A stretch of 64,000 nt of DNA from assembly GCF_016907055.1 (NCBI RefSeq), contig NZ_JAFBBG010000003.1, positions 1-64,000 on the forward strand. Reading direction: 5' to 3'. The DNA comes from Paracholeplasma morum. GTDB lineage: Bacteria; Bacillota_I; Bacilli_A; Acholeplasmatales; UBA5453. This document shows positions 1 through 64,000 of the stretch, in pieces (position 1 is the stretch's first letter; each line of letters opens with the position of its first letter). Below the pieces are notes generated by a model. The model was not told the DNA's origin and did not search any database. It was given only the letters and a program-made list of their open reading frames with translations. A program made the position numbers and the translations under genes.

Positions 1-254
1 TCATAATAACTTCCAGCACCATTCCTATATGATTCAACAACTTCATTTTTTAATGTTTCAGTATAACTTTGATTCATACCTTGCATACGTAATGCTTCAG
101 CACCAAACTTACTATATTTGAAAATCAGTACCTCTATTGCGCTTTTGCTTACGCCAAACTGACTTGCTAACTGTCTAAGTGACCCTTCGCCTTTCTCATA
201 TATCGTGCAAATAAGTAATTTTTCTTCATAACTTAATCGTTTGTTTTTTCTCAA
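1..254 (-). CDS. IS3-family (IS150-type) transposase OrfA, N-terminal part
   Basis: This minus-strand reading frame is cut by the window edge. It starts with TTG at 252-254, placed a few bases after a GGAGG ribosome site (262-266 region). The 84 visible residues begin LRKNKRLSYEEKL and contain a helix-turn-helix (SLRQLASQFGVSKSAIEVLI). After it a second, similar segment begins (YTETLKNEVVESYRNGAGSY). Repeated HTH units are typical of the DNA-binding OrfA of IS150-group elements, which binds the element ends; the catalytic DDE part (OrfB) would lie outside the window. Whether the element is intact cannot be told from here. Confidence 0.75.
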   Translation of the reverse strand, partial: MRKNKRLSYEEKLLICTIYEKGEGSLRQLASQFGVSKSAIEVLIFKYSKFGAEALRMQGMNQSYTETLKNEVVESYRNGAGSYY

Positions 255-310
255 AATAAAATACCTCCAAGTATTAACAGTAATAATATATATTTCTTTA
301 TATTATTTCC

Positions 311-338
311 TGTGTCTACTTTAGAGGTATCATATCAA
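311..338. repeat. Candidate terminal inverted repeat of the IS3-type element
   Basis: Read in the transposase direction, this stretch begins TGATATGATACCTC and continues with AAAGTAGACACAGG, about 60 bases upstream of the OrfA start. That is where an IS3-family left end is expected, and ends containing GTAGACA-type cores are common in the family. The other end and the target duplication are outside the window, so the boundary is an estimate. Confidence 0.4.
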
Positions 339-381
339 TGTGTCCTTTTTTCTTTTATATTAGTTTTCCCATCTTTTTGGT

Positions 382-413
382 TATGTATTATAAATACATA
401 TTTATGGTATAAT
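382..413 (+). promoter_or_regulatory. Extended -10 promoter with adjacent palindrome, nuclease lipoprotein operon
   Basis: TATAAT at 408-413 is preceded by TGG, giving an extended -10 (TGnTATAAT). No good -35 is visible. A hairpin-capable palindrome (TATGTATT at 382-389, AATACATA at 393-400) lies just upstream of the -10 and could be a repressor site or simply AT-rich chance. The ORF starts 35 bases downstream. Confidence 0.55.
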
Positions 414-447
414 AATAGTGCACTATTTTTTAGTAGAGGAGATTTGT

Positions 448-2079
448 ATGAAAAAAATATTACCGATTCTCGTATTGTTGCTTGTTTTTCTAGCAGGATG
501 CGAAAAGAAAGTGTTAAATCCAAAACTACCGGATTTAACAAACAAAACAACTGAAGAAGTTAGTTCAATATTGACAGAAGCTAAGATTGCATATGAACTA
601 ATCGAAGAGAGTGATTTTGATAAACCTAATAACGTATTTATCAAATATGATACGCACAGTGTTGGAGACGAAATCAAAAAAGATGTTATCGTTAAAGTAC
701 ACGTTAATTCGTATGTATTGCCAGATTTAACGGGCAAAACTGAGAGTGAAATCATTATCCTATTTGAAAAGGTAGGTAAAGATGTTGTTGTTGTGTTTGA
801 TGATCCAAACAATGACTTTGCTGATATGACTTGGGCAGGATATGATGGCGCTAATGTAGGCGATAAACTATCAGCGATTACTACAGACGAAATCAAAGTC
901 AAAATTGCAATTAACTCATTTGTTATATTACCAGATTTAGTTGGCCTCAATAAATATCAAATCGGTCAAGCATTGAATGACGCATTGATTCAATTCAACT
1001 ATGTATACATTGAAGATGATACTAAAGAAGCTGACACATTCCATAGTTTTGAAGGCTTTGAAGTGGGAGAAAAGATTGAACCAACTCAAATGGTTACGGT
1101 TAATCTATATTCCAACAGTTTCTTAAATGCAAATGAATCCTTATTCATTTCTAAGTTCTATGATAATGGCGATTTTAACAAAGCAGTTGAACTTTATAAT
1201 CCAACAAATGCCGCTATTAACTTAGCAGATTATTCAATTGCGGTATTGCAAAATGGGTCAGTAGTTCCTACTTATACAATTCCATTAGATGGACAATTAG
1301 ATTCACATTCAACGTTTATTATTGCACATCCAGGTGGCAACAGAGACGTTTCCAAAAAAGCTAATTTATCTACAACCTCATTGGTTTTCGACGGGAATGA
1401 TGTTATTCAATTACGCTATAAGAATGGATCATATGTTGATATCGTTAACGTAATGGGTACCAGATTAGTTACGTTAACAAATGAAGTCTATGTTCGTCAA
1501 GGAGATATCAAAGCCGGTACTAGAACGTTTGACTTTAATGCATGGGATGAGTATATCGGAACGTATGTAGAACCTTTTGGAACACACCCATTCAGTGCAC
1601 CTGAATCATTTGAAATCGATATGAGTTTTGCAGCAAGATCTTTTGGTGATCCACTTGGAGGATTCGCTAATGTTACTCTAGTAACAACAACCGATGGAGA
1701 TACAGCAGAATTTACACCAGGCTTCTTAAGTAATGCACGTATTCGTTTCTTAGGCGTGGATACACCAGAAACGCATCCAGAAGTTCAACCAGTTGGTCTT
1801 GAGGCGAAAGCATTCACAAGAAGTTTATTAGAATCAGCAACCCAAATTTATTTACAAAATGATCCAGGTAACGCGTATAAAGACACATACGGTCGTCACA
1901 TCGGATTGATTTGGGCAGATGGTCAATTGGTTAACTATTTGATCGTGAAAAATGGATTCTCCAATAACTTCTTGACTGCTGAAACTAAATTGGTTTATAA
2001 CAACAGATACTTATATCGTTGGTTCCAAGACGCTGAACAATATGCTAAGGATAATAACTTAGGCGTACACGCTCTATAA
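448..2079 (+). CDS. Lipoprotein with three PASTA-like repeats, lamin-tail domain and thermonuclease domain
   Basis: This is a predicted surface-anchored nuclease of 543 residues. The start at 448 follows AGGAGA and gives a lipoprotein signal ending LAGC (Cys18); an earlier in-frame start near 418 would precede most of the ribosome site. Three PASTA-like repeats each open with LPDL (about 26-90, 92-162, 163-230). A lamin-tail-like beta domain follows (about 232-350). A staphylococcal-nuclease fold ends the protein (about 409-543) with TDGDT, RFLGVDTPE and YGRHIG, matching the Asp/Arg/Glu/Arg active-site blocks. The likely role is cutting external DNA or RNA for nucleotide scavenging, which is common in mollicutes. 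PASTA units normally bind cell-wall material or act as spacers; here a spacer role is more likely. It overlaps the next gene by one base. The nuclease call is strong; the PASTA and lamin-tail calls are moderate. Confidence 0.85.
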   Translation: MKKILPILVLLLVFLAGCEKKVLNPKLPDLTNKTTEEVSSILTEAKIAYELIEESDFDKPNNVFIKYDTHSVGDEIKKDVIVKVHVNSYVLPDLTGKTESEIIILFEKVGKDVVVVFDDPNNDFADMTWAGYDGANVGDKLSAITTDEIKVKIAINSFVILPDLVGLNKYQIGQALNDALIQFNYVYIEDDTKEADTFHSFEGFEVGEKIEPTQMVTVNLYSNSFLNANESLFISKFYDNGDFNKAVELYNPTNAAINLADYSIAVLQNGSVVPTYTIPLDGQLDSHSTFIIAHPGGNRDVSKKANLSTTSLVFDGNDVIQLRYKNGSYVDIVNVMGTRLVTLTNEVYVRQGDIKAGTRTFDFNAWDEYIGTYVEPFGTHPFSAPESFEIDMSFAARSFGDPLGGFANVTLVTTTDGDTAEFTPGFLSNARIRFLGVDTPETHPEVQPVGLEAKAFTRSLLESATQIYLQNDPGNAYKDTYGRHIGLIWADGQLVNYLIVKNGFSNNFLTAETKLVYNNRYLYRWFQDAEQYAKDNNLGVHAL

Positions 2080-2870
2080 TGAAAGTTGTCTATAGAATAT
2101 TATTCGCGTTGTTGATGGTTTTATTGTTTTGGTTTAGCTTTAATACCGCGAATAATATCGTTACAGAACGTTATATTGAAGAACATGTTGAACCAAACTT
2201 AAGGGGAGATAATCCAGATTACTTGTATTTTTACGGATCTGTTCCTCACTATAACCACAGAATTCCACTCTATTCCTTGGAAACAGAACAATACAATGTT
2301 AAGTTCTTCGAACTGATTGTAGCTGATAAAAAAGGGACGAAACTAGATGAATATGTCTATGTTATATTTCATAACAAAACCATATTTGAAACAGGAGAAA
2401 ACTATCGTATCTTGATTGAAGGCGAGAAAGAACAATATGTATTCTACCCACAAGGAATGATTTATGATGTGCTTGTATTGTTAGAAGATGAACAAGTATA
2501 CATCAAGAGAAGTTACATCGAATCCACACTAAACAAAGAATGGAAACTGGTAGATGGAAGTGATAATGTCTTAGTATCTTTCACACCTACATTAGATCGT
2601 CCATTCGAGTTAAAAACTGTGATTGAGTCTTACGTTCAAGCAAACGGAAAGTTGCCTAATAACGCTTTAAACGATCAAGACATCTATTTATACGACCAAC
2701 CTGATTATTCGCCTTATTTAATCGTTTATTCGGTCGCATTAAGTATATTTGGAGTGGTATTTGCGTTATCCTTATTCGGATTATATCTATATGATAAACG
2801 CAAAGGTAAAAGACAACTGATGGACTATGAATCGATTCTAAACGAACGAAGAAAATCCAAACAACTATAA
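2079..2870 (+). CDS. Unknown membrane protein, partner of the nuclease lipoprotein
   Basis: A 263-residue protein whose ATG shares a base with the stop of the nuclease gene (TAATG), so the two are translationally coupled. It has an N-terminal hydrophobic segment (about 5-25), an extracytoplasmic region of about 190 residues, a second membrane segment (about 217-240) and a short basic cytoplasmic tail (KRKGKRQ). The extracellular part is predicted mostly beta from its pattern of alternating hydrophobics. I do not recognise a family. The coupling suggests it holds, exports or works with the nuclease. A two-TM DUF3592-like architecture is conceivable but not demonstrated. Confidence 0.7.
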   Translation: MKVVYRILFALLMVLLFWFSFNTANNIVTERYIEEHVEPNLRGDNPDYLYFYGSVPHYNHRIPLYSLETEQYNVKFFELIVADKKGTKLDEYVYVIFHNKTIFETGENYRILIEGEKEQYVFYPQGMIYDVLVLLEDEQVYIKRSYIESTLNKEWKLVDGSDNVLVSFTPTLDRPFELKTVIESYVQANGKLPNNALNDQDIYLYDQPDYSPYLIVYSVALSIFGVVFALSLFGLYLYDKRKGKRQLMDYESILNERRKSKQL

Positions 2871-2903
2871 AAAAAGCATGTCCGAGCGACATGCTTTTTC
2901 TTT
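2871..2903. terminator. Bidirectional rho-independent terminator
   Basis: A 12-bp perfect stem (2871-2882 with 2888-2899) has a five-base loop, and A-rich and T-rich arms serve both strands. It separates the nuclease operon from the convergent FakA-DegV gene. Confidence 0.85.
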
Positions 2904-2922
2904 TGCGGGTAATTCAATTACT

Positions 2923-4686
2923 TCATTTTTTCTTTATATAAGCAACCGCAACTGATCCGATACCGGCATTCATTGCAACAATCGTTGAGATTTCTGAGAT
3001 GTATGCTACTCTTACCCCAGTTAAGGCTTCAATACGTTCTTTATAATACATTGCGCGGTCTAGTGCATTTACGTGTACTAAGGCAATCATATCAATATCA
3101 CTAGTTTCTTTAATCATCTTAATATGTTTCAAGATAATATTATCGGCTTTCTTAATGCCTATTGCCTTATCGTGGATAATTCCTACGCCTTCTTGGTCTA
3201 TTGAAATGATTGGTTTTAGATTAATAAGTTTACCAATGAAACCTACCGATCTCTTTAATCTTCCAGAACGAATCATGTATTTAAGAGTTTTAACGGATAC
3301 GAGTATTTTAGTTAGTGGTTTAAGTGCCTCAATCTTCTCGATTACTGTCTCATAATCCATGCCTTCTTTAATGAATTCCATGGCTTTATGAACAAGTAGA
3401 CCTTCAGCAACACTATTTTGATGAGAATCTATAACTGTTATTTTTTTATCTTTAAATGCACTTGCGCCTTTTAACAGAGCTTGATAAGTGCCACTCATTT
3501 TTGAAGACACTGTTATTACGATGATTTCATCATAATAGGTCGTTAAATATGAGTATAAGTTATCGATTGATCTAGGATTAGGTTGACTGGATTTAGGGTA
3601 CTCTTTTAACGATTTCATCAAACCATAAAACCGCTTGTTTTCAATGGTAAGCTTATCAAAATAAGTAGTCTGATTAATTAAAAGAGCAAGATTTAAGACG
3701 TGGATTTGATTGTCTTCTGCAAAGCCATCCTCTAAGTCAGCAATAGAGTCAGTCACCAAGGCTATTTTATGCTTACGGTGATTCGCAATTTCAAATTGGC
3801 GTTTCATGTCATCGACTTTTTCATCGACGATTTGACCAAAAGGTTCAACCAGTTCAAACACTTTTGCAGGATCGTTTGTGTGGATATGAATTCTAACCAT
3901 AGAACTACTACCAGCCACTACCATGGAATCTCCAAGAGGGTGTAGCGTCTTCTTAATTAGATCTTTATTGATGTTATTACCCTCAATAAGAACTTCTGTA
4001 CAATACCTTGTTTGATTGGCTTCAAAATGATCTACGTGCATTGGCATCTCTTCAACTGTTTTAAAAGAGATATCAACAGATTCGTCTTTTAAACCTCTGA
4101 CAAATCCTTCAATAAAATGATAGAAGCCTTTTGCACCTGCGTCCACTACCTTGTTTTGTTTTAAAACAGGTAATAAGTCTTTGGTATGTTCTAGTTCTAA
4201 CTTTAATCGATCAAGTGCACTCGACAGTAAACCAATAAAATCGCGTTTCTTGTCATTTAAAACCTTTAATGTTTCATGCCACATTCGCATGAGCGTAATC
4301 ATGGTACCTTCAACAGGTTTCTCAATCGAAGAATACGCGCTTAGAGAGGCTTTCTCGCTTGAGTTGATAAAGGTTTCGATATCGACTTCATCTGCTCTTA
4401 AATCGCGTGAAAAACCATCCAAGTAGGATGCGAATATGATTCCTGAGTTACCTCGTGCGCCAACAATGGCTGCGTTCGTAATGCTTTTTAATGTTTCTGT
4501 TAAAGTTGGTTTAAGGCTAGATTTTAAAAGAATGCTTTTCATCAATGAAGATAGGTTTGACCCCGTATCTCCATCCGCAACCGGAAAGACATTAATGGCA
4601 TTTAGTTCATCTTTTTCTGTGATTACATATTTAGCACCTACTACGAAACAACGGTAAAGGTGCTCATTGGATAATGTGTTTTGCAT
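2923..4686 (-). CDS. FakA-type DAK2/DhaL kinase fused to a DegV (FakB-type) fatty-acid-binding domain
   Basis: This 587-residue protein joins what are normally separate subunits of fatty acid kinase. Residues about 1-200 are a DhaL/DAK2 nucleotide-binding domain (NVFPVADGDTGSNL, then GARGNSGII). Residues about 205-305 match the FakA middle domain (RYCTEVLI, HIHTNDP). Residues about 308-587 are a DegV domain (VTDSIADL, then SSKMSGTYQ). In Staphylococcus, FakA phosphorylates fatty acid held by separate FakB proteins, feeding exogenous fatty acid into phospholipid. Fusion suggests a dedicated kinase/carrier pair in a membrane-dependent, wall-less cell. The FakA C-terminal domain is replaced by DegV. 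The gene lies 8 bases after the DUF2177 gene and probably shares its promoter. A stand-alone DegV protein is encoded at 39249-40100. The substrate is inferred from the families. Confidence 0.88.
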   Translation of the reverse strand: MQNTLSNEHLYRCFVVGAKYVITEKDELNAINVFPVADGDTGSNLSSLMKSILLKSSLKPTLTETLKSITNAAIVGARGNSGIIFASYLDGFSRDLRADEVDIETFINSSEKASLSAYSSIEKPVEGTMITLMRMWHETLKVLNDKKRDFIGLLSSALDRLKLELEHTKDLLPVLKQNKVVDAGAKGFYHFIEGFVRGLKDESVDISFKTVEEMPMHVDHFEANQTRYCTEVLIEGNNINKDLIKKTLHPLGDSMVVAGSSSMVRIHIHTNDPAKVFELVEPFGQIVDEKVDDMKRQFEIANHRKHKIALVTDSIADLEDGFAEDNQIHVLNLALLINQTTYFDKLTIENKRFYGLMKSLKEYPKSSQPNPRSIDNLYSYLTTYYDEIIVITVSSKMSGTYQALLKGASAFKDKKITVIDSHQNSVAEGLLVHKAMEFIKEGMDYETVIEKIEALKPLTKILVSVKTLKYMIRSGRLKRSVGFIGKLINLKPIISIDQEGVGIIHDKAIGIKKADNIILKHIKMIKETSDIDMIALVHVNALDRAMYYKERIEALTGVRVAYISEISTIVAMNAGIGSVAVAYIKKK

Positions 4687-4694
4687 AGAAACCT

Positions 4695-5096
4695 CTATTT
4701 GATTAGATTATAGATTAAATAGGTTATCGTGGAAGTGGAAAATCCTAGAAATGAACCCCAAGCCAAATCAATGATTGTGATGCTTAAAGGCCAGTCTTTC
4801 ATTGTAGCCAGATTAGTTAAGTCATAAGTAGCATAAGTGACTAAACCAAAGAATAGTCCTAACAACATAACTTTACCTAATGAATCCGCATCTAAACTTG
4901 GCTGGATAACAAATACGACAAGTCCTGCTATGAAGAGTACGTAGAAGATGATCGCAGCAGCCCAGTTAACATCGTTTTTAAGTAAAAATCCAATTTGGTT
5001 TTGATAGAGCTTCCTAGCAATTAAACTTAACCAAATCAAATCAACAACTAGAAATACCGTAAATGCAATTCCATAAAGCTTCAAAAATGTTCCCAT
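4695..5096 (-). CDS. DUF2177 family membrane protein
   Basis: A 133-residue protein with four hydrophobic segments (about 8-28, 47-65, 75-92, 105-128) and DUF2177-type conserved stretches (VDLIWL, YDLTNLATMKDWP, DLAWG). The function is unknown. In many bacteria DUF2177 genes sit next to photolyase genes, sometimes under light-responsive MerR-type regulators, and here it is divergent from a photolyase. It follows an AGGAGA ribosome site and heads a likely two-gene operon with the FakA-DegV fusion. Confidence 0.8.
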   Translation of the reverse strand: MGTFLKLYGIAFTVFLVVDLIWLSLIARKLYQNQIGFLLKNDVNWAAAIIFYVLFIAGLVVFVIQPSLDADSLGKVMLLGLFFGLVTYATYDLTNLATMKDWPLSITIIDLAWGSFLGFSTSTITYLIYNLIK

Positions 5097-5129
5097 AATA
5101 ATTCTCTCCTTTCATTTAATGATTCGTAA

Positions 5130-5158
5130 AGTATATTCAAACTTAATGTTATTAGCAA
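5130..5158 (-). promoter_or_regulatory. Promoter of DUF2177 / FakA-DegV operon
   Basis: On the minus strand, TTGCTA (5158-5153) and TATACT (5135-5130) are separated by exactly 17 bases, about 35 bases upstream of the start codon. Confidence 0.7.
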
Positions 5159-5174
5159 TCATCTATATTATAAT
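5147..5174 (+). promoter_or_regulatory. Likely photolyase promoter
   Basis: TATAAT at 5169-5174 has a weak -35 (TGTTAT, 5147-5152, 16-base spacer). It interleaves with the divergent DUF2177 promoter, so one bound regulator could affect both genes. Confidence 0.5.
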
Positions 5175-5189
5175 ATGAATAAGCAACAT

Positions 5190-5207
5190 GGTGCATCATC
5201 ATGCACC
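5190..5207. promoter_or_regulatory. Palindromic operator candidate in the phr leader
   Basis: GGTGCAT (5190-5196) and ATGCACC (5201-5207) form a 7-bp inverted repeat with a 4-base centre. It lies 16-33 bases downstream of the phr -10, the usual place for a repressor site or a 5'-UTR hairpin. Its GC content stands out in this AT-rich intergenic region. Confidence 0.45.
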
Positions 5208-5245
5208 TAATAATTCGAACACCAGACAAAATTAGGAGATAATCT

Positions 5246-6616
5246 ATGAATAAGTTAAGAATTAAGATGATTCAAGAAGGAACCAGCAATAGAAATGGCA
5301 AATATGTCATCTATTATATGCAACAATCTCAACGAATTCATTACAATCATGCCTTGAAATATGCCATTGATACCGCCAATCAAAAAGGCTTACCAGTGAT
5401 GATCATTTTTGCCCTTCAAGCATACCCTGAAGCAAACATAAGATCATATACTTTTATGCTTGAAGGACTAAAAGATGTCTATAGATGGGCAGGTAAACTC
5501 AATTTGAATATGATAATCAAGGTTGGAAAACCTAGAGAAGTTATTGAACCATATTTAAGTAATGCATACACGCTTGTTATGGAAAAAGGTTATTTAAAAC
5601 CTCAAGAAGCTATGAGAAGAGAACTTCTATTAAAAGCTAAAGATTATAGTCTAGATATTATTGAGATTGATACAGACTTGATTGTACCGGTTGAGGTTGC
5701 ATCCAACAAGGTAGAATATGGGGCTTATACAATAAGGCCCAAACTTAATAAGTTGTATGATGATTTCAATGATTTTGACAAGTTACCGGATATCAAGAAT
5801 AAAACGAATCTGAATCTATCATCTGATGTAGACATTTTTGATATCAATCAAACACTGAACACACTAAAGATTGAAGATACCCTATCTGCGAGTCCACTTT
5901 ATAAAGGTGGCTATATTGAAGCCCAAAAGAAACTTTTTGATTTCATTAATTCAAAGATCAATCACTATGAGGAATCAAGTGACCCTTCAACAGACTACAC
6001 CTCTTTAATGTCAATGTACTTACATTTTGGACAAATCAGCAGTTTAGAAATTCTTAATCAATTAGAACTAGCACTCAGTCAAAATAGAATCAAAGAAGAA
6101 GCGTTTCTAGCATTTAAAGAACAACTATTCATTAGAAGAGAACTTGCCTTCAATTATGTATTTTATAATCCAAGATATGATGATTTTTATGGAATGACAG
6201 AACCCTGGGCATATGAAACAATCGATGCACATAAAAAGGACGATAGACCTTATCTTTATGAAGAGAGAGACTATTTAAATTACCAAACACATGATCCGTA
6301 TTTCAATGCTGCGATGAAAGAAATGGTTGAAACAGGCTACATGCATAATTATATGAGAATGTACTGGGCTAAGAAAATCATTGAATGGTCAAAAACACAC
6401 GAAGAAGCTTATAAAACCATTCTAAAACTTAATAATAGATACTTCATTGATGGTAGAGACCCAAATAGTTATGCTGGTGTCGCCTGGTGTTTTGGAAAAC
6501 ACGATAGAGCTTGGACTGAAAGACCTATTTTTGGGAAACTAAGGTATATGAATGACAAAGGGTTAGAAAGAAAATTTGACATGCAAGGATACATTAATAA
6601 AGTGACTTACAGATAA
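5246..6616 (+). CDS. phr: Class II CPD photolyase
   Basis: A 456-residue flavoprotein that uses light to split cyclobutane pyrimidine dimers. The N-terminal Rossmann-like half has the class II pattern (YMQQSQRIHYNHAL, then RSYTFMLEGL). The C-terminal FAD-binding half carries the class II signatures NNRYFIDGRDPN, GVAWCFGKHDRAW and ERPIFGKLRYM. Length fits the class. The ATG follows GGAGAT. It is divergent from DUF2177 and ends at a strong terminator, so it is probably transcribed alone. The class II assignment rests on the W..FG.HDR.W..RPIFG block, which class I enzymes lack. Confidence 0.95.
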   Translation: MNKLRIKMIQEGTSNRNGKYVIYYMQQSQRIHYNHALKYAIDTANQKGLPVMIIFALQAYPEANIRSYTFMLEGLKDVYRWAGKLNLNMIIKVGKPREVIEPYLSNAYTLVMEKGYLKPQEAMRRELLLKAKDYSLDIIEIDTDLIVPVEVASNKVEYGAYTIRPKLNKLYDDFNDFDKLPDIKNKTNLNLSSDVDIFDINQTLNTLKIEDTLSASPLYKGGYIEAQKKLFDFINSKINHYEESSDPSTDYTSLMSMYLHFGQISSLEILNQLELALSQNRIKEEAFLAFKEQLFIRRELAFNYVFYNPRYDDFYGMTEPWAYETIDAHKKDDRPYLYEERDYLNYQTHDPYFNAAMKEMVETGYMHNYMRMYWAKKIIEWSKTHEEAYKTILKLNNRYFIDGRDPNSYAGVAWCFGKHDRAWTERPIFGKLRYMNDKGLERKFDMQGYINKVTYR

Positions 6617-6622
6617 CGTAAA

Positions 6623-6655
6623 AGCACTAAAGGAAGCCCTTTAGTGCTGTTTTTG
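6623..6655 (+). terminator. Terminator of phr
   Basis: An 11-bp stem (AGCACTAAAGG, 6623-6633, with 6638-6648) and 4-base loop are followed by GTTTTT. Confidence 0.85.
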
Positions 6656-6660
6656 TCTAT

Positions 6661-6693
6661 AAAAAAAGGATGAAGACTTTCGTCAACATCCTT
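6661..6693 (-). terminator. Terminator of ppdK
   Basis: On the minus strand AAGGATG pairs with CATCCTT around an inner GAC-GAAA-GTC hairpin, followed by a T run (6667-6661). Confidence 0.8.
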
Positions 6694-6705
6694 AAAAACT
6701 ATAGA

Positions 6706-9336
6706 TTACTTTTTACGTGGGTTTTTGATTTGAGCATGTGCAGCAGCTAGACGTGCGATTGGCACTCTAAATGGTGAACATGAAACATAATCTAGACCGA
6801 TTGCATGACAGAATTCAACGGATTGAGGATCTCCACCATGTTCTCCACAAATACCAGTCTTGATGTTTGGACGAGTTTGGTTACCTAAGTCAACGCCCAT
6901 CTTCATAAGTTTACCAACACCCTTTTGGTCGATGTGAGCAAATGGATCTGATTCGTAAATCTTAGTCTTATAGTAGTCAGGTAAGAACTTACCAGCATCA
7001 TCACGGCTGAAGCCGAATGTCATTTGTGTTAAGTCGTTAGTACCGAATGAGAAGAATTCAGCTTCTTTAGCGATTTCATCAGCTAAGATTGCAGCTCTTG
7101 GGATTTCGATCATTGTACCTACTAAGTACTTGATGTCTAATCCAGATTCTTTGATTAGTTTGTCAGCAGTTTGAACTACAATCTTCTTAACGAAGTTGAA
7201 TTCTCTTACTTCACCAACTAATGGAATCATGATTTCAGGTACAACAGTTAACCCTTCTTTAGTTACTTGGATAGCGGCTTCGATAACGGCTCTAGTTTGC
7301 ATTTCTGCAATTTCTGGATAAGTTACTGAAAGTCTAACACCACGGTGACCTAACATTGGGTTAGTTTCGTGTAAGTCTTCGATAGTTCTCTTAAGATCTT
7401 CGAAAGAAAGTTTCATTTCTTTAGCTAATTCTTGGATTTCTTCATCTGTATGAGGAACGAATTCATGTAGAGGTGGGTCTAAGTATCTAACAGTTACGGC
7501 ATACCCTTCCATTTCCTTATAGAGCTTAACGAAGTCTTCTCTTTGCATAGGTAATAACTTAGCAAGTGCAGCTTGTCTTTCTACTAAGTTTTTAGCAACG
7601 ATCATTTCGCGAATTGCTTTAATACGTGATGCTTCAAAGAACATATGTTCAGTACGGCATAGACCGATACCTTCAGCACCGAATTCTCTTGCTTGGTGAG
7701 CATCTCTTGGTGTGTCAGCATTAGTTCTAACTTTTAATACTCTGATTTCGTCAGCCCATTGCATTAATGTAGCGAAGTCACCAGAAACAGTTGCTTCAAC
7801 AGTTGCAATCTTTTCACCATAAACATAACCAGTTGATCCATCGATTGAGATGTAATCACCTTCGTTAAACTTATGACCATTAACCGTGAAGAATTTACCT
7901 GCTTCATTAACTTTAACTTCACCAGCACCAGCAACACAGCATGTACCCATACCGCGTGCAACAACGGCAGCGTGTGATGTCATACCACCACGAGCAGTTA
8001 AGATACCAGCAGAAACAACCATACCTTCGATGTCTTCAGGAGAAGTTTCTTGTCTAACTAGAACAACAGGAAGTTTATCTTGTTTAACTAGTTCAGAAGC
8101 TCTTTCAGCTGTGAAAACAACTCTACCATAAGCAGCACCTGGTGATGCAGCTAAACCTTGAGTTACAGGTTTTGCAGCTTTTAATGCTTTAGGATCGAAT
8201 GTTGGGTGCAGTAATGAGTCTAATTGTGCAGGTTCTACTTTTAGAATAGCTTCTTCCTTAGTTAATAAACCTTCATTAACTAGGTCAATTGCTAATTTAA
8301 CAGCAGCTTGTGCAGTTCTCTTACCATTACGAGTTTGTAACATGTATAATTTACCTTTTTCAATGGTAAATTCCATATCTTGCATGTCTCTGTAGTGTTT
8401 TTCTAGTTTTTTAGAAATATCATGGAATTCGTTATAAAGTGCTTCATTGTCTAACTTTAATTCGGAAATTGGTTTTGGTGTACGAATACCAGCTACAACG
8501 TCTTCACCTTGTGCATTAAATAGGTATTCTCCATATAACACGTCTTCACCAGTAGCTGGGTTTCTTGAGAAAGCAACCCCTGTTCCTGAATCTTGACCCA
8601 TGTTACCAAATACCATTCCTTGAACGTTTACAGCTGTTCCCCATTCATAAGGAATGTGGTTTAACATACGGTATGTATTCGCTCTTGGGTTGTCCCATGA
8701 TCTGAATACAGCTGTAATAGCATCAATTAATTGTACTTTTGGATCTTGTGGGAATGGTTCGCCCTTTAATTCTTCATATTTGACTTTGAATTGTCTAACC
8801 AATTCTTTAAGGTCGTTAGCATCTAGATCTGTGTCTAAATGAACCCCTTTAGCTTCTTTCATTGCCTCTAGAAGATGTTCGAAATTTGCTTTGTCGATTT
8901 CCATTACAACATCGGCGAACATTTGGATAAATCTTCTATAGGAGTCATAAGCAAAACGTGGGTTATCAGTTAGTTTTGCTAAGCCTTCTACGGCTTGATC
9001 CGTTAAACCTAGGTTTAGGATCGTGTCCATCATACCTGGCATTGAGGCTCTAGCGCCTGAACGTACAGATACTAGGAATGGGTTTTGGCTGTCGCCGAAT
9101 TTTTTACCGAATTCTTTTTCAGTAGCTGCTAAAGCTTCGAAAATTTGATCGACAACATCTTGTGTGATTACTTTACCGTCATGGTAGTATTTGTTACAAG
9201 CTTCTGTTGTAACAGTGAATCCTTGAGGAACTGGTAAGCCTAAGCTTGACATTTCTGCAAGGTTTGCACCTTTACCACCAAGTAGGTTTTTCATGCTTGC
9301 TTGTCCTTCTTTGAACAAATATACGTACTTAGTCAT
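6706..9336 (-). CDS. ppdK: Pyruvate, phosphate dikinase
   Basis: An 876-residue enzyme interconverting PEP, AMP and PPi with pyruvate, ATP and phosphate. The start at 9336 (MTKYVYLF) follows AGGAAG at good spacing; the longer frame from 9363 has no ribosome site. The N-terminal ATP-grasp domain opens with LLGGKGANLAEM. The phospho-His domain has GGMTSHAAVVARG (about residue 450). The C-terminal TIM barrel has GTNDLTQMTFGFSRDD and the catalytic Cys in GICGEHGGD. In a fermentative mollicute it probably runs toward ATP in PPi-assisted glycolysis. It is transcribed alone, with a good promoter beside an unusual palindrome (9403-9426). Confidence 0.97.
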   Translation of the reverse strand: MTKYVYLFKEGQASMKNLLGGKGANLAEMSSLGLPVPQGFTVTTEACNKYYHDGKVITQDVVDQIFEALAATEKEFGKKFGDSQNPFLVSVRSGARASMPGMMDTILNLGLTDQAVEGLAKLTDNPRFAYDSYRRFIQMFADVVMEIDKANFEHLLEAMKEAKGVHLDTDLDANDLKELVRQFKVKYEELKGEPFPQDPKVQLIDAITAVFRSWDNPRANTYRMLNHIPYEWGTAVNVQGMVFGNMGQDSGTGVAFSRNPATGEDVLYGEYLFNAQGEDVVAGIRTPKPISELKLDNEALYNEFHDISKKLEKHYRDMQDMEFTIEKGKLYMLQTRNGKRTAQAAVKLAIDLVNEGLLTKEEAILKVEPAQLDSLLHPTFDPKALKAAKPVTQGLAASPGAAYGRVVFTAERASELVKQDKLPVVLVRQETSPEDIEGMVVSAGILTARGGMTSHAAVVARGMGTCCVAGAGEVKVNEAGKFFTVNGHKFNEGDYISIDGSTGYVYGEKIATVEATVSGDFATLMQWADEIRVLKVRTNADTPRDAHQAREFGAEGIGLCRTEHMFFEASRIKAIREMIVAKNLVERQAALAKLLPMQREDFVKLYKEMEGYAVTVRYLDPPLHEFVPHTDEEIQELAKEMKLSFEDLKRTIEDLHETNPMLGHRGVRLSVTYPEIAEMQTRAVIEAAIQVTKEGLTVVPEIMIPLVGEVREFNFVKKIVVQTADKLIKESGLDIKYLVGTMIEIPRAAILADEIAKEAEFFSFGTNDLTQMTFGFSRDDAGKFLPDYYKTKIYESDPFAHIDQKGVGKLMKMGVDLGNQTRPNIKTGICGEHGGDPQSVEFCHAIGLDYVSCSPFRVPIARLAAAHAQIKNPRKK

Positions 9337-9371
9337 TGTATCTTCCTTTCTAACGATTTTCATACATACTA

Positions 9372-9400
9372 ATTATAGCAACAAATTTCTGAAAATACAA
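9372..9400 (-). promoter_or_regulatory. Promoter of ppdK
   Basis: On the minus strand TTGTAT (9400-9395) and TATAAT (9377-9372) are 17 bases apart, 36 bases before the start codon. Confidence 0.8.
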
Positions 9401-9402
9401 CG

Positions 9403-9426
9403 ATTAACGCACGCATGTGCGCTAAT
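9403..9426. promoter_or_regulatory. GC-rich palindrome upstream of the ppdK -35
   Basis: A 24-base imperfect inverted repeat has the arms ATTA-x-CGCAC and GTGCG-x-TAAT around GCAT, with a single mismatched position per arm. It begins 2 bases upstream of the ppdK -35 and lies within the ppdK/nrnA divergent region. It is much more GC-rich than its surroundings. Its form and place suggest binding by a dimeric regulator, which I cannot name. Confidence 0.5.
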
Positions 9427-9529
9427 GCGTACGAGATTGTACTTTAATATAGGATATTATTTATGGTATACTATTATAAGGCACCCCAGTATAATATGCC
9501 TTACTTAAGTAGAAAGGGTGAAACAATTA

Positions 9530-10474
9530 ATGAATTATCAATCCGTTTTAACGAAGATAATCAACTACAAAACCATCATTATTCACAGACACTCAAAACC
9601 AGACTTCGATGCCATTGGCTCTCAAGTCGGATTAAAGGAAATCATTCTTGAAAATTTCCCCAATAAAAATGTCTATGTAGTAGGAGATTCTAATCGTTTT
9701 GATAAAGATAAGGACATGCAAGAAATTGAAGATTCAGTTTACGAAAATGCCTTAGTCTTTATCGTAGATGTCGCAGTAAAACAAATGGTTTCAGATGATA
9801 GATATAAGCTTGCCAAAGAAGTAATCGTTATTGACCATCATAAAAATGAATGTGACATAGAAGAAGCTACACTGGTTATTAGTGATTCAAGCTTCTCAGC
9901 CTGTGCTGAATTAATCACAGATTTAGCATTAGAATTGAACTTAAAGATTAACGAAAGAGCCGCATCGTTTTTATATGCTGGAATTGTAACAGACACTGGA
10001 AGATTTCAGTGGATGCATGAACCAGAAAGAGTGTTTCTAGTGGCTTCTATCCTAACAAGTTTAGGTGCAAAAACTACAGAACTTTACGATTTCTTATACG
10101 TAGAAACACTTGAAAATAAGAAGCAAAAGACATTCTTTCAAAATAGATTTGTTTATGAAGATGGCGTTGCTTATCTAAAGAACGATCAGGATGTATTTGA
10201 ACTATTTAACATCGATGTCTTCTCAGTATCTAGAGGTATGGTTAATTTAGCTGCTGGAATTGAAGAAATCAAAATATGGTTGAACTTCACTTTTGATAAA
10301 GAACGTAATATCATCATTGGGGAATTTAGATCAAGAGAAATCAAAATTGTAGATATCGCTAAGAAGTATGGCGGTGGGGGACATGAACAAGCCTGCGGAG
10401 CAAGCTTGAAATCATGGGAAGAAGTAGATGAAGTCATCAAAGACTATAAGGCATTATTAAAGGAGAATAAGTAA
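9530..10474 (+). CDS. DHH/DHHA1 phosphoesterase, NrnA-like (copy 1)
   Basis: A 314-residue soluble phosphoesterase. The ATG at 9530 sits 9 bases after AGAAAGGGTG; an in-frame GTG at 9518 overlaps that ribosome site and is less likely. The DHH domain has HRHSKPDFDAIGS, IVDVA and IDHHKNE, which bind two metal ions. The DHHA1 domain has GGGGHEQACGASL. NrnA-type enzymes degrade short oligoribonucleotides and pAp and may hydrolyse pApA from c-di-AMP breakdown. A paralogue follows one base downstream. The first motif is HRHSKPDFD, not the more usual HxxPDGD, so the substrate may differ. Confidence 0.88.
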   Translation: MNYQSVLTKIINYKTIIIHRHSKPDFDAIGSQVGLKEIILENFPNKNVYVVGDSNRFDKDKDMQEIEDSVYENALVFIVDVAVKQMVSDDRYKLAKEVIVIDHHKNECDIEEATLVISDSSFSACAELITDLALELNLKINERAASFLYAGIVTDTGRFQWMHEPERVFLVASILTSLGAKTTELYDFLYVETLENKKQKTFFQNRFVYEDGVAYLKNDQDVFELFNIDVFSVSRGMVNLAAGIEEIKIWLNFTFDKERNIIIGEFRSREIKIVDIAKKYGGGGHEQACGASLKSWEEVDEVIKDYKALLKENK

Positions 10475-10475
10475 C

Positions 10476-11423
10476 ATGATTAACCCAATTATTATTAAAA
10501 AGATTAAAGCATACGACCGCATTATCATTCATGGTCACCAAAGACCAGATGGAGACTGCTATGGTGCTCAGTTTGGTCTAAAAGACATTATCAAAAACTC
10601 ATTTCCAGAAAAGGAAGTTTACGTAGTTGGTGAAACTTCTGATTTCGTAAGTTTTGTAGGAACACCTGATAGTATTGAAGACGCACTTTATGAAGGCGCA
10701 TTATCGATTGTTGTGGATACTGCAACCGAAGAAAGAATCTCTGATAAACGATATAAACTAGGAAAAGAAGTCATTAAAATTGACCACCATATTCCAGTTA
10801 ATGATTACGGCGATTACCGTTGGGTAGACACAAACTATCCTTCCTGTGCACAAATGATTGCACACTTTTATTTAAACTATAAAAAAGAATTAAAACTTGG
10901 TTATGAAGGTGCACTTGCGATGTATACAGGTATACTTACAGATACTGGAAGATTCCGTTTTAGAGGCGTTTCCAAACAAACACATGAGATTGCAGGTATG
11001 TTATTAACTAAGGGTGTTGACGTAGAGTTTGTTGATGGAAAACTATCCGTTGAGACTTTACAAATGACTCGCTTAAAAGGCTATATCTTATCTCATTTTG
11101 TTACAACAGAAAAAGGGTTTATCTATGTGACATTAACCAGAGACGTTATTGAATCATTTGGGGTTACAGATGAACAAGCGGCTTCAATGGTTTCTGTGAT
11201 TGCAGGAATTGAAGGTTATCCAGTATGGGCAATTATTCTAGAGTACCCTAACGATGAAATTCGTATTAGATTACGCTCAAGAGGACCAGTGATTTCTACA
11301 CTAGCTAATGAATTTGGCGGTGGTGGTCATGCGAAAGCATCCGGTTGTAAATTAAACAGTTGGGATGAATTGGAATTGTTCAAAAAACGCGTTGGCGATG
11401 TATTAGACGCTTATAACGGGTAA
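10476..11423 (+). CDS. DHH/DHHA1 phosphoesterase, NrnA-like (copy 2)
   Basis: A 315-residue paralogue of the preceding gene, starting one base after its stop with AAGGAG as ribosome site. It has HGHQRPDGDCYGAQ, VVDTA, IDHHIPV and the DHHA1 glycine motif GGGGHAKASGCKL. Its first motif is the canonical HxRPDGD, so this copy is the better candidate for a standard oligoribonuclease/pAp phosphatase. Tandem divergent copies suggest split roles, for example short RNA versus cyclic-dinucleotide products or DNA. It continues into the TtcA-like gene 4 bases downstream. Confidence 0.9.
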   Translation: MINPIIIKKIKAYDRIIIHGHQRPDGDCYGAQFGLKDIIKNSFPEKEVYVVGETSDFVSFVGTPDSIEDALYEGALSIVVDTATEERISDKRYKLGKEVIKIDHHIPVNDYGDYRWVDTNYPSCAQMIAHFYLNYKKELKLGYEGALAMYTGILTDTGRFRFRGVSKQTHEIAGMLLTKGVDVEFVDGKLSVETLQMTRLKGYILSHFVTTEKGFIYVTLTRDVIESFGVTDEQAASMVSVIAGIEGYPVWAIILEYPNDEIRIRLRSRGPVISTLANEFGGGGHAKASGCKLNSWDELELFKKRVGDVLDAYNG

Positions 11424-11427
11424 TTAT

Positions 11428-12300
11428 ATGGAAATCAGAGAGGTATGTGAAAGAATTGTTGTCACAGAACCGCTTCAGACTTTAGACCATATTGAAAGAA
11501 GTATTATTAAGACATACCGTAAAGATATTTGGGCAAAGTTTATCAAAGCTGTCAAAGATTACAAACTCATTGAAGAGAATGATAAAGTAGCAGTCGGTAT
11601 TAGTGGCGGAAAAGACTCACTATTACTAGCAAAACTAGTCCAAGAATTACATAAACACAGTATTGTTAAATTTGATGTGGTTTACTTAGCGATGGACCCA
11701 GGATTTAATGAAGTTAACTTAGAATTGCTAAAGACTAATTGTAAGTATTTAGACATCCCAGTGGTTATCAAAAAATCCAACGTCTTCGCTGTTGCAGGTA
11801 AAATCGCATCTGATAATCCTTGTTACATGTGTGCTAGAATGCGTAGAGGATTCTTGTACAACGCAGCTCAAGAACTGGGCTGTAATAAACTAGCTTTAGG
11901 TCATCATTTTGATGACGTTATTGAAACCACAATGTTAAACGTTTTATATGGTGGCCAGTTTAAAACAATGGTCCCAAAAATCACAGCTGACAACTTTGAA
12001 AACATTGAGCTAATCAGACCAATGTTTTACATCAAAGAAGCCGACATCATCAGATTTACCACCTCTAATGGTATACAATCTATGAACTGTGGTTGTACCG
12101 TAGTTGCAAGCAGAACTTCTTCCAAAAGAAGAGAGATCAAAAACCTAATTGCAGACTTGAGAAAGGTTCATCCGGAAGTGGATCAATCGATTTTTAAAGC
12201 ATCTGAGAATGTAAACATCAATGCTGTACTAGGTTGTCAGTATGAGGATAGAAAGTATGACTTTAACGATATATATGAAGAAAGGAATAAAAAGAAATGA
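11428..12300 (+). CDS. TtcA-like tRNA thiolation PP-loop ATPase
   Basis: A 290-residue ATP pyrophosphatase of the TtcA/TilS family. It carries the PP-loop SGGKDS, a CYMC pair and HHFDDVIETT, plus a further NCGC cysteine cluster near residue 215. These cysteines fit the Fe-S cluster of TtcA enzymes, which 2-thiolate cytidine 32 of tRNA. The gene follows the DHH pair by 4 bases and overlaps the MgtC-like gene by 4 (ATGA), so all four are one operon. It ends with TGA, a sign of the standard code. The exact tRNA position modified is inferred from the family. Confidence 0.85.
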   Translation: MEIREVCERIVVTEPLQTLDHIERSIIKTYRKDIWAKFIKAVKDYKLIEENDKVAVGISGGKDSLLLAKLVQELHKHSIVKFDVVYLAMDPGFNEVNLELLKTNCKYLDIPVVIKKSNVFAVAGKIASDNPCYMCARMRRGFLYNAAQELGCNKLALGHHFDDVIETTMLNVLYGGQFKTMVPKITADNFENIELIRPMFYIKEADIIRFTTSNGIQSMNCGCTVVASRTSSKRREIKNLIADLRKVHPEVDQSIFKASENVNINAVLGCQYEDRKYDFNDIYEERNKKK

Positions 12301-12833
12301 CACCATTCGATATTGAATTACAAGTATTTCAAAGTGGAGATTTTTGGATGAGAATCATGTTGCCACTTGCAATTTCTGTATTTTATAGTTTTCTAATTGG
12401 ATTAGAAAGACAAAACATCGGTAAATCAGCAGGGATTTCTGCACATATTCTAATTGCTGTTTCTACCACAATGCTGGGGATCGTCCAATTATTTATGTAT
12501 GAACATCAAGGCGGAAATTCGGCTGCAGATAACCAAAGACTCATCGCACAAGTATTGCCGGGCGTTGGGTTCATCGGGGCTGGGGTAATTATGAAAGGCC
12601 AAAAAAACATTATTGGTTTAACTACTGCGGCAACCATTTGGGCAACCGCAATGATGGGATTAGTTGCTGGTAGTGGATACATCTTAACATCACTCATTTT
12701 TGGCGGATTCTTAGTGTTATTCATCTATACTAGAGATTTGAAACGTGGAATTAACCCGTTCATTCCCCATGTTCATCATGATTTCTTAGATGAAGAAGAA
12801 GCGAATGCAGATGACATTAGACGTCACGCATAA
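12297..12833 (+). CDS. MgtC/SapB family membrane protein
   Basis: A 178-residue membrane protein with the MgtC core: about four or five hydrophobic segments, GLERQ after the first, the LPGVGFIGAGVIMK block and GLTTAATIWATA. The C-terminal MgtC cytoplasmic domain is replaced by a short acidic/His tail (HVHHDFLDEEE). The family is linked to Mg2+ limitation and ATPase control; the role in this organism is unknown. It is the last gene of the DHH-ttcA operon. Confidence 0.88.
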   Translation: MTPFDIELQVFQSGDFWMRIMLPLAISVFYSFLIGLERQNIGKSAGISAHILIAVSTTMLGIVQLFMYEHQGGNSAADNQRLIAQVLPGVGFIGAGVIMKGQKNIIGLTTAATIWATAMMGLVAGSGYILTSLIFGGFLVLFIYTRDLKRGINPFIPHVHHDFLDEEEANADDIRRHA

Positions 12834-12852
12834 TATCTATATTAAATACTAG

Positions 12853-12882
12853 AAACGTAGGCGACTACGTTTTTGTTTTTTT
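12853..12882 (+). terminator. Terminator after mgtC-like gene
   Basis: Stem AAACGTAG (12853-12860) and CTACGTTT (12865-12872) with loop GCGA, followed by a long T run. Confidence 0.85.
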
Positions 12883-12895
12883 TAACTATGTTAAA

Positions 12896-12904
12896 TGATA
12901 TAAT
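12896..12904 (+). promoter_or_regulatory. Extended -10 promoter of mnmE
   Basis: TGATATAAT with no clear -35, 20 bases before the mnmE ATG. It overlaps the longer possible frame start and so supports the start at 12925. Confidence 0.65.
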
Positions 12905-12924
12905 TGAAGTTAGGATGTGATTCT

Positions 12925-14277
12925 ATGATACTAGATACAATCGCTGCGATTGCGACCCCATTTGGGACAGCAGGAATCGCTGTTATAAGAGTAAGTGGCA
13001 GTGATGCCATCGAGAAAGTAAACCTTATTTTCAAAGGTAGAAACCTTAACAAAGTTAAAAGCCACACAGTGGTTTATGGACATATTATTGATCAGTCATC
13101 TAAAGTAATTGATGAAGTTTTAGTGACAATCTTAAAAGGACCTAAAACATTTACAGCTGAAGATACTGTAGAAATCTCCTGTCACGGTGGAATTCTAGTG
13201 ACACAAAAAGTTTTAGAAAGAGTACTAGAAACCGGGATTAAACTTGCAGAACCTGGCGAGTTTTCTAAGCGTGCTTTTGTTAATGGAAGAATTGATTTAA
13301 CTCAAGCAGAAGCCATTATGGATTTGATTCATGCTAAGAACGAAAATGCGATGAAACTGGCATTATCCGGTCTTAGTGGTAACATAAAAAAAGGCATTGA
13401 AGCCACTAGAGAAACGGTGCTAAACTTAGTTGCAAAAATCGAGGTTAATATCGATTATCCAGAATATGATGATGCACAGGTGATGGGCAATGAAGTCATC
13501 AAACCTGAAGTCATAAAAATTAAAGATCAACTACATACGCTACTAGAAGATGCAGACAAAGGTAAGATTATCCGTGAAGGTGTAAGAACTGCCATTGTTG
13601 GTAAACCTAACGTCGGAAAGAGCAGTTTACTTAATGCGTTATTAAACGAGGAACGAGCCATCGTTACAGACATCGAAGGGACAACCAGAGATACGATTGA
13701 AGCTTACATCAATATAGGTGGGATCACCTTAATTCTAGTGGATACAGCCGGCATTAGAGAAACCAAAGATGTGGTTGAAAAAATCGGTGTAGACCGTTCA
13801 AAAAAAGCCATTGAATCTGCGGAACTGGTGATCTTGGTTTTGGATCAAAGTAGAAAATTATCTAAAGAAGATGAACTGTTGCTTGAACAGACCAAAAACA
13901 AGAAGAGAATTATCGTTGGCAATAAAAATGACTTAGAGCGAGTACTGGATTTAGAAGGTATTCACCTATTAAGGTTATCAACCTTGACCAAAGAAGGTTT
14001 GAAGGATTTAGAAAAAGAAATCATCCATGTGCTAGGAATGAGCGACATTAAAGACAAGGATTTCAATATCCTATCAAATGTAAGACATATAGCCAAAATC
14101 AAAGACACCATCGAAGCTTTACAAGCTGTCATTGATGGCATAGAACTGGATATGCCAATCGATATTGTCGAGATAGATTTAAAGAAGGCTTGGCAATATC
14201 TAGGAGAGATTACTGGAGATTATCATCCTGAAGATTTAATCAGTGAACTATTCTCTAAATTTTGTTTAGGAAAGTAA
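12925..14277 (+). CDS. mnmE: tRNA modification GTPase MnmE (TrmE)
   Basis: A 450-residue GTPase that, with MnmG, builds the cmnm5U/mnm5U modification at wobble U34. The N-terminal tetrahydrofolate-binding domain (about 1-118) is followed by helices that flank a G domain with GKPNVGKSSL, TTRDTI, DTAGIRET and NKND. The C-terminal motif FCLGK carries the catalytic Cys. The start was chosen because the promoter -10 lies at 12899-12904 and AGGATGTG precedes this ATG. MnmG is not in the window. Confidence 0.97.
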   Translation: MILDTIAAIATPFGTAGIAVIRVSGSDAIEKVNLIFKGRNLNKVKSHTVVYGHIIDQSSKVIDEVLVTILKGPKTFTAEDTVEISCHGGILVTQKVLERVLETGIKLAEPGEFSKRAFVNGRIDLTQAEAIMDLIHAKNENAMKLALSGLSGNIKKGIEATRETVLNLVAKIEVNIDYPEYDDAQVMGNEVIKPEVIKIKDQLHTLLEDADKGKIIREGVRTAIVGKPNVGKSSLLNALLNEERAIVTDIEGTTRDTIEAYINIGGITLILVDTAGIRETKDVVEKIGVDRSKKAIESAELVILVLDQSRKLSKEDELLLEQTKNKKRIIVGNKNDLERVLDLEGIHLLRLSTLTKEGLKDLEKEIIHVLGMSDIKDKDFNILSNVRHIAKIKDTIEALQAVIDGIELDMPIDIVEIDLKKAWQYLGEITGDYHPEDLISELFSKFCLGK

Positions 14278-14284
14278 AAAAAGC

Positions 14285-14303
14285 ATATCATATATGATAT
14301 AAT
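14285..14303 (+). promoter_or_regulatory. Extended -10 promoter of dnaX with 16-bp palindrome
   Basis: TGATATAAT at 14295-14303 overlaps a perfect 16-bp palindrome (ATATCATATATGATAT, 14285-14300). The palindrome may be an operator, but it is all AT plus two GC pairs and could be chance. Confidence 0.6.
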
Positions 14304-14326
14304 ACATTAGCAAAGGAGTGTGTGCG

Positions 14327-16048
14327 ATGTCCTATCAAGCTTTATACAGAACTTATAGACCAAGAAACTTTTCAGAAGTAGCAGGTCAAGAAGTCATTGT
14401 TAAAACCCTACAAAATGCATTATTACACGATAAAATTGCACATGCCTATTTATTCAGTGGTCCAAGAGGAACAGGGAAGACTAGTATCGCAAAGATACTT
14501 GCTAAAGCAGTTAACTGTGAACACGCACCAGTCAAGGATGCTTGTGGCGAATGTGCTACTTGTTCAGCCATTCAATCAGGCGTTATCTCTGACGTAGTTG
14601 AAATCGATGCTGCATCAAATAATGGTGTGGATGAAATTAGAGATTTAAGAGAAAAAGTCAAATACCTTCCATCGATGGCAAAGTATAAAGTCTATATCAT
14701 CGATGAAGTTCATATGTTATCAACTGGGGCTTTCAACGCCTTATTAAAGACGCTAGAAGAACCACCTAAACACGTTATTTTTATTCTCGCAACCACAGAA
14801 CCCAATAAGATTCCTGCGACCATCTTATCAAGATGTCAACGTTTTGATTTTAGAGGGATTTCTCCAAAAGACATCGAAAAAAAATTACATGCAATTAAGG
14901 AATTAGAACAAGTCAAAATTACAGACCAAGCGATTACTGAAATCGCCAGATATGCCGAGGGTGGACTTAGAGATGCCCTTAGCCTATTAGACCAAGCCAT
15001 CTCATTTTCAGATGATTTAGTCACCGAAGAAGACGTATATGCGGTCAGCGGTTCAGTATCCAAAACAAACCTGATGAGATTGCTTGATTTCATATACAAA
15101 AAAGAGACAACCGAAGCATTCGCGTTACTAAACGAAATGATTGAAGATGGAAAAGAAGTCTCAAAAATTGTTTCGGATTTAATCTCAACTTTAAGAGACT
15201 TACTCATCGAAAAGAATGTCGTCTTTGATTCAGAAAGACCAACCAAATACTTAGAAGAATTATCAAAACAATATTCAAACGACCGAATTTATTTCTATCT
15301 AGATGTATTAAACGGAACGCAAAACGATATTAAGTGGAGTAATCAAAAACGCGCTTATTTGGAGCTTGCGATTGTTAAGATGATTGACCATAAGCAAATA
15401 GATCGTATCGATTATCATGATAGCATTGAAGTTCTTAACAAACGAATTAGTGGTCTTGAATTTGAACTGTCTAAGATCAAATCTAATCCACCTCAAATCA
15501 TAAAATCAAAAGATAAAGAAGTTTCAACCGATAGTCAAGTTCTTGAAAAAGAAACTTCAAGGGAACAAAAGCCGCTTGTATCCGTTACAGACATTGAACG
15601 CATTTTAAATAACGGAGATGTTGAAAAGAAGAACTTGATGTTGAAAGGCTGGGATCGATTGCCACAAATCAAAGATCCACGCTTAGAGACAACTGCGATG
15701 TTACTTCATGAAGCTAAATTGGTTGCAGCAACCAACAGAGAGATTCTGTTAGTTTATCCAAACAAAATTAACTGCAGATTGATGTTAAAACAACAAACGA
15801 AGAAACTTGTGTTTGATATATTAAATGCGAAATCAAAGTTAATTGATGATTTTGTGTGTATAGATGAAGCCTCATGGAATATCTTGTTTGATTCGTTTAT
15901 TAAACAATGGAAATCTGGTAATAAGAAACCTACCTTACCAAAACTTGATTTAGAATTATACCAAGAAGACGAAGACACCTGGCAACCAGGATCGGTTGCA
16001 CTAGCCATTGATTTCTTTGGCAAAGATAAAGTTATGATAAAGGAGTAA
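14327..16048 (+). CDS. dnaX: DNA polymerase III subunits gamma/tau
   Basis: A 573-residue clamp-loader ATPase. It has the Walker A GPRGTGKTS, a zinc-binding cysteine cluster (CEHAP...CGECATC), DEVHML and the sensor SRCQRFDF. The C-terminal third is tau-like, charged and less conserved. The ATG at 14327 is 8 bases from AAAGGAG; an in-frame GTG at 14318 overlaps the ribosome site. It heads a dnaX-ybaB-recR operon as in Bacillus. I see no slippery A/T run strongly suggesting a programmed gamma frameshift. Confidence 0.97.
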   Translation: MSYQALYRTYRPRNFSEVAGQEVIVKTLQNALLHDKIAHAYLFSGPRGTGKTSIAKILAKAVNCEHAPVKDACGECATCSAIQSGVISDVVEIDAASNNGVDEIRDLREKVKYLPSMAKYKVYIIDEVHMLSTGAFNALLKTLEEPPKHVIFILATTEPNKIPATILSRCQRFDFRGISPKDIEKKLHAIKELEQVKITDQAITEIARYAEGGLRDALSLLDQAISFSDDLVTEEDVYAVSGSVSKTNLMRLLDFIYKKETTEAFALLNEMIEDGKEVSKIVSDLISTLRDLLIEKNVVFDSERPTKYLEELSKQYSNDRIYFYLDVLNGTQNDIKWSNQKRAYLELAIVKMIDHKQIDRIDYHDSIEVLNKRISGLEFELSKIKSNPPQIIKSKDKEVSTDSQVLEKETSREQKPLVSVTDIERILNNGDVEKKNLMLKGWDRLPQIKDPRLETTAMLLHEAKLVAATNREILLVYPNKINCRLMLKQQTKKLVFDILNAKSKLIDDFVCIDEASWNILFDSFIKQWKSGNKKPTLPKLDLELYQEDEDTWQPGSVALAIDFFGKDKVMIKE

Positions 16049-16053
16049 TAGAC

Positions 16054-16341
16054 ATGAACCAAAATATGATTAGAAAATTACAAAAACTTCAAAAGGAAAT
16101 GCAAGAAACCCAAGAAAGACTTCAAATGACAGAATTTGAAGGTCAAGCAAGTGGGGTAAAAGTGATTATGTTAGGATCACACCAAATTGTAGACATCAAA
16201 TTAGACAAAGAACTACTTGAAGACATTGAAATGCTACAAGATGCGATTGTTGCAGCTGTTAATAATGCTGTTGCTGTGGTTGATAAAACCACTTCTGAAG
16301 AAATGGGAAGATTCACATCTGGAATGGGTATGGGATTCTAA
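16054..16341 (+). CDS. YbaB/EbfC nucleoid-associated protein
   Basis: A 95-residue protein with an N-terminal helical segment rich in Gln/Lys (MIRKLQKLQKEMQETQERL) and the YbaB core (GVKVIMLGSHQIVDIKLD). The family forms tweezers-like dimers that bind DNA. It sits between dnaX and recR, its conserved place, 5 bases after dnaX, with AAGGAG as ribosome site. Confidence 0.93.
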   Translation: MNQNMIRKLQKLQKEMQETQERLQMTEFEGQASGVKVIMLGSHQIVDIKLDKELLEDIEMLQDAIVAAVNNAVAVVDKTTSEEMGRFTSGMGMGF

Positions 16342-16935
16342 ATGAAGTATCCAGACAGTTTTTTAAAACTGGTAGAAGATTTTAAAAAATTCCCTGGTAT
16401 TGGAAAGAAAAGCGCTGAACGATTGGCATTGTTTGTCATTAGTCAAATGGATAAAGAAGTCGTCAGTGAGTTCTCTAACCATCTAGTTTCAGCCAAAAAC
16501 AACATTTCTCACTGCCCTATTTGTGGTGTATTGATGGAAGAACATTGTAGTATATGTGAAGATGAAAACCGCGACGATGATACGATTATGGTCGTATCAG
16601 ATGAACGAGATGTCTTCGTATTAGAACGAAACCATTTGTTCCATGGAAAATACCACGTCTTAGGGGGATCGATTGATTTTTCAAGAGGCATTAGCGCTGA
16701 GGATCTCAACATCGACTCTTTATTCAAACGTCTTGATGGCGTAAAAGAAGTTATATTGTCATTATCTGGTACTGTAGAAGGTGAGTTAACCGCGCAGTAC
16801 ATCAAGGAACTGTTAAAACAGTATCCAGTGTTAGTATCTCGCATTGCTTACGGTATACCCGTTGGCGCAGACTTGAGCTACGCCGATGATCAAACGCTTG
16901 AAAGAGCGCTTAACAATAGACTTAAGTATGAATAG
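16342..16935 (+). CDS. recR: Recombination mediator RecR
   Basis: A 197-residue protein of the RecFOR pathway, which loads RecA at gaps. It shows the N-terminal helix-hairpin-helix (FKKFPGIGKKSAERLA), a C4 zinc finger (CPICGVLMEEHCSIC) and a Toprim domain. The length is normal. The start codon follows the ybaB stop directly. Confidence 0.96.
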   Translation: MKYPDSFLKLVEDFKKFPGIGKKSAERLALFVISQMDKEVVSEFSNHLVSAKNNISHCPICGVLMEEHCSICEDENRDDDTIMVVSDERDVFVLERNHLFHGKYHVLGGSIDFSRGISAEDLNIDSLFKRLDGVKEVILSLSGTVEGELTAQYIKELLKQYPVLVSRIAYGIPVGADLSYADDQTLERALNNRLKYE

Positions 16936-16946
16936 GAGTTGATTTT

Positions 16947-17228
16947 ATGGAATTTCTAGAAACAATTTGGACGTTTATCAAAGGCCTAATTGGAGATTTT
17001 GACACCTTCTTAAAAGATCTTGTTAATTTTGATCAACTAGCCATCGATTTCTACAACAACGTGATTGCACCATTTCCAGAATGGGTCAAGATTTTAGGTG
17101 CCCTAGGGGTTGTGATTGTGTTGGTGTTTGGTATTTTATCGATTGCCAAGAAAATGATGAAGCTACTAATTGTAATTGTGATTATCCTCGCAATTGTTGT
17201 TCTAGGTAGAATGTTCTTAGCGGCATGA
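16947..17228 (+). CDS. Small two-TM membrane protein, unknown
   Basis: A 93-residue protein with an amphipathic, aromatic-rich N-terminus and two adjacent hydrophobic segments (about 48-66 and 71-91) separated by KKMMK. AGGAG precedes the ATG. It follows recR by 11 bases and overlaps the next gene by 4. In Bacillus this position after recR holds small proteins (YaaL, BofA), but I see no clear similarity. Confidence 0.7.
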   Translation: MEFLETIWTFIKGLIGDFDTFLKDLVNFDQLAIDFYNNVIAPFPEWVKILGALGVVIVLVFGILSIAKKMMKLLIVIVIILAIVVLGRMFLAA

Positions 17229-17572
17229 CAATAGAGATAATTACAGATAACGACAAGGAGACCTTTCAAGTAGAACACACCTTCTCACCTGGAAAAATCA
17301 CTTATAAGGATCCTAATGTGGATGCTTTAGTTAGCATTCATTATCGATTGAATGAAGTTTTAATTAGACGAGAAGGCGAGATTGAATCTCAAGAACCCTT
17401 CATGCTAAATGTTCCAACAATGGGGTATTATCGACAAGATGGTATTACCTTCAAAACCATTATTAAAACAAAGAAACTTCAAATTAGTCCAGAAAGCATT
17501 AAAATAGTGTACGAACACAACATAGAAGGCGTTATTACGAGTAAAACCCTTACTTTTACATTATTTATTTAA
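17225..17572 (+). CDS. DUF1934/YwiB-like small beta-barrel protein
   Basis: A 115-residue soluble protein with alternating beta strands. The order of elements (LIRREGEIES, then GYYRQDGITFKT, then KTKKLQI) resembles DUF1934 (YwiB). In Bacillus, ywiB also lies upstream of rpoE, which supports the call. It overlaps the preceding small membrane protein gene by 4 bases (ATGA). Function unknown; similarity is weak to moderate. Confidence 0.6.
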   Translation: MTIEIITDNDKETFQVEHTFSPGKITYKDPNVDALVSIHYRLNEVLIRREGEIESQEPFMLNVPTMGYYRQDGITFKTIIKTKKLQISPESIKIVYEHNIEGVITSKTLTFTLFI

Positions 17573-17577
17573 AAGTC

Positions 17578-17606
17578 TTGCAAAAAAGGGCACTATCGTA
17601 TACAAT
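17578..17606 (+). promoter_or_regulatory. Promoter of rpoE
   Basis: TTGCAA (17578-17583) and TACAAT (17601-17606) with a 17-base spacer, 24 bases before the ATG. Confidence 0.8.
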
Positions 17607-17630
17607 AATATAGTATTTTAGGAGGAAACT

Positions 17631-18179
17631 ATGGCTAAACAATCTTATGTAAATAAATCCATGGTTGAAATTGCTGAAGAAATCATTAGATCAGAAGGCA
17701 AAAAGAACATCTACGATTTAATGGATCAAGTTGTGGCATTAAAAGAAATGACCACAGAAGATTCTGAAAAAATGGCACAATTTTATATTGATATGACTTT
17801 ATCAGCAAAATTCGTTTTTTGCGGTAATGATGAATGGGATTTAAAAGAAAATAACTTAGAACTTTGGGATAAAGACGGTTCTTACTTCAATACTACTGAA
17901 GACATTGAAGAAGAAGAGGAAGATACATTAACTGTAGAAGACTACTATATTCCTGAAGAAGATGAAGAACTTGAACTTGATGAAGACGAAGAAGAATCTG
18001 ACGAAGAGGAAGATGACATCATCATTATCGATGAAGATGAATTAATCTTAACCGATGATGAAGAAGTAATTAAACCTTCTAAAGTTAAGTATATTGATGA
18101 AGATGACGACGACTTAGACTTCGACGACGATGATTACAATGAAATCATGGACGATTACGAAGATATGTACGATAAATAA
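17631..18179 (+). CDS. rpoE: RNA polymerase delta subunit
   Basis: A 182-residue protein with a folded N-terminal HARE-HTH domain (about 1-90) and a long acidic tail of Glu/Asp runs (about 95-182), exactly the delta architecture. Delta raises RNA polymerase recycling and sensitivity to initiating NTPs in Gram-positives. That fits its place directly upstream of pyrG, whose leader looks NTP-sensing. It has its own promoter and AGGAGG ribosome site. Confidence 0.93.
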   Translation: MAKQSYVNKSMVEIAEEIIRSEGKKNIYDLMDQVVALKEMTTEDSEKMAQFYIDMTLSAKFVFCGNDEWDLKENNLELWDKDGSYFNTTEDIEEEEEDTLTVEDYYIPEEDEELELDEDEEESDEEEDDIIIIDEDELILTDDEEVIKPSKVKYIDEDDDDLDFDDDDYNEIMDDYEDMYDK

Positions 18180-18187
18180 TCTTCGTA

Positions 18188-18216
18188 TTGATTCAGAAAA
18201 ACTTATTTGATATAAT
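18188..18216 (+). promoter_or_regulatory. Promoter of pyrG
   Basis: TTGATT (18188-18193), 17-base spacer, TATAAT (18211-18216) with an upstream TGA making an extended -10. The predicted transcript starts at GGGC (18223-18226). Confidence 0.85.
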
Positions 18217-18222
18217 TAACGA

Positions 18223-18267
18223 GGGCAACTCACAAAAGGTCTCCTGTATAGGGGACCTTTTTATTTT
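18223..18267 (+). promoter_or_regulatory. pyrG leader attenuator, CTP-sensing reiterative-transcription type
   Basis: The leader begins GGGC six bases after the -10. It then contains a terminator hairpin (AAAAGGTCTCC at 18234-18244, loop TGTATA, GGGGACC at 18251-18257, then T run) before the pyrG ribosome site. In Bacillus subtilis pyrG, low CTP stalls polymerase at the first C so extra G residues are added. The poly-G tail then pairs with a pyrimidine-rich strand of the terminator and prevents termination. TCTCCT here could serve as that strand. Confidence 0.75.
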
Positions 18268-18286
18268 TATATATATAGGGAGATAA

Positions 18287-19901
<1,615 letters not shown>

Positions 19902-19903
<2 letters not shown>

Positions 19904-19915
19904 TAAGCGTTTACA
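19902..19915 (+). promoter_or_regulatory. CRE-like operator upstream of fbaA
   Basis: GATAAGCGTTTACA matches 12 of 14 positions of the CRE consensus TGWAANCGNTNWCA. It overlaps the pyrG stop and lies 11 bases upstream of the fbaA -35. CcpA-type control of aldolase is plausible. Confidence 0.45.
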
Positions 19916-19926
19916 TCACTAATCAA

Positions 19927-19955
19927 TTGTAAATTACACGTATTAAGCGTATAAT
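19927..19955 (+). promoter_or_regulatory. Promoter of fbaA
   Basis: TTGTAA (19927-19932), 17-base spacer, TATAAT (19950-19955), 38 bases before the ATG. Confidence 0.8.
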
Positions 19956-19993
19956 AACATTGGAAATATTAAAATATCAAGGAGGACTTATTC

Positions 19994-20863
19994 ATGGCTT
20001 TAGTTTCAGCAAAAGAAATGCTATTGAAGGCTAGAGATGGCGGTTATGGCGTAGCACAAATCAACATCAATAACCTTGAATGGACAAAAGCAACTCTACA
20101 AGTTGCACAAGAATTACAATCACCAATCATCTTAGGGGTATCTGAAGGTGCCGCTAAATATATGGGTGGCTATCGTTTAGTTATGGCGATGGTAAGAGAA
20201 TTACACGACGCAATGGGTATGACTGTTCCAGTTGCAGTTCACTTAGACCACGGTACTTATGAAGGCGCATATAAGGCTTTAGAAGCTGGTTTCACTTCAA
20301 TTATGTTTGATGGTTCTCACTATTCAATCGAAGAAAACGTTGCAAAAACAAAAGAAATCGTTGAAGCATGTCATGCTAGAGGCGTTTCAGTTGAAGCAGA
20401 AGTTGGTTCAATTGGTGGAGAAGAAGACGGCGTTATCGGTGCTGGTGAATTAGCAGATCCAAAAGAATGTGCTCTAATCGCATCATTAGGCGTTGACCTA
20501 TTCGCTGCAGGTATTGGTAACATTCATGGTAAATACCCTGCAAACTGGAAAGGCTTAAACTTTGAAGTATTAGCAGCTGTACAAGAAGCTACTAACCGTG
20601 TACCTTTAGTATTACATGGTGGTACAGGCATTCCATCTGAAATGATTCAAAAAGCTATTTCACTTGGTGTAACTAAGATCAACGTTAACACTGAACTTCA
20701 ATTAGTATTCGCTGCAGCAATTAGAAAATACATCGAAGCTGGTAAAGATCTTGAAGCTAAAGGTTTTGACCCACGTAAATTATTAGCACCTGGTGTTGAA
20801 GCTATCAAAGCAATCGTTAGAGAAAAACTAACAATGTTCGGATCAGTTGGTAAAGCTAACTAA
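19994..20863 (+). CDS. fbaA: Fructose-bisphosphate aldolase, class II
   Basis: A 289-residue zinc-dependent glycolytic aldolase that splits fructose 1,6-bisphosphate. It has the zinc/catalytic block HLDHG, EAEVGSIGG, the HGKYP region and LVLHGGTGIP. AAGGAGG precedes the ATG. Its place after pyrG is shared with Bacillus. The codon choice is biased toward frequent codons, as expected for a highly expressed gene. Confidence 0.97.
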   Translation: MALVSAKEMLLKARDGGYGVAQININNLEWTKATLQVAQELQSPIILGVSEGAAKYMGGYRLVMAMVRELHDAMGMTVPVAVHLDHGTYEGAYKALEAGFTSIMFDGSHYSIEENVAKTKEIVEACHARGVSVEAEVGSIGGEEDGVIGAGELADPKECALIASLGVDLFAAGIGNIHGKYPANWKGLNFEVLAAVQEATNRVPLVLHGGTGIPSEMIQKAISLGVTKINVNTELQLVFAAAIRKYIEAGKDLEAKGFDPRKLLAPGVEAIKAIVREKLTMFGSVGKAN

Positions 20864-20872
20864 TTAATTTAT

Positions 20873-20898
20873 AACATCTCATTCGTGAGATGTTTTTT
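20873..20898 (+). terminator. Terminator of fbaA
   Basis: AACATCTCA and TGAGATGTT close a TTCG tetraloop (20882-20885), followed by TTTT. Confidence 0.9.
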
Positions 20899-20928
20899 CT
20901 TAACTCATCCGTTATTTTTGTAAAAGTA

Positions 20929-20956
20929 TTGATTACTTATGATTTATTTGTATAAT
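20929..20956 (+). promoter_or_regulatory. Promoter of the 183-residue unknown gene
   Basis: TTGATT (20929-20934), 16-base spacer, TATAAT (20951-20956), 23 bases before the ATG. Confidence 0.75.
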
Positions 20957-20979
20957 TATATTAAGTTGGAGGTGTTAAA

Positions 20980-21531
20980 ATGACTGATGCACTATTTCAC
21001 GATTACGCCAATTGGATTTTGGAATCAAGCGATTTGGTTGAAGCACTCAAAGAGAAGAACTCTTTAATAACAGAACGTTTTAAACATGTCTTTGATGTAT
21101 TGGAGTTTTTATACACAAAGAAAATCGAAGAGAAGAGTTTACAATTAGACGAACAAAATATATTTGAAACGGGTTTTTACTATGTTTTTGATGCTTTTGA
21201 AAACATTAAGTTAGTTTTAGAACATGATTACAAAGGTAACATTGAAGAACTTGATCGTCATGCTAAAACTGTGATTCTTTTATTAGATACGCTAGACTTT
21301 CAAAATGAACTCATTGGAGCAATCGAAGAACCAAATGAATCCCATATGCAATCGCTCATTGATATCGAACATGAAATTCTAACGATTTTAGAGAAGAAAG
21401 AAGATGCTTCTCAAGAGCTACATGAAAAACTCGATCATGTGACAGAAGGTATTTATAAAGAATTGGAACTGGACTTCTATCCAATCGGGAATATTTTCTT
21501 TGATATCGCAGATGAATTAGGATTACTATAA
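20980..21531 (+). CDS. Unknown acidic helical cytosolic protein
   Basis: A 183-residue protein with no signal or membrane segment, rich in Glu, Asp, Leu and Ile in a heptad-like pattern that predicts a helical bundle. No motif is recognised. GGAGG precedes the ATG. It has its own promoter and terminator and is monocistronic, so it is a real gene. It may be a lineage-specific protein. Confidence 0.7.
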   Translation: MTDALFHDYANWILESSDLVEALKEKNSLITERFKHVFDVLEFLYTKKIEEKSLQLDEQNIFETGFYYVFDAFENIKLVLEHDYKGNIEELDRHAKTVILLLDTLDFQNELIGAIEEPNESHMQSLIDIEHEILTILEKKEDASQELHEKLDHVTEGIYKELELDFYPIGNIFFDIADELGLL

Positions 21532-21554
21532 AACACACGAAAGTGTGTTTTTTT
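21531..21554 (+). terminator. Terminator of the unknown gene
   Basis: AAACACAC, loop GAAA, GTGTGTTT, then T run. The stem starts at the stop codon. Confidence 0.85.
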
Positions 21555-21564
21555 CTTAACAGTA

Positions 21565-21592
21565 TAAAAAAAGCACCCTATTTCTAGGGTGC
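21565..21592 (-). terminator. Terminator of lysS
   Basis: GCACCCTA (21573-21580) and TAGGGTGC (21585-21592) form an 8-bp stem. On the minus strand a T run follows. Confidence 0.9.
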
Positions 21593-21598
21593 AAGTCA

Positions 21599-23095
21599 TT
21601 ATTTAACTTCAGGTTTATGTTTCATATGTGGGAATAGAATGACGTCTCTGATGTTATTTACGTTACAAATCAACATAATAAATCTGTCAATACCGATTCC
21701 AAGTCCACCAGCTGGTGGCATACCATATTCAAGCGCTTCAACGAAGTCAATATCCATTTCGGTTGCTTCATCGTTGCCAAGTTCTTTTTCTTTTAATTGA
21801 TCTTCGAAACGACCTCTTTGATCGACTGGGTCATTTAACTCAGAGAAAGCATTCGCATATTCTCTACCATCAATGAATAATTCAAAACGGTCAGTGAATC
21901 TAGGGTTTTCTAAGTTTTTCTTAGCCAGTGGAGATACTTCGATTGGGTGTCCATATACAAAAGTAGGTTGTGTAATCGTATCTTCTACAAATTCATCAAA
22001 GAATGTTTGAATGATATGTCCAACACCAAAGTGTTTTTCAACATGGACGCCTTTTTCTTTAGCAACCTTAGTGGCTGTTTCAAGGTCATCAATTGTCCAA
22101 AAGTCTACGCCAGTGATATTTTTGATGGCGTCTACCATGTGAACTCTAGCCCATTTTGGAGCCATTTTGATTTGTTTTTCACCATAAGTGATGTCGTAAG
22201 TACCTAAGATATTATAAGTAACAGTCGACATAGCGTCTTCAACTAAGTCCATCATACCTTCCATATCTGAATACGCTAAGTAAGCTTCAATGGTAGTAAA
22301 TTCAGGATTATGTTTAGCATCCATACCCTCGTTACGGAATAATCTACCGATTTCATAAACAGCTTCCATACCACCAACGATTAATCTCTTTAACGGTAAT
22401 TCAGTAGCTATTCTTAAATAAAATGGCATATCAAGTGTATTGTGGTGTGTTACGAATGGACGTGCAGCAGCGCCCCCTAGAATTGAGTGTAGAACAGGGG
22501 TTTCAACTTCGATAAAACCTCTGCCGTCAAAATATTTTTGAATTTCTCTGATGATTCTTGGACGTAACATTGCGATACGTCTAGATTCTTCGTTAACGAT
22601 TAAGTCTACATAACGTCTACGTCTAGCTTCTTCAACGTCTTGAAGGCCGTGGAACTTGTCAGGAAGTGGTCTGAGTGCTTTTGTTAAGTGAGTGTATTCT
22701 AAAGCTTTAACAGATAGTTCATCCGTTTTAGTTCTGAATACAATCCCTCTAACACCAATAATATCGCCTAAGTCACCTTTAACGAAAATATCAAATTGGT
22801 CTTCCCCTACAGTATCTTGTCTAACATAAACTTGGATGTTTGAGTCTCTGTCTTGTAAGTGTAAGAATCCAGCCTTACCTTGTCCACGTTTACGGATAAT
22901 TCTACCAGCAATAACCACTTCAACTTTCATTTCTTCTAGTTGATCATGGTTGAAAGATTCATAACGATCTCTAATTTCTTTTGTTGTATTTTTTCTGTCA
23001 AATTTAGAACCAAATGGATCAATGCCCTTAGCTCGTAATTCGTTCATTTTTTCGCGTCTAATGCGTTCTTGTTCGGTTAATTCTAGAATATCCAT
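21599..23095 (-). CDS. lysS: Lysyl-tRNA synthetase, class II
   Basis: A 498-residue enzyme charging tRNA-Lys. The start MDILEL at 23095 follows TTAGGAGG; the frame could extend 32 codons further but that runs through the promoter. It has an N-terminal OB fold (about 55-160) and the class II catalytic core with [17 protein letters not shown] (motif 2) and GLGIGIDR (motif 3). The length is normal. Confidence 0.97.
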
Positions 23096-23122
23096 ATAGT
23101 TTCCTCCTAAAAATGCATATCT

Positions 23123-23128
23123 ATTATA
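23123..23128 (-). promoter_or_regulatory. Likely -10 of lysS
   Basis: TATAAT on the minus strand, preceded by TG, 28 bases upstream of the lysS ATG. No convincing -35; the region upstream is the terminator of the ftsH operon. Confidence 0.5.
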
Positions 23129-23141
23129 CATGATACTCAAT

Positions 23142-23171
23142 AAAAAAGCCATAACACCGTTATGACTTTTT
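23142..23171 (-). terminator. Terminator of the tilS-hpt-ftsH-rqcP operon
   Basis: On the minus strand GTCATAAC (includes the rqcP stop) pairs with GTTATGGC, with one G-U, around GGT, followed by TTTTTT. Confidence 0.75.
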
Positions 23172-23414
23172 AACTTCGCTAATAAGTTCAAACATCATTT
23201 CATCACTATTTCGCTTTGGTAATTCAGTCTGAACCACTTTTACTGTTAATATTTTCAAACCAAAGTGAAGTTCTATAATATCATTTGGTTTAATGGTTGT
23301 GGCTGGTTTAGCCACTTTATTGTTAACTAGAATTAAATCAGCTAGGGCTGCATCTTTGGCAACGGTTCGTCTTTTGATAATTCTAGATACTTTTAAATAC
23401 TTATCAAGCCTCAT
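23160..23414 (-). CDS. rqcP: S4-domain RNA-binding protein, RqcP-like
   Basis: An 84-residue S4 domain protein ([19 protein letters not shown], then LVNNKVAKP). It matches Bacillus RqcP (YabO), which helps RqcH add poly-alanine tails on stalled 50S ribosomes. It overlaps the end of ftsH by 11 bases, and in Bacillus yabO lies near the same tilS-hprT-ftsH genes. Hsp15-like roles are an alternative; RqcP is preferred on size and synteny. Confidence 0.8.
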
Positions 23415-25353
23415 GGCTAGGTTCTAACGGACTTTCTTTAATGTCTAGTGGGTTTTCTTCGATAACAGGTTCTGTTTTTCTATTTTCCCACCAAGATAGT
23501 TTTCCAGTCGCAACAATTTCATCAATATCTTGTTTATTAAGTGTCTCCACTTCTAATAAGTAATGGGTAATTGTCTCTAATAATACTCTATGTTCAACAA
23601 GTAATTTTTTCGCATTGTCATAGCACGTAGTAATAATTTCTCTAACTTCTTTATCGATTTCTAATGCGACTTGGTCGGAGAAATTCTTTTCTTTCAAATA
23701 GTCTCTACCTAAGAACACAGATCCAGTGTTGGATTCATATTGGATTGGGCCTAAATTAGACATACCAAATTCTGTAACCATTGCTCTTGCGATCTTAGTT
23801 GCGGATTGGAAGTCTTGATAAGCACCAGTAGTCACATCACCAAAAATTAATTCTTCAGCGACTCTACCACCAAGTAATCCTGTGATTCTAGCTAGAAGTG
23901 AACTCTTACTTTCTAGGTATGTTTCGTTTTCAGGTAACATTAAGTTATATCCTCCAGCTTTACCGCGGGCAATGATGGTCACTTTTTGAACAATGTTTGC
24001 ATGTTCAAGTTTGATACCGATTACGGCATGTCCTGCTTCGTGATAGGAAATCACTTTACGTTCATGTTCAGTTACTTTTCTAGATTTTTTAGCAGGCCCC
24101 ATCATAACTCTATCGACAGCTTCATCTATGTCTGAGATTTCAATGACTTTACGGTTAGCTCTTGCCGCTAAGAGTGCAGCTTCATTCAATAAGTTTTCAA
24201 TATCGGCACCAGAAAATCCAGGGATTCTATGAGCAACATCCTCAAATTTAACGTTATCTGAAACTTTCTTGTTTCTTGCGTGTACTTTTAAGATAGCTTC
24301 TCTACCAAGAACATCTGGTAGGTCAATTGTGATTTGTCTGTCAAAACGGCCTGGTCTCAATAGCGCTGGGTCTAATACATCAGGTCTATTGGTTGCAGCC
24401 ATGATGATGATACCAGCGTTTGGATTGAATCCATCCATCTCTACTAATAATTGGTTAAGTGTTTGTTCACGTTCATCGTGTCCACCACCCATACCTGCGC
24501 CTCTTTGTCTACCAACTGCATCGATTTCATCAATGAAAATGATACATGGAGAATTTTCTTTAGCTACTTTGAATAAATCTCTTACTCTAGATGCCCCAAC
24601 CCCAACAAACATTTCTACGAAGTCGGAACCTGAAATAGAGAAGAATGGTACGGATGCTTCACCGGCAACGGCTTTAGCAAGTAGGGTTTTACCTGTACCA
24701 GGAGAACCGACTAGAAGAATACCTTTTGGAATTCTTGCACCCATTTCTTTATATTTTCTAGGGAATTTTAAGAAGTCAATCACTTCAACAAGTTCTTCCT
24801 TTTCCTCATCACAACCTGCAACATCTTTAAATGTGACAAGTTTAGAGTTAGATAATCTAGCTCTTGATTTGGAGAATTCAAAGGCTTTGTTGTTTCCGCC
24901 TCCGCTCATTGAACGGAATAAGATTACGACTAGAATAATGACTAAAACAATTGGGAATATGATGTTAATTAACACAGTCCAGATTGTAATCGTAGATTTT
25001 TCGACATATTTTAGAGTGATATTATCAGATGCATCAATTTGATTGATGATTTCATTTAGTGCTGGCATGAATATTTCAAATTGATACTGTGTACCATCAG
25101 CATCTGAAATGCTTACTTTATAAGTATTCGCATCTTCACCACCAATTGGTGTATATTTGATGGTCATACCTCTAAATTCATCATTGTTCAGTTTGGTCTC
25201 AAACTCACTTGGTGTTAATGATTCAGGAACGCCTGGTTTGAATAGGTTTTGTAAAAAGAAGAAGCTCCCGAATAAAATTACGGCAAATAGAATATAAATG
25301 CCAAAATTCATTGCTGGTTTCTTCTGCACTGGTTTTTTGTTTGGTTCTTGCAT
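23404..25353 (-). CDS. ftsH: ATP-dependent zinc metalloprotease FtsH
   Basis: A 649-residue membrane AAA+ protease that degrades misfolded membrane and regulatory proteins. It has two N-terminal membrane segments (about 17-37 and 128-150) around an extracytoplasmic domain. The AAA domain carries [21 protein letters not shown] and the arginine-rich RPGRFDR. The protease domain has the zinc motif HEAGH. It is part of the minus-strand operon tilS-hpt-ftsH-rqcP. Confidence 0.98.
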
Positions 25354-25365
25354 GTGTAGCCCTCA

Positions 25366-25911
25366 CTATTTCTTATATATTTCTTGTTTTAGAATGCCTA
25401 CATAAGGTAGATTTCTATAAAGTTCATCATAATCTAAACCATAGCCCAAGACGAAAGCTTTTGGAATGGTTACGCCAACATACTTAGGTTCAAATGGGAT
25501 GATTCTGCCTTCAGGTTTATCAAGCAGTGTTACAACTTCAACACTTTTTGCCCCTCTATGCTTTAAGAGTTTGATGATTGTGTCGATGGTTTTACCTGTA
25601 TCGACGATATCCTCAGCAATCAAGATATCCCTGCCTGCAACTGAGGTGTTCATATCCTTACGGATTTTTACATCACCAGAGGATGTGATGTTGCCGTGAT
25701 AACTTGAAACATCCATATACTCAATTTCGATTTTTAGATCGATTTCTTTTGCAAGGTCACTCATAAAAGGGACACACCCTTTTAATAGGCCTAATAAAAT
25801 TGGTTTATCTACGTGCTTGTAGTCTTCGGTGATTTGTTTACCCAGTCTCTTACAGATGTCTTTAATTTCTTGTTCAGTTACTAATATTCTTTCGATGTCT
25901 TTCTCTAACAT
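25366..25911 (-). CDS. hpt: Hypoxanthine phosphoribosyltransferase
   Basis: A 181-residue purine salvage enzyme making IMP or GMP from base and PRPP. It has the PRPP-binding motif LIAEDIVDTGKT and the family N-terminal VLLGLLKGC-like stretch (LLGLLKGCVPF). It lies 2 bases after tilS and 12 before ftsH, the Bacillus order. Purine salvage is essential in mollicutes. Confidence 0.96.
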   Translation of the reverse strand: MLEKDIERILVTEQEIKDICKRLGKQITEDYKHVDKPILLGLLKGCVPFMSDLAKEIDLKIEIEYMDVSSYHGNITSSGDVKIRKDMNTSVAGRDILIAEDIVDTGKTIDTIIKLLKHRGAKSVEVVTLLDKPEGRIIPFEPKYVGVTIPKAFVLGYGLDYDELYRNLPYVGILKQEIYKK

Positions 25912-25913
25912 TT

Positions 25914-27194
25914 CTATAGCCCTCTCTTATAGCGTAGTGTTAATTCATCTTTTAAATCCGAACTTTTGTTGTAATATCTACCTAATACCGATAGAATCCG
26001 ATTGTTGTTATCTGTAATGATTATGTCCTTGTCCCTAAAGTCTTTTGGTATTTTTTTATCAATATAGAAGTCTTTAAGCTTTTTATGACCATAATCAAAC
26101 TCTAAAACATCGCCTGGATTACGTTTACGTGCCCAAAGAGGCAACGCTAATTTATTATAACATATATTTATTTCATAAATAGCGATATTGCTAGTATCTT
26201 TCAAAAATGTGACATAGCCCATATTCTCAAGAACATTAAAGGCATCTAGTTCAAGTTTCTGTCTAAAAGTCACGATTTTCTTTTGCTTACTTATCGATAC
26301 TTTATGGTATGTCTTTTTAAAAAAGTAAACATCATCTAGTACATAAGTTTTATTCGGACCCGAATTCAATATGAATGTCAAAACGGCATTCATTTTGGAT
26401 TGGTTAAAGCTAATTTTATGGGTTTCAAGTAGTAAGGCAATAATGTCCTTCTGAAGGGTGATATGTAAGTCTTTGAATGTATTAATATCAATAGTGTTTT
26501 TATTGGCTTCCAAATAAGCACTTGAATTACCTCTAATATAGGAAAAGGCTTCATAGAGATGATTACTGTATTGGGATACTTTCTCTAGGAAACTAGGATT
26601 CTCTTTAATTAGTGTATCGATTACTAAGTGTCTATAACGATTTCTTGTGTAGTCTAATGACTGGTTAGATTCGTCTTCATAGTAGGTAATTTGTTCTTTT
26701 TTTGCATAGTCATATAAGGCAACTTTAGGAACAGACAACAATGGTTTTAAGTAAGTAAAACCGTTGATGATTGTACTATACTGTAGGCCACTATAACCAT
26801 AGAGATTAGACCCTCTAGATAACTTCATTAGAACCGTCTCAGCTAAATCATTTAAGTGATGAGCGGTAAGAATATAAGTCGTGTGGTATTTTTTTGCGAT
26901 TTCTTCTAAGAATTGGTGTCTTTCTTTTCTGGCTTCATCTTGGAAGTTTTGTTCAGATATACTTAAGATTTTATATTCAAAAGGGATGTTATATACTTTA
27001 CAATAATTCTCTAGATACACGGCTTCTTCAGAAGATGCTTCACGCTTTTGATGATTGAAATGGACCACAATGATTTTGTGGTCTAAGTCTTTTAGTGCAT
27101 GCAAAAGCACCATTGAATCCACCCCTGTTGAAACAGAGACGATTAATGGTTTATTAGGATAATTATTTAATTGTTTTAACGCTTCTTTGACCAT
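25914..27194 (-). CDS. tilS: tRNA(Ile)-lysidine synthetase
   Basis: A 426-residue enzyme converting C34 to lysidine in tRNA-Ile(CAU), needed to read AUA. The N-terminal PP-loop is STGVDS, not the usual SGGxDS; the variant is known in some Firmicutes. HHLNDLAETVLM supports the family. The C-terminal region has the TilS-type tail (ARKRNPGDVLEF, then LKDFYIDKKIPKDFRD). It heads the operon and GAGGG precedes the ATG. Confidence 0.94.
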   Translation of the reverse strand: MVKEALKQLNNYPNKPLIVSVSTGVDSMVLLHALKDLDHKIIVVHFNHQKREASSEEAVYLENYCKVYNIPFEYKILSISEQNFQDEARKERHQFLEEIAKKYHTTYILTAHHLNDLAETVLMKLSRGSNLYGYSGLQYSTIINGFTYLKPLLSVPKVALYDYAKKEQITYYEDESNQSLDYTRNRYRHLVIDTLIKENPSFLEKVSQYSNHLYEAFSYIRGNSSAYLEANKNTIDINTFKDLHITLQKDIIALLLETHKISFNQSKMNAVLTFILNSGPNKTYVLDDVYFFKKTYHKVSISKQKKIVTFRQKLELDAFNVLENMGYVTFLKDTSNIAIYEINICYNKLALPLWARKRNPGDVLEFDYGHKKLKDFYIDKKIPKDFRDKDIIITDNNNRILSVLGRYYNKSSDLKDELTLRYKRGL

Positions 27195-27216
27195 AATAAC
27201 CCTCTTTTACTTGATA

Positions 27217-27225
27217 ATTATATCA
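27217..27225 (-). promoter_or_regulatory. Extended -10 promoter of the tilS operon
   Basis: TGATATAAT on the minus strand, 22 bases before the tilS ATG; no clear -35. Confidence 0.65.
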
Positions 27226-27266
27226 CATTTCATGTATTATTTTTTTATGCAGAAAGATTTCTATTG

Positions 27267-27275
27267 TGTTATAAT
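27267..27275 (+). promoter_or_regulatory. Extended -10 promoter of maf
   Basis: TGTTATAAT, 20 bases before the maf ATG, divergent from the tilS promoter. Confidence 0.6.
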
Positions 27276-27295
27276 GGTCTAAATGGAGGAATGAC

Positions 27296-27859
27296 ATGAT
27301 CATTTTAGCTAGCAATTCGCCCAGAAGAAAAAAACTTCTTGAAGATGCGGGTGTAGAATTTAAGGTTGTTTCACTCAATGTAGATGAAACAGTAGAAGAA
27401 CGCATGAGACCTGACAAGATGGTTTTATTTCTTGCTGAAAAAAAAGCTAAGGCCGTTTTTGAACTTAATCCAGATGATATCATTATTGCTGCAGATACGA
27501 TTGTCGTTTATGAAGGACAAGTGTTGGGCAAACCTAAAGATGAAGAAGATGCTTACCGTATGCTTAAGATGCTTTCCGGAAATCACCATGAGGTTTATAC
27601 AGGTGTCTGTATCATGAGTAAAGATAAACAAGTATGTTTCCATACGTTGGCAGAAGTATGGATGAATGACTATAACGACTTACAGATTTATGAATACATC
27701 AAAACCAAAGAACCTATGGATAAGGCAGGAGCTTATGCAATACAAGGCCTTGGTAAGGAATTGGTTGAACACTATAGTGGAGATTTCTTCACAATCGTGG
27801 GATTACCATTAAAACAGCTTCTAACTGAACTTAGAACATTCACAAATAAAGAAGAATAA
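27296..27859 (+). CDS. maf: Maf-type nucleoside triphosphate pyrophosphatase
   Basis: A 187-residue house-cleaning enzyme that hydrolyses dTTP/UTP and modified nucleotides. It has the N-terminal LASNSPRRKKLL, AADTIVV and the conserved KEPMDKAGAYAIQG. GGAGG precedes the ATG. It is monocistronic and divergent from tilS. Confidence 0.95.
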   Translation: MIILASNSPRRKKLLEDAGVEFKVVSLNVDETVEERMRPDKMVLFLAEKKAKAVFELNPDDIIIAADTIVVYEGQVLGKPKDEEDAYRMLKMLSGNHHEVYTGVCIMSKDKQVCFHTLAEVWMNDYNDLQIYEYIKTKEPMDKAGAYAIQGLGKELVEHYSGDFFTIVGLPLKQLLTELRTFTNKEE

Positions 27860-27904
27860 AGATCTATAAGGATGACTTGATCGTTTTCCGATAGATCTTT
27901 TTTT
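27858..27904 (+). terminator. Terminator of maf
   Basis: AAAGATCTAT (27858-27867) and ATAGATCTTT (27891-27900) form a 10-bp stem with a 23-base loop, then T run. Confidence 0.7.
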
Positions 27905-27916
27905 ACGCTTAAAAAT

Positions 27917-27943
27917 AAAAAAGGAACGATTATATTCGTTCCT
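27917..27943 (-). terminator. Terminator of hslO
   Basis: AGGAACGA and TCGTTCCT form an 8-bp stem with a 6-base loop. On the minus strand a T run follows. Confidence 0.85.
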
Positions 27944-27952
27944 AATAGGTAT

Positions 27953-28828
27953 CTACATCTTTTTAATTTCTTCTAATTCTACTACGTCAAAATGGTATTT
28001 CTTGTGGCAGAAATGACAAACGATTTCCGCGCTTTTGTCCTCTTCAATCATTGAATCAAGGGTAGCTTTATCGACCTTAGATAGGGACACTTTAAACTTG
28101 TCTTTTGAACAAGGACAGTGGTATTGAATAGGTTGATTTCTTAATATATGATGGGTTCCACCAGATAATAAATCCATAATCATTTCTGGCGTTAGACCAT
28201 TTTCATATAAATCCGTCACGGCAGATATTTTAGATAACACAGACTCAATCTTAACAATCGTATCTTCGGTTGCGTTTGGTAATAGTTGGATAATAAATCC
28301 GCCTGCTTGTTTGGTGGTTTGATCAACGTCTACTAAAACACCTAACCCTACTGCAGATGGTGTTTGCTCACTTGATGTGAAATAATAAGTGAAGTCATCG
28401 GCAATCTCACCTGTTTGTAAGTCGATGGATGATGTGAACATGTTCTTAAGTTTTAAATCTTTTGTCACGTGTAAAAAGCCGTTGCCAACCGCCTTTCCTA
28501 CTGCCAGCTTGCCAGCTTTATCACCATTATTGTAAGTGAGATATACGTTTGGTTCTTTGATATCGCCTCTTACATTTCCATAAGCATCTGCTTCAACTAA
28601 CATAAACCCAATAGGGCCATCGCCTTCAATACGAAGGGTGATTGTTTCATCGTTTTTATACATTAAGCCCATCATGGCAGAAGCTGTTAAGAACCTTCCT
28701 ATTGCTGCAGTTGCAGTTGGCCATGTGCCATGTATTTTTCTAGATTCTTCAACTAAGTTTTTAGAGTAAGCGACATATATTCTAGCTTCACCATTATAGG
28801 CAGTTGCTGTTAAACAATAGTCATTCAT
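27953..28828 (-). CDS. hslO: Redox-regulated chaperonin Hsp33
   Basis: A 291-residue chaperone activated by oxidation. The start MNDYCLTA follows GAGGTG; an in-frame GTG three codons upstream is part of that ribosome site. The C-terminal zinc switch is present as CPC (about residue 236) and CHFC (about 270). The length is normal. In Bacillus hslO lies just after ftsH; here the order is rearranged and maf intervenes. Confidence 0.95.
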   Translation of the reverse strand: MNDYCLTATAYNGEARIYVAYSKNLVEESRKIHGTWPTATAAIGRFLTASAMMGLMYKNDETITLRIEGDGPIGFMLVEADAYGNVRGDIKEPNVYLTYNNGDKAGKLAVGKAVGNGFLHVTKDLKLKNMFTSSIDLQTGEIADDFTYYFTSSEQTPSAVGLGVLVDVDQTTKQAGGFIIQLLPNATEDTIVKIESVLSKISAVTDLYENGLTPEMIMDLLSGGTHHILRNQPIQYHCPCSKDKFKVSLSKVDKATLDSMIEEDKSAEIVCHFCHKKYHFDVVELEEIKKM

Positions 28829-28871
28829 AATTAACACCTCATGAAATATGATACCATAAGAAACATCTTAG

Positions 28872-28899
28872 TTGATAATATTTGCGTATGTGATAAAAT
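28872..28899 (+). promoter_or_regulatory. Promoter of dusB
   Basis: TTGATA (28872-28877), 16-base spacer, TAAAAT (28894-28899) with TG three bases upstream. It lies inside the longer possible frame and so supports the start at 28925. Confidence 0.65.
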
Positions 28900-28924
28900 A
28901 CACTACGTGGAAGTAGGTTTAGAT

Positions 28925-29902
28925 ATGTCATTTAAAATCAAAAATATAGAAATAGATTCAAAAGTAGTGCTTGCGCCAATGGCTGGAGTATCCAATGCAT
29001 CTTATAGACTCATATCAAGAAAACTTGGTGCTGGGGTTGTATTTGCTGAGATGGTTTCCGACAAAGGATTAATGCACGATAATACTAAGACAAAAGAATT
29101 GCTTCAAAGTCTTCCTGGAGAACATCCATATGCTCAACAAATCTTTGGTTCGGATATAGATTCAATGGTGCTTGCAGCTAAGTATGTTGATCAAAATACC
29201 GATTGCGATATCATTGATATCAATATGGGGTGTCCTGTTCCTAAAGTGGCTCAAAAGGCACAAGCAGGTGCTGCATTATTAAAAGACCCAGATAAAATCT
29301 ATGAAATCATTAAAGCCATTAAACAGTCAGTCAGTAAACCGGTGACTGTTAAAATCAGAACGGGTTGGGATTCGACCTGCATTAATGCGGTCGAGATCGC
29401 GAAAAAGGTCGAAGAAGCAGGAGCTGATGCGATCACAGTTCATGGAAGAACTAGAAGTCAAATGTACACAGGAAAAGCAGATTTAGATGTGATTAAAGCA
29501 GTTAAAGAAGCGGTAAATATTCCAGTCATAGGCAATGGAGACATCAAAGACGGTAAGAGCGCGAAATATATGCTTGATTATACTGGCGTGGATGCAGTGA
29601 TGGTTGGCCGTGCTGCCTTAGGAAACCCATGGGTATTCTATGATATTAATTATTATTTAGAACATGGTGTTGAGGCACCAAAACCAACCTATAAAGAAAT
29701 CAAAGAAATGATTATTGAGCATGCTAACTCACTAAAAGATCTAAAGGGCGAACATTTAGCAATGCTTCAAATGCGTGGTCAAGGGACTTGGTATTTCAAA
29801 GGGTTAAAAGATGCCAAAGAAGCTAAAGCATTGTTATCCAAGGTGTCAAAATATGATGAGTTTCTAAAAATCATCAACGATTACTTTGATCAATATATTT
29901 AA
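28925..29902 (+). CDS. dusB: tRNA-dihydrouridine synthase
   Basis: A 325-residue FMN enzyme reducing uridine in the D-loop of tRNA. It has LAPMAGVSN, the catalytic Cys in MGCPVPKV, KIRTGWD, VHGRTR and GNGDI. The start at 28925 follows AGTAGG and lies after a promoter. It sits close to hslO and lysS as in Bacillus, supporting DusB (YacF). Confidence 0.95.
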   Translation: MSFKIKNIEIDSKVVLAPMAGVSNASYRLISRKLGAGVVFAEMVSDKGLMHDNTKTKELLQSLPGEHPYAQQIFGSDIDSMVLAAKYVDQNTDCDIIDINMGCPVPKVAQKAQAGAALLKDPDKIYEIIKAIKQSVSKPVTVKIRTGWDSTCINAVEIAKKVEEAGADAITVHGRTRSQMYTGKADLDVIKAVKEAVNIPVIGNGDIKDGKSAKYMLDYTGVDAVMVGRAALGNPWVFYDINYYLEHGVEAPKPTYKEIKEMIIEHANSLKDLKGEHLAMLQMRGQGTWYFKGLKDAKEAKALLSKVSKYDEFLKIINDYFDQYI

Positions 29903-29910
29903 TATATGTA

Positions 29911-29934
29911 TCCCAGGAGAAATCCTGGGATTTT
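29911..29934 (+). terminator. Terminator of dusB
   Basis: TCCCAGGA and TCCTGGGA around a GAAA tetraloop, then TTTT. Confidence 0.9.
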
Positions 29935-29937
29935 AAA

Positions 29938-29965
29938 TAAAAAAAAGCACAATTTGTGCTTTTTT
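29938..29965 (-). terminator. Terminator of hflX
   Basis: GCACAA and TTGTGC with flanking A and T runs; a short-loop hairpin that can work on both strands. Confidence 0.75.
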
Positions 29966-29967
29966 AG

Positions 29968-31203
29968 TTATAAGAATTGTTTGTAGTCTTTGATTTGTTT
30001 CTCATGAAGCTTTACCCTGTAATAGGCATAAACATCATCATAATTTTTTTCTAAAATGGTTGTGTTTTCTTCTAAAGAGGATATAATCCCGTTGTCTTTA
30101 TAAGGTACTTTTAGATCAATAATCGTTTCTTCACCGAATAGTCTTAGATAGATCAGTTCAAATAACTTGTCGATGTTTTCTTTAGTCTTATTGGAGATGA
30201 CGCAATCGGCATCATGGCTCAGTAAATCGCCAATCATTAAATCTTTTTTAGTATAAACGCGAAGACGTGGAATCATTTCAGCCTTTAAGGATTTTAGAAC
30301 ATCCAAAGTGGTTTCTTCTTGGACAGTCTTTTGATTAGTAGAACCATCCATGATGTGTAAGATTAAATCTGAATGAACCACTTCGCTTAAGGTTGATTCA
30401 AAACTTCTAACCAGTTCATGGGGTAATCTACTAACAAACCCTACGGTATCAGAAAGTATAAACTGTGGTTTCTTTTGTTGTTTGATGCGTCTGGTGTGTG
30501 TTTCTAGAGTAGCGAATAACATGTTTTTTTCGAATACATCTTTTTTTATAGGATTGCTTGCGACTTCAATGAGACTATTTAGTGTAGCACTCTTCCCTAC
30601 GTTTGTATAACCGACTAATGATACAACAGGGGTTTCATCAACGGCTCTGCGTTTTCTTGAAGTGTCTTTTTCTTGTTGGATCTTTTCAAGTTCTCGTTCT
30701 AATTTGGTGATATTTTGTAAAATGCGTCTACGGTCAAGTTCTAGTTTGGTTTCACCTGCACCTTTAGCATTAAACGAACCCCCACCTTGTCTTGAAAGAC
30801 TTTCGGACATGCCAATTAACCTTGGTAACATATACCTTTGTTGTGCAAGGGATACTTCTAGTACAGCTTCTTTGGTTTTGGCTCTTTCTGAGAATATTTG
30901 TAGGATTAAGAAACTTCTATCGATGATTTGCACATCCAGTTCCTTTTCTAGATTTCTGATGTGGGCAGGCGATAATACGTCATCAAAAATAACCAAATCA
31001 ATATCAAGTACTGATATGGCTGTCTTTAGTTCATCTACTTTGCCTTTCCCAATGTAAAATCTTCCGTTTGGAAGTTCGGCTTTCTGGGTTACTTTGTCCA
31101 CCACTTTAATGTTAACAGCATCCGCTAAGCTGCTTAGTTCGTTTAGAGATGCTTCCATATTGTATAAACCCATATCTAGTCCAACTACGATTGCTCTATC
31201 CAC
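29968..31203 (-). CDS. hflX: GTPase HflX
   Basis: A 411-residue ribosome-binding GTPase that rescues or recycles stressed 70S/100S ribosomes. The GTG start at 31203 (VDRAIVVG) follows GGAGGG; the longer frame runs through the nrdJ terminator. The N-terminal HflX domain has GKGKVDEL and FDDVLSPAH, then a coiled linker with the GGGSFNAKGAGETKLE block. The G domain has GYTNVGKSATLN and DTVGFV. Confidence 0.95.
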   Translation of the reverse strand: MDRAIVVGLDMGLYNMEASLNELSSLADAVNIKVVDKVTQKAELPNGRFYIGKGKVDELKTAISVLDIDLVIFDDVLSPAHIRNLEKELDVQIIDRSFLILQIFSERAKTKEAVLEVSLAQQRYMLPRLIGMSESLSRQGGGSFNAKGAGETKLELDRRRILQNITKLERELEKIQQEKDTSRKRRAVDETPVVSLVGYTNVGKSATLNSLIEVASNPIKKDVFEKNMLFATLETHTRRIKQQKKPQFILSDTVGFVSRLPHELVRSFESTLSEVVHSDLILHIMDGSTNQKTVQEETTLDVLKSLKAEMIPRLRVYTKKDLMIGDLLSHDADCVISNKTKENIDKLFELIYLRLFGEETIIDLKVPYKDNGIISSLEENTTILEKNYDDVYAYYRVKLHEKQIKDYKQFL

Positions 31204-31225
31204 AAAATCACGCCCTCCCTCTTGC

Positions 31226-31255
31226 AAAAAAAAGAATAGCTCGTCGCTATTCTTT
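31226..31255 (-). terminator. Terminator of nrdJ
   Basis: AAAGAATAGC (31231-31240) and GCTATTCTTT (31246-31255) with a 5-base loop. A T run follows on the minus strand. Confidence 0.88.
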
Positions 31256-31261
31256 ATTATA

Positions 31262-33784
31262 CTATAATCCGCACTTAAGTTGTGCACCACAGTTTGTACA
31301 AGTATGACATCCGCCAACGTCTTGGACTACGCCTTCTCTACATACTGGGCATAAGTTACCGACTTCTGCACCGATTTCACGGTCTTGTCTGTCAGATCTT
31401 AATGGTGTATTAATCTCATCATTATGAGTTTGACTTTGAGCCTTAGGCATTTCAACACCTAAATCCGTCATATCTACTTGAACTGGTGTTTCAGTTTCTT
31501 TCTTAAGGGATAATACTTGTGCATCTCTAGAACCGTCTACATACACGGTACCGCCTTTAGCGCCACCTTTATAAAGACGCATGTATACACGTTCAACATC
31601 TTCAACGGTATAACCTTTTGGTGCGTTAACTGTTTTAGAAATCGAGGAGTCCACCCAGTTTTGGATGATGCACTGTACATCGGCATGTTCTTCTGGAGAT
31701 AATTCCATAGCAGGTACGAATATATCTGGTAAAGTTTCTTTAGTGTACTCTTTATGAATGCTTAAATAGGTTTCAACGATGTTTGCGTTAACTTCGATGT
31801 ATTTGCCTAATCTACCAGAACGGAAGTAGGTGAATGCGAAGTATGGTTCTAACCCAGTGGAAACACCAACCATTGTACCGGTTGAGCCGGTTGGCGCAAT
31901 CGTTAATAGGTGTGAGTTTCTAATACCATGTTTTAAGATGCCTTCTTGGACATGTTTAGGGAGTTTTTGAACAAACTTGCCTTTAACAAAAGCTTCTCTA
32001 GAACCGAATTGTTCTAGGAATGGGAATGATCCTTTTTCCTTAGCAAGTTCGATAGAGGTTTCATAAGCTGTAGTCGCAATAAACTTAAATAGCTTATCCA
32101 CTAACACATTACCTTCTTTTGAACCATAACGTAAGTTTGCATAAATCAATAAGTCGTGAAGACCCATTACACCCATACCGATACGACGTTCACCAAGTGC
32201 TTGTTTTTTGTTTTGTTCTAAGAAGTAGTAAGTTTGGTCGATGACATTATCTTGCATACGAATACCATTTCTTACGGTTGTTTTCAGTTGATCCCATAAA
32301 ATTTCATGGGTTTCCGGATTTACCATAGTCGCTAAGTTAATCGCTGCGAGGTTACATACTGAATAAGGTGCTAGAGGTTGTTCGCCACAAGGGTTTGTAC
32401 ATACAACCTTTTGACCATAGGAAGTTGCGTTTGTATAGTCATTGGCATTATCGATGAAGAAAATACCGGGTTCTGCAGAGTATGTAGCACATACGTTGAT
32501 TAAGTTCCAAAGTTCTCTGGCTTTAATCGTATGGTATACACGGCTTGGATAACCCATTTGTTCCCAAGTTCTTACATCCCCTACATTTTTCCACTCTTTA
32601 TCATAGAATGCTTTTTGTTCTTTAGTATAGTTGTCTAGATCTGGGAACTTAAGATTGTAAAGTGTGTCATTTTCAACAGCTTCCATGAAGTCTTTAGTAA
32701 TCGCAACACTTATGTTTGCTCCTGTTAAGAAATCAGGGTTAGTAACATCATATCTACCACCATCGAAAATCAATTTTTTAGCTTCTTCGACAATAGAAGA
32801 AGAGAATAGACTGTTGTTATGTTCAGACAACTCAATGATTTGTTGATACATGTTATATTCATCGTTTGAAAGTGGTTTGAACTTTAATTTGTCTTTAGCA
32901 AGTTGTTTGATGTAATCATCGTTTGAGTTTTCAATTAAGAAGCGAAGGATTCTTGGATTTTGCATCTTAGAGATGATAAACTCGATGATATCAGGGTGCC
33001 AGTCTGCTAACATAATCATTTGCGCACCACGTCTAGAACCGCCTTGTTCAACAAGGTGGGTAAGTTGTGCTAAGTCATGTAGCCAAGATACTGAACCGGA
33101 TGATTTACCATTAACGCCTTTAGCAAGTGCATTTTTTGGACGTAAAGTTGATCCGTTAGTACCAACCCCGCCTCCTCTTGCCATAATTTCCATGACTTCT
33201 TTACGGTGGATGGCTAAGCCTTCTCTTGAGTCCTCAATAAAAGGCATGACATAACAGTTGAAGTAAGTCACTTGTGATTGTGAACCAGCACCATAGAGAA
33301 TTCTACCAGCTGGGATCAAGTGTAAGTTTTTTAGTTCGTTGTAAAACGCATTTTTCAAGGATTGGTCTTCGCCTTCACCAAGGTTAAAACCGACGCGTTT
33401 TGCGATTTGCTCATAATATACTTCTAGAGGTTTTTCGATTTCTCTAAATTCTCTTTTTATGACGCCATCGATGTGATCATCGCCAATTTGACCAATGAAT
33501 TCATCGTCTACCTTAATATAGACATGTTGATTTTCTATTTTTGTAACATAACCAATCCCTCTTGCAGGGAATTTTGGGTCATGCTTTATAATAGATACGA
33601 CTAAGTCTCCAACAGCTAAAGAGACTAAAGATAAGTCCTTTTGTGTGTACCTGTCTAGCATTACAAGTCTTGAAACCCCTGAGAATGACATGTGCATGTC
33701 TTCTGTAATGGTGTGTAAGTGTGGGTAATACTTTGTGATGTCTTGATTCAGTTTTTTGATTAAAGATTCTTGATATAAACTCAT
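31262..33784 (-). CDS. nrdJ: Adenosylcobalamin-dependent ribonucleotide reductase, class II
   Basis: An 840-residue reductase making dNTP precursors, using adenosylcobalamin for the radical. It has an N-terminal region with a small beta insertion (about 50-90), the barrel with MARGGGVGTNGSTLR, the active-site NPCGEQPL, and GERRIGMGVMGLHDL. The C-terminal tail has two CxxC pairs (CPVC, CTNC) and a final KCGL. No B12 riboswitch is visible in the 266-base upstream region, so control is unlike many B12-linked genes. It is transcribed alone from a good promoter. Confidence 0.95.
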   Translation of the reverse strand: MSLYQESLIKKLNQDITKYYPHLHTITEDMHMSFSGVSRLVMLDRYTQKDLSLVSLAVGDLVVSIIKHDPKFPARGIGYVTKIENQHVYIKVDDEFIGQIGDDHIDGVIKREFREIEKPLEVYYEQIAKRVGFNLGEGEDQSLKNAFYNELKNLHLIPAGRILYGAGSQSQVTYFNCYVMPFIEDSREGLAIHRKEVMEIMARGGGVGTNGSTLRPKNALAKGVNGKSSGSVSWLHDLAQLTHLVEQGGSRRGAQMIMLADWHPDIIEFIISKMQNPRILRFLIENSNDDYIKQLAKDKLKFKPLSNDEYNMYQQIIELSEHNNSLFSSSIVEEAKKLIFDGGRYDVTNPDFLTGANISVAITKDFMEAVENDTLYNLKFPDLDNYTKEQKAFYDKEWKNVGDVRTWEQMGYPSRVYHTIKARELWNLINVCATYSAEPGIFFIDNANDYTNATSYGQKVVCTNPCGEQPLAPYSVCNLAAINLATMVNPETHEILWDQLKTTVRNGIRMQDNVIDQTYYFLEQNKKQALGERRIGMGVMGLHDLLIYANLRYGSKEGNVLVDKLFKFIATTAYETSIELAKEKGSFPFLEQFGSREAFVKGKFVQKLPKHVQEGILKHGIRNSHLLTIAPTGSTGTMVGVSTGLEPYFAFTYFRSGRLGKYIEVNANIVETYLSIHKEYTKETLPDIFVPAMELSPEEHADVQCIIQNWVDSSISKTVNAPKGYTVEDVERVYMRLYKGGAKGGTVYVDGSRDAQVLSLKKETETPVQVDMTDLGVEMPKAQSQTHNDEINTPLRSDRQDREIGAEVGNLCPVCREGVVQDVGGCHTCTNCGAQLKCGL

Positions 33785-33809
33785 GAGAACACCCTTCCTT
33801 GTATGTTTG

Positions 33810-33838
33810 ATTATAAGGGTTTATAGGCGCAAAAACAA
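33810..33838 (-). promoter_or_regulatory. Promoter of nrdJ
   Basis: On the minus strand TTGTTT (33838-33833) and TATAAT (33815-33810) are 17 bases apart, 26 bases before the start. Confidence 0.75.
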
Positions 33839-33943
33839 GTAGAATATTTGTAAAATTTCAACCTATTTTCAGCCCTTTTTTGTCTATATGTCTTTGTTTA
33901 GCCGTTTTACATAGAAATGCGTTAGAAATGAAAATTTCACTAT

Positions 33944-33970
33944 TTATAATGCAACTAATTTTCATTATAA
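33944..33970. promoter_or_regulatory. Inverted repeat between nrdJ and cdaA
   Basis: TTATAATG (33944-33951) and CATTATAA (33963-33970) form 8-bp arms around 11 bases in the divergent intergenic region. It could be an operator or AT-rich chance. The rest of 33841-34019 shows nothing else I recognise. Confidence 0.3.
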
Positions 33971-34019
33971 GAAAAAGATTACAGATAAAGAGAATGAATA
34001 TTCAACTAACATAGACCTA

Positions 34020-34028
34020 TGATATAAT
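34020..34028 (+). promoter_or_regulatory. Extended -10 promoter of cdaA
   Basis: TGATATAAT, 22 bases before the cdaA ATG, without a clear -35. Confidence 0.65.
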
Positions 34029-34050
34029 TAGTAAAGAAGGACGTGACACT

Positions 34051-34788
34051 ATGAAAGAAACATTATTAATGATTTTAGATGGATATATACTATGGATTGT
34101 GGTCTTTTTTTTACTAAGTTTTTTCTTAGCTAGCAAACGTGTATTTAGAATGTTGCTGCTATTAATATTCATATATTTGGTTGAATTGTTAACTGACAAA
34201 CTTGGATTAACGCTAAGTAGCGATGTCTTAAAAGTGGCTTTAGAGTATCTGCCAATTATTATCATTGTGGTTCTTGCACCAGACATTAGAAAAAGTTTCG
34301 AGTCGGCTTTTACAATCGATTCCAAAAGAGACATTGCGACGATGGGTTCTCAAGAAACTAAACAACATATCGTTGAGGCGGTCACATATTTATCTAGTCA
34401 AAACATCGGTGCCTTAATTACGATTGAGAAACATAGTTCACTTGATCAATATGCTGAACGTGCTATTATGATGAATAGCCAAGTATCAAAAGAACTTTTA
34501 ATTAATATTTTTACCCCACTTACCCCACTACATGATGGGGCAGTCATTATTAGAGGAGACTCTATTCGTTGTGCCGGGGCTTATTATGTTTTGTCAGAAA
34601 CAACTAAGTATGATAAGACCATGGGATCGAGACACCGAGCAGCACTGGGAATTAGTGAAGTATCAGATTCTCTTACCATTGTTGTATCAGAAGAAACGGG
34701 GACCATTTCAATCGTCCTAGAAGGGATCATGTTAAAGGCAAACGATAAAGAGAAGATCTACGAATACCTTAACATGTTCATGAAGTAG
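34051..34788 (+). CDS. cdaA: Diadenylate cyclase CdaA
   Basis: A 245-residue membrane enzyme making c-di-AMP from two ATP. It has three closely spaced N-terminal membrane segments (about 9-27, 31-48, 66-80) and a DAC domain with the signatures DGAVIIRG and RHRAALGISE. In Bacillus cdaA is followed by cdaR and glmM; here a 63-residue one-TM protein and a PAS/degenerate-GGDEF protein follow instead. c-di-AMP controls K+ and osmotic balance, important in a wall-less cell. Confidence 0.96.
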   Translation: MKETLLMILDGYILWIVVFFLLSFFLASKRVFRMLLLLIFIYLVELLTDKLGLTLSSDVLKVALEYLPIIIIVVLAPDIRKSFESAFTIDSKRDIATMGSQETKQHIVEAVTYLSSQNIGALITIEKHSSLDQYAERAIMMNSQVSKELLINIFTPLTPLHDGAVIIRGDSIRCAGAYYVLSETTKYDKTMGSRHRAALGISEVSDSLTIVVSEETGTISIVLEGIMLKANDKEKIYEYLNMFMK

Positions 34789-34798
34789 GAGGCCTATT

Positions 34799-34990
34799 AT
34801 GAAAAAAGTACTAATGACAATTGGATCCTATTTACTAGACCCTATTCGCAAAGTCGGGTTATCTAGGATCTCAGATACAATTGTTAGTTATTCTAATAAA
34901 AACCCATGGTTCAAAGTGTTTGTGAGTTTTGTGATCGTCGGGTTAGTAGTGGTTTTATATTACGCATATAAGTTCAATATTTTTGAATAG
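34799..34990 (+). CDS. Small single-TM protein downstream of cdaA
   Basis: A 63-residue protein with a basic, amphipathic N-terminal half and one membrane segment (about 38-58), preceded by TAGGAGG. It lies 10 bases after cdaA, where other Firmicutes have the CdaA regulator CdaR (YbbR repeats). It has no YbbR domain. A regulatory or anchoring role for CdaA is a guess from position only. Confidence 0.7.
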   Translation: MKKVLMTIGSYLLDPIRKVGLSRISDTIVSYSNKNPWFKVFVSFVIVGLVVVLYYAYKFNIFE

Positions 34991-35005
34991 ACTGGGAGGC
35001 GTTTT

Positions 35006-36586
35006 ATGTCTTTATATCCCTTTTTTCCGTTAATTTTATCAGTATGTGCAACGCTGTTTATTTTTCTAATAGGCGTTTTAGATGAGAAGCAATATCGCTT
35101 CTTTTTATCATTTGGAATTCTAAATACACTCTTATTAATTCCTTATGTATTTTTTCTGGATTTAAAGGTATTTGGCATCGAAATTGAATCAGTTTTTATG
35201 TATCACAGCATTCTTACTTTAATCATCTTCATTATTAGTAGCGCGATTGTGATTAAGAAAGTCATATTCTCAAAAAATCATTACCAGTTGTTCATTCAAT
35301 CAATCAAAGCTACTAAGTGGAATGCTTATTATGTGGTCGATCAAAAAGATCGCATTAAAGAAATGTCTGAAAGTGTCTGTGAAGAGTTAGGATTTAAAAA
35401 AGAACAAATCATTGGTAAGACACTGTTTGAAGTCTTTAATAAAAGCATTCGTATTACAACATTTGATGGTGTAGATACAAACAACCGTGCAATGGAAACG
35501 TATTATGACACCTATAAGACTCAAGTCAAACCGAAACAAAAAGAAGAGCATGAAATGCTATTTCAAAACTATGAAGGCAAGTCTGTAATGCTTCATACGG
35601 TTGAACAACCTCTATTTATTTTAGGTAAATACAAAGGCAGAATTAATATTGGGGAGAAACGTAGTGACTTTGATTTACTAACAGTTGAAAAGCACTTAAA
35701 AGAAACAGAAAACCAACTAGAGAGTATGCGTCTAAAATTTATTGCGACACTGGAGTTATCTGAAGAAGGCTTGTTCTATATTGATTTGGATCAACGCTTC
35801 ATTTGGGGGAATGATCAATTCGTTAAAATGACCGGATTAGAGTCTAATACCATTGATTTTAATGATTATCATAAGTTCATTAAAGAAGAAGACCTACAAA
35901 CCTATTTAGGGGTTTTAAGTAGCTTAACAATGAAAAAACAGTCGTATAAAACGACTTATAGATTTTTAAAGAATGGGCATTATGTTTGGATTAAGGAATC
36001 TGGTAAGCGTATCTTTGATGATAAGAATTCCAACATCATCATGGGCGCACTTAAAATGGTTGCTCAAAGAGACTACCAAAAAACAGAAATTGATGAATTG
36101 GATAGTTTATCTGGAGAATTAGAGTTAAACGTTCATATCGACCATTTAATCAAAAACAATAAAATCTTCCAACTTATGTTATTCGAGTTATCCAATATCC
36201 CTTCGATTAACGATTCATACGGTAGAAATATCGGCAACATGTTGATGGGAGAATACGTTAAAAAGATTAAAATGAACTTTATGAGTGAATCCTCTGAGAT
36301 GTTTCGCATAAGTGGATTAGTGTTTGCTGTTACTATTGTGGATCCTCGTAAAATGGATCTAATCAAACAAGGCATTCACGCTAAAGATACCTTCATGAAT
36401 TTACCAATGTCTTATGGTGCCATCCAAACAGAAGTCGAAGTGATGGTTGGTATTTCTAGTGCATATCACCAAAAAGAAACTGGAGCAGATGTCCTAGCAC
36501 ACGCTAAAGAAGCTTTAAAGATTGCTAAGAATCCAAACTATCAAATGAATGCATGTTACTACAGTGATATTCATGACAAAGCATGA
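35006..36586 (+). CDS. Membrane PAS sensor with degenerate GGDEF domain
   Basis: A 526-residue protein with three N-terminal membrane segments (about 6-24, 31-52, 65-88). A first PAS-like domain (about 108-220) and a clearer second PAS with PAC (about 245-365, LSEEGLFYIDLDQRFIWGN) follow. The C-terminal GGDEF-like fold has the signature position read as RISGLVF (434-440) instead of RxGGDEF, so it cannot make c-di-GMP in the usual way. Degenerate GGDEF next to PAS and membrane segments is the layout of GdpP, the c-di-AMP phosphodiesterase, but the GdpP DHH/DHHA1 part is absent. It is in the cdaA operon, so a link to c-di-AMP is likely. Confidence 0.8.
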   Translation: MSLYPFFPLILSVCATLFIFLIGVLDEKQYRFFLSFGILNTLLLIPYVFFLDLKVFGIEIESVFMYHSILTLIIFIISSAIVIKKVIFSKNHYQLFIQSIKATKWNAYYVVDQKDRIKEMSESVCEELGFKKEQIIGKTLFEVFNKSIRITTFDGVDTNNRAMETYYDTYKTQVKPKQKEEHEMLFQNYEGKSVMLHTVEQPLFILGKYKGRINIGEKRSDFDLLTVEKHLKETENQLESMRLKFIATLELSEEGLFYIDLDQRFIWGNDQFVKMTGLESNTIDFNDYHKFIKEEDLQTYLGVLSSLTMKKQSYKTTYRFLKNGHYVWIKESGKRIFDDKNSNIIMGALKMVAQRDYQKTEIDELDSLSGELELNVHIDHLIKNNKIFQLMLFELSNIPSINDSYGRNIGNMLMGEYVKKIKMNFMSESSEMFRISGLVFAVTIVDPRKMDLIKQGIHAKDTFMNLPMSYGAIQTEVEVMVGISSAYHQKETGADVLAHAKEALKIAKNPNYQMNACYYSDIHDKA

Positions 36587-37085
36587 GTTTCGTATTGAAT
36601 CACTTAAGATTCGTAAAATGTTTCATCCAATAGAGCAGAAGAACCTTACAAACGACATTTCGGATAAGCTCCAGTCACACCCTTTGTTTATAAAGTCTAC
36701 TCATGTTGGGTTATATTATCCAATCCAAAACGAACCTAATCTGCTAGAACTAATATCCTTATACCCAGAAAAAGTTTTTTATTTACCTAATGTGGAGAAT
36801 AACACACTGGTTTACCGGATGATTGATTCATTAGATAAACTAGAAGATGCGCCTTTCGGAACCAAACAAGTAAGTAAGTCCAATCAATCTATCGATGACT
36901 GTGAGTTGTATTTGATTCCCTGTGTCGGAACCTCAGGTTTACTAAGAATAGGGTACGGCAAAGGTTATTTTGATGCTTATTTAAAAGATAAAATAGGCTA
37001 TAAACTAGGTATCACATACCCGATGTTTAAAACTAAAGGTATTAATAAAGAAGCTCACGATATTTTGTTAGATGAAGTCTTATAG
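36573..37085 (+). CDS. 5-formyltetrahydrofolate cyclo-ligase family protein
   Basis: A 170-residue protein of the MTHFS family, which converts 5-formyl-THF to methenyl-THF. It shows the C-terminal signature GYGKGYFDAYL and the VGLYYP/PFGT substrate elements. The start at 36573 overlaps the preceding gene by 14 bases and lacks a strong ribosome site, suggesting coupled translation. A start upstream at 36549 would lengthen the overlap and is less likely. Confidence 0.88.
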   Translation: MTKHEFRIESLKIRKMFHPIEQKNLTNDISDKLQSHPLFIKSTHVGLYYPIQNEPNLLELISLYPEKVFYLPNVENNTLVYRMIDSLDKLEDAPFGTKQVSKSNQSIDDCELYLIPCVGTSGLLRIGYGKGYFDAYLKDKIGYKLGITYPMFKTKGINKEAHDILLDEVL

Positions 37086-37097
37086 GAGGTTTAGAAC

Positions 37098-38210
37098 ATG
37101 TATTCTTGCGTAATTGTTGCTGCTGGGTCAGGAACCAGAGTGAATTTAGGTTATAACAAACTAAGATACCTTGTTAAGGGAAAACCAATTCTCTTATACA
37201 GTGTGGAAGCATTTCTAAAAAGAGACTATGAAGTCATAGTGGTCATCAACAAAGAAGATGAGTCTTTCTTTAATGATTACTTGGATAAGTCAGTTAAGAT
37301 TACTTATGGGGGAAAAGACCGTTCTGAAAGTGTTGCTAGAGGACTAAAGATGGTTACCAGAAAGTTTGTACTCATCCATGATGCGGCTAGGCCAAGAATT
37401 ACAGAAAAGCTAATTGATAAAGTCGAAAATGGACTAGCGATGTATAGTGCCTGCTTTCTAGCTAAAAGAATAACCGATACAGTCTATCAAAAAAGTGAAC
37501 ATTTAAAACTTTTAGACAGAAAGCTACTCTATCAAGCAGAAACGCCGCAAGCATTTCTAACTAAAGAGATTAAAAGTGCATATAGAGAAGGAATAGGGCA
37601 ATTTACAGATGATATTTCGTTGTATAAAAGCCTATATAATAATGAAATAGGCATTCTCGTTCACGAAGATAACAATGATAAAATAACTTATCAAGAAGAC
37701 ATTGATCTTTTTGAAAGGGAAATTGGAGATAATACAATGAGAATAGGACAAAGTTATGATATTCATCAATTGGTTGAAGACAGAAAACTCATCATTGGTG
37801 GTGTAGAAATACCTTATGAAAAAGGTCTCCTTGGACATAGCGATGCGGATGTATTGTTACATGCAGTAGCAGAGTCAATTTTAGGGGCGCTCGGGCTAGG
37901 GGATTTAGGAACATTCTACCCAGATACAGATCCTAAAAATAAAGACTTAGATTCAAAAGTAATCGTAAAGAAAGCAGCTCTCTTAATGAAAGAAGCCGGA
38001 TATAGAATTGCTAATATAGACACATGTGTATTTGCAGAAAAGCCCAAAATGGCGCCATTTATAGGTAGTATTAAAGAGTCGATAGGAACGCTGTTAGAAA
38101 TAGAATTAGACTTGATAAACGTCAAGGCTGCAACCAATGAAAAACTAGACTCGATTGGGGCTGGAAAAGCAATTGCTGCCAGTTCAATTGTGTTATTAAT
38201 AAAGGAGTAA
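37098..38210 (+). CDS. ispDF: Bifunctional IspD/IspF isoprenoid enzyme
   Basis: A 370-residue fusion of two MEP-pathway enzymes. Residues about 1-212 are IspD (AAGSGTRVNLGYNKL, then HDAARPR), joining MEP with CTP. Residues about 214-370 are IspF (QSYDIHQL, then GHSDADVLLHA), making the cyclodiphosphate. The fusion occurs in several bacteria. It implies isoprenoid synthesis from pyruvate and glyceraldehyde phosphate; the pathway is known in Acholeplasma and missing from most mycoplasmas. AGGAGG precedes the ATG. Confidence 0.95.
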   Translation: MYSCVIVAAGSGTRVNLGYNKLRYLVKGKPILLYSVEAFLKRDYEVIVVINKEDESFFNDYLDKSVKITYGGKDRSESVARGLKMVTRKFVLIHDAARPRITEKLIDKVENGLAMYSACFLAKRITDTVYQKSEHLKLLDRKLLYQAETPQAFLTKEIKSAYREGIGQFTDDISLYKSLYNNEIGILVHEDNNDKITYQEDIDLFEREIGDNTMRIGQSYDIHQLVEDRKLIIGGVEIPYEKGLLGHSDADVLLHAVAESILGALGLGDLGTFYPDTDPKNKDLDSKVIVKKAALLMKEAGYRIANIDTCVFAEKPKMAPFIGSIKESIGTLLEIELDLINVKAATNEKLDSIGAGKAIAASSIVLLIKE

Positions 38211-38212
38211 CT

Positions 38213-38488
38213 ATGAAACTTATAGAAACAACAGTAGGAGATTTTGAACTCATAAGCGAAACCAAAGATTCGTTTGATATTGCTAAGTTTCAAGATCGCT
38301 ATGTCGATACATTCGACCGATTTGATTACATCGTAGGCGATGTAGCTTCAGAAATGTTAAGATTAAAAGGATTTACAAGTGATATTAAAGACAAAAACTC
38401 TTTCAAAACTATCCCTGACTATTTAAATGAATCCTGTAATTATCAATGCGGTTATTACATTTTAAAACGTGTAAAAAAAGCCAAGTGA
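38213..38488 (+). CDS. YutD/DUF1027 family protein
   Basis: A 91-residue soluble protein with the YutD pattern: FDRFDYIVGD, LRLKGF, then IPDYLNESCNYQCGYYILK. The family occurs across Firmicutes with unknown function. Bacillus yutD lies near yutI (NifU-like), and here the NifU-like gene follows, which supports the call. It lies 2 bases after ispDF. Confidence 0.82.
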   Translation: MKLIETTVGDFELISETKDSFDIAKFQDRYVDTFDRFDYIVGDVASEMLRLKGFTSDIKDKNSFKTIPDYLNESCNYQCGYYILKRVKKAK

Positions 38489-38496
38489 TTATATCA

Positions 38497-38525
38497 TTTG
38501 AAAATGCTTGTTTAATAGTCTATAC
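38497..38525 (+). promoter_or_regulatory. Promoter of the NifU-like gene
   Basis: TTGAAA (38497-38502), 17-base spacer, TATACT (38520-38525), 27 bases before the ATG. Confidence 0.75.
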
Positions 38526-38552
38526 TATTATCGCAAGGAGGGGGTTATCAAT

Positions 38553-38780
38553 ATGGATGAAACAACCAAATTAGTACACGAATTAATTGAACGTGTAAGA
38601 CCATATTTGCATAGAGACGGTGGAGACATTGAAATTGTTTCTGTTGAAGATGGCATAGTATATGTTAAAATGCTAGGTGCATGTGATGGCTGCGGATTAA
38701 TTGATGTTACCTTAAGACAAGGTATCGAAACAATGTTATTAGAAAACGTTCCAGGAGTCATCGCAGTTATCAACGTATAA
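38553..38780 (+). CDS. NifU-like Fe-S scaffold protein (Nfu type)
   Basis: A 75-residue protein equal to the C-terminal NifU domain: RPYLHRDGGDIEIV and the metal-binding CDGCGLIDVTL. It carries Fe-S clusters to client proteins. The start at 38553 follows AAGGAGGGGG, and a promoter lies within the longer frame. It corresponds to Bacillus YutI. Possible clients in the window are the TtcA-like enzyme and others. Confidence 0.92.
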   Translation: MDETTKLVHELIERVRPYLHRDGGDIEIVSVEDGIVYVKMLGACDGCGLIDVTLRQGIETMLLENVPGVIAVINV

Positions 38781-38791
38781 CGGAGGATTTT

Positions 38792-39235
38792 ATGGACTAT
38801 TCGAATGAGATTATACTTAATTCAATCATTGCTTTACTCGCGGCACAGCTGTTGAAGTTCGTGACTGTTTCTTATAAAGAGAAGAAACCGATTTATCGCG
38901 CACTTATATCAACCGGCGGCATGCCAAGTTCACATAGTGCACTTGTTACTGCGATGACTGCGAGTATTTATTTATATCGAGGTGTAGACCTCTATTTTGC
39001 CATCAGTTTAATGGTTTCCCTAGTGGTTATTCATGATTCAATGGGAATAAGACTTGAAGCATCTAAGCATGCGATGATATTAAACAAAGTTACCCAGAAA
39101 CTTGAGATGGATGTAGATGATATCAATAAAGGCAACCCTTTAAAAGAACCACTTGGACACTTTCCAATTGAAGTCTTCTTTGGGGTGTTATTGGGTATTT
39201 CATGTGCCCTACTGGGGTTTCCATTAACTAAATAA
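38792..39235 (+). CDS. Divergent PAP2 family membrane protein (YuiD-like)
   Basis: A 147-residue membrane protein with four hydrophobic segments and the DUF212 signature GGMPSSHSALVTA followed by DSMGIRLEASKHA. This family is related to PAP2 phosphatases, and the SSH and following His fit part of their active site. The substrate may be a lipid or isoprenoid phosphate. CGGAGG precedes the ATG; it lies 11 bases after the NifU-like gene. Confidence 0.88.
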   Translation: MDYSNEIILNSIIALLAAQLLKFVTVSYKEKKPIYRALISTGGMPSSHSALVTAMTASIYLYRGVDLYFAISLMVSLVVIHDSMGIRLEASKHAMILNKVTQKLEMDVDDINKGNPLKEPLGHFPIEVFFGVLLGISCALLGFPLTK

Positions 39236-39248
39236 GAGGGGACAATTA

Positions 39249-40100
39249 ATGAACAAAAACAAAATTGGTATTGTAGTAGACTCAACATTCAAACTGAGTG
39301 AATCCTTTATCAAAGAAAAAGATATCAAAGTAGTATATCTTGACATCATCGTTGGCGATAAAGTTTACCGAGATGGCGAGATTAGTAATGAAGAAATATA
39401 TGAATATATGGCAAAACACGTCAAAGTTTCGACGTCACAGCCTGCTCCAAACAGATTTATGAATGCCTATCAAGCGCTTTTAGATGATGGTTATGAGTCC
39501 GTTATTTGTTTAACAGTAAGTGCCTCCTTAAGTGGAACTAACAACAGTGCTAATTTAGCAAAAGATATGTTAGAAGATCCCTCTAAAGTCACTGTTTTTG
39601 ATACAAAGAGTGCCATTTGTGGGGCAGAGTACTTAACGGAAAGACTTGTGATGTTTACAGAAACATTAGATTCTCCTAATGCGGTTCTAGAAGCCATGAA
39701 GAATCAAATTTCAACCGGCTCTTTAATCTTTACAGTAGATGATTTGATGTTACTTGTTAGAAGTGGTAGATTATCCAAGCTTCAAGGGATGATTGGGAAC
39801 CTACTCAAAATCAAACCAATTCTTCGATTTGATCAAGGCAAGCTTGAAGTTGAACATAAAGTGCGTTCAAGTGATAATGTGGTTAAATATTTGGTTTCGG
39901 AAGTTGGTAAACTTGCTTCAAAAGCAAAGACTGTCGTTAGGGTATCCTATACAACTACAACAGAATTGGCCAATAAATTTATTAAAGAAGTAAAAGAAAC
40001 ATATGATAACGTTCAAATCAAGCTTTCTGACAAAATCTCAGCAGTCATTGCTGTGCATGTTGGTAGAGCTGGTTTGGGAATTTATTTAGGACATGAATAA
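39249..40100 (+). CDS. DegV family fatty-acid-binding protein (FakB-like)
   Basis: A 283-residue DegV protein: VVDSTFKLS, the TSQPAP lipid-binding motif, SASLSGTNNSA and VRSGRLSKLQ. DegV/FakB proteins hold a fatty acid for phosphorylation by FakA. A FakA-DegV fusion is encoded at 2923-4686, so this could be a second carrier with different chain preference. A terminator follows the stop. Confidence 0.9.
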   Translation: MNKNKIGIVVDSTFKLSESFIKEKDIKVVYLDIIVGDKVYRDGEISNEEIYEYMAKHVKVSTSQPAPNRFMNAYQALLDDGYESVICLTVSASLSGTNNSANLAKDMLEDPSKVTVFDTKSAICGAEYLTERLVMFTETLDSPNAVLEAMKNQISTGSLIFTVDDLMLLVRSGRLSKLQGMIGNLLKIKPILRFDQGKLEVEHKVRSSDNVVKYLVSEVGKLASKAKTVVRVSYTTTTELANKFIKEVKETYDNVQIKLSDKISAVIAVHVGRAGLGIYLGHE

Positions 40101-40120
40101 GAGGTAAATACCTCTTTTTC
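40099..40120 (+). terminator. Terminator after degV
   Basis: GAGGTA and TACCTC form a short hairpin overlapping the stop, followed by TTTTTC. Confidence 0.65.
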
Positions 40121-40142
40121 TTTTTTCTTTTAATGATTGCTA

Positions 40143-40151
40143 TGATATAAT
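40143..40151 (+). promoter_or_regulatory. Extended -10 promoter of the S1-domain gene
   Basis: TGATATAAT, 20 bases before the ATG. Confidence 0.65.
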
Positions 40152-40171
40152 TTTAAAAAGGGGTGAGAACT

Positions 40172-40495
40172 ATGTATGATAAAGGCGATATTGTAGATGT
40201 AACCATAACAGGGATTGCACCTTATGGCGTATTTGCAAAAATAGGGGAATACTCAGGGCTTATTCATATATCAGAAATCTCCGATAAGTATGTTCGTGAT
40301 ATCAATCAATTTGCGATGGTTGGTGACATGGTCAAAGTAGTTATCATTGAAGTAGATGAAGAAAACAAGCAATTAAAACTTAGTTATAAAAAATGTGATA
40401 GAACTAAGAAAATCAAAATCTGTGATATGAAAATTGGCTTTAAAACACTGGATGAAAAACTTCCTGAATGGATTAAAGAACGCAAGGCTAGCTAA
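40172..40495 (+). CDS. S1 RNA-binding domain protein (GSP13-like)
   Basis: A 107-residue protein with one S1 domain (about 1-72: GIAPYGVFAKIGEYSGLIHISEIS in segments, with KLSYKK at its end) and a short C-terminal basic helix. It resembles Bacillus YugI/GSP13, a ribosome-associated stress protein. The ATG at 40172 is 6 bases from AAAGGGGTG; an in-frame GTG at 40163 is part of the ribosome site. Confidence 0.82.
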   Translation: MYDKGDIVDVTITGIAPYGVFAKIGEYSGLIHISEISDKYVRDINQFAMVGDMVKVVIIEVDEENKQLKLSYKKCDRTKKIKICDMKIGFKTLDEKLPEWIKERKAS

Positions 40496-40523
40496 TGGTT
40501 ACTCATAAAGAGTAGCCATTTTT
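40496..40523 (+). terminator. Terminator of the S1-domain gene
   Basis: TGGTTACTC and GAGTAGCCA (one G-U) with loop ATAAA, then TTTTT, starting right after the stop codon. Confidence 0.85.
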
Positions 40524-40528
40524 CAACT

Positions 40529-40542
40529 TGAAACCGTTTTAA
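40529..40542 (+). promoter_or_regulatory. CRE-like operator upstream of pgi
   Basis: TGAAACCGTTTTAA matches 13 of 14 positions of TGWAANCGNTNWCA. It lies about 35 bases upstream of the pgi -10. Confidence 0.55.
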
Positions 40543-40573
40543 GGCTTATTTTAAATCTATTTAATATAAATAG

Positions 40574-40582
40574 TGATATAAT
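40574..40582 (+). promoter_or_regulatory. Extended -10 promoter of pgi
   Basis: TGATATAAT, 28 bases before the pgi ATG. Confidence 0.65.
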
Positions 40583-40610
40583 GAATGAGAATAAAAAGGA
40601 TGTGTAAAAC

Positions 40611-41927
40611 ATGATAAAAATCAATCAAAAGCACGTATTATCTTTCTTAAATGACAACCCGAAATTCGTCGATGAAAGAGCTAAAAGCATTCATAAAATG
40701 ATTCATGAGAAGACTGGCAAAGGCAACGACTTTTTAGGTTGGCTTGAGTTACCTCTTAATTACGATAAAGAGGAATATGCACGTATTAAAGCATCAGCAC
40801 TAAAAATAAAACAACAATCACAAGTATTGGTTGTTATTGGAATTGGTGGGTCTTACCTAGGGGCTAAAGCAGCACTTGAAATGTTACGTAAACCATTCCT
40901 TGGTAAGGATGACTTAGAAGTTATTTTCTTAGGTCATCATATTAGTGCAGCCTACACAGACTCACTAATCAACTATTTAAAAGATAAATCATTCTCAATC
41001 AATGTAATTTCAAAATCAGGAACAACTACCGAACCAGCAATCGCATTTAGAATACTAAAACGCGTACTTGAAGAAAAATACGGTGAAGTTGAGGCGAAAG
41101 AACGTATTTATGCAACTACTGATAAATCTAAGGGTGCACTGCGACAATTAGCCAATGAAAAAGGGTATGAAACATTTGTAATTCCTGATGATGTTGGAGG
41201 TCGATTCTCTGTTTTAACTGCTGTTGGATTACTTCCAATTGCTGCAGCAGGCATCGATATTGACGAAATGATGGAAGGGGCTAAAAAAGCCTACCATGAC
41301 TTCAACACTGAGTCTAACGTAGCCTATGATTATGCTAAGCTTCGTTACAGACTTTATGAATCAGGCAAGAAGATTGAAATGCTAGTAAACTATGAACCTT
41401 CATTAGTATATATGTCAGAATGGTGGAAACAACTATTCGGCGAATCTGAAGGTAAAGACCATAAAGGCTTATTCGTGGCTAGTGCAGCCTTCTCAACAGA
41501 TCTTCACTCCCTCGGACAATATATCCAAGACGGTAAGAGAGACTTATTTGAAACAGTCATCAAAGTCGGACATACAAAAGAAGATGTGTTAATAGCATCA
41601 GAACCGGTCGATTTAGATGGACTTAACTACTTAACTGGCAAATCGATGCAATTCGTTAATGAGAAAGCATTCCTTGGAACCTTATTAGCTCATGTCGATG
41701 GCGGCGTTCCAAACATTGTTTTAGAAATCGAAACCATCAACGCGAAAACATTCGGTTACTTGGTATACTTCTTTGAAAAAGCTTGTGCAATGTCAGCTTA
41801 TTTATTAGATGTTAACCCATTTGATCAACCAGGTGTTGAATCCTATAAGAAAAACATGTTTGCCTTACTTGGCAAAAAAGGATTCGAAGACCTTAAAGCA
41901 GCACTAGAGAAAAAACTCGAAAACTAG
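40611..41927 (+). CDS. pgi: Glucose-6-phosphate isomerase
   Basis: A 438-residue glycolytic isomerase of the compact Firmicutes type. It has [26 protein letters not shown], the active-site [14 protein letters not shown] and the C-terminal Lys/His helix region. AAGGATGTG precedes the ATG. It has its own promoter, an upstream CRE-like site and a terminator. Confidence 0.97.
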
Positions 41928-41946
41928 GCGTGTAAACGCCTTTTTT
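41927..41946 (+). terminator. Terminator of pgi
   Basis: GGCGT, loop GTAA, ACGCC, then TTTTTT; the stem begins in the stop codon. Confidence 0.85.
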
Positions 41947-41966
41947 CTTTTACAACGTGCGAAATG

Positions 41967-41995
41967 TTATACATTTTGGATAAAAATGATAAAAT
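41967..41995 (+). promoter_or_regulatory. Promoter of the tsa operon
   Basis: TTATAC (41967-41972), 17-base spacer, TAAAAT (41990-41995) with an upstream TGA. It lies inside the longer frame and supports the tsaE start at 42012. Confidence 0.6.
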
Positions 41996-42011
41996 AATCT
42001 ATGGTGATATT

Positions 42012-42458
42012 ATGAAAACAAAAATAACCAATTCTGCTTTAGAAACCACACATTTAGGGTTTCAAGTGGGATTATTATTAAAACCTGGAATGGTAGTACT
42101 TTTAGAAGGCGATTTAGCCATGGGAAAAACCACCTTTACTAAGGGCATCGGACAAGCCTTAGGAATTAAAAGAACCATTAACAGCCCAACTTATACAATT
42201 ATGAAAAGATACGTCCATGACGAGAATAAACTCTATCATGTTGACCTATATCGTCTAGAAGATGTTAATAGCGATTTCGATCTAGAAGACTATATTAACT
42301 CAGATGGCATATCTGTGGTCGAATGGCCGTTTAAAGTTAAAGACATTCTACCAAAACAGTACCTTTTAGTGCAGTTTGAATCCTTAGGATCAGACATGAG
42401 AAAAATCACTTTCTCTGCCCAAGGTGAGTATTATGAAAGTGTGGTAAAGTATTTATGA
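42012..42458 (+). CDS. tsaE: t6A biosynthesis ATPase TsaE
   Basis: A 148-residue ATPase that, with TsaB and TsaD, makes threonylcarbamoyladenosine at A37 of tRNAs reading ANN codons. It has the P-loop LEGDLAMGKTTF, SPTYTI and HVDLYRL. The start follows GGTGAT. It overlaps tsaB by 4 bases and opens the tsaE-tsaB-rimI-tsaD operon, the Bacillus order. Confidence 0.95.
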   Translation: MKTKITNSALETTHLGFQVGLLLKPGMVVLLEGDLAMGKTTFTKGIGQALGIKRTINSPTYTIMKRYVHDENKLYHVDLYRLEDVNSDFDLEDYINSDGISVVEWPFKVKDILPKQYLLVQFESLGSDMRKITFSAQGEYYESVVKYL

Positions 42459-43042
42459 ATCAAATCCTATTTGACTCATCGACTGGTGTATTAGTCATGG
42501 CGATTGCGAAAGACGGCAAGATGATAGATTTCTCCATTCGAATGGGTAAAAAAGACCACGCAAAACACATTGTTGAACGCATGGACCAAATGTTAAAAAG
42601 AAAACACATAGACATCAATCAAATCGATGAGATTATTGTAGGTTATGGACCTGGGTCTTATACAGGCTTAAGAATCTCAGTTATGGTTGGAAAGATGCTT
42701 GCCTACACTAAAGGCATCACACTTAGAAGTGTATCCTCTTTATTCTTCCTTTCATCAGGTATTGAAGGCAGAGTATGCGCTATGGTAGATGCGAGAAATG
42801 GCAATGTGTTTGGTGGCATATTTGAAAATGATCAAGTTATCGTAGAAGAATCATTGAGAAGTTATGATGAGATGAGAGAACTAGCGAAGAAACATAACGC
42901 TAAACCTTATCTAATTGATGACTATAATTATGAAATAGATACCCAAAAAATTCTTAATCTAAGTCAGGTTGTCAAAGATGTTCATGGATTTGTCCCAAAC
43001 TACTTGAGAATAACAGAGGCGGAGCGAAACTTAAATGATTAG
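42455..43042 (+). CDS. tsaB: t6A biosynthesis protein TsaB
   Basis: A 195-residue partner of TsaD with the ASKHA-type fold: DSSTGVLVMAI at the start and GYGPGSYTGLRIS. It is the non-catalytic dimerisation platform. It overlaps both neighbours by a few bases, indicating coupled translation. Confidence 0.95.
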   Translation: MNQILFDSSTGVLVMAIAKDGKMIDFSIRMGKKDHAKHIVERMDQMLKRKHIDINQIDEIIVGYGPGSYTGLRISVMVGKMLAYTKGITLRSVSSLFFLSSGIEGRVCAMVDARNGNVFGGIFENDQVIVEESLRSYDEMRELAKKHNAKPYLIDDYNYEIDTQKILNLSQVVKDVHGFVPNYLRITEAERNLND

Positions 43043-43490
43043 AAAAATGAAAGAAGAAGACATATTTCTGATTACTGAGGCAGAAACTGAGTTATTAGGA
43101 AGTACTCTAGGGTATGAAATGATCCACAACGAGATCAAGCATCACGACTTTGCCCATTACTTTGTCATCGAAGAAGATGGAATTAAAGGGTATGTGGGGT
43201 TATGGATCAATGATGACATTGGACAAATTGTGAACTTCTTAATACTCAAACCTTATCAAAATCAAGGTTATGGAAAGCAATTAATGACATTTATCATGGA
43301 CTATTTCAAACAGTTTAATGTCAATGTTATTTCATTAGAAGTCAGAGAATCAAATGAATCTGCAATCCATTTGTATGAATCATTTGGCTTTGTAAAAAGT
43401 TATAGAAGAGTCAAATATTATGAAAATAAAGAAGACGCACACGTCATGATTTGGAGGGGTGAAGATGAGAATATTGGCAGTAGAGAGTAG
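43035..43490 (+). CDS. rimI: GNAT N-acetyltransferase, RimI-like
   Basis: A 151-residue GNAT protein with the acetyl-CoA motif [12 protein letters not shown] and the C-terminal [19 protein letters not shown] block typical of RimI, which acetylates the N-terminus of ribosomal protein S18 and perhaps others. Its place between tsaB and tsaD is the conserved one. It overlaps tsaB by 8 and tsaD by 26 bases. Confidence 0.92.
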
Positions 43491-44457
43491 TTGTGATGAA
43501 ACCAGTGTTGCAGTTGTAGAAGACGGCAAGAAAGTTTTAAGCAACGTTGTTTTATCTCAAATTGATATCCATACCAAATTTGGGGGCGTAGTGCCTGAAG
43601 TAGCCTCAAGACACCATGTAGAATCGATGACTTATGTGTTTGATGAAGCTTTAAAAAAAGCTAATGTTACTGAGAAAGACATTGATTTAGTTGCCGTTAC
43701 CGAAGGCCCGGGGTTAATTGGCTCTTTATTAGTAGGGATTAATGCAGCAACCACTTATGCTTTTGCTCATAAACTACCACTTATGGGTGTAAACCACATG
43801 ATTGGACATATTTATTCTGCAAGCATTGAACATGAGATGAAGTTTCCTTTAGTCGCTTTACTTGTATCTGGTGGACATACCGAACTGATTTATATGAAAG
43901 AACACATGTCATTTGAAATTCTTGGTGAAACATTGGATGATGCGGTTGGTGAGGCTTACGATAAAGTCGGACGAATGTTGGGTCTGCCTTATCCAGGTGG
44001 CCCATTAATTGATAAACTGGCACTTATAGGAAAAGAAACTTATCATTTACCAAGACCGATGTTAGACCCAAACAGCTATGACTTTTCATTCTCAGGGTTA
44101 AAGAGTGCTGTAAACAACATGATTTATCATATGAACAGGAAACAAGAAGAAGTGAATATTAACGATATGTGTGCCTCTTTCCAAGAAAGTGTCACAGATG
44201 TCTTAGTATCAAAGTTAAAAAAAGCAGCTACCGAATATAATGTTAATCAAATACTGATAGCCGGTGGGGTAGCCGCCAATAAAGGTTTAAAGAAAAAACT
44301 TCATGAAACCATTAAAGATATTGAAATCATTATGCCATCCATAGAGTATTGTACAGACAACGCAGCCATGATTGGCGCGGCTGCTTACTATACGTATCAA
44401 AAGAAGGGGTCCTTACCAAACTATGTGATTGGAGGACAATCTTCACTCGATTACTAA
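43465..44457 (+). CDS. tsaD: tRNA N6-adenosine threonylcarbamoyltransferase TsaD
   Basis: A 330-residue catalytic subunit of t6A synthesis. It has the N-terminal [14 protein letters not shown], the metal-binding [17 protein letters not shown] and GGVAANKGL. The ATG at 43465 is 7 bases from GGAGG and is nested within the end of rimI; an in-frame GTG at 43459 is part of the ribosome site. Confidence 0.97.
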
Positions 44458-44475
44458 TAAAAGGGGGAGTTCGTT

Positions 44476-45885
44476 TTGAGATTCTTAAGAAAGTTATTAT
44501 TAAAAGTATTACTCGTTTTACTCGTATTGACTAGCATTTTTGTTGTGTTGCCATTAGTACTGTTTCATAAGTCGGTATCCAGTCCAAAAGATGACTATGT
44601 TTCTACCCATGAACAAGTATTCTATCAATCATTAGATAACTCGATTCAAGGGCTCATAACGGATACTAACCAAGATACCATTGATATCGTTGTTTTTGAA
44701 TCCTTCTTAAATAGAGCTATCCAAAAAGAACTATCTAAAGATAACCCTAAGTTCTTAAATGAGACCTATAAAGATGATCTCGAATATCGCTATATGAAGG
44801 TGTTTTCTGATAGAATAGGCTTAAAAGGCGTTTGGACAGAATTAAGCGATGATTCCTTAAAAGTTACCGTTGGTGTAGATGCGATTGTTACCAACAACAT
44901 AACCTATCAAACAGCAGTTGTGATGGATTTAGGGGTTAAACTGAATGAGTCCAATCAATATCAATTGTCCATCGATAAAATCAAAGTTGGCAAGCTAGGG
45001 TTACCACTTGGATTCGGTGTTAAAGTGACGAATTTTATTCTTGATAAACTTCAAGGTAAGACACTAGATTCGTTCATTAAAGACTCGTTGCCTTTTGGAG
45101 ATTTTGATTCTAGTACACGCACCTATCGTGTTGGAGAAGATGAATTAACAGATTATCTATATGAGATTGATCCAACCTTCTCAGCACTATTAAAAGTGAT
45201 TTATAAAGAAGAATTATTAACCATGGATTTCTCAGACAATGGATTTGAAATTCATCTAAATATGGGTAAGTTTAGAAGATTAATCACGGATTATGACCCA
45301 GTGACATTTAATAAACTTGAAACCGAAGGAGACAAGGCAGCCCTTATGAGCGATATTGCGACAGCGGCTGCAGTCGACGCAGTATTAAATCCTCTAGACC
45401 CAAAAATCACGTTAGATGAACAACAGTTAAACCAAATCTTAGACTATCAACTTAAAGAAAAAGTCTCTTTCGAGTATCCAATTAAGTATAAATTAAATGG
45501 TGTAACCAAAGAGTATCTTTTTAAGAGTTCTGTTTTATTTATTAAGATGATAGGCGATGAACTATCGGTTCATCTCTTAATGACCCTTAGTGAAAAAGAT
45601 CAAACTGAAGCCTTTGAAATGCAGTTCAATTTGACAACGACTGTTGACATGAATGCCAATGGGGATATGGTTCTGACCATCCTGAGTTCGAACATTGGAG
45701 AAGTTACACTAGACACAGTAACATTGAAATCGATGATTGATATCTTCGATTCCAATTTAATGAGTGGTAATACTCTTGTGATTCCAAAAGAAAAACTTAA
45801 TGAGATGTTCCAAGGTGCTAGTTTATCTTTCGATGATGCTTATGTAGAATCAGGTAAACTCAACTTACATTTCGGATTAGAATAA
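44476..45885 (+). CDS. Exported membrane-anchored protein, unknown
   Basis: A 469-residue protein starting with TTG after GGGGGAG. It has a basic N-terminus (MRFLRKLLLK) and one membrane segment (about 10-30), then a long extracytoplasmic part. That part is repeatedly built of amphipathic beta strands with DxxLNQIL/DEDELTDYL-like segments, suggesting two related lobes (about 60-250 and 260-469). It has no enzymatic motif. A DUF2140/YpmS or lipid-transfer-like beta fold is conceivable. It ends the tsa operon 19 bases after tsaD and is followed by a terminator. Confidence 0.7.
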   Translation: MRFLRKLLLKVLLVLLVLTSIFVVLPLVLFHKSVSSPKDDYVSTHEQVFYQSLDNSIQGLITDTNQDTIDIVVFESFLNRAIQKELSKDNPKFLNETYKDDLEYRYMKVFSDRIGLKGVWTELSDDSLKVTVGVDAIVTNNITYQTAVVMDLGVKLNESNQYQLSIDKIKVGKLGLPLGFGVKVTNFILDKLQGKTLDSFIKDSLPFGDFDSSTRTYRVGEDELTDYLYEIDPTFSALLKVIYKEELLTMDFSDNGFEIHLNMGKFRRLITDYDPVTFNKLETEGDKAALMSDIATAAAVDAVLNPLDPKITLDEQQLNQILDYQLKEKVSFEYPIKYKLNGVTKEYLFKSSVLFIKMIGDELSVHLLMTLSEKDQTEAFEMQFNLTTTVDMNANGDMVLTILSSNIGEVTLDTVTLKSMIDIFDSNLMSGNTLVIPKEKLNEMFQGASLSFDDAYVESGKLNLHFGLE

Positions 45886-45891
45886 TATATT

Positions 45892-45924
45892 ATGCCAACA
45901 TTGTCTAAAATGTTGGCATTTTAT
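45892..45924 (+). terminator. Terminator after the tsa operon
   Basis: An 11-bp stem (ATGCCAACATT, 45892-45902, with 45909-45919) and 6-base loop, then TTATT. Confidence 0.8.
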
Positions 45925-45945
45925 TATATGTAAAGGATTACAAAC

Positions 45946-45974
45946 TTGTTATGAAAGCGGTTATAAAGTATAAT
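45946..45974 (+). promoter_or_regulatory. Promoter of the amylase operon with a CRE-like operator in the spacer
   Basis: TTGTTA (45946-45951), 17-base spacer, TATAAT (45969-45974). TGAAAGCGGTTATA (45952-45965) fits CRE at 13 of 14 positions and fills the spacer, so a bound repressor would block polymerase directly. Confidence 0.75.
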
Positions 45975-46000
45975 AGTTGAGTGAGAAATGAGGGTTATAG

Positions 46001-46471
46001 ATGATTCCATCGTTTGAAAAACGTGTCAGGGCTTTTGCGATTGACACATCAGGAGCTATGATACTAGTAATATTAGCGATTCCAATGCGTTCTACCTTTG
46101 AAGGTTTATTAGGTAGTATCATTACATACACCATGATTTTGGGTGGGTTTATTGGGTTTTACTTTTTACCTTACTTTTTTTCTAGTGGACAAAGCTTCGG
46201 AAAAAGGGTTCAAAAAATTAAGATTGTGGATTTAAACGGAAATGACTTACCGTTATGGAAGGTATTACTGAGAGAATTATTCAAAGTGGGGTTATCTGTA
46301 ATTACTGCTGGAATCTATATGGTGATTTCTTTTTTCATCATGAGTGAAAAAACAAGCAGAACCATTCACGACTATATTTTTAAAACAAAAATGATTGATT
46401 TGGAAGTTAAAGTAAGAGGTAAAGATGATTACTTTGGTACATCCGAATCGCTTAGAAAGAAGGGGCTCTAA
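46001..46471 (+). CDS. RDD family membrane protein
   Basis: A 156-residue membrane protein with the RDD family pattern: an N-terminal R-x-x-A-F-x-I-D (RVRAFAID), two membrane segments, GQSFGKRVQKIKIVD, and a third segment followed by RTIHDYIFKTKMI. RDD proteins are often linked to ion or compatible-solute movement. It opens the amylase operon and shares one base with the amylase start. Confidence 0.85.
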   Translation: MIPSFEKRVRAFAIDTSGAMILVILAIPMRSTFEGLLGSIITYTMILGGFIGFYFLPYFFSSGQSFGKRVQKIKIVDLNGNDLPLWKVLLRELFKVGLSVITAGIYMVISFFIMSEKTSRTIHDYIFKTKMIDLEVKVRGKDDYFGTSESLRKKGL

Positions 46472-47991
46472 TGAAGAAAATTAGTTATTTATTACTCATA
46501 GTACTTTTAGTGCTTTCGGGCTGTAAGCCAAAAGCACAAGAGGACTTTAAGAAATATAATCCACAAAATGATGTGTATTATGAAATCTTTGTCCGTTCAT
46601 TTGCAGATAGCGATGGGGATGGCATAGGCGATTTAAATGGCGTAACCGAAAACTTAGACTATCTAGATGACCTTGGCGTATCAGGTATTTGGTTAATGCC
46701 AATCAATAAGACAAATAGCTATCATGGGTATGATATTCTAGACTACTACGATATTAATCCAGACTATGGCACAATGAATGATTTTGAAACCTTAGTAAAA
46801 GAAGCTGATAAAAGAGACATTAAAATTATGATAGATTTAGTTATTAATCATACGTCTGATAGACATCCTTGGTACCTTGAAGCTTCCAAAGGGGTTACCA
46901 ATCCATACCGTGATTATTATGTATTTAATAACGGGGCTGCTTATAGTTCATTCGTTGGCGGCATGGTAGATTTAAACTTAGGTAATGATAAAGTGAAAGA
47001 AGAAATCAAGGACATATTTGATTTCTATTTAGATAAGGGCGTTAAAGGTTTTAGACTGGATGCAGCTAAACACTTCTTTGATAATCCAGGTGAATTAACC
47101 CCAACCATTAAGAATACAGCATTCATGCTTGAAATGAATAGCTATATTAAAGAAAAAGCACCAGACACATTTATGGTTGCAGAAGTATTTGAGTATGCTT
47201 ATCAATTCAACTTGGATTACTATCTTGGGGCAGATTCTATCCTAGATTTTAGTATTGCACAAATCATACAAAACCGTATTGGTGGAGGCACATCTGCCTA
47301 TATGCTTACCAGTTCCTTAGATAAAATATTTGATGCGTATAGAGGCATAGATCCTGAGTTCGTAGCCTCTCCGTTCATTACCAATCATGACCTAGATAGA
47401 ATCGCAAACATGCCTGGTTTTAGTGGGCCAAATGGTCTTATCAAAATGAAACAAGCCGCAAGTGTATTACTTACTCTACCAGGGTCACCGTTTATTTATT
47501 ACGGGGATGAACTAGGGATGAAAGGCGCTCGTTATGAAGGGACTAATATTCCTGGATATGGTGTAGTTTACGATGAATACAGACGTTCACCATTCTTATG
47601 GGGTGAAGCTGCTAAAAATACTACTTGGTTACCTAGTGATGGGTCAAACGATGAAGTAGAGGCACTAAAAGACCAAAAAGAGGATGAAAACTCGTTATAT
47701 AACCACTATAAGACGTTGATCAATCTTAGACAAAAAACACCTGCTTTAGCATTTGGTAACTACTTTGAAGTATGGAACGATACAAGTGGATTTATTCAAG
47801 GCTATGTTAGATATTATGAAAAAGACAACTACAAACAAGCCGTTTTAGTGGTTCATAATTTAGGCGTTAACGATACGACAATTGACATTGATGCGAAAAA
47901 AGTATTGTTTGGTTCGTTAACATTAAGAGCAAATGAAACTGGTATATACGAACTTAAGGATTTGGATGGTGCAATCGATGTTTCTAGGTAG
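46471..47991 (+). CDS. Lipid-anchored alpha-amylase, GH13
   Basis: A 506-residue starch or maltodextrin hydrolase on the cell surface. The lipoprotein signal ends LSGC. The GH13 barrel has DGDGIGDLNGV (calcium loop), DLVINHTS, GFRLDAAKH (nucleophile Asp199-type, about 197), AEVFE (acid/base Glu about 238) and NHDLDR (Asp about 307). A short beta domain ends the protein. It is under a CRE-like operator and translationally coupled to the RDD gene. Substrate detail (maltodextrin or starch, possibly glucosidase-like activity) cannot be set from sequence. Confidence 0.93.
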   Translation: MKKISYLLLIVLLVLSGCKPKAQEDFKKYNPQNDVYYEIFVRSFADSDGDGIGDLNGVTENLDYLDDLGVSGIWLMPINKTNSYHGYDILDYYDINPDYGTMNDFETLVKEADKRDIKIMIDLVINHTSDRHPWYLEASKGVTNPYRDYYVFNNGAAYSSFVGGMVDLNLGNDKVKEEIKDIFDFYLDKGVKGFRLDAAKHFFDNPGELTPTIKNTAFMLEMNSYIKEKAPDTFMVAEVFEYAYQFNLDYYLGADSILDFSIAQIIQNRIGGGTSAYMLTSSLDKIFDAYRGIDPEFVASPFITNHDLDRIANMPGFSGPNGLIKMKQAASVLLTLPGSPFIYYGDELGMKGARYEGTNIPGYGVVYDEYRRSPFLWGEAAKNTTWLPSDGSNDEVEALKDQKEDENSLYNHYKTLINLRQKTPALAFGNYFEVWNDTSGFIQGYVRYYEKDNYKQAVLVVHNLGVNDTTIDIDAKKVLFGSLTLRANETGIYELKDLDGAIDVSR

Positions 47992-48784
47992 GTACTTAAA
48001 AGCATCCTTTAAGTTTAATGAACTATTAACACACTTTAATGAAAGCATACTTAAGTTACTGATTTATTTCTTATTTCTATCACTTGTATATTTAATTCCT
48101 ATGAACTTACTCATTATGAGTGAAGATGGATTTAGAATAGACTTCATTCATCAAGATTTTATTACTGAAACCCCAAGTTGGAACTTACCTAGTGGATGTA
48201 AGATTGAATTCAATGACTTTCACTGTAGTACTGATCTAAAGATTACCGAAACCCATCAAGATGTTACGTATATTTTCAATGGGACTAAATCAGATGTAGA
48301 TAAAAACCAAAAACAAGTCATATTCACCAAAGATGCGATCATCTATTCAAATGGTGAAGGTGCAAGCATGACTTCAAAAGGGTATAAGGGGTTTCAGTAT
48401 ACGGATTTTGATTCGATTAATCTATTAAGTAATGATGAAAGAACTGAGGCTTACTTAGCGTTTGCGAATAATGTAGAATCCTCATTCAGCGATTATATCG
48501 TTTTTTATTCAATCTTAACCAATGTTGCAGTAAACGTATTTATTCAGTTTGTATTCATCTTATTATTAGCACTTGTACTTCAACTCTTTAGATTTGGTTA
48601 TCAAAGCTTCCCGGGCTATATAGACGGGTTAAAGTTTGTGATTCTATCGATGGGGTTACCAGTAACAATAGGCTTGGTGGTTGGTTTATTTGAACCAGCA
48701 TTCGGGTCTGTATTCTTCCAATTATCCATGGGGTTAACCGTGATGATTGTAATGCTTAAATACGGTAAAACATCTCTTAAATAA
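47978..48784 (+). CDS. malA: MalA-type DUF1189 membrane protein
   Basis: A 268-residue protein with an N-terminal amphipathic region and a first membrane segment (about 26-48), an extracytoplasmic domain (about 50-160), and three later membrane segments. The layout matches DUF1189, known in streptococcal maltodextrin operons as MalA, whose role is unclear. The start at 47978 overlaps amylase by 14 bases. Its place after amylase supports the call. Confidence 0.7.
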   Translation: MFLGRYLKASFKFNELLTHFNESILKLLIYFLFLSLVYLIPMNLLIMSEDGFRIDFIHQDFITETPSWNLPSGCKIEFNDFHCSTDLKITETHQDVTYIFNGTKSDVDKNQKQVIFTKDAIIYSNGEGASMTSKGYKGFQYTDFDSINLLSNDERTEAYLAFANNVESSFSDYIVFYSILTNVAVNVFIQFVFILLLALVLQLFRFGYQSFPGYIDGLKFVILSMGLPVTIGLVVGLFEPAFGSVFFQLSMGLTVMIVMLKYGKTSLK

Positions 48785-48790
48785 ATCATT

Positions 48791-48819
48791 AAAGGTATGC
48801 CTAATGCATACCTTTTTTA
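48791..48819 (+). terminator. Terminator of the amylase operon
   Basis: AAAGGTATGC and GCATACCTTT with loop CTAAT, then T run. Confidence 0.9.
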
Positions 48820-48820
48820 T

Positions 48821-48852
48821 AAAAAAAGAAGTTCTCCACGAGGAAGAACTTC
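48821..48852 (-). terminator. Terminator of the pullulanase operon
   Basis: GAAGTTCT (48828-48835) and AGAACTTC (48845-48852) form the stem. A T run follows on the minus strand. Confidence 0.85.
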
Positions 48853-48862
48853 AGTTGAGTTA

Positions 48863-49219
48863 TTAAGGTTTTACCAGTGTGCCTTTTGCAAGTCCTGGTT
48901 TATCAGCAGATACATTAATTGAGTAAGTCATTGTCCCAACCAATAGATCGTTTGAATAAAGGTTAATCGTTAATGTACCTTTAGTTTGACGCATGTCTGC
49001 TGCATATTTATTATATAGTTGGCTAGCTACTGAGTTTGCGATTTCTTTGATTGCTGAATCACTTAAGTCAGTTTCTGTCATCTTAACATCTGCGCTGATT
49101 GTATCGTATAAATAGATTTCATTTTCAATCGTGACAGGGAGTGGCTCACCAGGTTTTGCCTGACAAGCTACTAAAAATACTGAAAGCAATAAAGCGAATA
49201 GAAGTAGTGTTTTTTTCAT
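48863..49219 (-). CDS. Small lipoprotein downstream of pullulanase
   Basis: A 118-residue lipoprotein with a signal ending LVAC and a mature part of about 100 residues with alternating strands and one helix, ending in a Gly/Lys/Pro tail. It starts one base after the pullulanase stop, so they are co-transcribed. I recognise no family. A role in anchoring or assisting the secreted pullulanase is an inference from the pairing. Confidence 0.75.
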   Translation of the reverse strand: MKKTLLLFALLLSVFLVACQAKPGEPLPVTIENEIYLYDTISADVKMTETDLSDSAIKEIANSVASQLYNKYAADMRQTKGTLTINLYSNDLLVGTMTYSINVSADKPGLAKGTLVKP

Positions 49220-49220
49220 G

Positions 49221-52136
49221 TTAGATGCCTCCTAAATCAACATCATAGCGATTGCCAGTGACTTGTAAGAAGTAAGTGTAGTAGGTTACTTTGCCGAATG
49301 ATTCTTTAACGGATACTGTAACGCTATAGAGTCCTGGTGTCTTCGTGCTATGGAAATTAGAATAATGAATTTCTGCTGATTTATCGTTGACTGTAACGTT
49401 AGATGCTGGGTTAAAGCGTTGTCCCTTACGAATGGTCACAAGCTCTTTTTTGATGGTAACTGGATTAGTTTCTTCAACCAAAATCATTGTTGTGTTTGAA
49501 GGTACAAATGCTACACCAGATACAACTTCAAGACCGTTCGCGTTGCTTTGTTCGAGGTTCGTTAAGATCTTGTATGATTTTCCTTCTGTAAGGTTTATTT
49601 GAACCATTCCTAAAGCTGGTTTTTGACTGTGAACAACGATGATTTCAGGGTTAGTAGCGTCACCTGCAAGTTTGAATGCGATGACACTATTGCCTTTATC
49701 TGTTTCGATGAAAGATAATTTTTCTATAATATCTGTTGAACTGGTCAATCTGAAGCTTTGATAGTCTTTTCTAATTTGAATTAAGTCTTTATAGTATTCG
49801 AATACATTGACATAACTTGCTTTACGGTCCCAGCGAAGTTGGTTAACTGAATCTGGAGATTCATAAGAGTTATGGTCATATCCACCGCCAGATTTAGGTT
49901 TACTACGCATAAACTCTGAGCCGGCATGAATGAAAGGAATACCTTGGCTTGTTAAGATGATTGCGTTAGCTTGAACTTGAAGCAATTCTGCTTGTTGAAC
50001 AGACACGTTTGTTAAACGAAGTTTGTCATATAAAGTGTTGTTGTCATGAGCAGATACATAGTTGATGGTTCTATGTGGTTCTAAGTGCCATTCAGATACG
50101 CTAGTTAATCCTAAGTCAACACCGCCACCAATACCATATTTGATGCCTTGTACGTTATAGTCGGAAGTATTACCTTGTACCCAACCACCTTCGGAAGCTT
50201 CGAATACAGAGCCTTTTACAGCATCTCTAGTAACGTCATTGAATGCACCAACTTCTGGCATATTCTTGATGTTGTTTTTATCTGCTTTTAAGGATGCGCT
50301 TAGTGGAGATCCGCCTGCGTCCCATGGTTCTCCATATACAACAATGGTTGGATCGATCTCTTTAAGCATCGCTTTAATTTCGTTCATTGTTTCATAATCA
50401 TGTAGAGCCATTAAGTCAAATCTAAATCCTGATAAGTTATACTCAGTTGCCCAGAATTTGACTGAGTCAACCATGAATTTACGCATCATTGGTCTTTCAG
50501 AAGCTGTTTCGTTGCCGGTTCCCGAACCATTGTAGAATCCACCAGATTCATTGGTTCTATGATAATAACCAGGAATAATCTTATTGAAGTTTGAACCATC
50601 AGATTCACCAGTATGGTTATAAACTACGTCCATAATCACGCGTAGATCTTTATTATGTAGAGCCATGACTGCTGTTTTAAACTCAGTTATTCTTGCATAG
50701 CCATCAAAAGGGTTAGTTGAATAAGAACCTTCAAGGGTATTGAAGTGATACGGCATATAGCCCCAGTTGAATGTATTGTTATATGAAGGATTGTTTGCGA
50801 TTTGAACTTCATCAATATAACCGAAGTCAAAGATTGGAAGAAGTTGAACGGCGTTAACACCCAACTCTGCAATGTGGTCAAGTCCAGTAGTTACTGTAGT
50901 ACCTCTAGTTGTGTATCTAGTACCTGTTTCACTAAGACCCATGAACTTACCTCTATAGTCGTTTGTACCTGTCCAAGACGAATGACTTGTTAGGTCTCTG
51001 ACATGAAGTTCATAGACGATATAATCTGTGAAGTTCTTGATCGTTTGAGGACGTGTATTGTAGGCCCATCCTGTTGGATTGGAGGTTTCAAAGTTAACAA
51101 CCAGTCCTCTTTGTCCATTTGCCCCAGTTGAGTAGGCGTATGGGTCTGTAACTTCACTGGTGATTCCACTGTTAGTGACACTGAAAGTATAATACTTACC
51201 AGATAGGTCTCCATCCAGTTTAGCTTCCCATGCACCATTTTCAATTTTGGTCATAGTTACTTTATTGTAAGGAGTTTGTTCTAAGGAAACGACTCCTTGG
51301 TTATTATAGTTTGAATGGTTTTGATTGTATAGGTTTAATGAAACACTTTCAGATAAGGGTGCCCATAATCTAAAAATTGTTTTTCCTGATTCAAAACTAA
51401 CACCGAGTGTCCCCTCATAAGTGTATGCATTTTTAAATGATTCTGTATCATATAATTTCTCAAGAGAAACGACTTTTGTTTGAGGTGTAGAACCCTCAAA
51501 GAAAACATGAAGTGTGTATTTTTTAGAAATGTCTGCACTTGGAATTGTGATACTCAATGTTTTTGAGTCAGCAGTACCAGTTTTGATTTTGGTATCATTT
51601 TCGTATAATTCATATCCACCTGTTGGAATATGAGTTAATGAAGCAGTGATTGTTGTAGAGTTTGAAAACATTGCAGTAAGAATTCTTGGGCGATAGTCTG
51701 GTTTGTTTGCAGCTAAGTCCGCTTCTGAAATCCCGATGTTTAGATCCTTTTCAACGATATATGCGTGATACTTTCCGCCGATGACTTGTGCTTTGGACAA
51801 GTCAATATATCGGTCACCACCTGGTTCACGGTAGCCCGACCAGTCCATTCCATACTTTACGATGATTCCAAGAGTAGTAGCAGTATCAAAGTCTGTTGCT
51901 AAATCTACTTCAAAGAAAACACCATATTCATCGACATTATTGGTATCAAATTTGAAATCCTTACCACCTTTAGAAGTTGGTAAGTATTCCCACATATGGA
52001 ATGCATAGTTCGAATAATTTCCGTCATATCTTAAGTAGTGGACTACTAGTGTATCGGATTCACGACTGGCATTAACTATGTTTGATAATCCAAATGTTGA
52101 GAATAGTAACAAAATGAGTAAAAATATTTTTTTCAT
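49221..52136 (-). CDS. pulA: Secreted pullulanase, GH13 with CBM41
   Basis: A 971-residue debranching enzyme cutting alpha-1,6 bonds in pullulan, starch or glycogen. A signal peptide (about 1-23, no lipobox) is followed by a CBM41-like starch-binding domain (about 28-135), an Ig-like link, a CBM48 (about 235-340) and the GH13 barrel (about 365-790). The barrel has DVVYNHTGE, GFRFDLMALHD (nucleophile, about 573), YGEPWDAGG (acid/base, about 602) and SAHDNNTLYD (about 696). A C-terminal Ig-like domain closes it. The type I motif YNWGY-like element (FNWGYMPYHF) is present. It is divergent from the starch-binding/maltose-transport operon. Confidence 0.95.
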   Translation of the reverse strand: MKKIFLLILLLFSTFGLSNIVNASRESDTLVVHYLRYDGNYSNYAFHMWEYLPTSKGGKDFKFDTNNVDEYGVFFEVDLATDFDTATTLGIIVKYGMDWSGYREPGGDRYIDLSKAQVIGGKYHAYIVEKDLNIGISEADLAANKPDYRPRILTAMFSNSTTITASLTHIPTGGYELYENDTKIKTGTADSKTLSITIPSADISKKYTLHVFFEGSTPQTKVVSLEKLYDTESFKNAYTYEGTLGVSFESGKTIFRLWAPLSESVSLNLYNQNHSNYNNQGVVSLEQTPYNKVTMTKIENGAWEAKLDGDLSGKYYTFSVTNSGITSEVTDPYAYSTGANGQRGLVVNFETSNPTGWAYNTRPQTIKNFTDYIVYELHVRDLTSHSSWTGTNDYRGKFMGLSETGTRYTTRGTTVTTGLDHIAELGVNAVQLLPIFDFGYIDEVQIANNPSYNNTFNWGYMPYHFNTLEGSYSTNPFDGYARITEFKTAVMALHNKDLRVIMDVVYNHTGESDGSNFNKIIPGYYHRTNESGGFYNGSGTGNETASERPMMRKFMVDSVKFWATEYNLSGFRFDLMALHDYETMNEIKAMLKEIDPTIVVYGEPWDAGGSPLSASLKADKNNIKNMPEVGAFNDVTRDAVKGSVFEASEGGWVQGNTSDYNVQGIKYGIGGGVDLGLTSVSEWHLEPHRTINYVSAHDNNTLYDKLRLTNVSVQQAELLQVQANAIILTSQGIPFIHAGSEFMRSKPKSGGGYDHNSYESPDSVNQLRWDRKASYVNVFEYYKDLIQIRKDYQSFRLTSSTDIIEKLSFIETDKGNSVIAFKLAGDATNPEIIVVHSQKPALGMVQINLTEGKSYKILTNLEQSNANGLEVVSGVAFVPSNTTMILVEETNPVTIKKELVTIRKGQRFNPASNVTVNDKSAEIHYSNFHSTKTPGLYSVTVSVKESFGKVTYYTYFLQVTGNRYDVDLGGI

Positions 52137-52157
52137 TAAAACACCTCTTTCATAAAC

Positions 52158-52166
52158 ACTATATCA
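52158..52166 (-). promoter_or_regulatory. Extended -10 promoter of pulA
   Basis: TGATATAGT on the minus strand, 22 bases before the pulA ATG. Confidence 0.5.
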
Positions 52167-52193
52167 TGTTTTTCTAAACTAAACCTTGGTTTA

Positions 52194-52207
52194 TGATAGC
52201 GATTACA
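52194..52207. promoter_or_regulatory. CRE-like operator 1 in the pulA / malE divergent region
   Basis: On the minus strand TGTAATCGCTATCA fits all 14 positions of TGWAANCGNTNWCA; read on the plus strand, 13 of 14. Confidence 0.65.
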
Positions 52208-52210
52208 AAA

Positions 52211-52224
52211 AGAAACCGTTTGCA
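52211..52224. promoter_or_regulatory. CRE-like operator 2 in the pulA / malE divergent region
   Basis: AGAAACCGTTTGCA fits the CRE consensus at 12 of 14 positions. Its centre is 17 bases from site 1 and 28 from site 3. Confidence 0.45.
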
Positions 52225-52238
52225 CATGCACACATTTT

Positions 52239-52276
52239 CTAAAGCGTTTACATTTTTTCACATAATATGATATGAT
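52239..52276 (+). promoter_or_regulatory. Promoter of the starch-binding/mal operon with overlapping CRE-like operator 3
   Basis: CTAAAGCGTTTACA (52239-52252; 12 of 14 CRE positions) includes the -35 TTTACA (52247-52252). The -10 is TATGAT (52271-52276) at 18-base spacing. The site would occlude polymerase. Confidence 0.6.
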
Positions 52277-52321
52277 TCAACTAGAAGGATGATTACATTC
52301 TTAAAAAATTAGGAGGAAAAA

Positions 52322-54172
52322 ATGAAGAAAGTACTAACAGCCTTAATTATGTTTGTTGCAGCACTGTCTGTATTCAGTTTAAAAGCTGATGCTGCTGACG
52401 AAAAAGGTAACTTAGTCATTCACTACCATTCTTGGAGCGAAGACTATACTGAATTAGGAAGCCATGCATGGGGAGGGACAGCGGTTCCCAAGGTTTATGA
52501 TGGTATCGATGAGTTCGGTGCTTATTGGAACTATAATGATGTTCCAGTAGGAACTGAAGTTGGATTTATCGCTGTTGTATGGCCAGGCGGAGCAGGACCT
52601 GACTGGAACATGAAGAAAACTGGGGACGTCATGATTTCTCCAAACGCTGTTAAAGCCGGTAAAACTACTCACGTGTATGTTTTCGAAGGCGCAGCATCTA
52701 CTAAAGATGGCGATAAAGGTGTAGATGGAGAACGTCAAGCTTTTGTTGCAGATCCTGACAAGAAGAACATGTTAGTTGTTTACTATGATCCAACTGGCAA
52801 TTATGAAAAAACTATTGGTATGCATTTCTGGGACGGTTTTTATAATGGTGAAGTAACTTCTCCAGCTTGGGGAACACCAGTTCCATTTGAAACTGCAGGA
52901 AAATATGCCGGAGAATTTGAAGTTAAAGCAATTATGTTAACTTCTTCAGGCGATAAGGGCGGCGGATTAATTTACGACGGTACAAACAAGAAAACAGGAG
53001 ATATTGTACTAGACTCTGCTACAGTAGCAGGCGGAACTGATATCGCCTATGTAGTTGGTGTTGGTACAAACGAAAGCTCCACTAACGTATATAGAGATTT
53101 CGAAGAGTTCTCAGCAGCTGCATTCGCATTTGGTTTAGTTAAATTTGACAGCGCGAAGATGATTGGTACATATGCAACATCACCATCAAACATCGTTGTT
53201 AAAACTAGCCAACCTGTTGAAAATCCATATAAGAAAGCTCAAACTAAACTAGAAAAAGCAATTGCAGATGCAACTGTTAAGAGCTGGTTCACAGTTAGAG
53301 AAGATATGGGTGAAGGTAAATTAGGTACACCACTTATTATTGATCGTGTAGACTATGCACAATCAAACGATACAATTTCTGACTTCGTTATCGTATTAAG
53401 AGATGGTAGTACACTAGACATGTCTAAAGATTATGTTGTTGAATTTGATCTTGGTATTGTATTGCCTACAGAAAAATTAGCAGCTAAAAAAGAAGTGGAA
53501 GTAAGATTAGTTCTTACAGTTCCTGAAAATACTCCAGTTGATGCAGTTATTTCAGCAGCAGGCGCGTTCAATGGTTGGACTCCAGGTGCTGAAGGTTATA
53601 CAGTTAGCAAGATTGGTGATAAATTCGTTCTTTCATTCGTTGTTGAAGTAGATGAAGCAATCACTACTTTTGAATACAAATGGACTAGAGGAGAATGGGC
53701 AAGCGCTGAGTTTATTGAAGAAAACCGTAAATTAGTCATACTAAATACTCAAGACTTCGTTACATTTGAGGATGAAGTATTGATTTGGGAAGATTTAAAA
53801 GCTGAAGCAGATGAAAAATATGCTGCTCCTAATAGAGCAATCAAAGAAAACTTAAGTGCATCAATCGCTATCGACATCGATAACGAAGCACCAGTATTCA
53901 CATTCTTAACTGCTGCAATCGCTGGTAAACCAGCTGCACAAAGAATTATTGAAGTTGCATGGGGAAAACCATTCGACCAAAACTTATTCCCAAGTTATAG
54001 AGTCACAGATAATAGAGATGGCGATTTAACAACTGCAGTATATGTACCAAAAGGTGCAAACTCAGTTATTAATACAAGCGTAGTCGGCGATTACACTATC
54101 ATGCTACAAGTTGAAGACAAATGGGGCAACGTTGCTCAAGAAACATTCATCTTCAGAGTAGTGAAGAAATAA
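52322..54172 (+). CDS. Secreted multi-domain starch-binding protein without catalytic domain
   Basis: A 616-residue exported protein with signal peptide (about 1-24, no lipobox) and no membrane or sorting segment. Two CBM41-like domains (about 28-130 and 150-262) have the PUD pattern of paired Trp/His strands (HSWSEDY, HFWDGFY). A linker/Ig-like part (about 268-390) follows. Next comes a CBM20-type starch-binding fold (about 395-480, GAFNGWTPG, then EYKWTRGEW and NRKLVI). The end is a DUF5011/HYR-like Ig domain (about 535-616, RVTDNRDGDLT). No glycosidase domain is present. It leads the malE-F-G operon, so it probably captures starch or glycogen at the surface, like SusE/SusF in Bacteroides but of a different family. 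Individual domain calls are moderate. Confidence 0.85.
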   Translation: MKKVLTALIMFVAALSVFSLKADAADEKGNLVIHYHSWSEDYTELGSHAWGGTAVPKVYDGIDEFGAYWNYNDVPVGTEVGFIAVVWPGGAGPDWNMKKTGDVMISPNAVKAGKTTHVYVFEGAASTKDGDKGVDGERQAFVADPDKKNMLVVYYDPTGNYEKTIGMHFWDGFYNGEVTSPAWGTPVPFETAGKYAGEFEVKAIMLTSSGDKGGGLIYDGTNKKTGDIVLDSATVAGGTDIAYVVGVGTNESSTNVYRDFEEFSAAAFAFGLVKFDSAKMIGTYATSPSNIVVKTSQPVENPYKKAQTKLEKAIADATVKSWFTVREDMGEGKLGTPLIIDRVDYAQSNDTISDFVIVLRDGSTLDMSKDYVVEFDLGIVLPTEKLAAKKEVEVRLVLTVPENTPVDAVISAAGAFNGWTPGAEGYTVSKIGDKFVLSFVVEVDEAITTFEYKWTRGEWASAEFIEENRKLVILNTQDFVTFEDEVLIWEDLKAEADEKYAAPNRAIKENLSASIAIDIDNEAPVFTFLTAAIAGKPAAQRIIEVAWGKPFDQNLFPSYRVTDNRDGDLTTAVYVPKGANSVINTSVVGDYTIMLQVEDKWGNVAQETFIFRVVKK

Positions 54173-54186
54173 GGAGGCCGAAAATT

Positions 54187-55530
54187 ATGAAAAAATTATT
54201 ATTAGTAGCATTCTTACTTCTAAGCGTAGTTACATTAGCCGCTTGCGGTAAAAAAACTGTAACAAACGAAGGAACAACAATTGACTTCGGTGATATTTTC
54301 GTTAAGAAATCTAAGATCCGTGTTTGGATCGACGATGAACAAGGCGATTATATGAAAGCTGTTATTGCTGAATTCAATAAAAAATATCCAAACATCATTG
54401 TTGAACACCAACATATGGGTGCTGTTGATGCACGTGAAAGACTAAAAACTTTCGGTCCTTCTGGTAACGGTGCGGACGTATTCCAATTCCCACATGACCA
54501 CTTAGCACAAGCGGTTCTAGAAGACTTAGTATATGCATTACCACAATCAACAAAAGATTTATTAAATGCAAGAGCACATGAACTTGGTCTATCTATTGCA
54601 ACTGTTGCATACGATGAACAAGCTAAATCATTTGACCCTGCATCACCGAACTCAGTTGAAAGAGTTTATGCAGTACCAATGTCAGTTGAATCAGTAGGTC
54701 TATTCTATAACAAAGATTTAGTAGCTACTCCTGCAACAACAATGGAAGCAATCCTTACAGCTGGCGCTGCATGGAATGCTGAAGAAGTTGGATCAGCTGG
54801 TCTTACAAGAGCTGAACAAGGCTTATACTATTTCAACACATCTAGCCACTGGGCAGATGCATATTTCATGCAACCATTCTTATCAGCATTTGATTTCACA
54901 CCATTTGGTGAAAAATTAAATGACCCATCAGCAGTTGGGTTTGCAGACACTGTCGATGCATTAAAGTTCTTCGTTGAAGACTTAAAACCGGTTGTTGCTG
55001 GTACTGCGGGCGTTAAAGACACTAAGGGTGGCGAAAACTTTGAAAAAGGTTTAGTTCCTTACATCATCGCTGGGCCTTGGATGCATGAAACTTATCAAAA
55101 AGCTAACTTAAACTATGGTGTTGCACAAATGCCTACTTTAAATGGTAAAGAAATGAAAACTTTCGCTGGTGCTATGATGGCCGCAGTTTACAAGTATTCA
55201 GATAATGTTTCCGATGCAATCAAGTTTGTTGAGTTCTTAAATAGTGATATTGCTATGCAACTTCAATATGAATACAAGACAAAACTTCCTGCATTAAAAG
55301 AATCTCTACTTTCTGGTGTTCCAGGTGTATTAGAAGACTCAAGAATGACATCTATGTCAGACCAACTTAAGACTTCACATCCAATGCCAACAATTCCACA
55401 AGTAACTTACTACTGGGCTCCTGCTGAAACAATGATCACAGAAGTATGGAACGCTGGTAAAGCATATGCTGAAGCTGCAGCAGCTGCAGAAACTTCATAT
55501 GTAACATTAAGAGATCTATCAGCAAACTAA
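54187..55530 (+). CDS. malE: Maltodextrin ABC transporter substrate-binding lipoprotein
   Basis: A 447-residue family 1 solute-binding protein with a signal ending LAAC. The mature part has IRVWIDDEQGDYMKAVIAEF in its first lobe (split here as IRVWIDDEQ), GNGADVFQFPHDHL, AVPMSVESVGLFYN and GPWMHETY, typical of MalE. The start at 54187 follows AAGGAGG. It binds the oligosaccharides released by the amylase and pullulanase and hands them to MalFG. Confidence 0.93.
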   Translation: MKKLLLVAFLLLSVVTLAACGKKTVTNEGTTIDFGDIFVKKSKIRVWIDDEQGDYMKAVIAEFNKKYPNIIVEHQHMGAVDARERLKTFGPSGNGADVFQFPHDHLAQAVLEDLVYALPQSTKDLLNARAHELGLSIATVAYDEQAKSFDPASPNSVERVYAVPMSVESVGLFYNKDLVATPATTMEAILTAGAAWNAEEVGSAGLTRAEQGLYYFNTSSHWADAYFMQPFLSAFDFTPFGEKLNDPSAVGFADTVDALKFFVEDLKPVVAGTAGVKDTKGGENFEKGLVPYIIAGPWMHETYQKANLNYGVAQMPTLNGKEMKTFAGAMMAAVYKYSDNVSDAIKFVEFLNSDIAMQLQYEYKTKLPALKESLLSGVPGVLEDSRMTSMSDQLKTSHPMPTIPQVTYYWAPAETMITEVWNAGKAYAEAAAAAETSYVTLRDLSAN

Positions 55531-55551
55531 TTTAATATAACTTTAAAACAG

Positions 55552-55579
55552 ATGATGGCGGCTACTGAGCCGCCCTCAT
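55552..55579 (+). promoter_or_regulatory. Stem-loop between malE and malF
   Basis: GGCGGCT (55557-55563), loop ACTG, AGCCGCC (55568-55574), extended by ATGA/TCAT across one mismatch. No T run follows immediately. Such GC-rich hairpins often lower expression of permease genes relative to the binding protein by attenuation or mRNA protection. Confidence 0.6.
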
Positions 55580-55601
55580 TTAGTTTTATATGGAGGTACA
55601 G

Positions 55602-57965
55602 ATGAAAGTTATAAGCATATTAAAAGCAATTGCATCTGGAATTATTTGGGGGTTAGGACAATTACTAAACGGACAGTTTATTAAAGCCTTAATTCTTTTT
55701 CTTGTTTTCAGCCTTTTTATTGGTATTGAGTTAGGAACAAGTCACTATAATGTAGAAACAAGTGCATACGATAAATTGCCAGGTGACGATTTTGGAGACA
55801 CTTGGGTATCAGGTCAGTTCGTAACTAAATACAACGATTTAGTCTTTAGAAATGAAATACAACCATATACTGATTTTGAAAACTATGTAACTGAAATCGG
55901 CGGATATGATAATTTAACCGAAATGGCTCTAATCGAATTTATTGCTAGAGACTTGGTTAAAAATAACCCAGCATCATATAAAGATATTAATAATCCAAAT
56001 GTACTAATCAAAGCTGAGGATTTCGAAAACCCTGAGCAAAATGTTGAAATAGATAGATCAAGAACTATCTATAAAGACGAAGATGGCATTTACTATTTAG
56101 AAAGAAACAAAACACTTGAAGATGGTACAAGTACAAAAGAATATGTAAAAGTTCATTTTATAACCAATGTCGTCGATGAATCTGTTATTTTAGATTCATT
56201 AGAAGGTTTAACTGTATTTAGAAAAACGGGAGAAATATACAGACTAAATGGAATCCCTTATCTTAAAGTAATTGATAATGATTCAAATAAATATGTTAAT
56301 CTTTATGATTTTACTATCGGGACATTACCATCTACACCAACGAAAGTTAATGTAGTCGGTCCTTTATATTTGAACAATAATAATGTCTACGAATACTATC
56401 AACCAGGCCTTATCTATCTTGGTGAGTATTTACAATATCAACCAACTCAATTCACGACTGCAGTAAGAGCTGCGTTAAGAGATGGTATTTACGCAAATCC
56501 TGCCAACAGAAGAGATTCAAATGACTTTACACGATTTATGTTAAAAGTGTATTTACATATGAATCCTGAAACAAAAGCAAGTTTCGAGGATAACTATGAT
56601 TATTTCTTCTATGATAAAGCTGGTATTTTCATTAAAGGGTATTGGTCGGTTTTAACTCTTGGTGTAGCCAAGAAAGTTGAATTTAGCCAATACAACTCAT
56701 TAGAATCTGCCTTAGTTGGTGGACCTACAGCAGCTTATAGTTTATCCACTTATGTAACACCGCTAGGATCTGTTCCATTAAAGGGGCATATCTCAACGAT
56801 TTTAATGTTACAAGGATTGATCGCAATCATCTTATCATTGTTTTTTATGATATTCATGGTTTGGTCAATTAGAGATGCTTACATTGTTGCTGAACAAAAA
56901 CGATTGAAAAAAGAAGTTACAAAACAAGGTAAATATTTCAAAGAAGTCTATGAAAACTTCTTTGAATACATTATTTTATCGCCTGCGATGTTTGTATTAG
57001 CATTTATTTCCATTATGCCAATTACATTCGGATTTATCATGGCGTTCACATCTATTTCTGGTCCTACTTCAATGATTGAGACGTTCGACTGGATTGGACT
57101 TAAGAATTTCATTGCATTATTTGATTTCTCAAGTGGATTTGGCGCATCATTTGGACAAGCTTTCTGGCGTGTTCTAGGATGGACCTTCATTTGGGCTATT
57201 CTATCTACATTTACAGTATTCTTTGGAGGATTCCTCCAAGCATTAATCTTGAACAGCGAAAAAGTTGTGTTTAGAAAACTATGGCGTACAATTATGATTT
57301 TACCTTGGGCTATCCCAGCGTTATTATCACAAATGGTATTCTCAGTTATGTTTAAAGACAATGGATTTGTCAATACCTTCCTAAGGGATATTGGTATTTA
57401 TGAAATCCTAACAAACTTAGGTATGCTTGGTAAAGAAGGTAAATACCTAGAAGGATTCCAAAGATTAATATATTTAGGTAAAGATAACATTCAATGGTTT
57501 AGTAATCCATTTAACCCAACATTTGTAAGAGCTACACTTGTTGTTGTTAATATTTGGTTAGGGTTCCCATACTTTATGGCTCTAATGACCGGGATTATGA
57601 CGGCAATTGATAAGACTTTATATGAAGCAGCAGATATCGATGGTGCAACAGGCATTCAAAAGATCACTAAGATTACGATGCCTCTGGTATTGTATTCGAC
57701 AGCACCAATTTTAATTATGACATTCTCAGGAAACTTTAATAACTTCGGGGTAATTTACTTTATCACCCAAGGTGGACCGAATGCGGGTAACTTCTCGCGG
57801 GGGTTTGCTGGTGATACGGATATCTTGATTTCCTGGATGTATAAGTTAACCGTAGATGAATCCATCTATAACATGGCATCGGTATTCTCAGTGCTAATAT
57901 TCTTATTCGTAGGTTCGATTTCGGCGTGGAACCTATCAAGAACGAAAGCATTCCAGGAGGACTAA
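55602..57965 (+). CDS. malF: Maltodextrin ABC transporter permease MalF, enlarged
   Basis: A 787-residue permease, nearly twice the usual size for Firmicutes. After a first hydrophobic region (about 12-42; GLGQLLNGQFIKAL) comes an extracytoplasmic stretch of about 350 residues. Then one TM (about 405-430), a basic linker, and the classical six-segment MalF core (about 455-787) with the EAA loop EAADIDGATGIQKI (about 676). The start at 55602 follows GGAGG. The large outer domain resembles in position the P2 loop of E. coli MalF but is bigger and may dock MalE. The ATPase is not encoded nearby. Confidence 0.9.
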   Translation: MKVISILKAIASGIIWGLGQLLNGQFIKALILFLVFSLFIGIELGTSHYNVETSAYDKLPGDDFGDTWVSGQFVTKYNDLVFRNEIQPYTDFENYVTEIGGYDNLTEMALIEFIARDLVKNNPASYKDINNPNVLIKAEDFENPEQNVEIDRSRTIYKDEDGIYYLERNKTLEDGTSTKEYVKVHFITNVVDESVILDSLEGLTVFRKTGEIYRLNGIPYLKVIDNDSNKYVNLYDFTIGTLPSTPTKVNVVGPLYLNNNNVYEYYQPGLIYLGEYLQYQPTQFTTAVRAALRDGIYANPANRRDSNDFTRFMLKVYLHMNPETKASFEDNYDYFFYDKAGIFIKGYWSVLTLGVAKKVEFSQYNSLESALVGGPTAAYSLSTYVTPLGSVPLKGHISTILMLQGLIAIILSLFFMIFMVWSIRDAYIVAEQKRLKKEVTKQGKYFKEVYENFFEYIILSPAMFVLAFISIMPITFGFIMAFTSISGPTSMIETFDWIGLKNFIALFDFSSGFGASFGQAFWRVLGWTFIWAILSTFTVFFGGFLQALILNSEKVVFRKLWRTIMILPWAIPALLSQMVFSVMFKDNGFVNTFLRDIGIYEILTNLGMLGKEGKYLEGFQRLIYLGKDNIQWFSNPFNPTFVRATLVVVNIWLGFPYFMALMTGIMTAIDKTLYEAADIDGATGIQKITKITMPLVLYSTAPILIMTFSGNFNNFGVIYFITQGGPNAGNFSRGFAGDTDILISWMYKLTVDESIYNMASVFSVLIFLFVGSISAWNLSRTKAFQED

Positions 57966-57968
57966 TCT

Positions 57969-59486
57969 ATGACTCTATACTTATTTCTGATTGGATTCTT
58001 AGTCATTCTATCTCTTTTAGTTCAGCAAAGTGTTGCGAACGAAATCGCCGTTAAAAAGGGACATGAATCCTATAAAAACAGATTATTTGGTCTAATCCCA
58101 GTTTATGGAATTAGACGTGTATTGAAAATGAATAACTTAATTGGAACATCTCAAACTGCAATTGATTATTCATATGATCCAAGAATGTTATTAAAACGCA
58201 CCCTAATTTATGCGGGACTCTTAATCGGAGCAACCATCATTATTGCCCCATTATCAGTGTTAGGTTATCTATCTTTCAAGAATAACCTTCTACAATCCTT
58301 GATAACGATTTATGTTGTGTTGCTAATTGTGTTTAGTTATCACTCACTAGTAGTAGATATTGCGAAAGCTAAAGGCTATGAACATCTTTTAGTACACTTA
58401 ATTACACTCGTACCTTTCTATGGATTAATCTATACCTTAACGCGTCTTCCAAAAGGCCATTTAAGGGCTACCTTTATGAGGAAAGAACAACCAAACATTG
58501 TTCAGTATCTCATGCTTTCATTAATTATTGTATTGTTGATACTACCAACTAGTGGGTTAGTATTCTATCTATGGGTTGTTCCTAAGAAACGTAACGTTTC
58601 AAACTCAGCAATCTTAAGCAATTTCGGATTAGGAAACATCCTATCTAGATTATTAGTTTATGCTGAAATTACGCTTGTATCTGTCATTGTATTAGTGCCA
58701 GTTATCTATATTTTCGGGTTAGCATTCTCTAATATCTCATCTGCAGTTCCAAGTACAATTTGGCCTGAAAAACCAACGTTTGCCGCATTATTCTACCTAT
58801 TTGAAGAAACTAAGTTCTTAAAATGGTATGTAAATACATTATCAATCGCTCTTGTAAATATGTTTGTTGGTACAATCTTAATTACAGGTGCAGCTTATGT
58901 ATTTGCTAGATTCAGCTTTAAAGGTAAAAAAGCTGGGTTATTAACCATCTTAGTTCTACAAGCATTCCCTTCATTTATGGGATTAATTGCGATGTATGTA
59001 CTGTTCTGGACCTTTAACTTACTAGGTAAACCTTTAGCTCTATCGATTTTATATATCGGTGGTTCGATTCCAGGCAACCTATGGTTAATTAAAGGGTTCT
59101 TAACTCAAATTCCAAAAGACTTGGACGAATCCGCAATGATCGATGGTGCGAATAAACTTCAAATATTCTTTAAGATTATTCTGCCATTATCTGTACCAAT
59201 CTTAACATTCGTTGCCGTATCTATGTTTATGGGACCATGGATGGATTATATGTTACCGGGGTATCTTCTAAACTATTATCCTAAGAACGCTGGTCCAAAC
59301 TATGATGTTACACAACAGTGGACATTGGCAGTCGGATTATTTAAGTTTATTAATGACCCACAATATATGCACTATAGCGCATTCGCTATGGGGGCGTTAT
59401 TTGTCGGTATACCAATTACAGTCCTTTACATGGTATTCCAAAAATACCTTATCGAAGGAATTATGGCTGGTGCAACAAAAGGGTAA
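57969..59486 (+). CDS. malG: Maltodextrin ABC transporter permease MalG, with N-terminal extension
   Basis: A 505-residue permease. The C-terminal 290 residues are the normal MalG core with the EAA loop DESAMIDGANKLQ (about 386). About 210 N-terminal residues are extra and carry about four membrane segments. They contain an internal repeat: GLIPVYGIRRVLKMN (about 40) resembles TLVPFYGLIYTLTRLP (about 142). Start follows CAGGAGG. It ends in a terminator that includes the stop codon. Confidence 0.9.
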   Translation: MTLYLFLIGFLVILSLLVQQSVANEIAVKKGHESYKNRLFGLIPVYGIRRVLKMNNLIGTSQTAIDYSYDPRMLLKRTLIYAGLLIGATIIIAPLSVLGYLSFKNNLLQSLITIYVVLLIVFSYHSLVVDIAKAKGYEHLLVHLITLVPFYGLIYTLTRLPKGHLRATFMRKEQPNIVQYLMLSLIIVLLILPTSGLVFYLWVVPKKRNVSNSAILSNFGLGNILSRLLVYAEITLVSVIVLVPVIYIFGLAFSNISSAVPSTIWPEKPTFAALFYLFEETKFLKWYVNTLSIALVNMFVGTILITGAAYVFARFSFKGKKAGLLTILVLQAFPSFMGLIAMYVLFWTFNLLGKPLALSILYIGGSIPGNLWLIKGFLTQIPKDLDESAMIDGANKLQIFFKIILPLSVPILTFVAVSMFMGPWMDYMLPGYLLNYYPKNAGPNYDVTQQWTLAVGLFKFINDPQYMHYSAFAMGALFVGIPITVLYMVFQKYLIEGIMAGATKG

Positions 59487-59506
59487 GAAATTACCCTTTT
59501 TCTTTT
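59477..59506 (+). terminator. Terminator of the mal operon
   Basis: AAAAGGGTAA (includes the stop codon), loop GAAA, TTACCCTTTT, then T-rich. Confidence 0.9.
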
Positions 59507-59520
59507 CTTTAAATGTATCC

Positions 59521-59586
59521 GTTTAATGGTGGGTACATCGGTTCGGATAGGAAGCCCCCACTTCCATTAAGTGGTGGGTAGTTCAC
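59521..59586 (+). mobile_element. Orphan IS200/IS605-type right end (omegaRNA-3'-like)
   Basis: The sequence GGATAGGAAGCCCCCACTT closes a hairpin (CCC-CCACTT, 59555-59563, loop CCATT, AAGTGG-T-GGG, 59569-59578) and ends TAGTTCAC (59579-59586). That layout (AGGAAGCCCC hairpin then AGTTCAC) is the usual right end of IS605/IS1341 elements, which also forms the 3' scaffold of TnpB omegaRNA. The 9-mer TGGTGGGTA occurs twice (59527-59535, 59572-59580), so two alternative hairpins are possible. No tnpA or tnpB is present in the 155 bases between malG and glnS. Confidence 0.6.
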
Positions 59587-59597
59587 AAGATTATAAC

Positions 59598-59626
59598 TTG
59601 TTATAACGGGCCTTTTATTATATAAT
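59598..59626 (+). promoter_or_regulatory. Promoter of glnS
   Basis: TTGTTA (59598-59603), 17-base spacer, TATAAT (59621-59626). The -35 lies in TTATAAC-TTG-TTATAA-type inverted symmetry starting 5 bases after the IS605-like end. Confidence 0.75.
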
Positions 59627-59647
59627 TAGTAATTGGGAAGTGATAAT

Positions 59648-61279
59648 ATGGAGAACCATTCAAATTTTATTAAAACAATTATGATTCAAGATCTTGAATC
59701 TAAAAAACACGATGAAATCATTACAAGATTTCCACCAGAACCAAACGGATACTTACATATCGGACACGCTAGAGCTGTTATTAACAACTTTGAACTAGCT
59801 AAAAACTTCGGAGGTAAAACTAACCTTCGTTTTGACGATACCAATCCAGGAAAAGAAGACGTAGAATACGTTAATGCCATTATTGAAGATATCAAGTGGC
59901 TTGGATATGAACCTAATAAAGTTCTTTATGCTTCCGACTATTTTGAAGAAATGTATCATAGAGCAATCCTTTTAATCAAGAAAGGTTTAGCCTATGTGGA
60001 TGATTTATCTGCTGAAGAAATCAGTAAAACCAGAGGGAATTTAACTACTCCGGGCACAGAATCACCATTTAGAAACAGAAGCGTTAGTGAAAACATTGAG
60101 TTGTTTGAAAACATGAATAAAGGCATGTACAAAGAAGGCGAAAAAGTCTTAAGAGCCAAGATTGACATGGCTAGCCCTAACATGAATATGAGAGACCCTG
60201 TTATTTACCGTATAAGCTATGCTGAACACCACAATACAGGTAAGAGATGGTGCATTTATCCAATGTATGACTATGCTCATCCACTTGAAGATGCCATCGA
60301 AGGTATCACACACTCATTATGTAGTTTAGAGTTTGAAGACCACCGTCCGCTTTATGATTGGGTAGTTAGAGAAACTGAAATGCCTTTAATCCCTAGACAA
60401 ATTGAATTTGGTCGCTTAAATATCGAAAACACAGTGATGAGTAAACGTTATTTAAAACAACTTGTCGATGAGAAACATGTTATTGGTTGGGATGATCCAA
60501 GAATGCCTACCCTTTCAGGATTAAGAAGAAGAGGCTATACACCAGAAGCCATTCGTAACTTTATTCTTGGGACAGGGTTATCGAGAATTAACACAACCGT
60601 TAATACAGACATGCTTGAATCGTTCTTAAGAGACGATTTAGCTAACAACAGTTCTAAATTGATGGGTGTAATTGACCCACTTAAAGTGACTGTTATCAAC
60701 TATGATGAAGACAAAGTAGAAGCATTTACTGTGCCTTTTGATCCAAATAAACCAGAACTAGGTGAACGTACAGTATACTTCTCTAAACATCTTTATATTG
60801 AACAAGATGACTTCGTAGAAGTTAAACCAAATAAACACTGGAAGAGACTAGCTAAAGACGTTGAAGTGAGATTGTTCCACACCTATTTCATTAAGTGCGT
60901 AGATGTCATTAAAGATGAAACTGGTAAAGTAGTTGAACTTTTAGTTACTTACGATCCAGAAACTAAGTCAGGTTCAGGATTCAGTGAACGTAAACCTAAC
61001 GGAACCATTCATTTCGTTTCTGCTCATCAATCAATTAAGACACAATTTAACCTATTTGGACCGCTTGTATTTGACGGAGAAGCGCCTTTCATCGAACGTT
61101 TGAATAAAGACTCGTGGATTAAGAAAGAAGGCTTCATTGAGGCTGCATTCAGCAAGGACATACCTACTAAATCATTCCAATTGATTCGTATGGGTTATTT
61201 CAACTTTGATAAAGTCTCAACGAAAGAAAACATGGTATTAAACCGAATTGTTGAGCTAAAAAGTTCATTTCAAAAATAA
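59648..61279 (+). CDS. glnS: Glutaminyl-tRNA synthetase
   Basis: A 543-residue class I synthetase charging tRNA-Gln directly. It has [13 protein letters not shown] (HIGH motif), LRFDDTNP, and [11 protein letters not shown] (KMSK-like). The extended C-terminal anticodon-binding beta barrels are of the GlnRS type rather than GluRS. The start at 59648 follows GGGAAGTGA; the longer TTG start is less likely. Many Firmicutes lack GlnRS and use GatCAB, so its presence is notable. Confidence 0.95.
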
Positions 61280-61280
61280 T

Positions 61281-61301
61281 AAAAAGGGGTCGCCCCTTTT
61301 T
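61281..61301 (+). terminator. Terminator of glnS
   Basis: AAAAAGGGG and CCCCTTTTT around TCG, directly after the glnS stop. Confidence 0.85.
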
Positions 61302-61317
61302 CAATTTAAGGAGTACT

Positions 61318-63405
61318 ATGAAACTATCAGGTTTAAATCATAATCAACTAGATGCTGTAAAATCGATTGATGGGTCAGTTGCAGTTATTGCAGGGGCTGG
61401 TTCAGGTAAAACAAGAACTTTAACGTATAGAATCGCAAACATGATTGAATCAGGTATTGACCCTAAAACGATTTTAGCGGTCACATTTACCAACAAAGCA
61501 GCCAAAGAAATGAAGGAAAGAGTAGTTGATTTGGTCGGACCAAGTGGGTTCGCACCAATCATCTCAACATTCCACTCCTTTTGTGCGCGCTTTATTAGGG
61601 ACGAAGTGGACTATCTTGGAGAGCCTTATAATAGACACTTTTTAATCATGGATGAAGATGACTCTAAACAAGTCATTAGAGATTCTGTAAAAGAGTTAAA
61701 CTTAGATCCAAACAGGTATTCATCGAATCGTCTAAAAGACTATTTCTCTAAAGTTAAAAATGGACAATATGACCAATTAGACTTTGAAGATGAGAAAGTG
61801 TTTAACAGGTATAATGAATACTTAAAGCAAAACAACGCGATGGATTTTGATGATTTATTAAACTTTACAGTGAAATTACTTAAAGATAATCCAGGGTTAC
61901 TCGAAAAGTATCAAACCTATTATCAATTCATTCTCATTGATGAGTTCCAAGATACCAACATCATTCAATATGAATTGGTTAGATTACTAGGCGCTAAGCA
62001 TAAAAATGTATTTATCGTTGGCGATCCTGATCAAAGTATTTATGGGTTTCGTGGTGCAAATTATGAGAACTACACCTATTTTTTAAATGATTTTAAACCT
62101 AAAGTGATTGTGTTAGATGAAAACTATCGTTCTACAATGAATGTCTTAAACGCAGCTAATAAATTGATTAGCAACAACCGAAACCGAAAAACAATCAAGA
62201 ACTTAAAAAGTGAACTTGGTGAAGGAACTAAGGTCATTCAAGAGGTTCGTGAATCTGACAAGGATGAAGCTTACTTTGTCGCAAGAGCGATTGAGATTGT
62301 AGTCAATAATGGGGCGATGTTTAAAGATATCGCAGTATTATATCGCAGTAATGCCATTGGAAGAATATTTGAAGAAGCATTCTTAAAGTATAATATCCCT
62401 TATGTCATCTATGGTGGCATTTCATTCTTTGCGAGAAAAGAAATTAAGGATATCTTATCTTATATTAGATTAGCTTTATTCTCACACGACAATATATCCT
62501 TAAAACGTGTGATTAATACGCCTAGACGTAAAATAGGGAATGTGACCATTAGCAAACTAGAAACATTCGCCCAAATACACAAAATTTCTATGTATGATGC
62601 CCTAGATAGGCTTAATGTCACCGGACAAACTAGGGACGCTTTACTAAGTTTTAAATCCGTTATTGAGACTTTGAAAAAAGAGATTAATACAGTATATGAC
62701 TTAACCCAAGTCGTTGATGTTGCCCTTAGGGTTTCCGGCTATGAAGAAATGCTTAGACAAGAAGGCAATGAAGGCAAAGACAGATACGATAACATCATGG
62801 AACTAAAGAGTATCTTCTATAATGGAGCAACCGATTATAAAGGCACTAACTTAGAGAAAATTGAGCAAATCTTGGATGACTTAGCCCTAAAAACCGATGT
62901 TGATTTAATCGAAGATCGTAACACCGTTAAGCTTGCGACGATTCACCAAGTAAAAGGTCTCGAGTTTAAAGTTGTATTCATGGTAGCCATGGAAGAGAGT
63001 ATTTTTCCATCTGATATTATGGGTAGTTTTACTGAGATTGAAGAAGAAAGACGCGTATGTTATGTAGGGGTAACTAGAGCTAAAGAACGTCTTATTTTAT
63101 CACACGCAAAACAACGTTTCAGATTTGGTCAAATTCAATACAATAGCCCTTCTAGATTTTTAGAAGAAATGAATATCGAAGAAAAAGAAGCCCCAAGAAT
63201 CATTGTTCGTAAAGAAGAACCACAAGTTGATTTTGTCGAAGATGATATCAAAGTCGGAGATCAAGTGTTCCATGAAAAATATGGAAAAGGTGTTGTCGTA
63301 ATGAAAAATGAAGACATTACAAGAGTAGCTTTTTCGATACAATTTGGACTTAAATTATTTACAACTGGGCATCAAGCGTTAAAGAAAATAAAAACAGCTA
63401 ACTAG
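61318..63405 (+). CDS. pcrA: UvrD/Rep-family DNA helicase (PcrA-like)
   Basis: A 695-residue SF1A helicase for repair and replication restart. It has the Q-motif LNHNQLDAV, Walker A GAGSGKTRTL, DEFQDTN, GDPDQSIYGFRGA, LDENYRST and VKGLEFKVVF. A tail (about 650-695) has the PcrA-type GDQVFHEKYGKGVV module, which contacts RNA polymerase in PcrA. AAGGAG precedes the ATG. Length is slightly short of Bacillus PcrA but all motifs are present. Confidence 0.93.
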   Translation: MKLSGLNHNQLDAVKSIDGSVAVIAGAGSGKTRTLTYRIANMIESGIDPKTILAVTFTNKAAKEMKERVVDLVGPSGFAPIISTFHSFCARFIRDEVDYLGEPYNRHFLIMDEDDSKQVIRDSVKELNLDPNRYSSNRLKDYFSKVKNGQYDQLDFEDEKVFNRYNEYLKQNNAMDFDDLLNFTVKLLKDNPGLLEKYQTYYQFILIDEFQDTNIIQYELVRLLGAKHKNVFIVGDPDQSIYGFRGANYENYTYFLNDFKPKVIVLDENYRSTMNVLNAANKLISNNRNRKTIKNLKSELGEGTKVIQEVRESDKDEAYFVARAIEIVVNNGAMFKDIAVLYRSNAIGRIFEEAFLKYNIPYVIYGGISFFARKEIKDILSYIRLALFSHDNISLKRVINTPRRKIGNVTISKLETFAQIHKISMYDALDRLNVTGQTRDALLSFKSVIETLKKEINTVYDLTQVVDVALRVSGYEEMLRQEGNEGKDRYDNIMELKSIFYNGATDYKGTNLEKIEQILDDLALKTDVDLIEDRNTVKLATIHQVKGLEFKVVFMVAMEESIFPSDIMGSFTEIEEERRVCYVGVTRAKERLILSHAKQRFRFGQIQYNSPSRFLEEMNIEEKEAPRIIVRKEEPQVDFVEDDIKVGDQVFHEKYGKGVVVMKNEDITRVAFSIQFGLKLFTTGHQALKKIKTAN

Positions 63406-63435
63406 AATAGTTGTTCATAATTAAATAAAACATAT

Positions 63436-63466
63436 AAATGCGAGACTTTTTTGTCCGCATTTTTTT
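63436..63466 (+). terminator. Terminator of pcrA
   Basis: AAATGCG and CGCATTT with inner GAC/GTC pairs around TTTTTT, then a T run. Confidence 0.85.
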
Positions 63467-64000
63467 GTTTTCTGGGTCTAAATGAGTGAGATTGATAAAA
63501 TATGTCAAAATGATGATTAAAACAGAGAAAATCTAAAAGAGTATTTGATGTATTAGAGCAAAATAATCATAAAATTATTGGCTTAATGTGTAGAATAACG
63601 CTCAATTAAGGGAAGAATATCATTCTAATGTAGCTATTTTTAATAGGGTATATCCATAGATCTTTTTCTTCGGAATATTTCAATGTTAGGAAAACTAGTT
63701 AAAAAAAATATGATCATAAACCGCCAATAAAGGTCTTTTCAAATTCAGACGGCTTCATATCGCGAAAATCATCTGGTAAGAGAATTTAATAATTATCTAG
63801 TTTTTTTAATGGAATCGGAAGTTCTAGTCATGTCATTGATTGGAGGTATAAGAAACACTAATTATGAGCTTTTTTTCGTTTTATGAAAGTTATTTCATCG
63901 GTGTGTTTGAAATATGATTAAATTATAGAGTAAATTTTAATATAACTAGGTATGTATTGTTAGGTGATTTTTATTAAATTGGATGATAAACAACAACGCG
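63467..64000. other. About 530 bases with no intact gene
   Basis: I find no ORF of useful length, no RNA signature and no clear promoter-gene pair. On the minus strand a short frame reads LLPDDFRDMKPSEFEKTF (around 63780-63725) with upstream stops, and on the plus strand fragments such as MSEIDKICQNDD (63482) end in stops. This looks like decayed coding DNA or plain spacer at the edge of an accessory region. A short hairpin ATGAAA/TTTCAT lies near 63882-63897. The reading frames are not assigned to any family. Confidence 0.4.

Follow-up and report, generated by a model that had tools for sequence, protein, structure and literature searches.

A solo IS200/IS605 right end upstream of glnS in Paracholeplasma morum and its recurrent left border

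The intergenic region between a malG-like permease gene and glnS in Paracholeplasma morum carries a 60-bp unit, TGGTGGGTACATCGGTTCGGATAGGAAGCCCCCACTTCCATTAAGTGGTGGGTAGTTCAC (59527-59586), that stands alone. The permease stop codon lies only 40 bp before it, and neither a transposon open reading frame nor a left end accompanies it. Coordinates refer to the window, by which we mean the whole 64,000-nt stretch of DNA that was analysed. The features of the locus are as follows.

59477-59500, plus strand: intrinsic terminator after the malG-like permease gene, upstream of the orphan end
59522-59526, plus strand: TTTAA, host sequence forming the left border of the orphan; target site of the family and, by analogy, its putative TAM
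59527-59586, plus strand: solo IS200/IS605 right end of 60 bp, present 8 times in the genome; in relatives it forms the 3' end of complete TnpA/TnpB elements
59527-59541, plus strand: small hairpin TGGTG-GGTA-CATCGG, covarying in complete elements; its outer C-G pair is lost in the orphan
59550-59580, plus strand: GGAAG followed by the subterminal hairpin CCCCCACTT...AAGTGGTGGG; fold computed, conserved in the aligned copies
59581-59586, plus strand: GTTCAC, the presumed right cleavage site, where homology stops in nearly all copies
59598-59626, plus strand: glnS promoter, TTGTTA (59598-59603), 17 nt, TATAAT (59621-59626)

The subterminal segment, whose hairpin proper spans approximately 59554-59580, presumably corresponds to the right-end hairpin recognized by TnpA. 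The flank begins at 59587, which is the guide position in complete elements; the glnS promoter, 11 nt downstream of the orphan, is intact, and the glnS ATG follows at 59648. No plus-strand promoter besides that of glnS was detected between 59400 and 59760, leaving the orphan with no upstream promoter of its own. A TTATAAC/GTTATAA symmetry in the flank (59591-59606), pointed out in the first-pass annotation, is at chance level: the window contains 10 inverted repeats of this kind (7 bp, spaced by 2 nt), this one included.

Sequence searches recovered 8 copies of the solo-unit region in the 1.56-Mb genome, the seven others with E-values from 3e-15 to 2e-22, and the 19-mer core gave 8 matches against 0 for a reversed control pattern, a recurrence far beyond chance. 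Of the six other genomes of the genus, five also carry the repeat. The orphan shows 2 differences from the commonest form of the 3' 60 nt, and is up to 97% identical to the 3' ends of complete TnpA+TnpB elements in relatives. This homology and the 8 copies bear out the first-pass annotation in recognizing an IS200/IS605 right end, orphaned between the mal terminator and glnS just as it described. A riboswitch or T-box was the competing identity it had named, and Rfam, searched at gathering and at relaxed thresholds, returned nothing relevant, any T-box or other family falling below the gathering threshold. The absence of TnpA and TnpB that it reported holds around the locus and fails genome-wide: a search for tnpB genes with matching right ends, as it had proposed, retrieved both matching ends and tnpB fragments elsewhere. 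C-terminal fragments of TnpB lie on contigs C7 and C8 and fragments of TnpA on C8 and C12, all at contig ends, as are five of the copies and, judged by position, all seven left ends. Since these right ends, the left ends and the gene fragments all sit at contig ends, the IS is present in the genome and has most likely been collapsed by the assembly; contig breaks within the IS also explain why PF01385 found no match in this genome. A weak PF07282 match at C4:90993 was rejected as TnpB, being below cut-off and showing no TnpB-like reading frame by eye. Two copies in the genome are solo 60-bp units, the one in the window and one at C4:125873-125937 (locus L021), which lies where an ABC-transporter ATPase gene is truncated at its 3' end; the copy at C3:94302 retains a short end of tnpB.

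The structure from which the orphan derives can be read in the complete genome G005, where all six copies form the 3' ends of full elements. These consist of TTTAA^CAAYCTAATCAAGAAGTCCCC as left end (^ marks a border), TnpA (PF01797), TnpB (PF01385, PF07282, PF12323) and a conserved 3' region ending in GTTCAC; left- and right-end hairpins are each preceded by GAAG. TTTAA precedes 28 of the 30 left ends inspected and is consequently regarded as the target of the family; by analogy with ISDra2 (PMC8612924) it would also serve as its TAM.

An alignment of twelve distinct complete 3' regions (A2; 100 columns, mean identity 96%) shows that the conserved scaffold of complete elements is about 98 nt long. 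The orphan is its last 60 nt, starting at column 40, and the end is thus not the full one that it was first taken to be. In the consensus fold, stem 1 (CCGTAG/CTACGG) and stem 2 (CCTATT/GATAGG) are followed by a terminal hairpin, and a small hairpin lies within stem 2. The small hairpin covaries on both sides at columns 43-50 (CG in 7 sequences, UA in 5), with GC/GU changes alongside. The 38 nt missing from the 5' side of the orphan comprise the GAA strand, stem 1 and the 5' strand of stem 2. The ISDra2 structure contains a pseudoknot, stacked on stem 1, between UUC (-5 to -3) and GAA (about -105 to -103) (PMC10097598). In the family described here, UUC lies at about -4 to -2 and a GAA immediately precedes stem 1 at a comparable distance, and by analogy these would correspond to the ISDra2 pseudoknot partners. 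The 9-mer TGGTGGGTA does occur twice in the orphan (59527-59535 and 59572-59580), as first noticed, but the two-fold switch suggested on that basis is not conserved: the 5' copy reads TGGCGGGTA or TGGTGAAGA in many other copies and belongs to the small covarying hairpin. A further 6-bp complement, TATCCG/CGGATA (59516-59521/59544-59549), spans the left junction, aided by a T-to-C change found in no other copy, and in part resembles the lost stem 2; it is present in the window copy alone and was rejected as a functional stem.

Three other rearranged loci were also observed. At G002:C8:8000-9293 (L039, minus strand), tnpA is directly fused to the final ~41 nt of the right end, giving an IS200-like derivative with neither tnpB nor the 5' part of the omegaRNA, and with a short new hairpin, CTATCCTAGTGATAG. 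At about 1610-1666 of L086 (G006:C77:8500-11500) there is a near-perfect fold-back of the 3' arm of the right end, GTGAACTACCCACCACTTCTAGTTAAGTGGTGGGTAGTTCAC, which may reflect an inverted duplication or be an artefact of assembly. In G038, which belongs to another family of the same order, an unrelated element of the IS605 type, its tnpB internally deleted, occupies approximately 2698-3210 of L147 (G038:C12:25500-31500, reverse complement); its right end directly adjoins glnS, and the flank begins CATATAATAAG, a possible glnS -10. This is probably a coincidental parallel insertion.

Comparison of the glnS upstream region between relatives revealed the empty site that the first-pass annotation had advised seeking. 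Gene order is the same in the congeners G001 and G006, but their mal-glnS gap shows no trace of the solo unit, and they possess an equivalent intact glnS promoter, TTGTTT-17-TATAAT. The orphaned state of the end and its empty site in relatives support the description of the sequence as a dead remnant or non-autonomous derivative.

The orphan is unusual in a single respect: solo right ends repeatedly share exactly the same border. This border, TTTAA^TGGTG, is identical at three loci in two species: the window, C4:125873-125937 in the same genome, and G006:C59:32737-32797. A fourth solo unit, on G003:C11, is too decayed for its border to be called. The G006:C59 unit has an empty counterpart in G001, where TTTAA is host sequence; at this locus a T follows TTTAA in the host as well, so that the initial T of the border could be assigned to either side. 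Among complete elements, the corresponding internal point almost always reads GTCAC^TGGYG, in which GTCAC resembles the terminal (G)TTCAC. TTTAA occurs in the window at a frequency of 0.0032 per base, so that three such borders would arise by chance with a probability of ~3e-8 if the events were independent. The G006 unit resembles a different subfamily (TGGTGAAGACTGG, as in G001 elements) from the two units of the P. morum genome, and at least two independent events are therefore likely.

We consider that 59527-59586 is probably a dead solo right end of a resident IS200/IS605 element (TnpA Y1 + TnpB), left behind by mis-excision of the TnpA type. According to this hypothesis, the TTTAA upstream of glnS was formerly followed by a complete element, of which everything from the left end to the internal GTCAC was lost; this GTCAC lies about 60 nt short of the genuine right cleavage site. 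TnpA would have cut correctly at the left border TTTAA^ while taking the internal GTCAC^ for the right site TTCAC^, and TTTAA would then have been sealed directly to the last 60 bp. The recurrent exact border and the different subfamilies suggest a site-specific reaction, of which an excision mistaking GTCAC for TTCAC is the simplest; judged from these sequences, cleavage at the internal GTCAC would be a side reaction of TnpA. However, the right flank of the G006:C59 unit differs from that of G001 by ~13-14 nt, which a clean excision does not predict, and no genome was found to carry the complete element at the glnS site, so that the intermediate is unseen. A broader formulation, which we regard as an open contender though somewhat short of probable, is that the last 60 bp constitute a discrete unit: TnpA would use the internal GTCAC^ as a second right-end site and repeatedly yield TTTAA^TGGTG solo ends, either as scars or as one-ended mobile units.

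The recurrence of the border also bears on two other origins. Were the 60-bp unit mobile in its own right, as a minimal element with one end on which the resident TnpA acts in trans in the manner proposed for REP sequences, then one hairpin and its guide GAAG would serve both the TTTAA target and TTCAC right cleavage; the base-exact recurrence of the borders, seen in two species and at several loci, would follow, GAAG does precede left- and right-end hairpins alike, and REPs are single-hairpin units cleaved by a relative of TnpA (PMC8266576). However, each genome has just one or two copies, which have individually diverged from the complete-element consensus, and the left-end hairpin normally needed for IS200/IS605 transposition is lacking. 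Moreover, a scan of ~85,000 genomes, in which the window's own genome was possibly not included, found the exact junction pattern in the G006 copy only, and we judge such mobility unlikely. Plain decay, that is, a random 5' deletion of an old insertion whose border came to lie after TTTAA by coincidence or microhomology, would fit the decayed copies with other borders (C3:94302 in the P. morum genome, G003:C33 and G003:C11). Yet the border is base-exact at three loci, a coincidence made unlikely by the occurrence of TTTAA at only 0.3% of positions, and the left end (TTTAA^CAA) and the internal site (GTCAC^TGG) share no common sequence; decay of this kind seems a rather unlikely origin.

It had further been proposed that the orphan is a retained guide RNA, used in trans by a TnpB or by a nuclease-dead TnpB-like repressor acting on the glnS promoter. 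In its favour, the scaffold is well preserved over its 3' 60 nt, the genome encodes a TnpB of the same family, and in G038 an independent, defective TnpB element likewise adjoins glnS. However, stem 1, the pseudoknot partner strand and one strand of stem 2 are absent, and the stretch from the terminator to the right end contains no promoter. Since TTCAC rather than TTTAA stands immediately before the flank, the glnS site would not itself be a target if the family behaves like ISDra2. In the genome's own assembly, TTTAA-adjacent matches to the guide did not exceed chance, the best others having 3 mismatches and being as numerous as in the control; a target may yet lie outside this genome. A search of the genome for a nuclease-dead TnpB yielded only the two C-terminal fragments, which begin at contig starts with their N-terminal halves in assembly gaps, and the one fragment read keeps the RuvC-type motif LDRDHNAA. 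We therefore regard a retained guide RNA as highly improbable. The remnant left by the proposed mis-excision would not be a working omegaRNA, and would at most alter the sequence context just 5' of the glnS -35 box.

These observations show that when an IS605 right end is encountered beside a promoter, the 5' half of the scaffold should be checked before the sequence is read as a guide RNA. Moreover, the recurrent base-exact border suggests a specific side reaction of TnpA, which would explain the origin of orphan omegaRNA-like ends. If the last 60 bp do behave as a discrete unit, they would represent a little-described route by which omegaRNA 3' ends become detached from TnpB.

Among known systems, the complete IS200/IS605 elements of G005 (TnpA Y1 + TnpB) are like the orphan in their last 60 bp (97% identical), right hairpin, TTCAC end and left TTTAA, whereas the orphan is devoid of left end, tnpA, tnpB and the first 38 nt of the 3' scaffold. 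With PATEs and other ends-only IS605 derivatives, exemplified by a 271-nt element of Halanaerobium (PMC7290912), it shares a short, gene-less and IS605-derived character. The published PATEs, however, have palindromic ends on both sides, whereas the orphan has the right one only, with no left-end hairpin upstream, and the PATE assignment first offered for it does not apply in that sense. The ISDra2 omegaRNA, or reRNA (PMC8612924, PMC10097598), likewise originates from the right end and has the same position of the 3' UUC and guide junction, but it contains a 116-nt scaffold with stem 1 and a pseudoknot reaching ~-105, against no more than 60 nt in the orphan. REP sequences and REPtrons (PMC8266576) resemble the orphan as single-hairpin relics with a tetranucleotide 5' of the stem and a related HuH transposase; in contrast to REPs, the orphan is present in few copies, no dedicated TnpA_REP was found for it, and its sequence is nearly identical to that of an IS right end.
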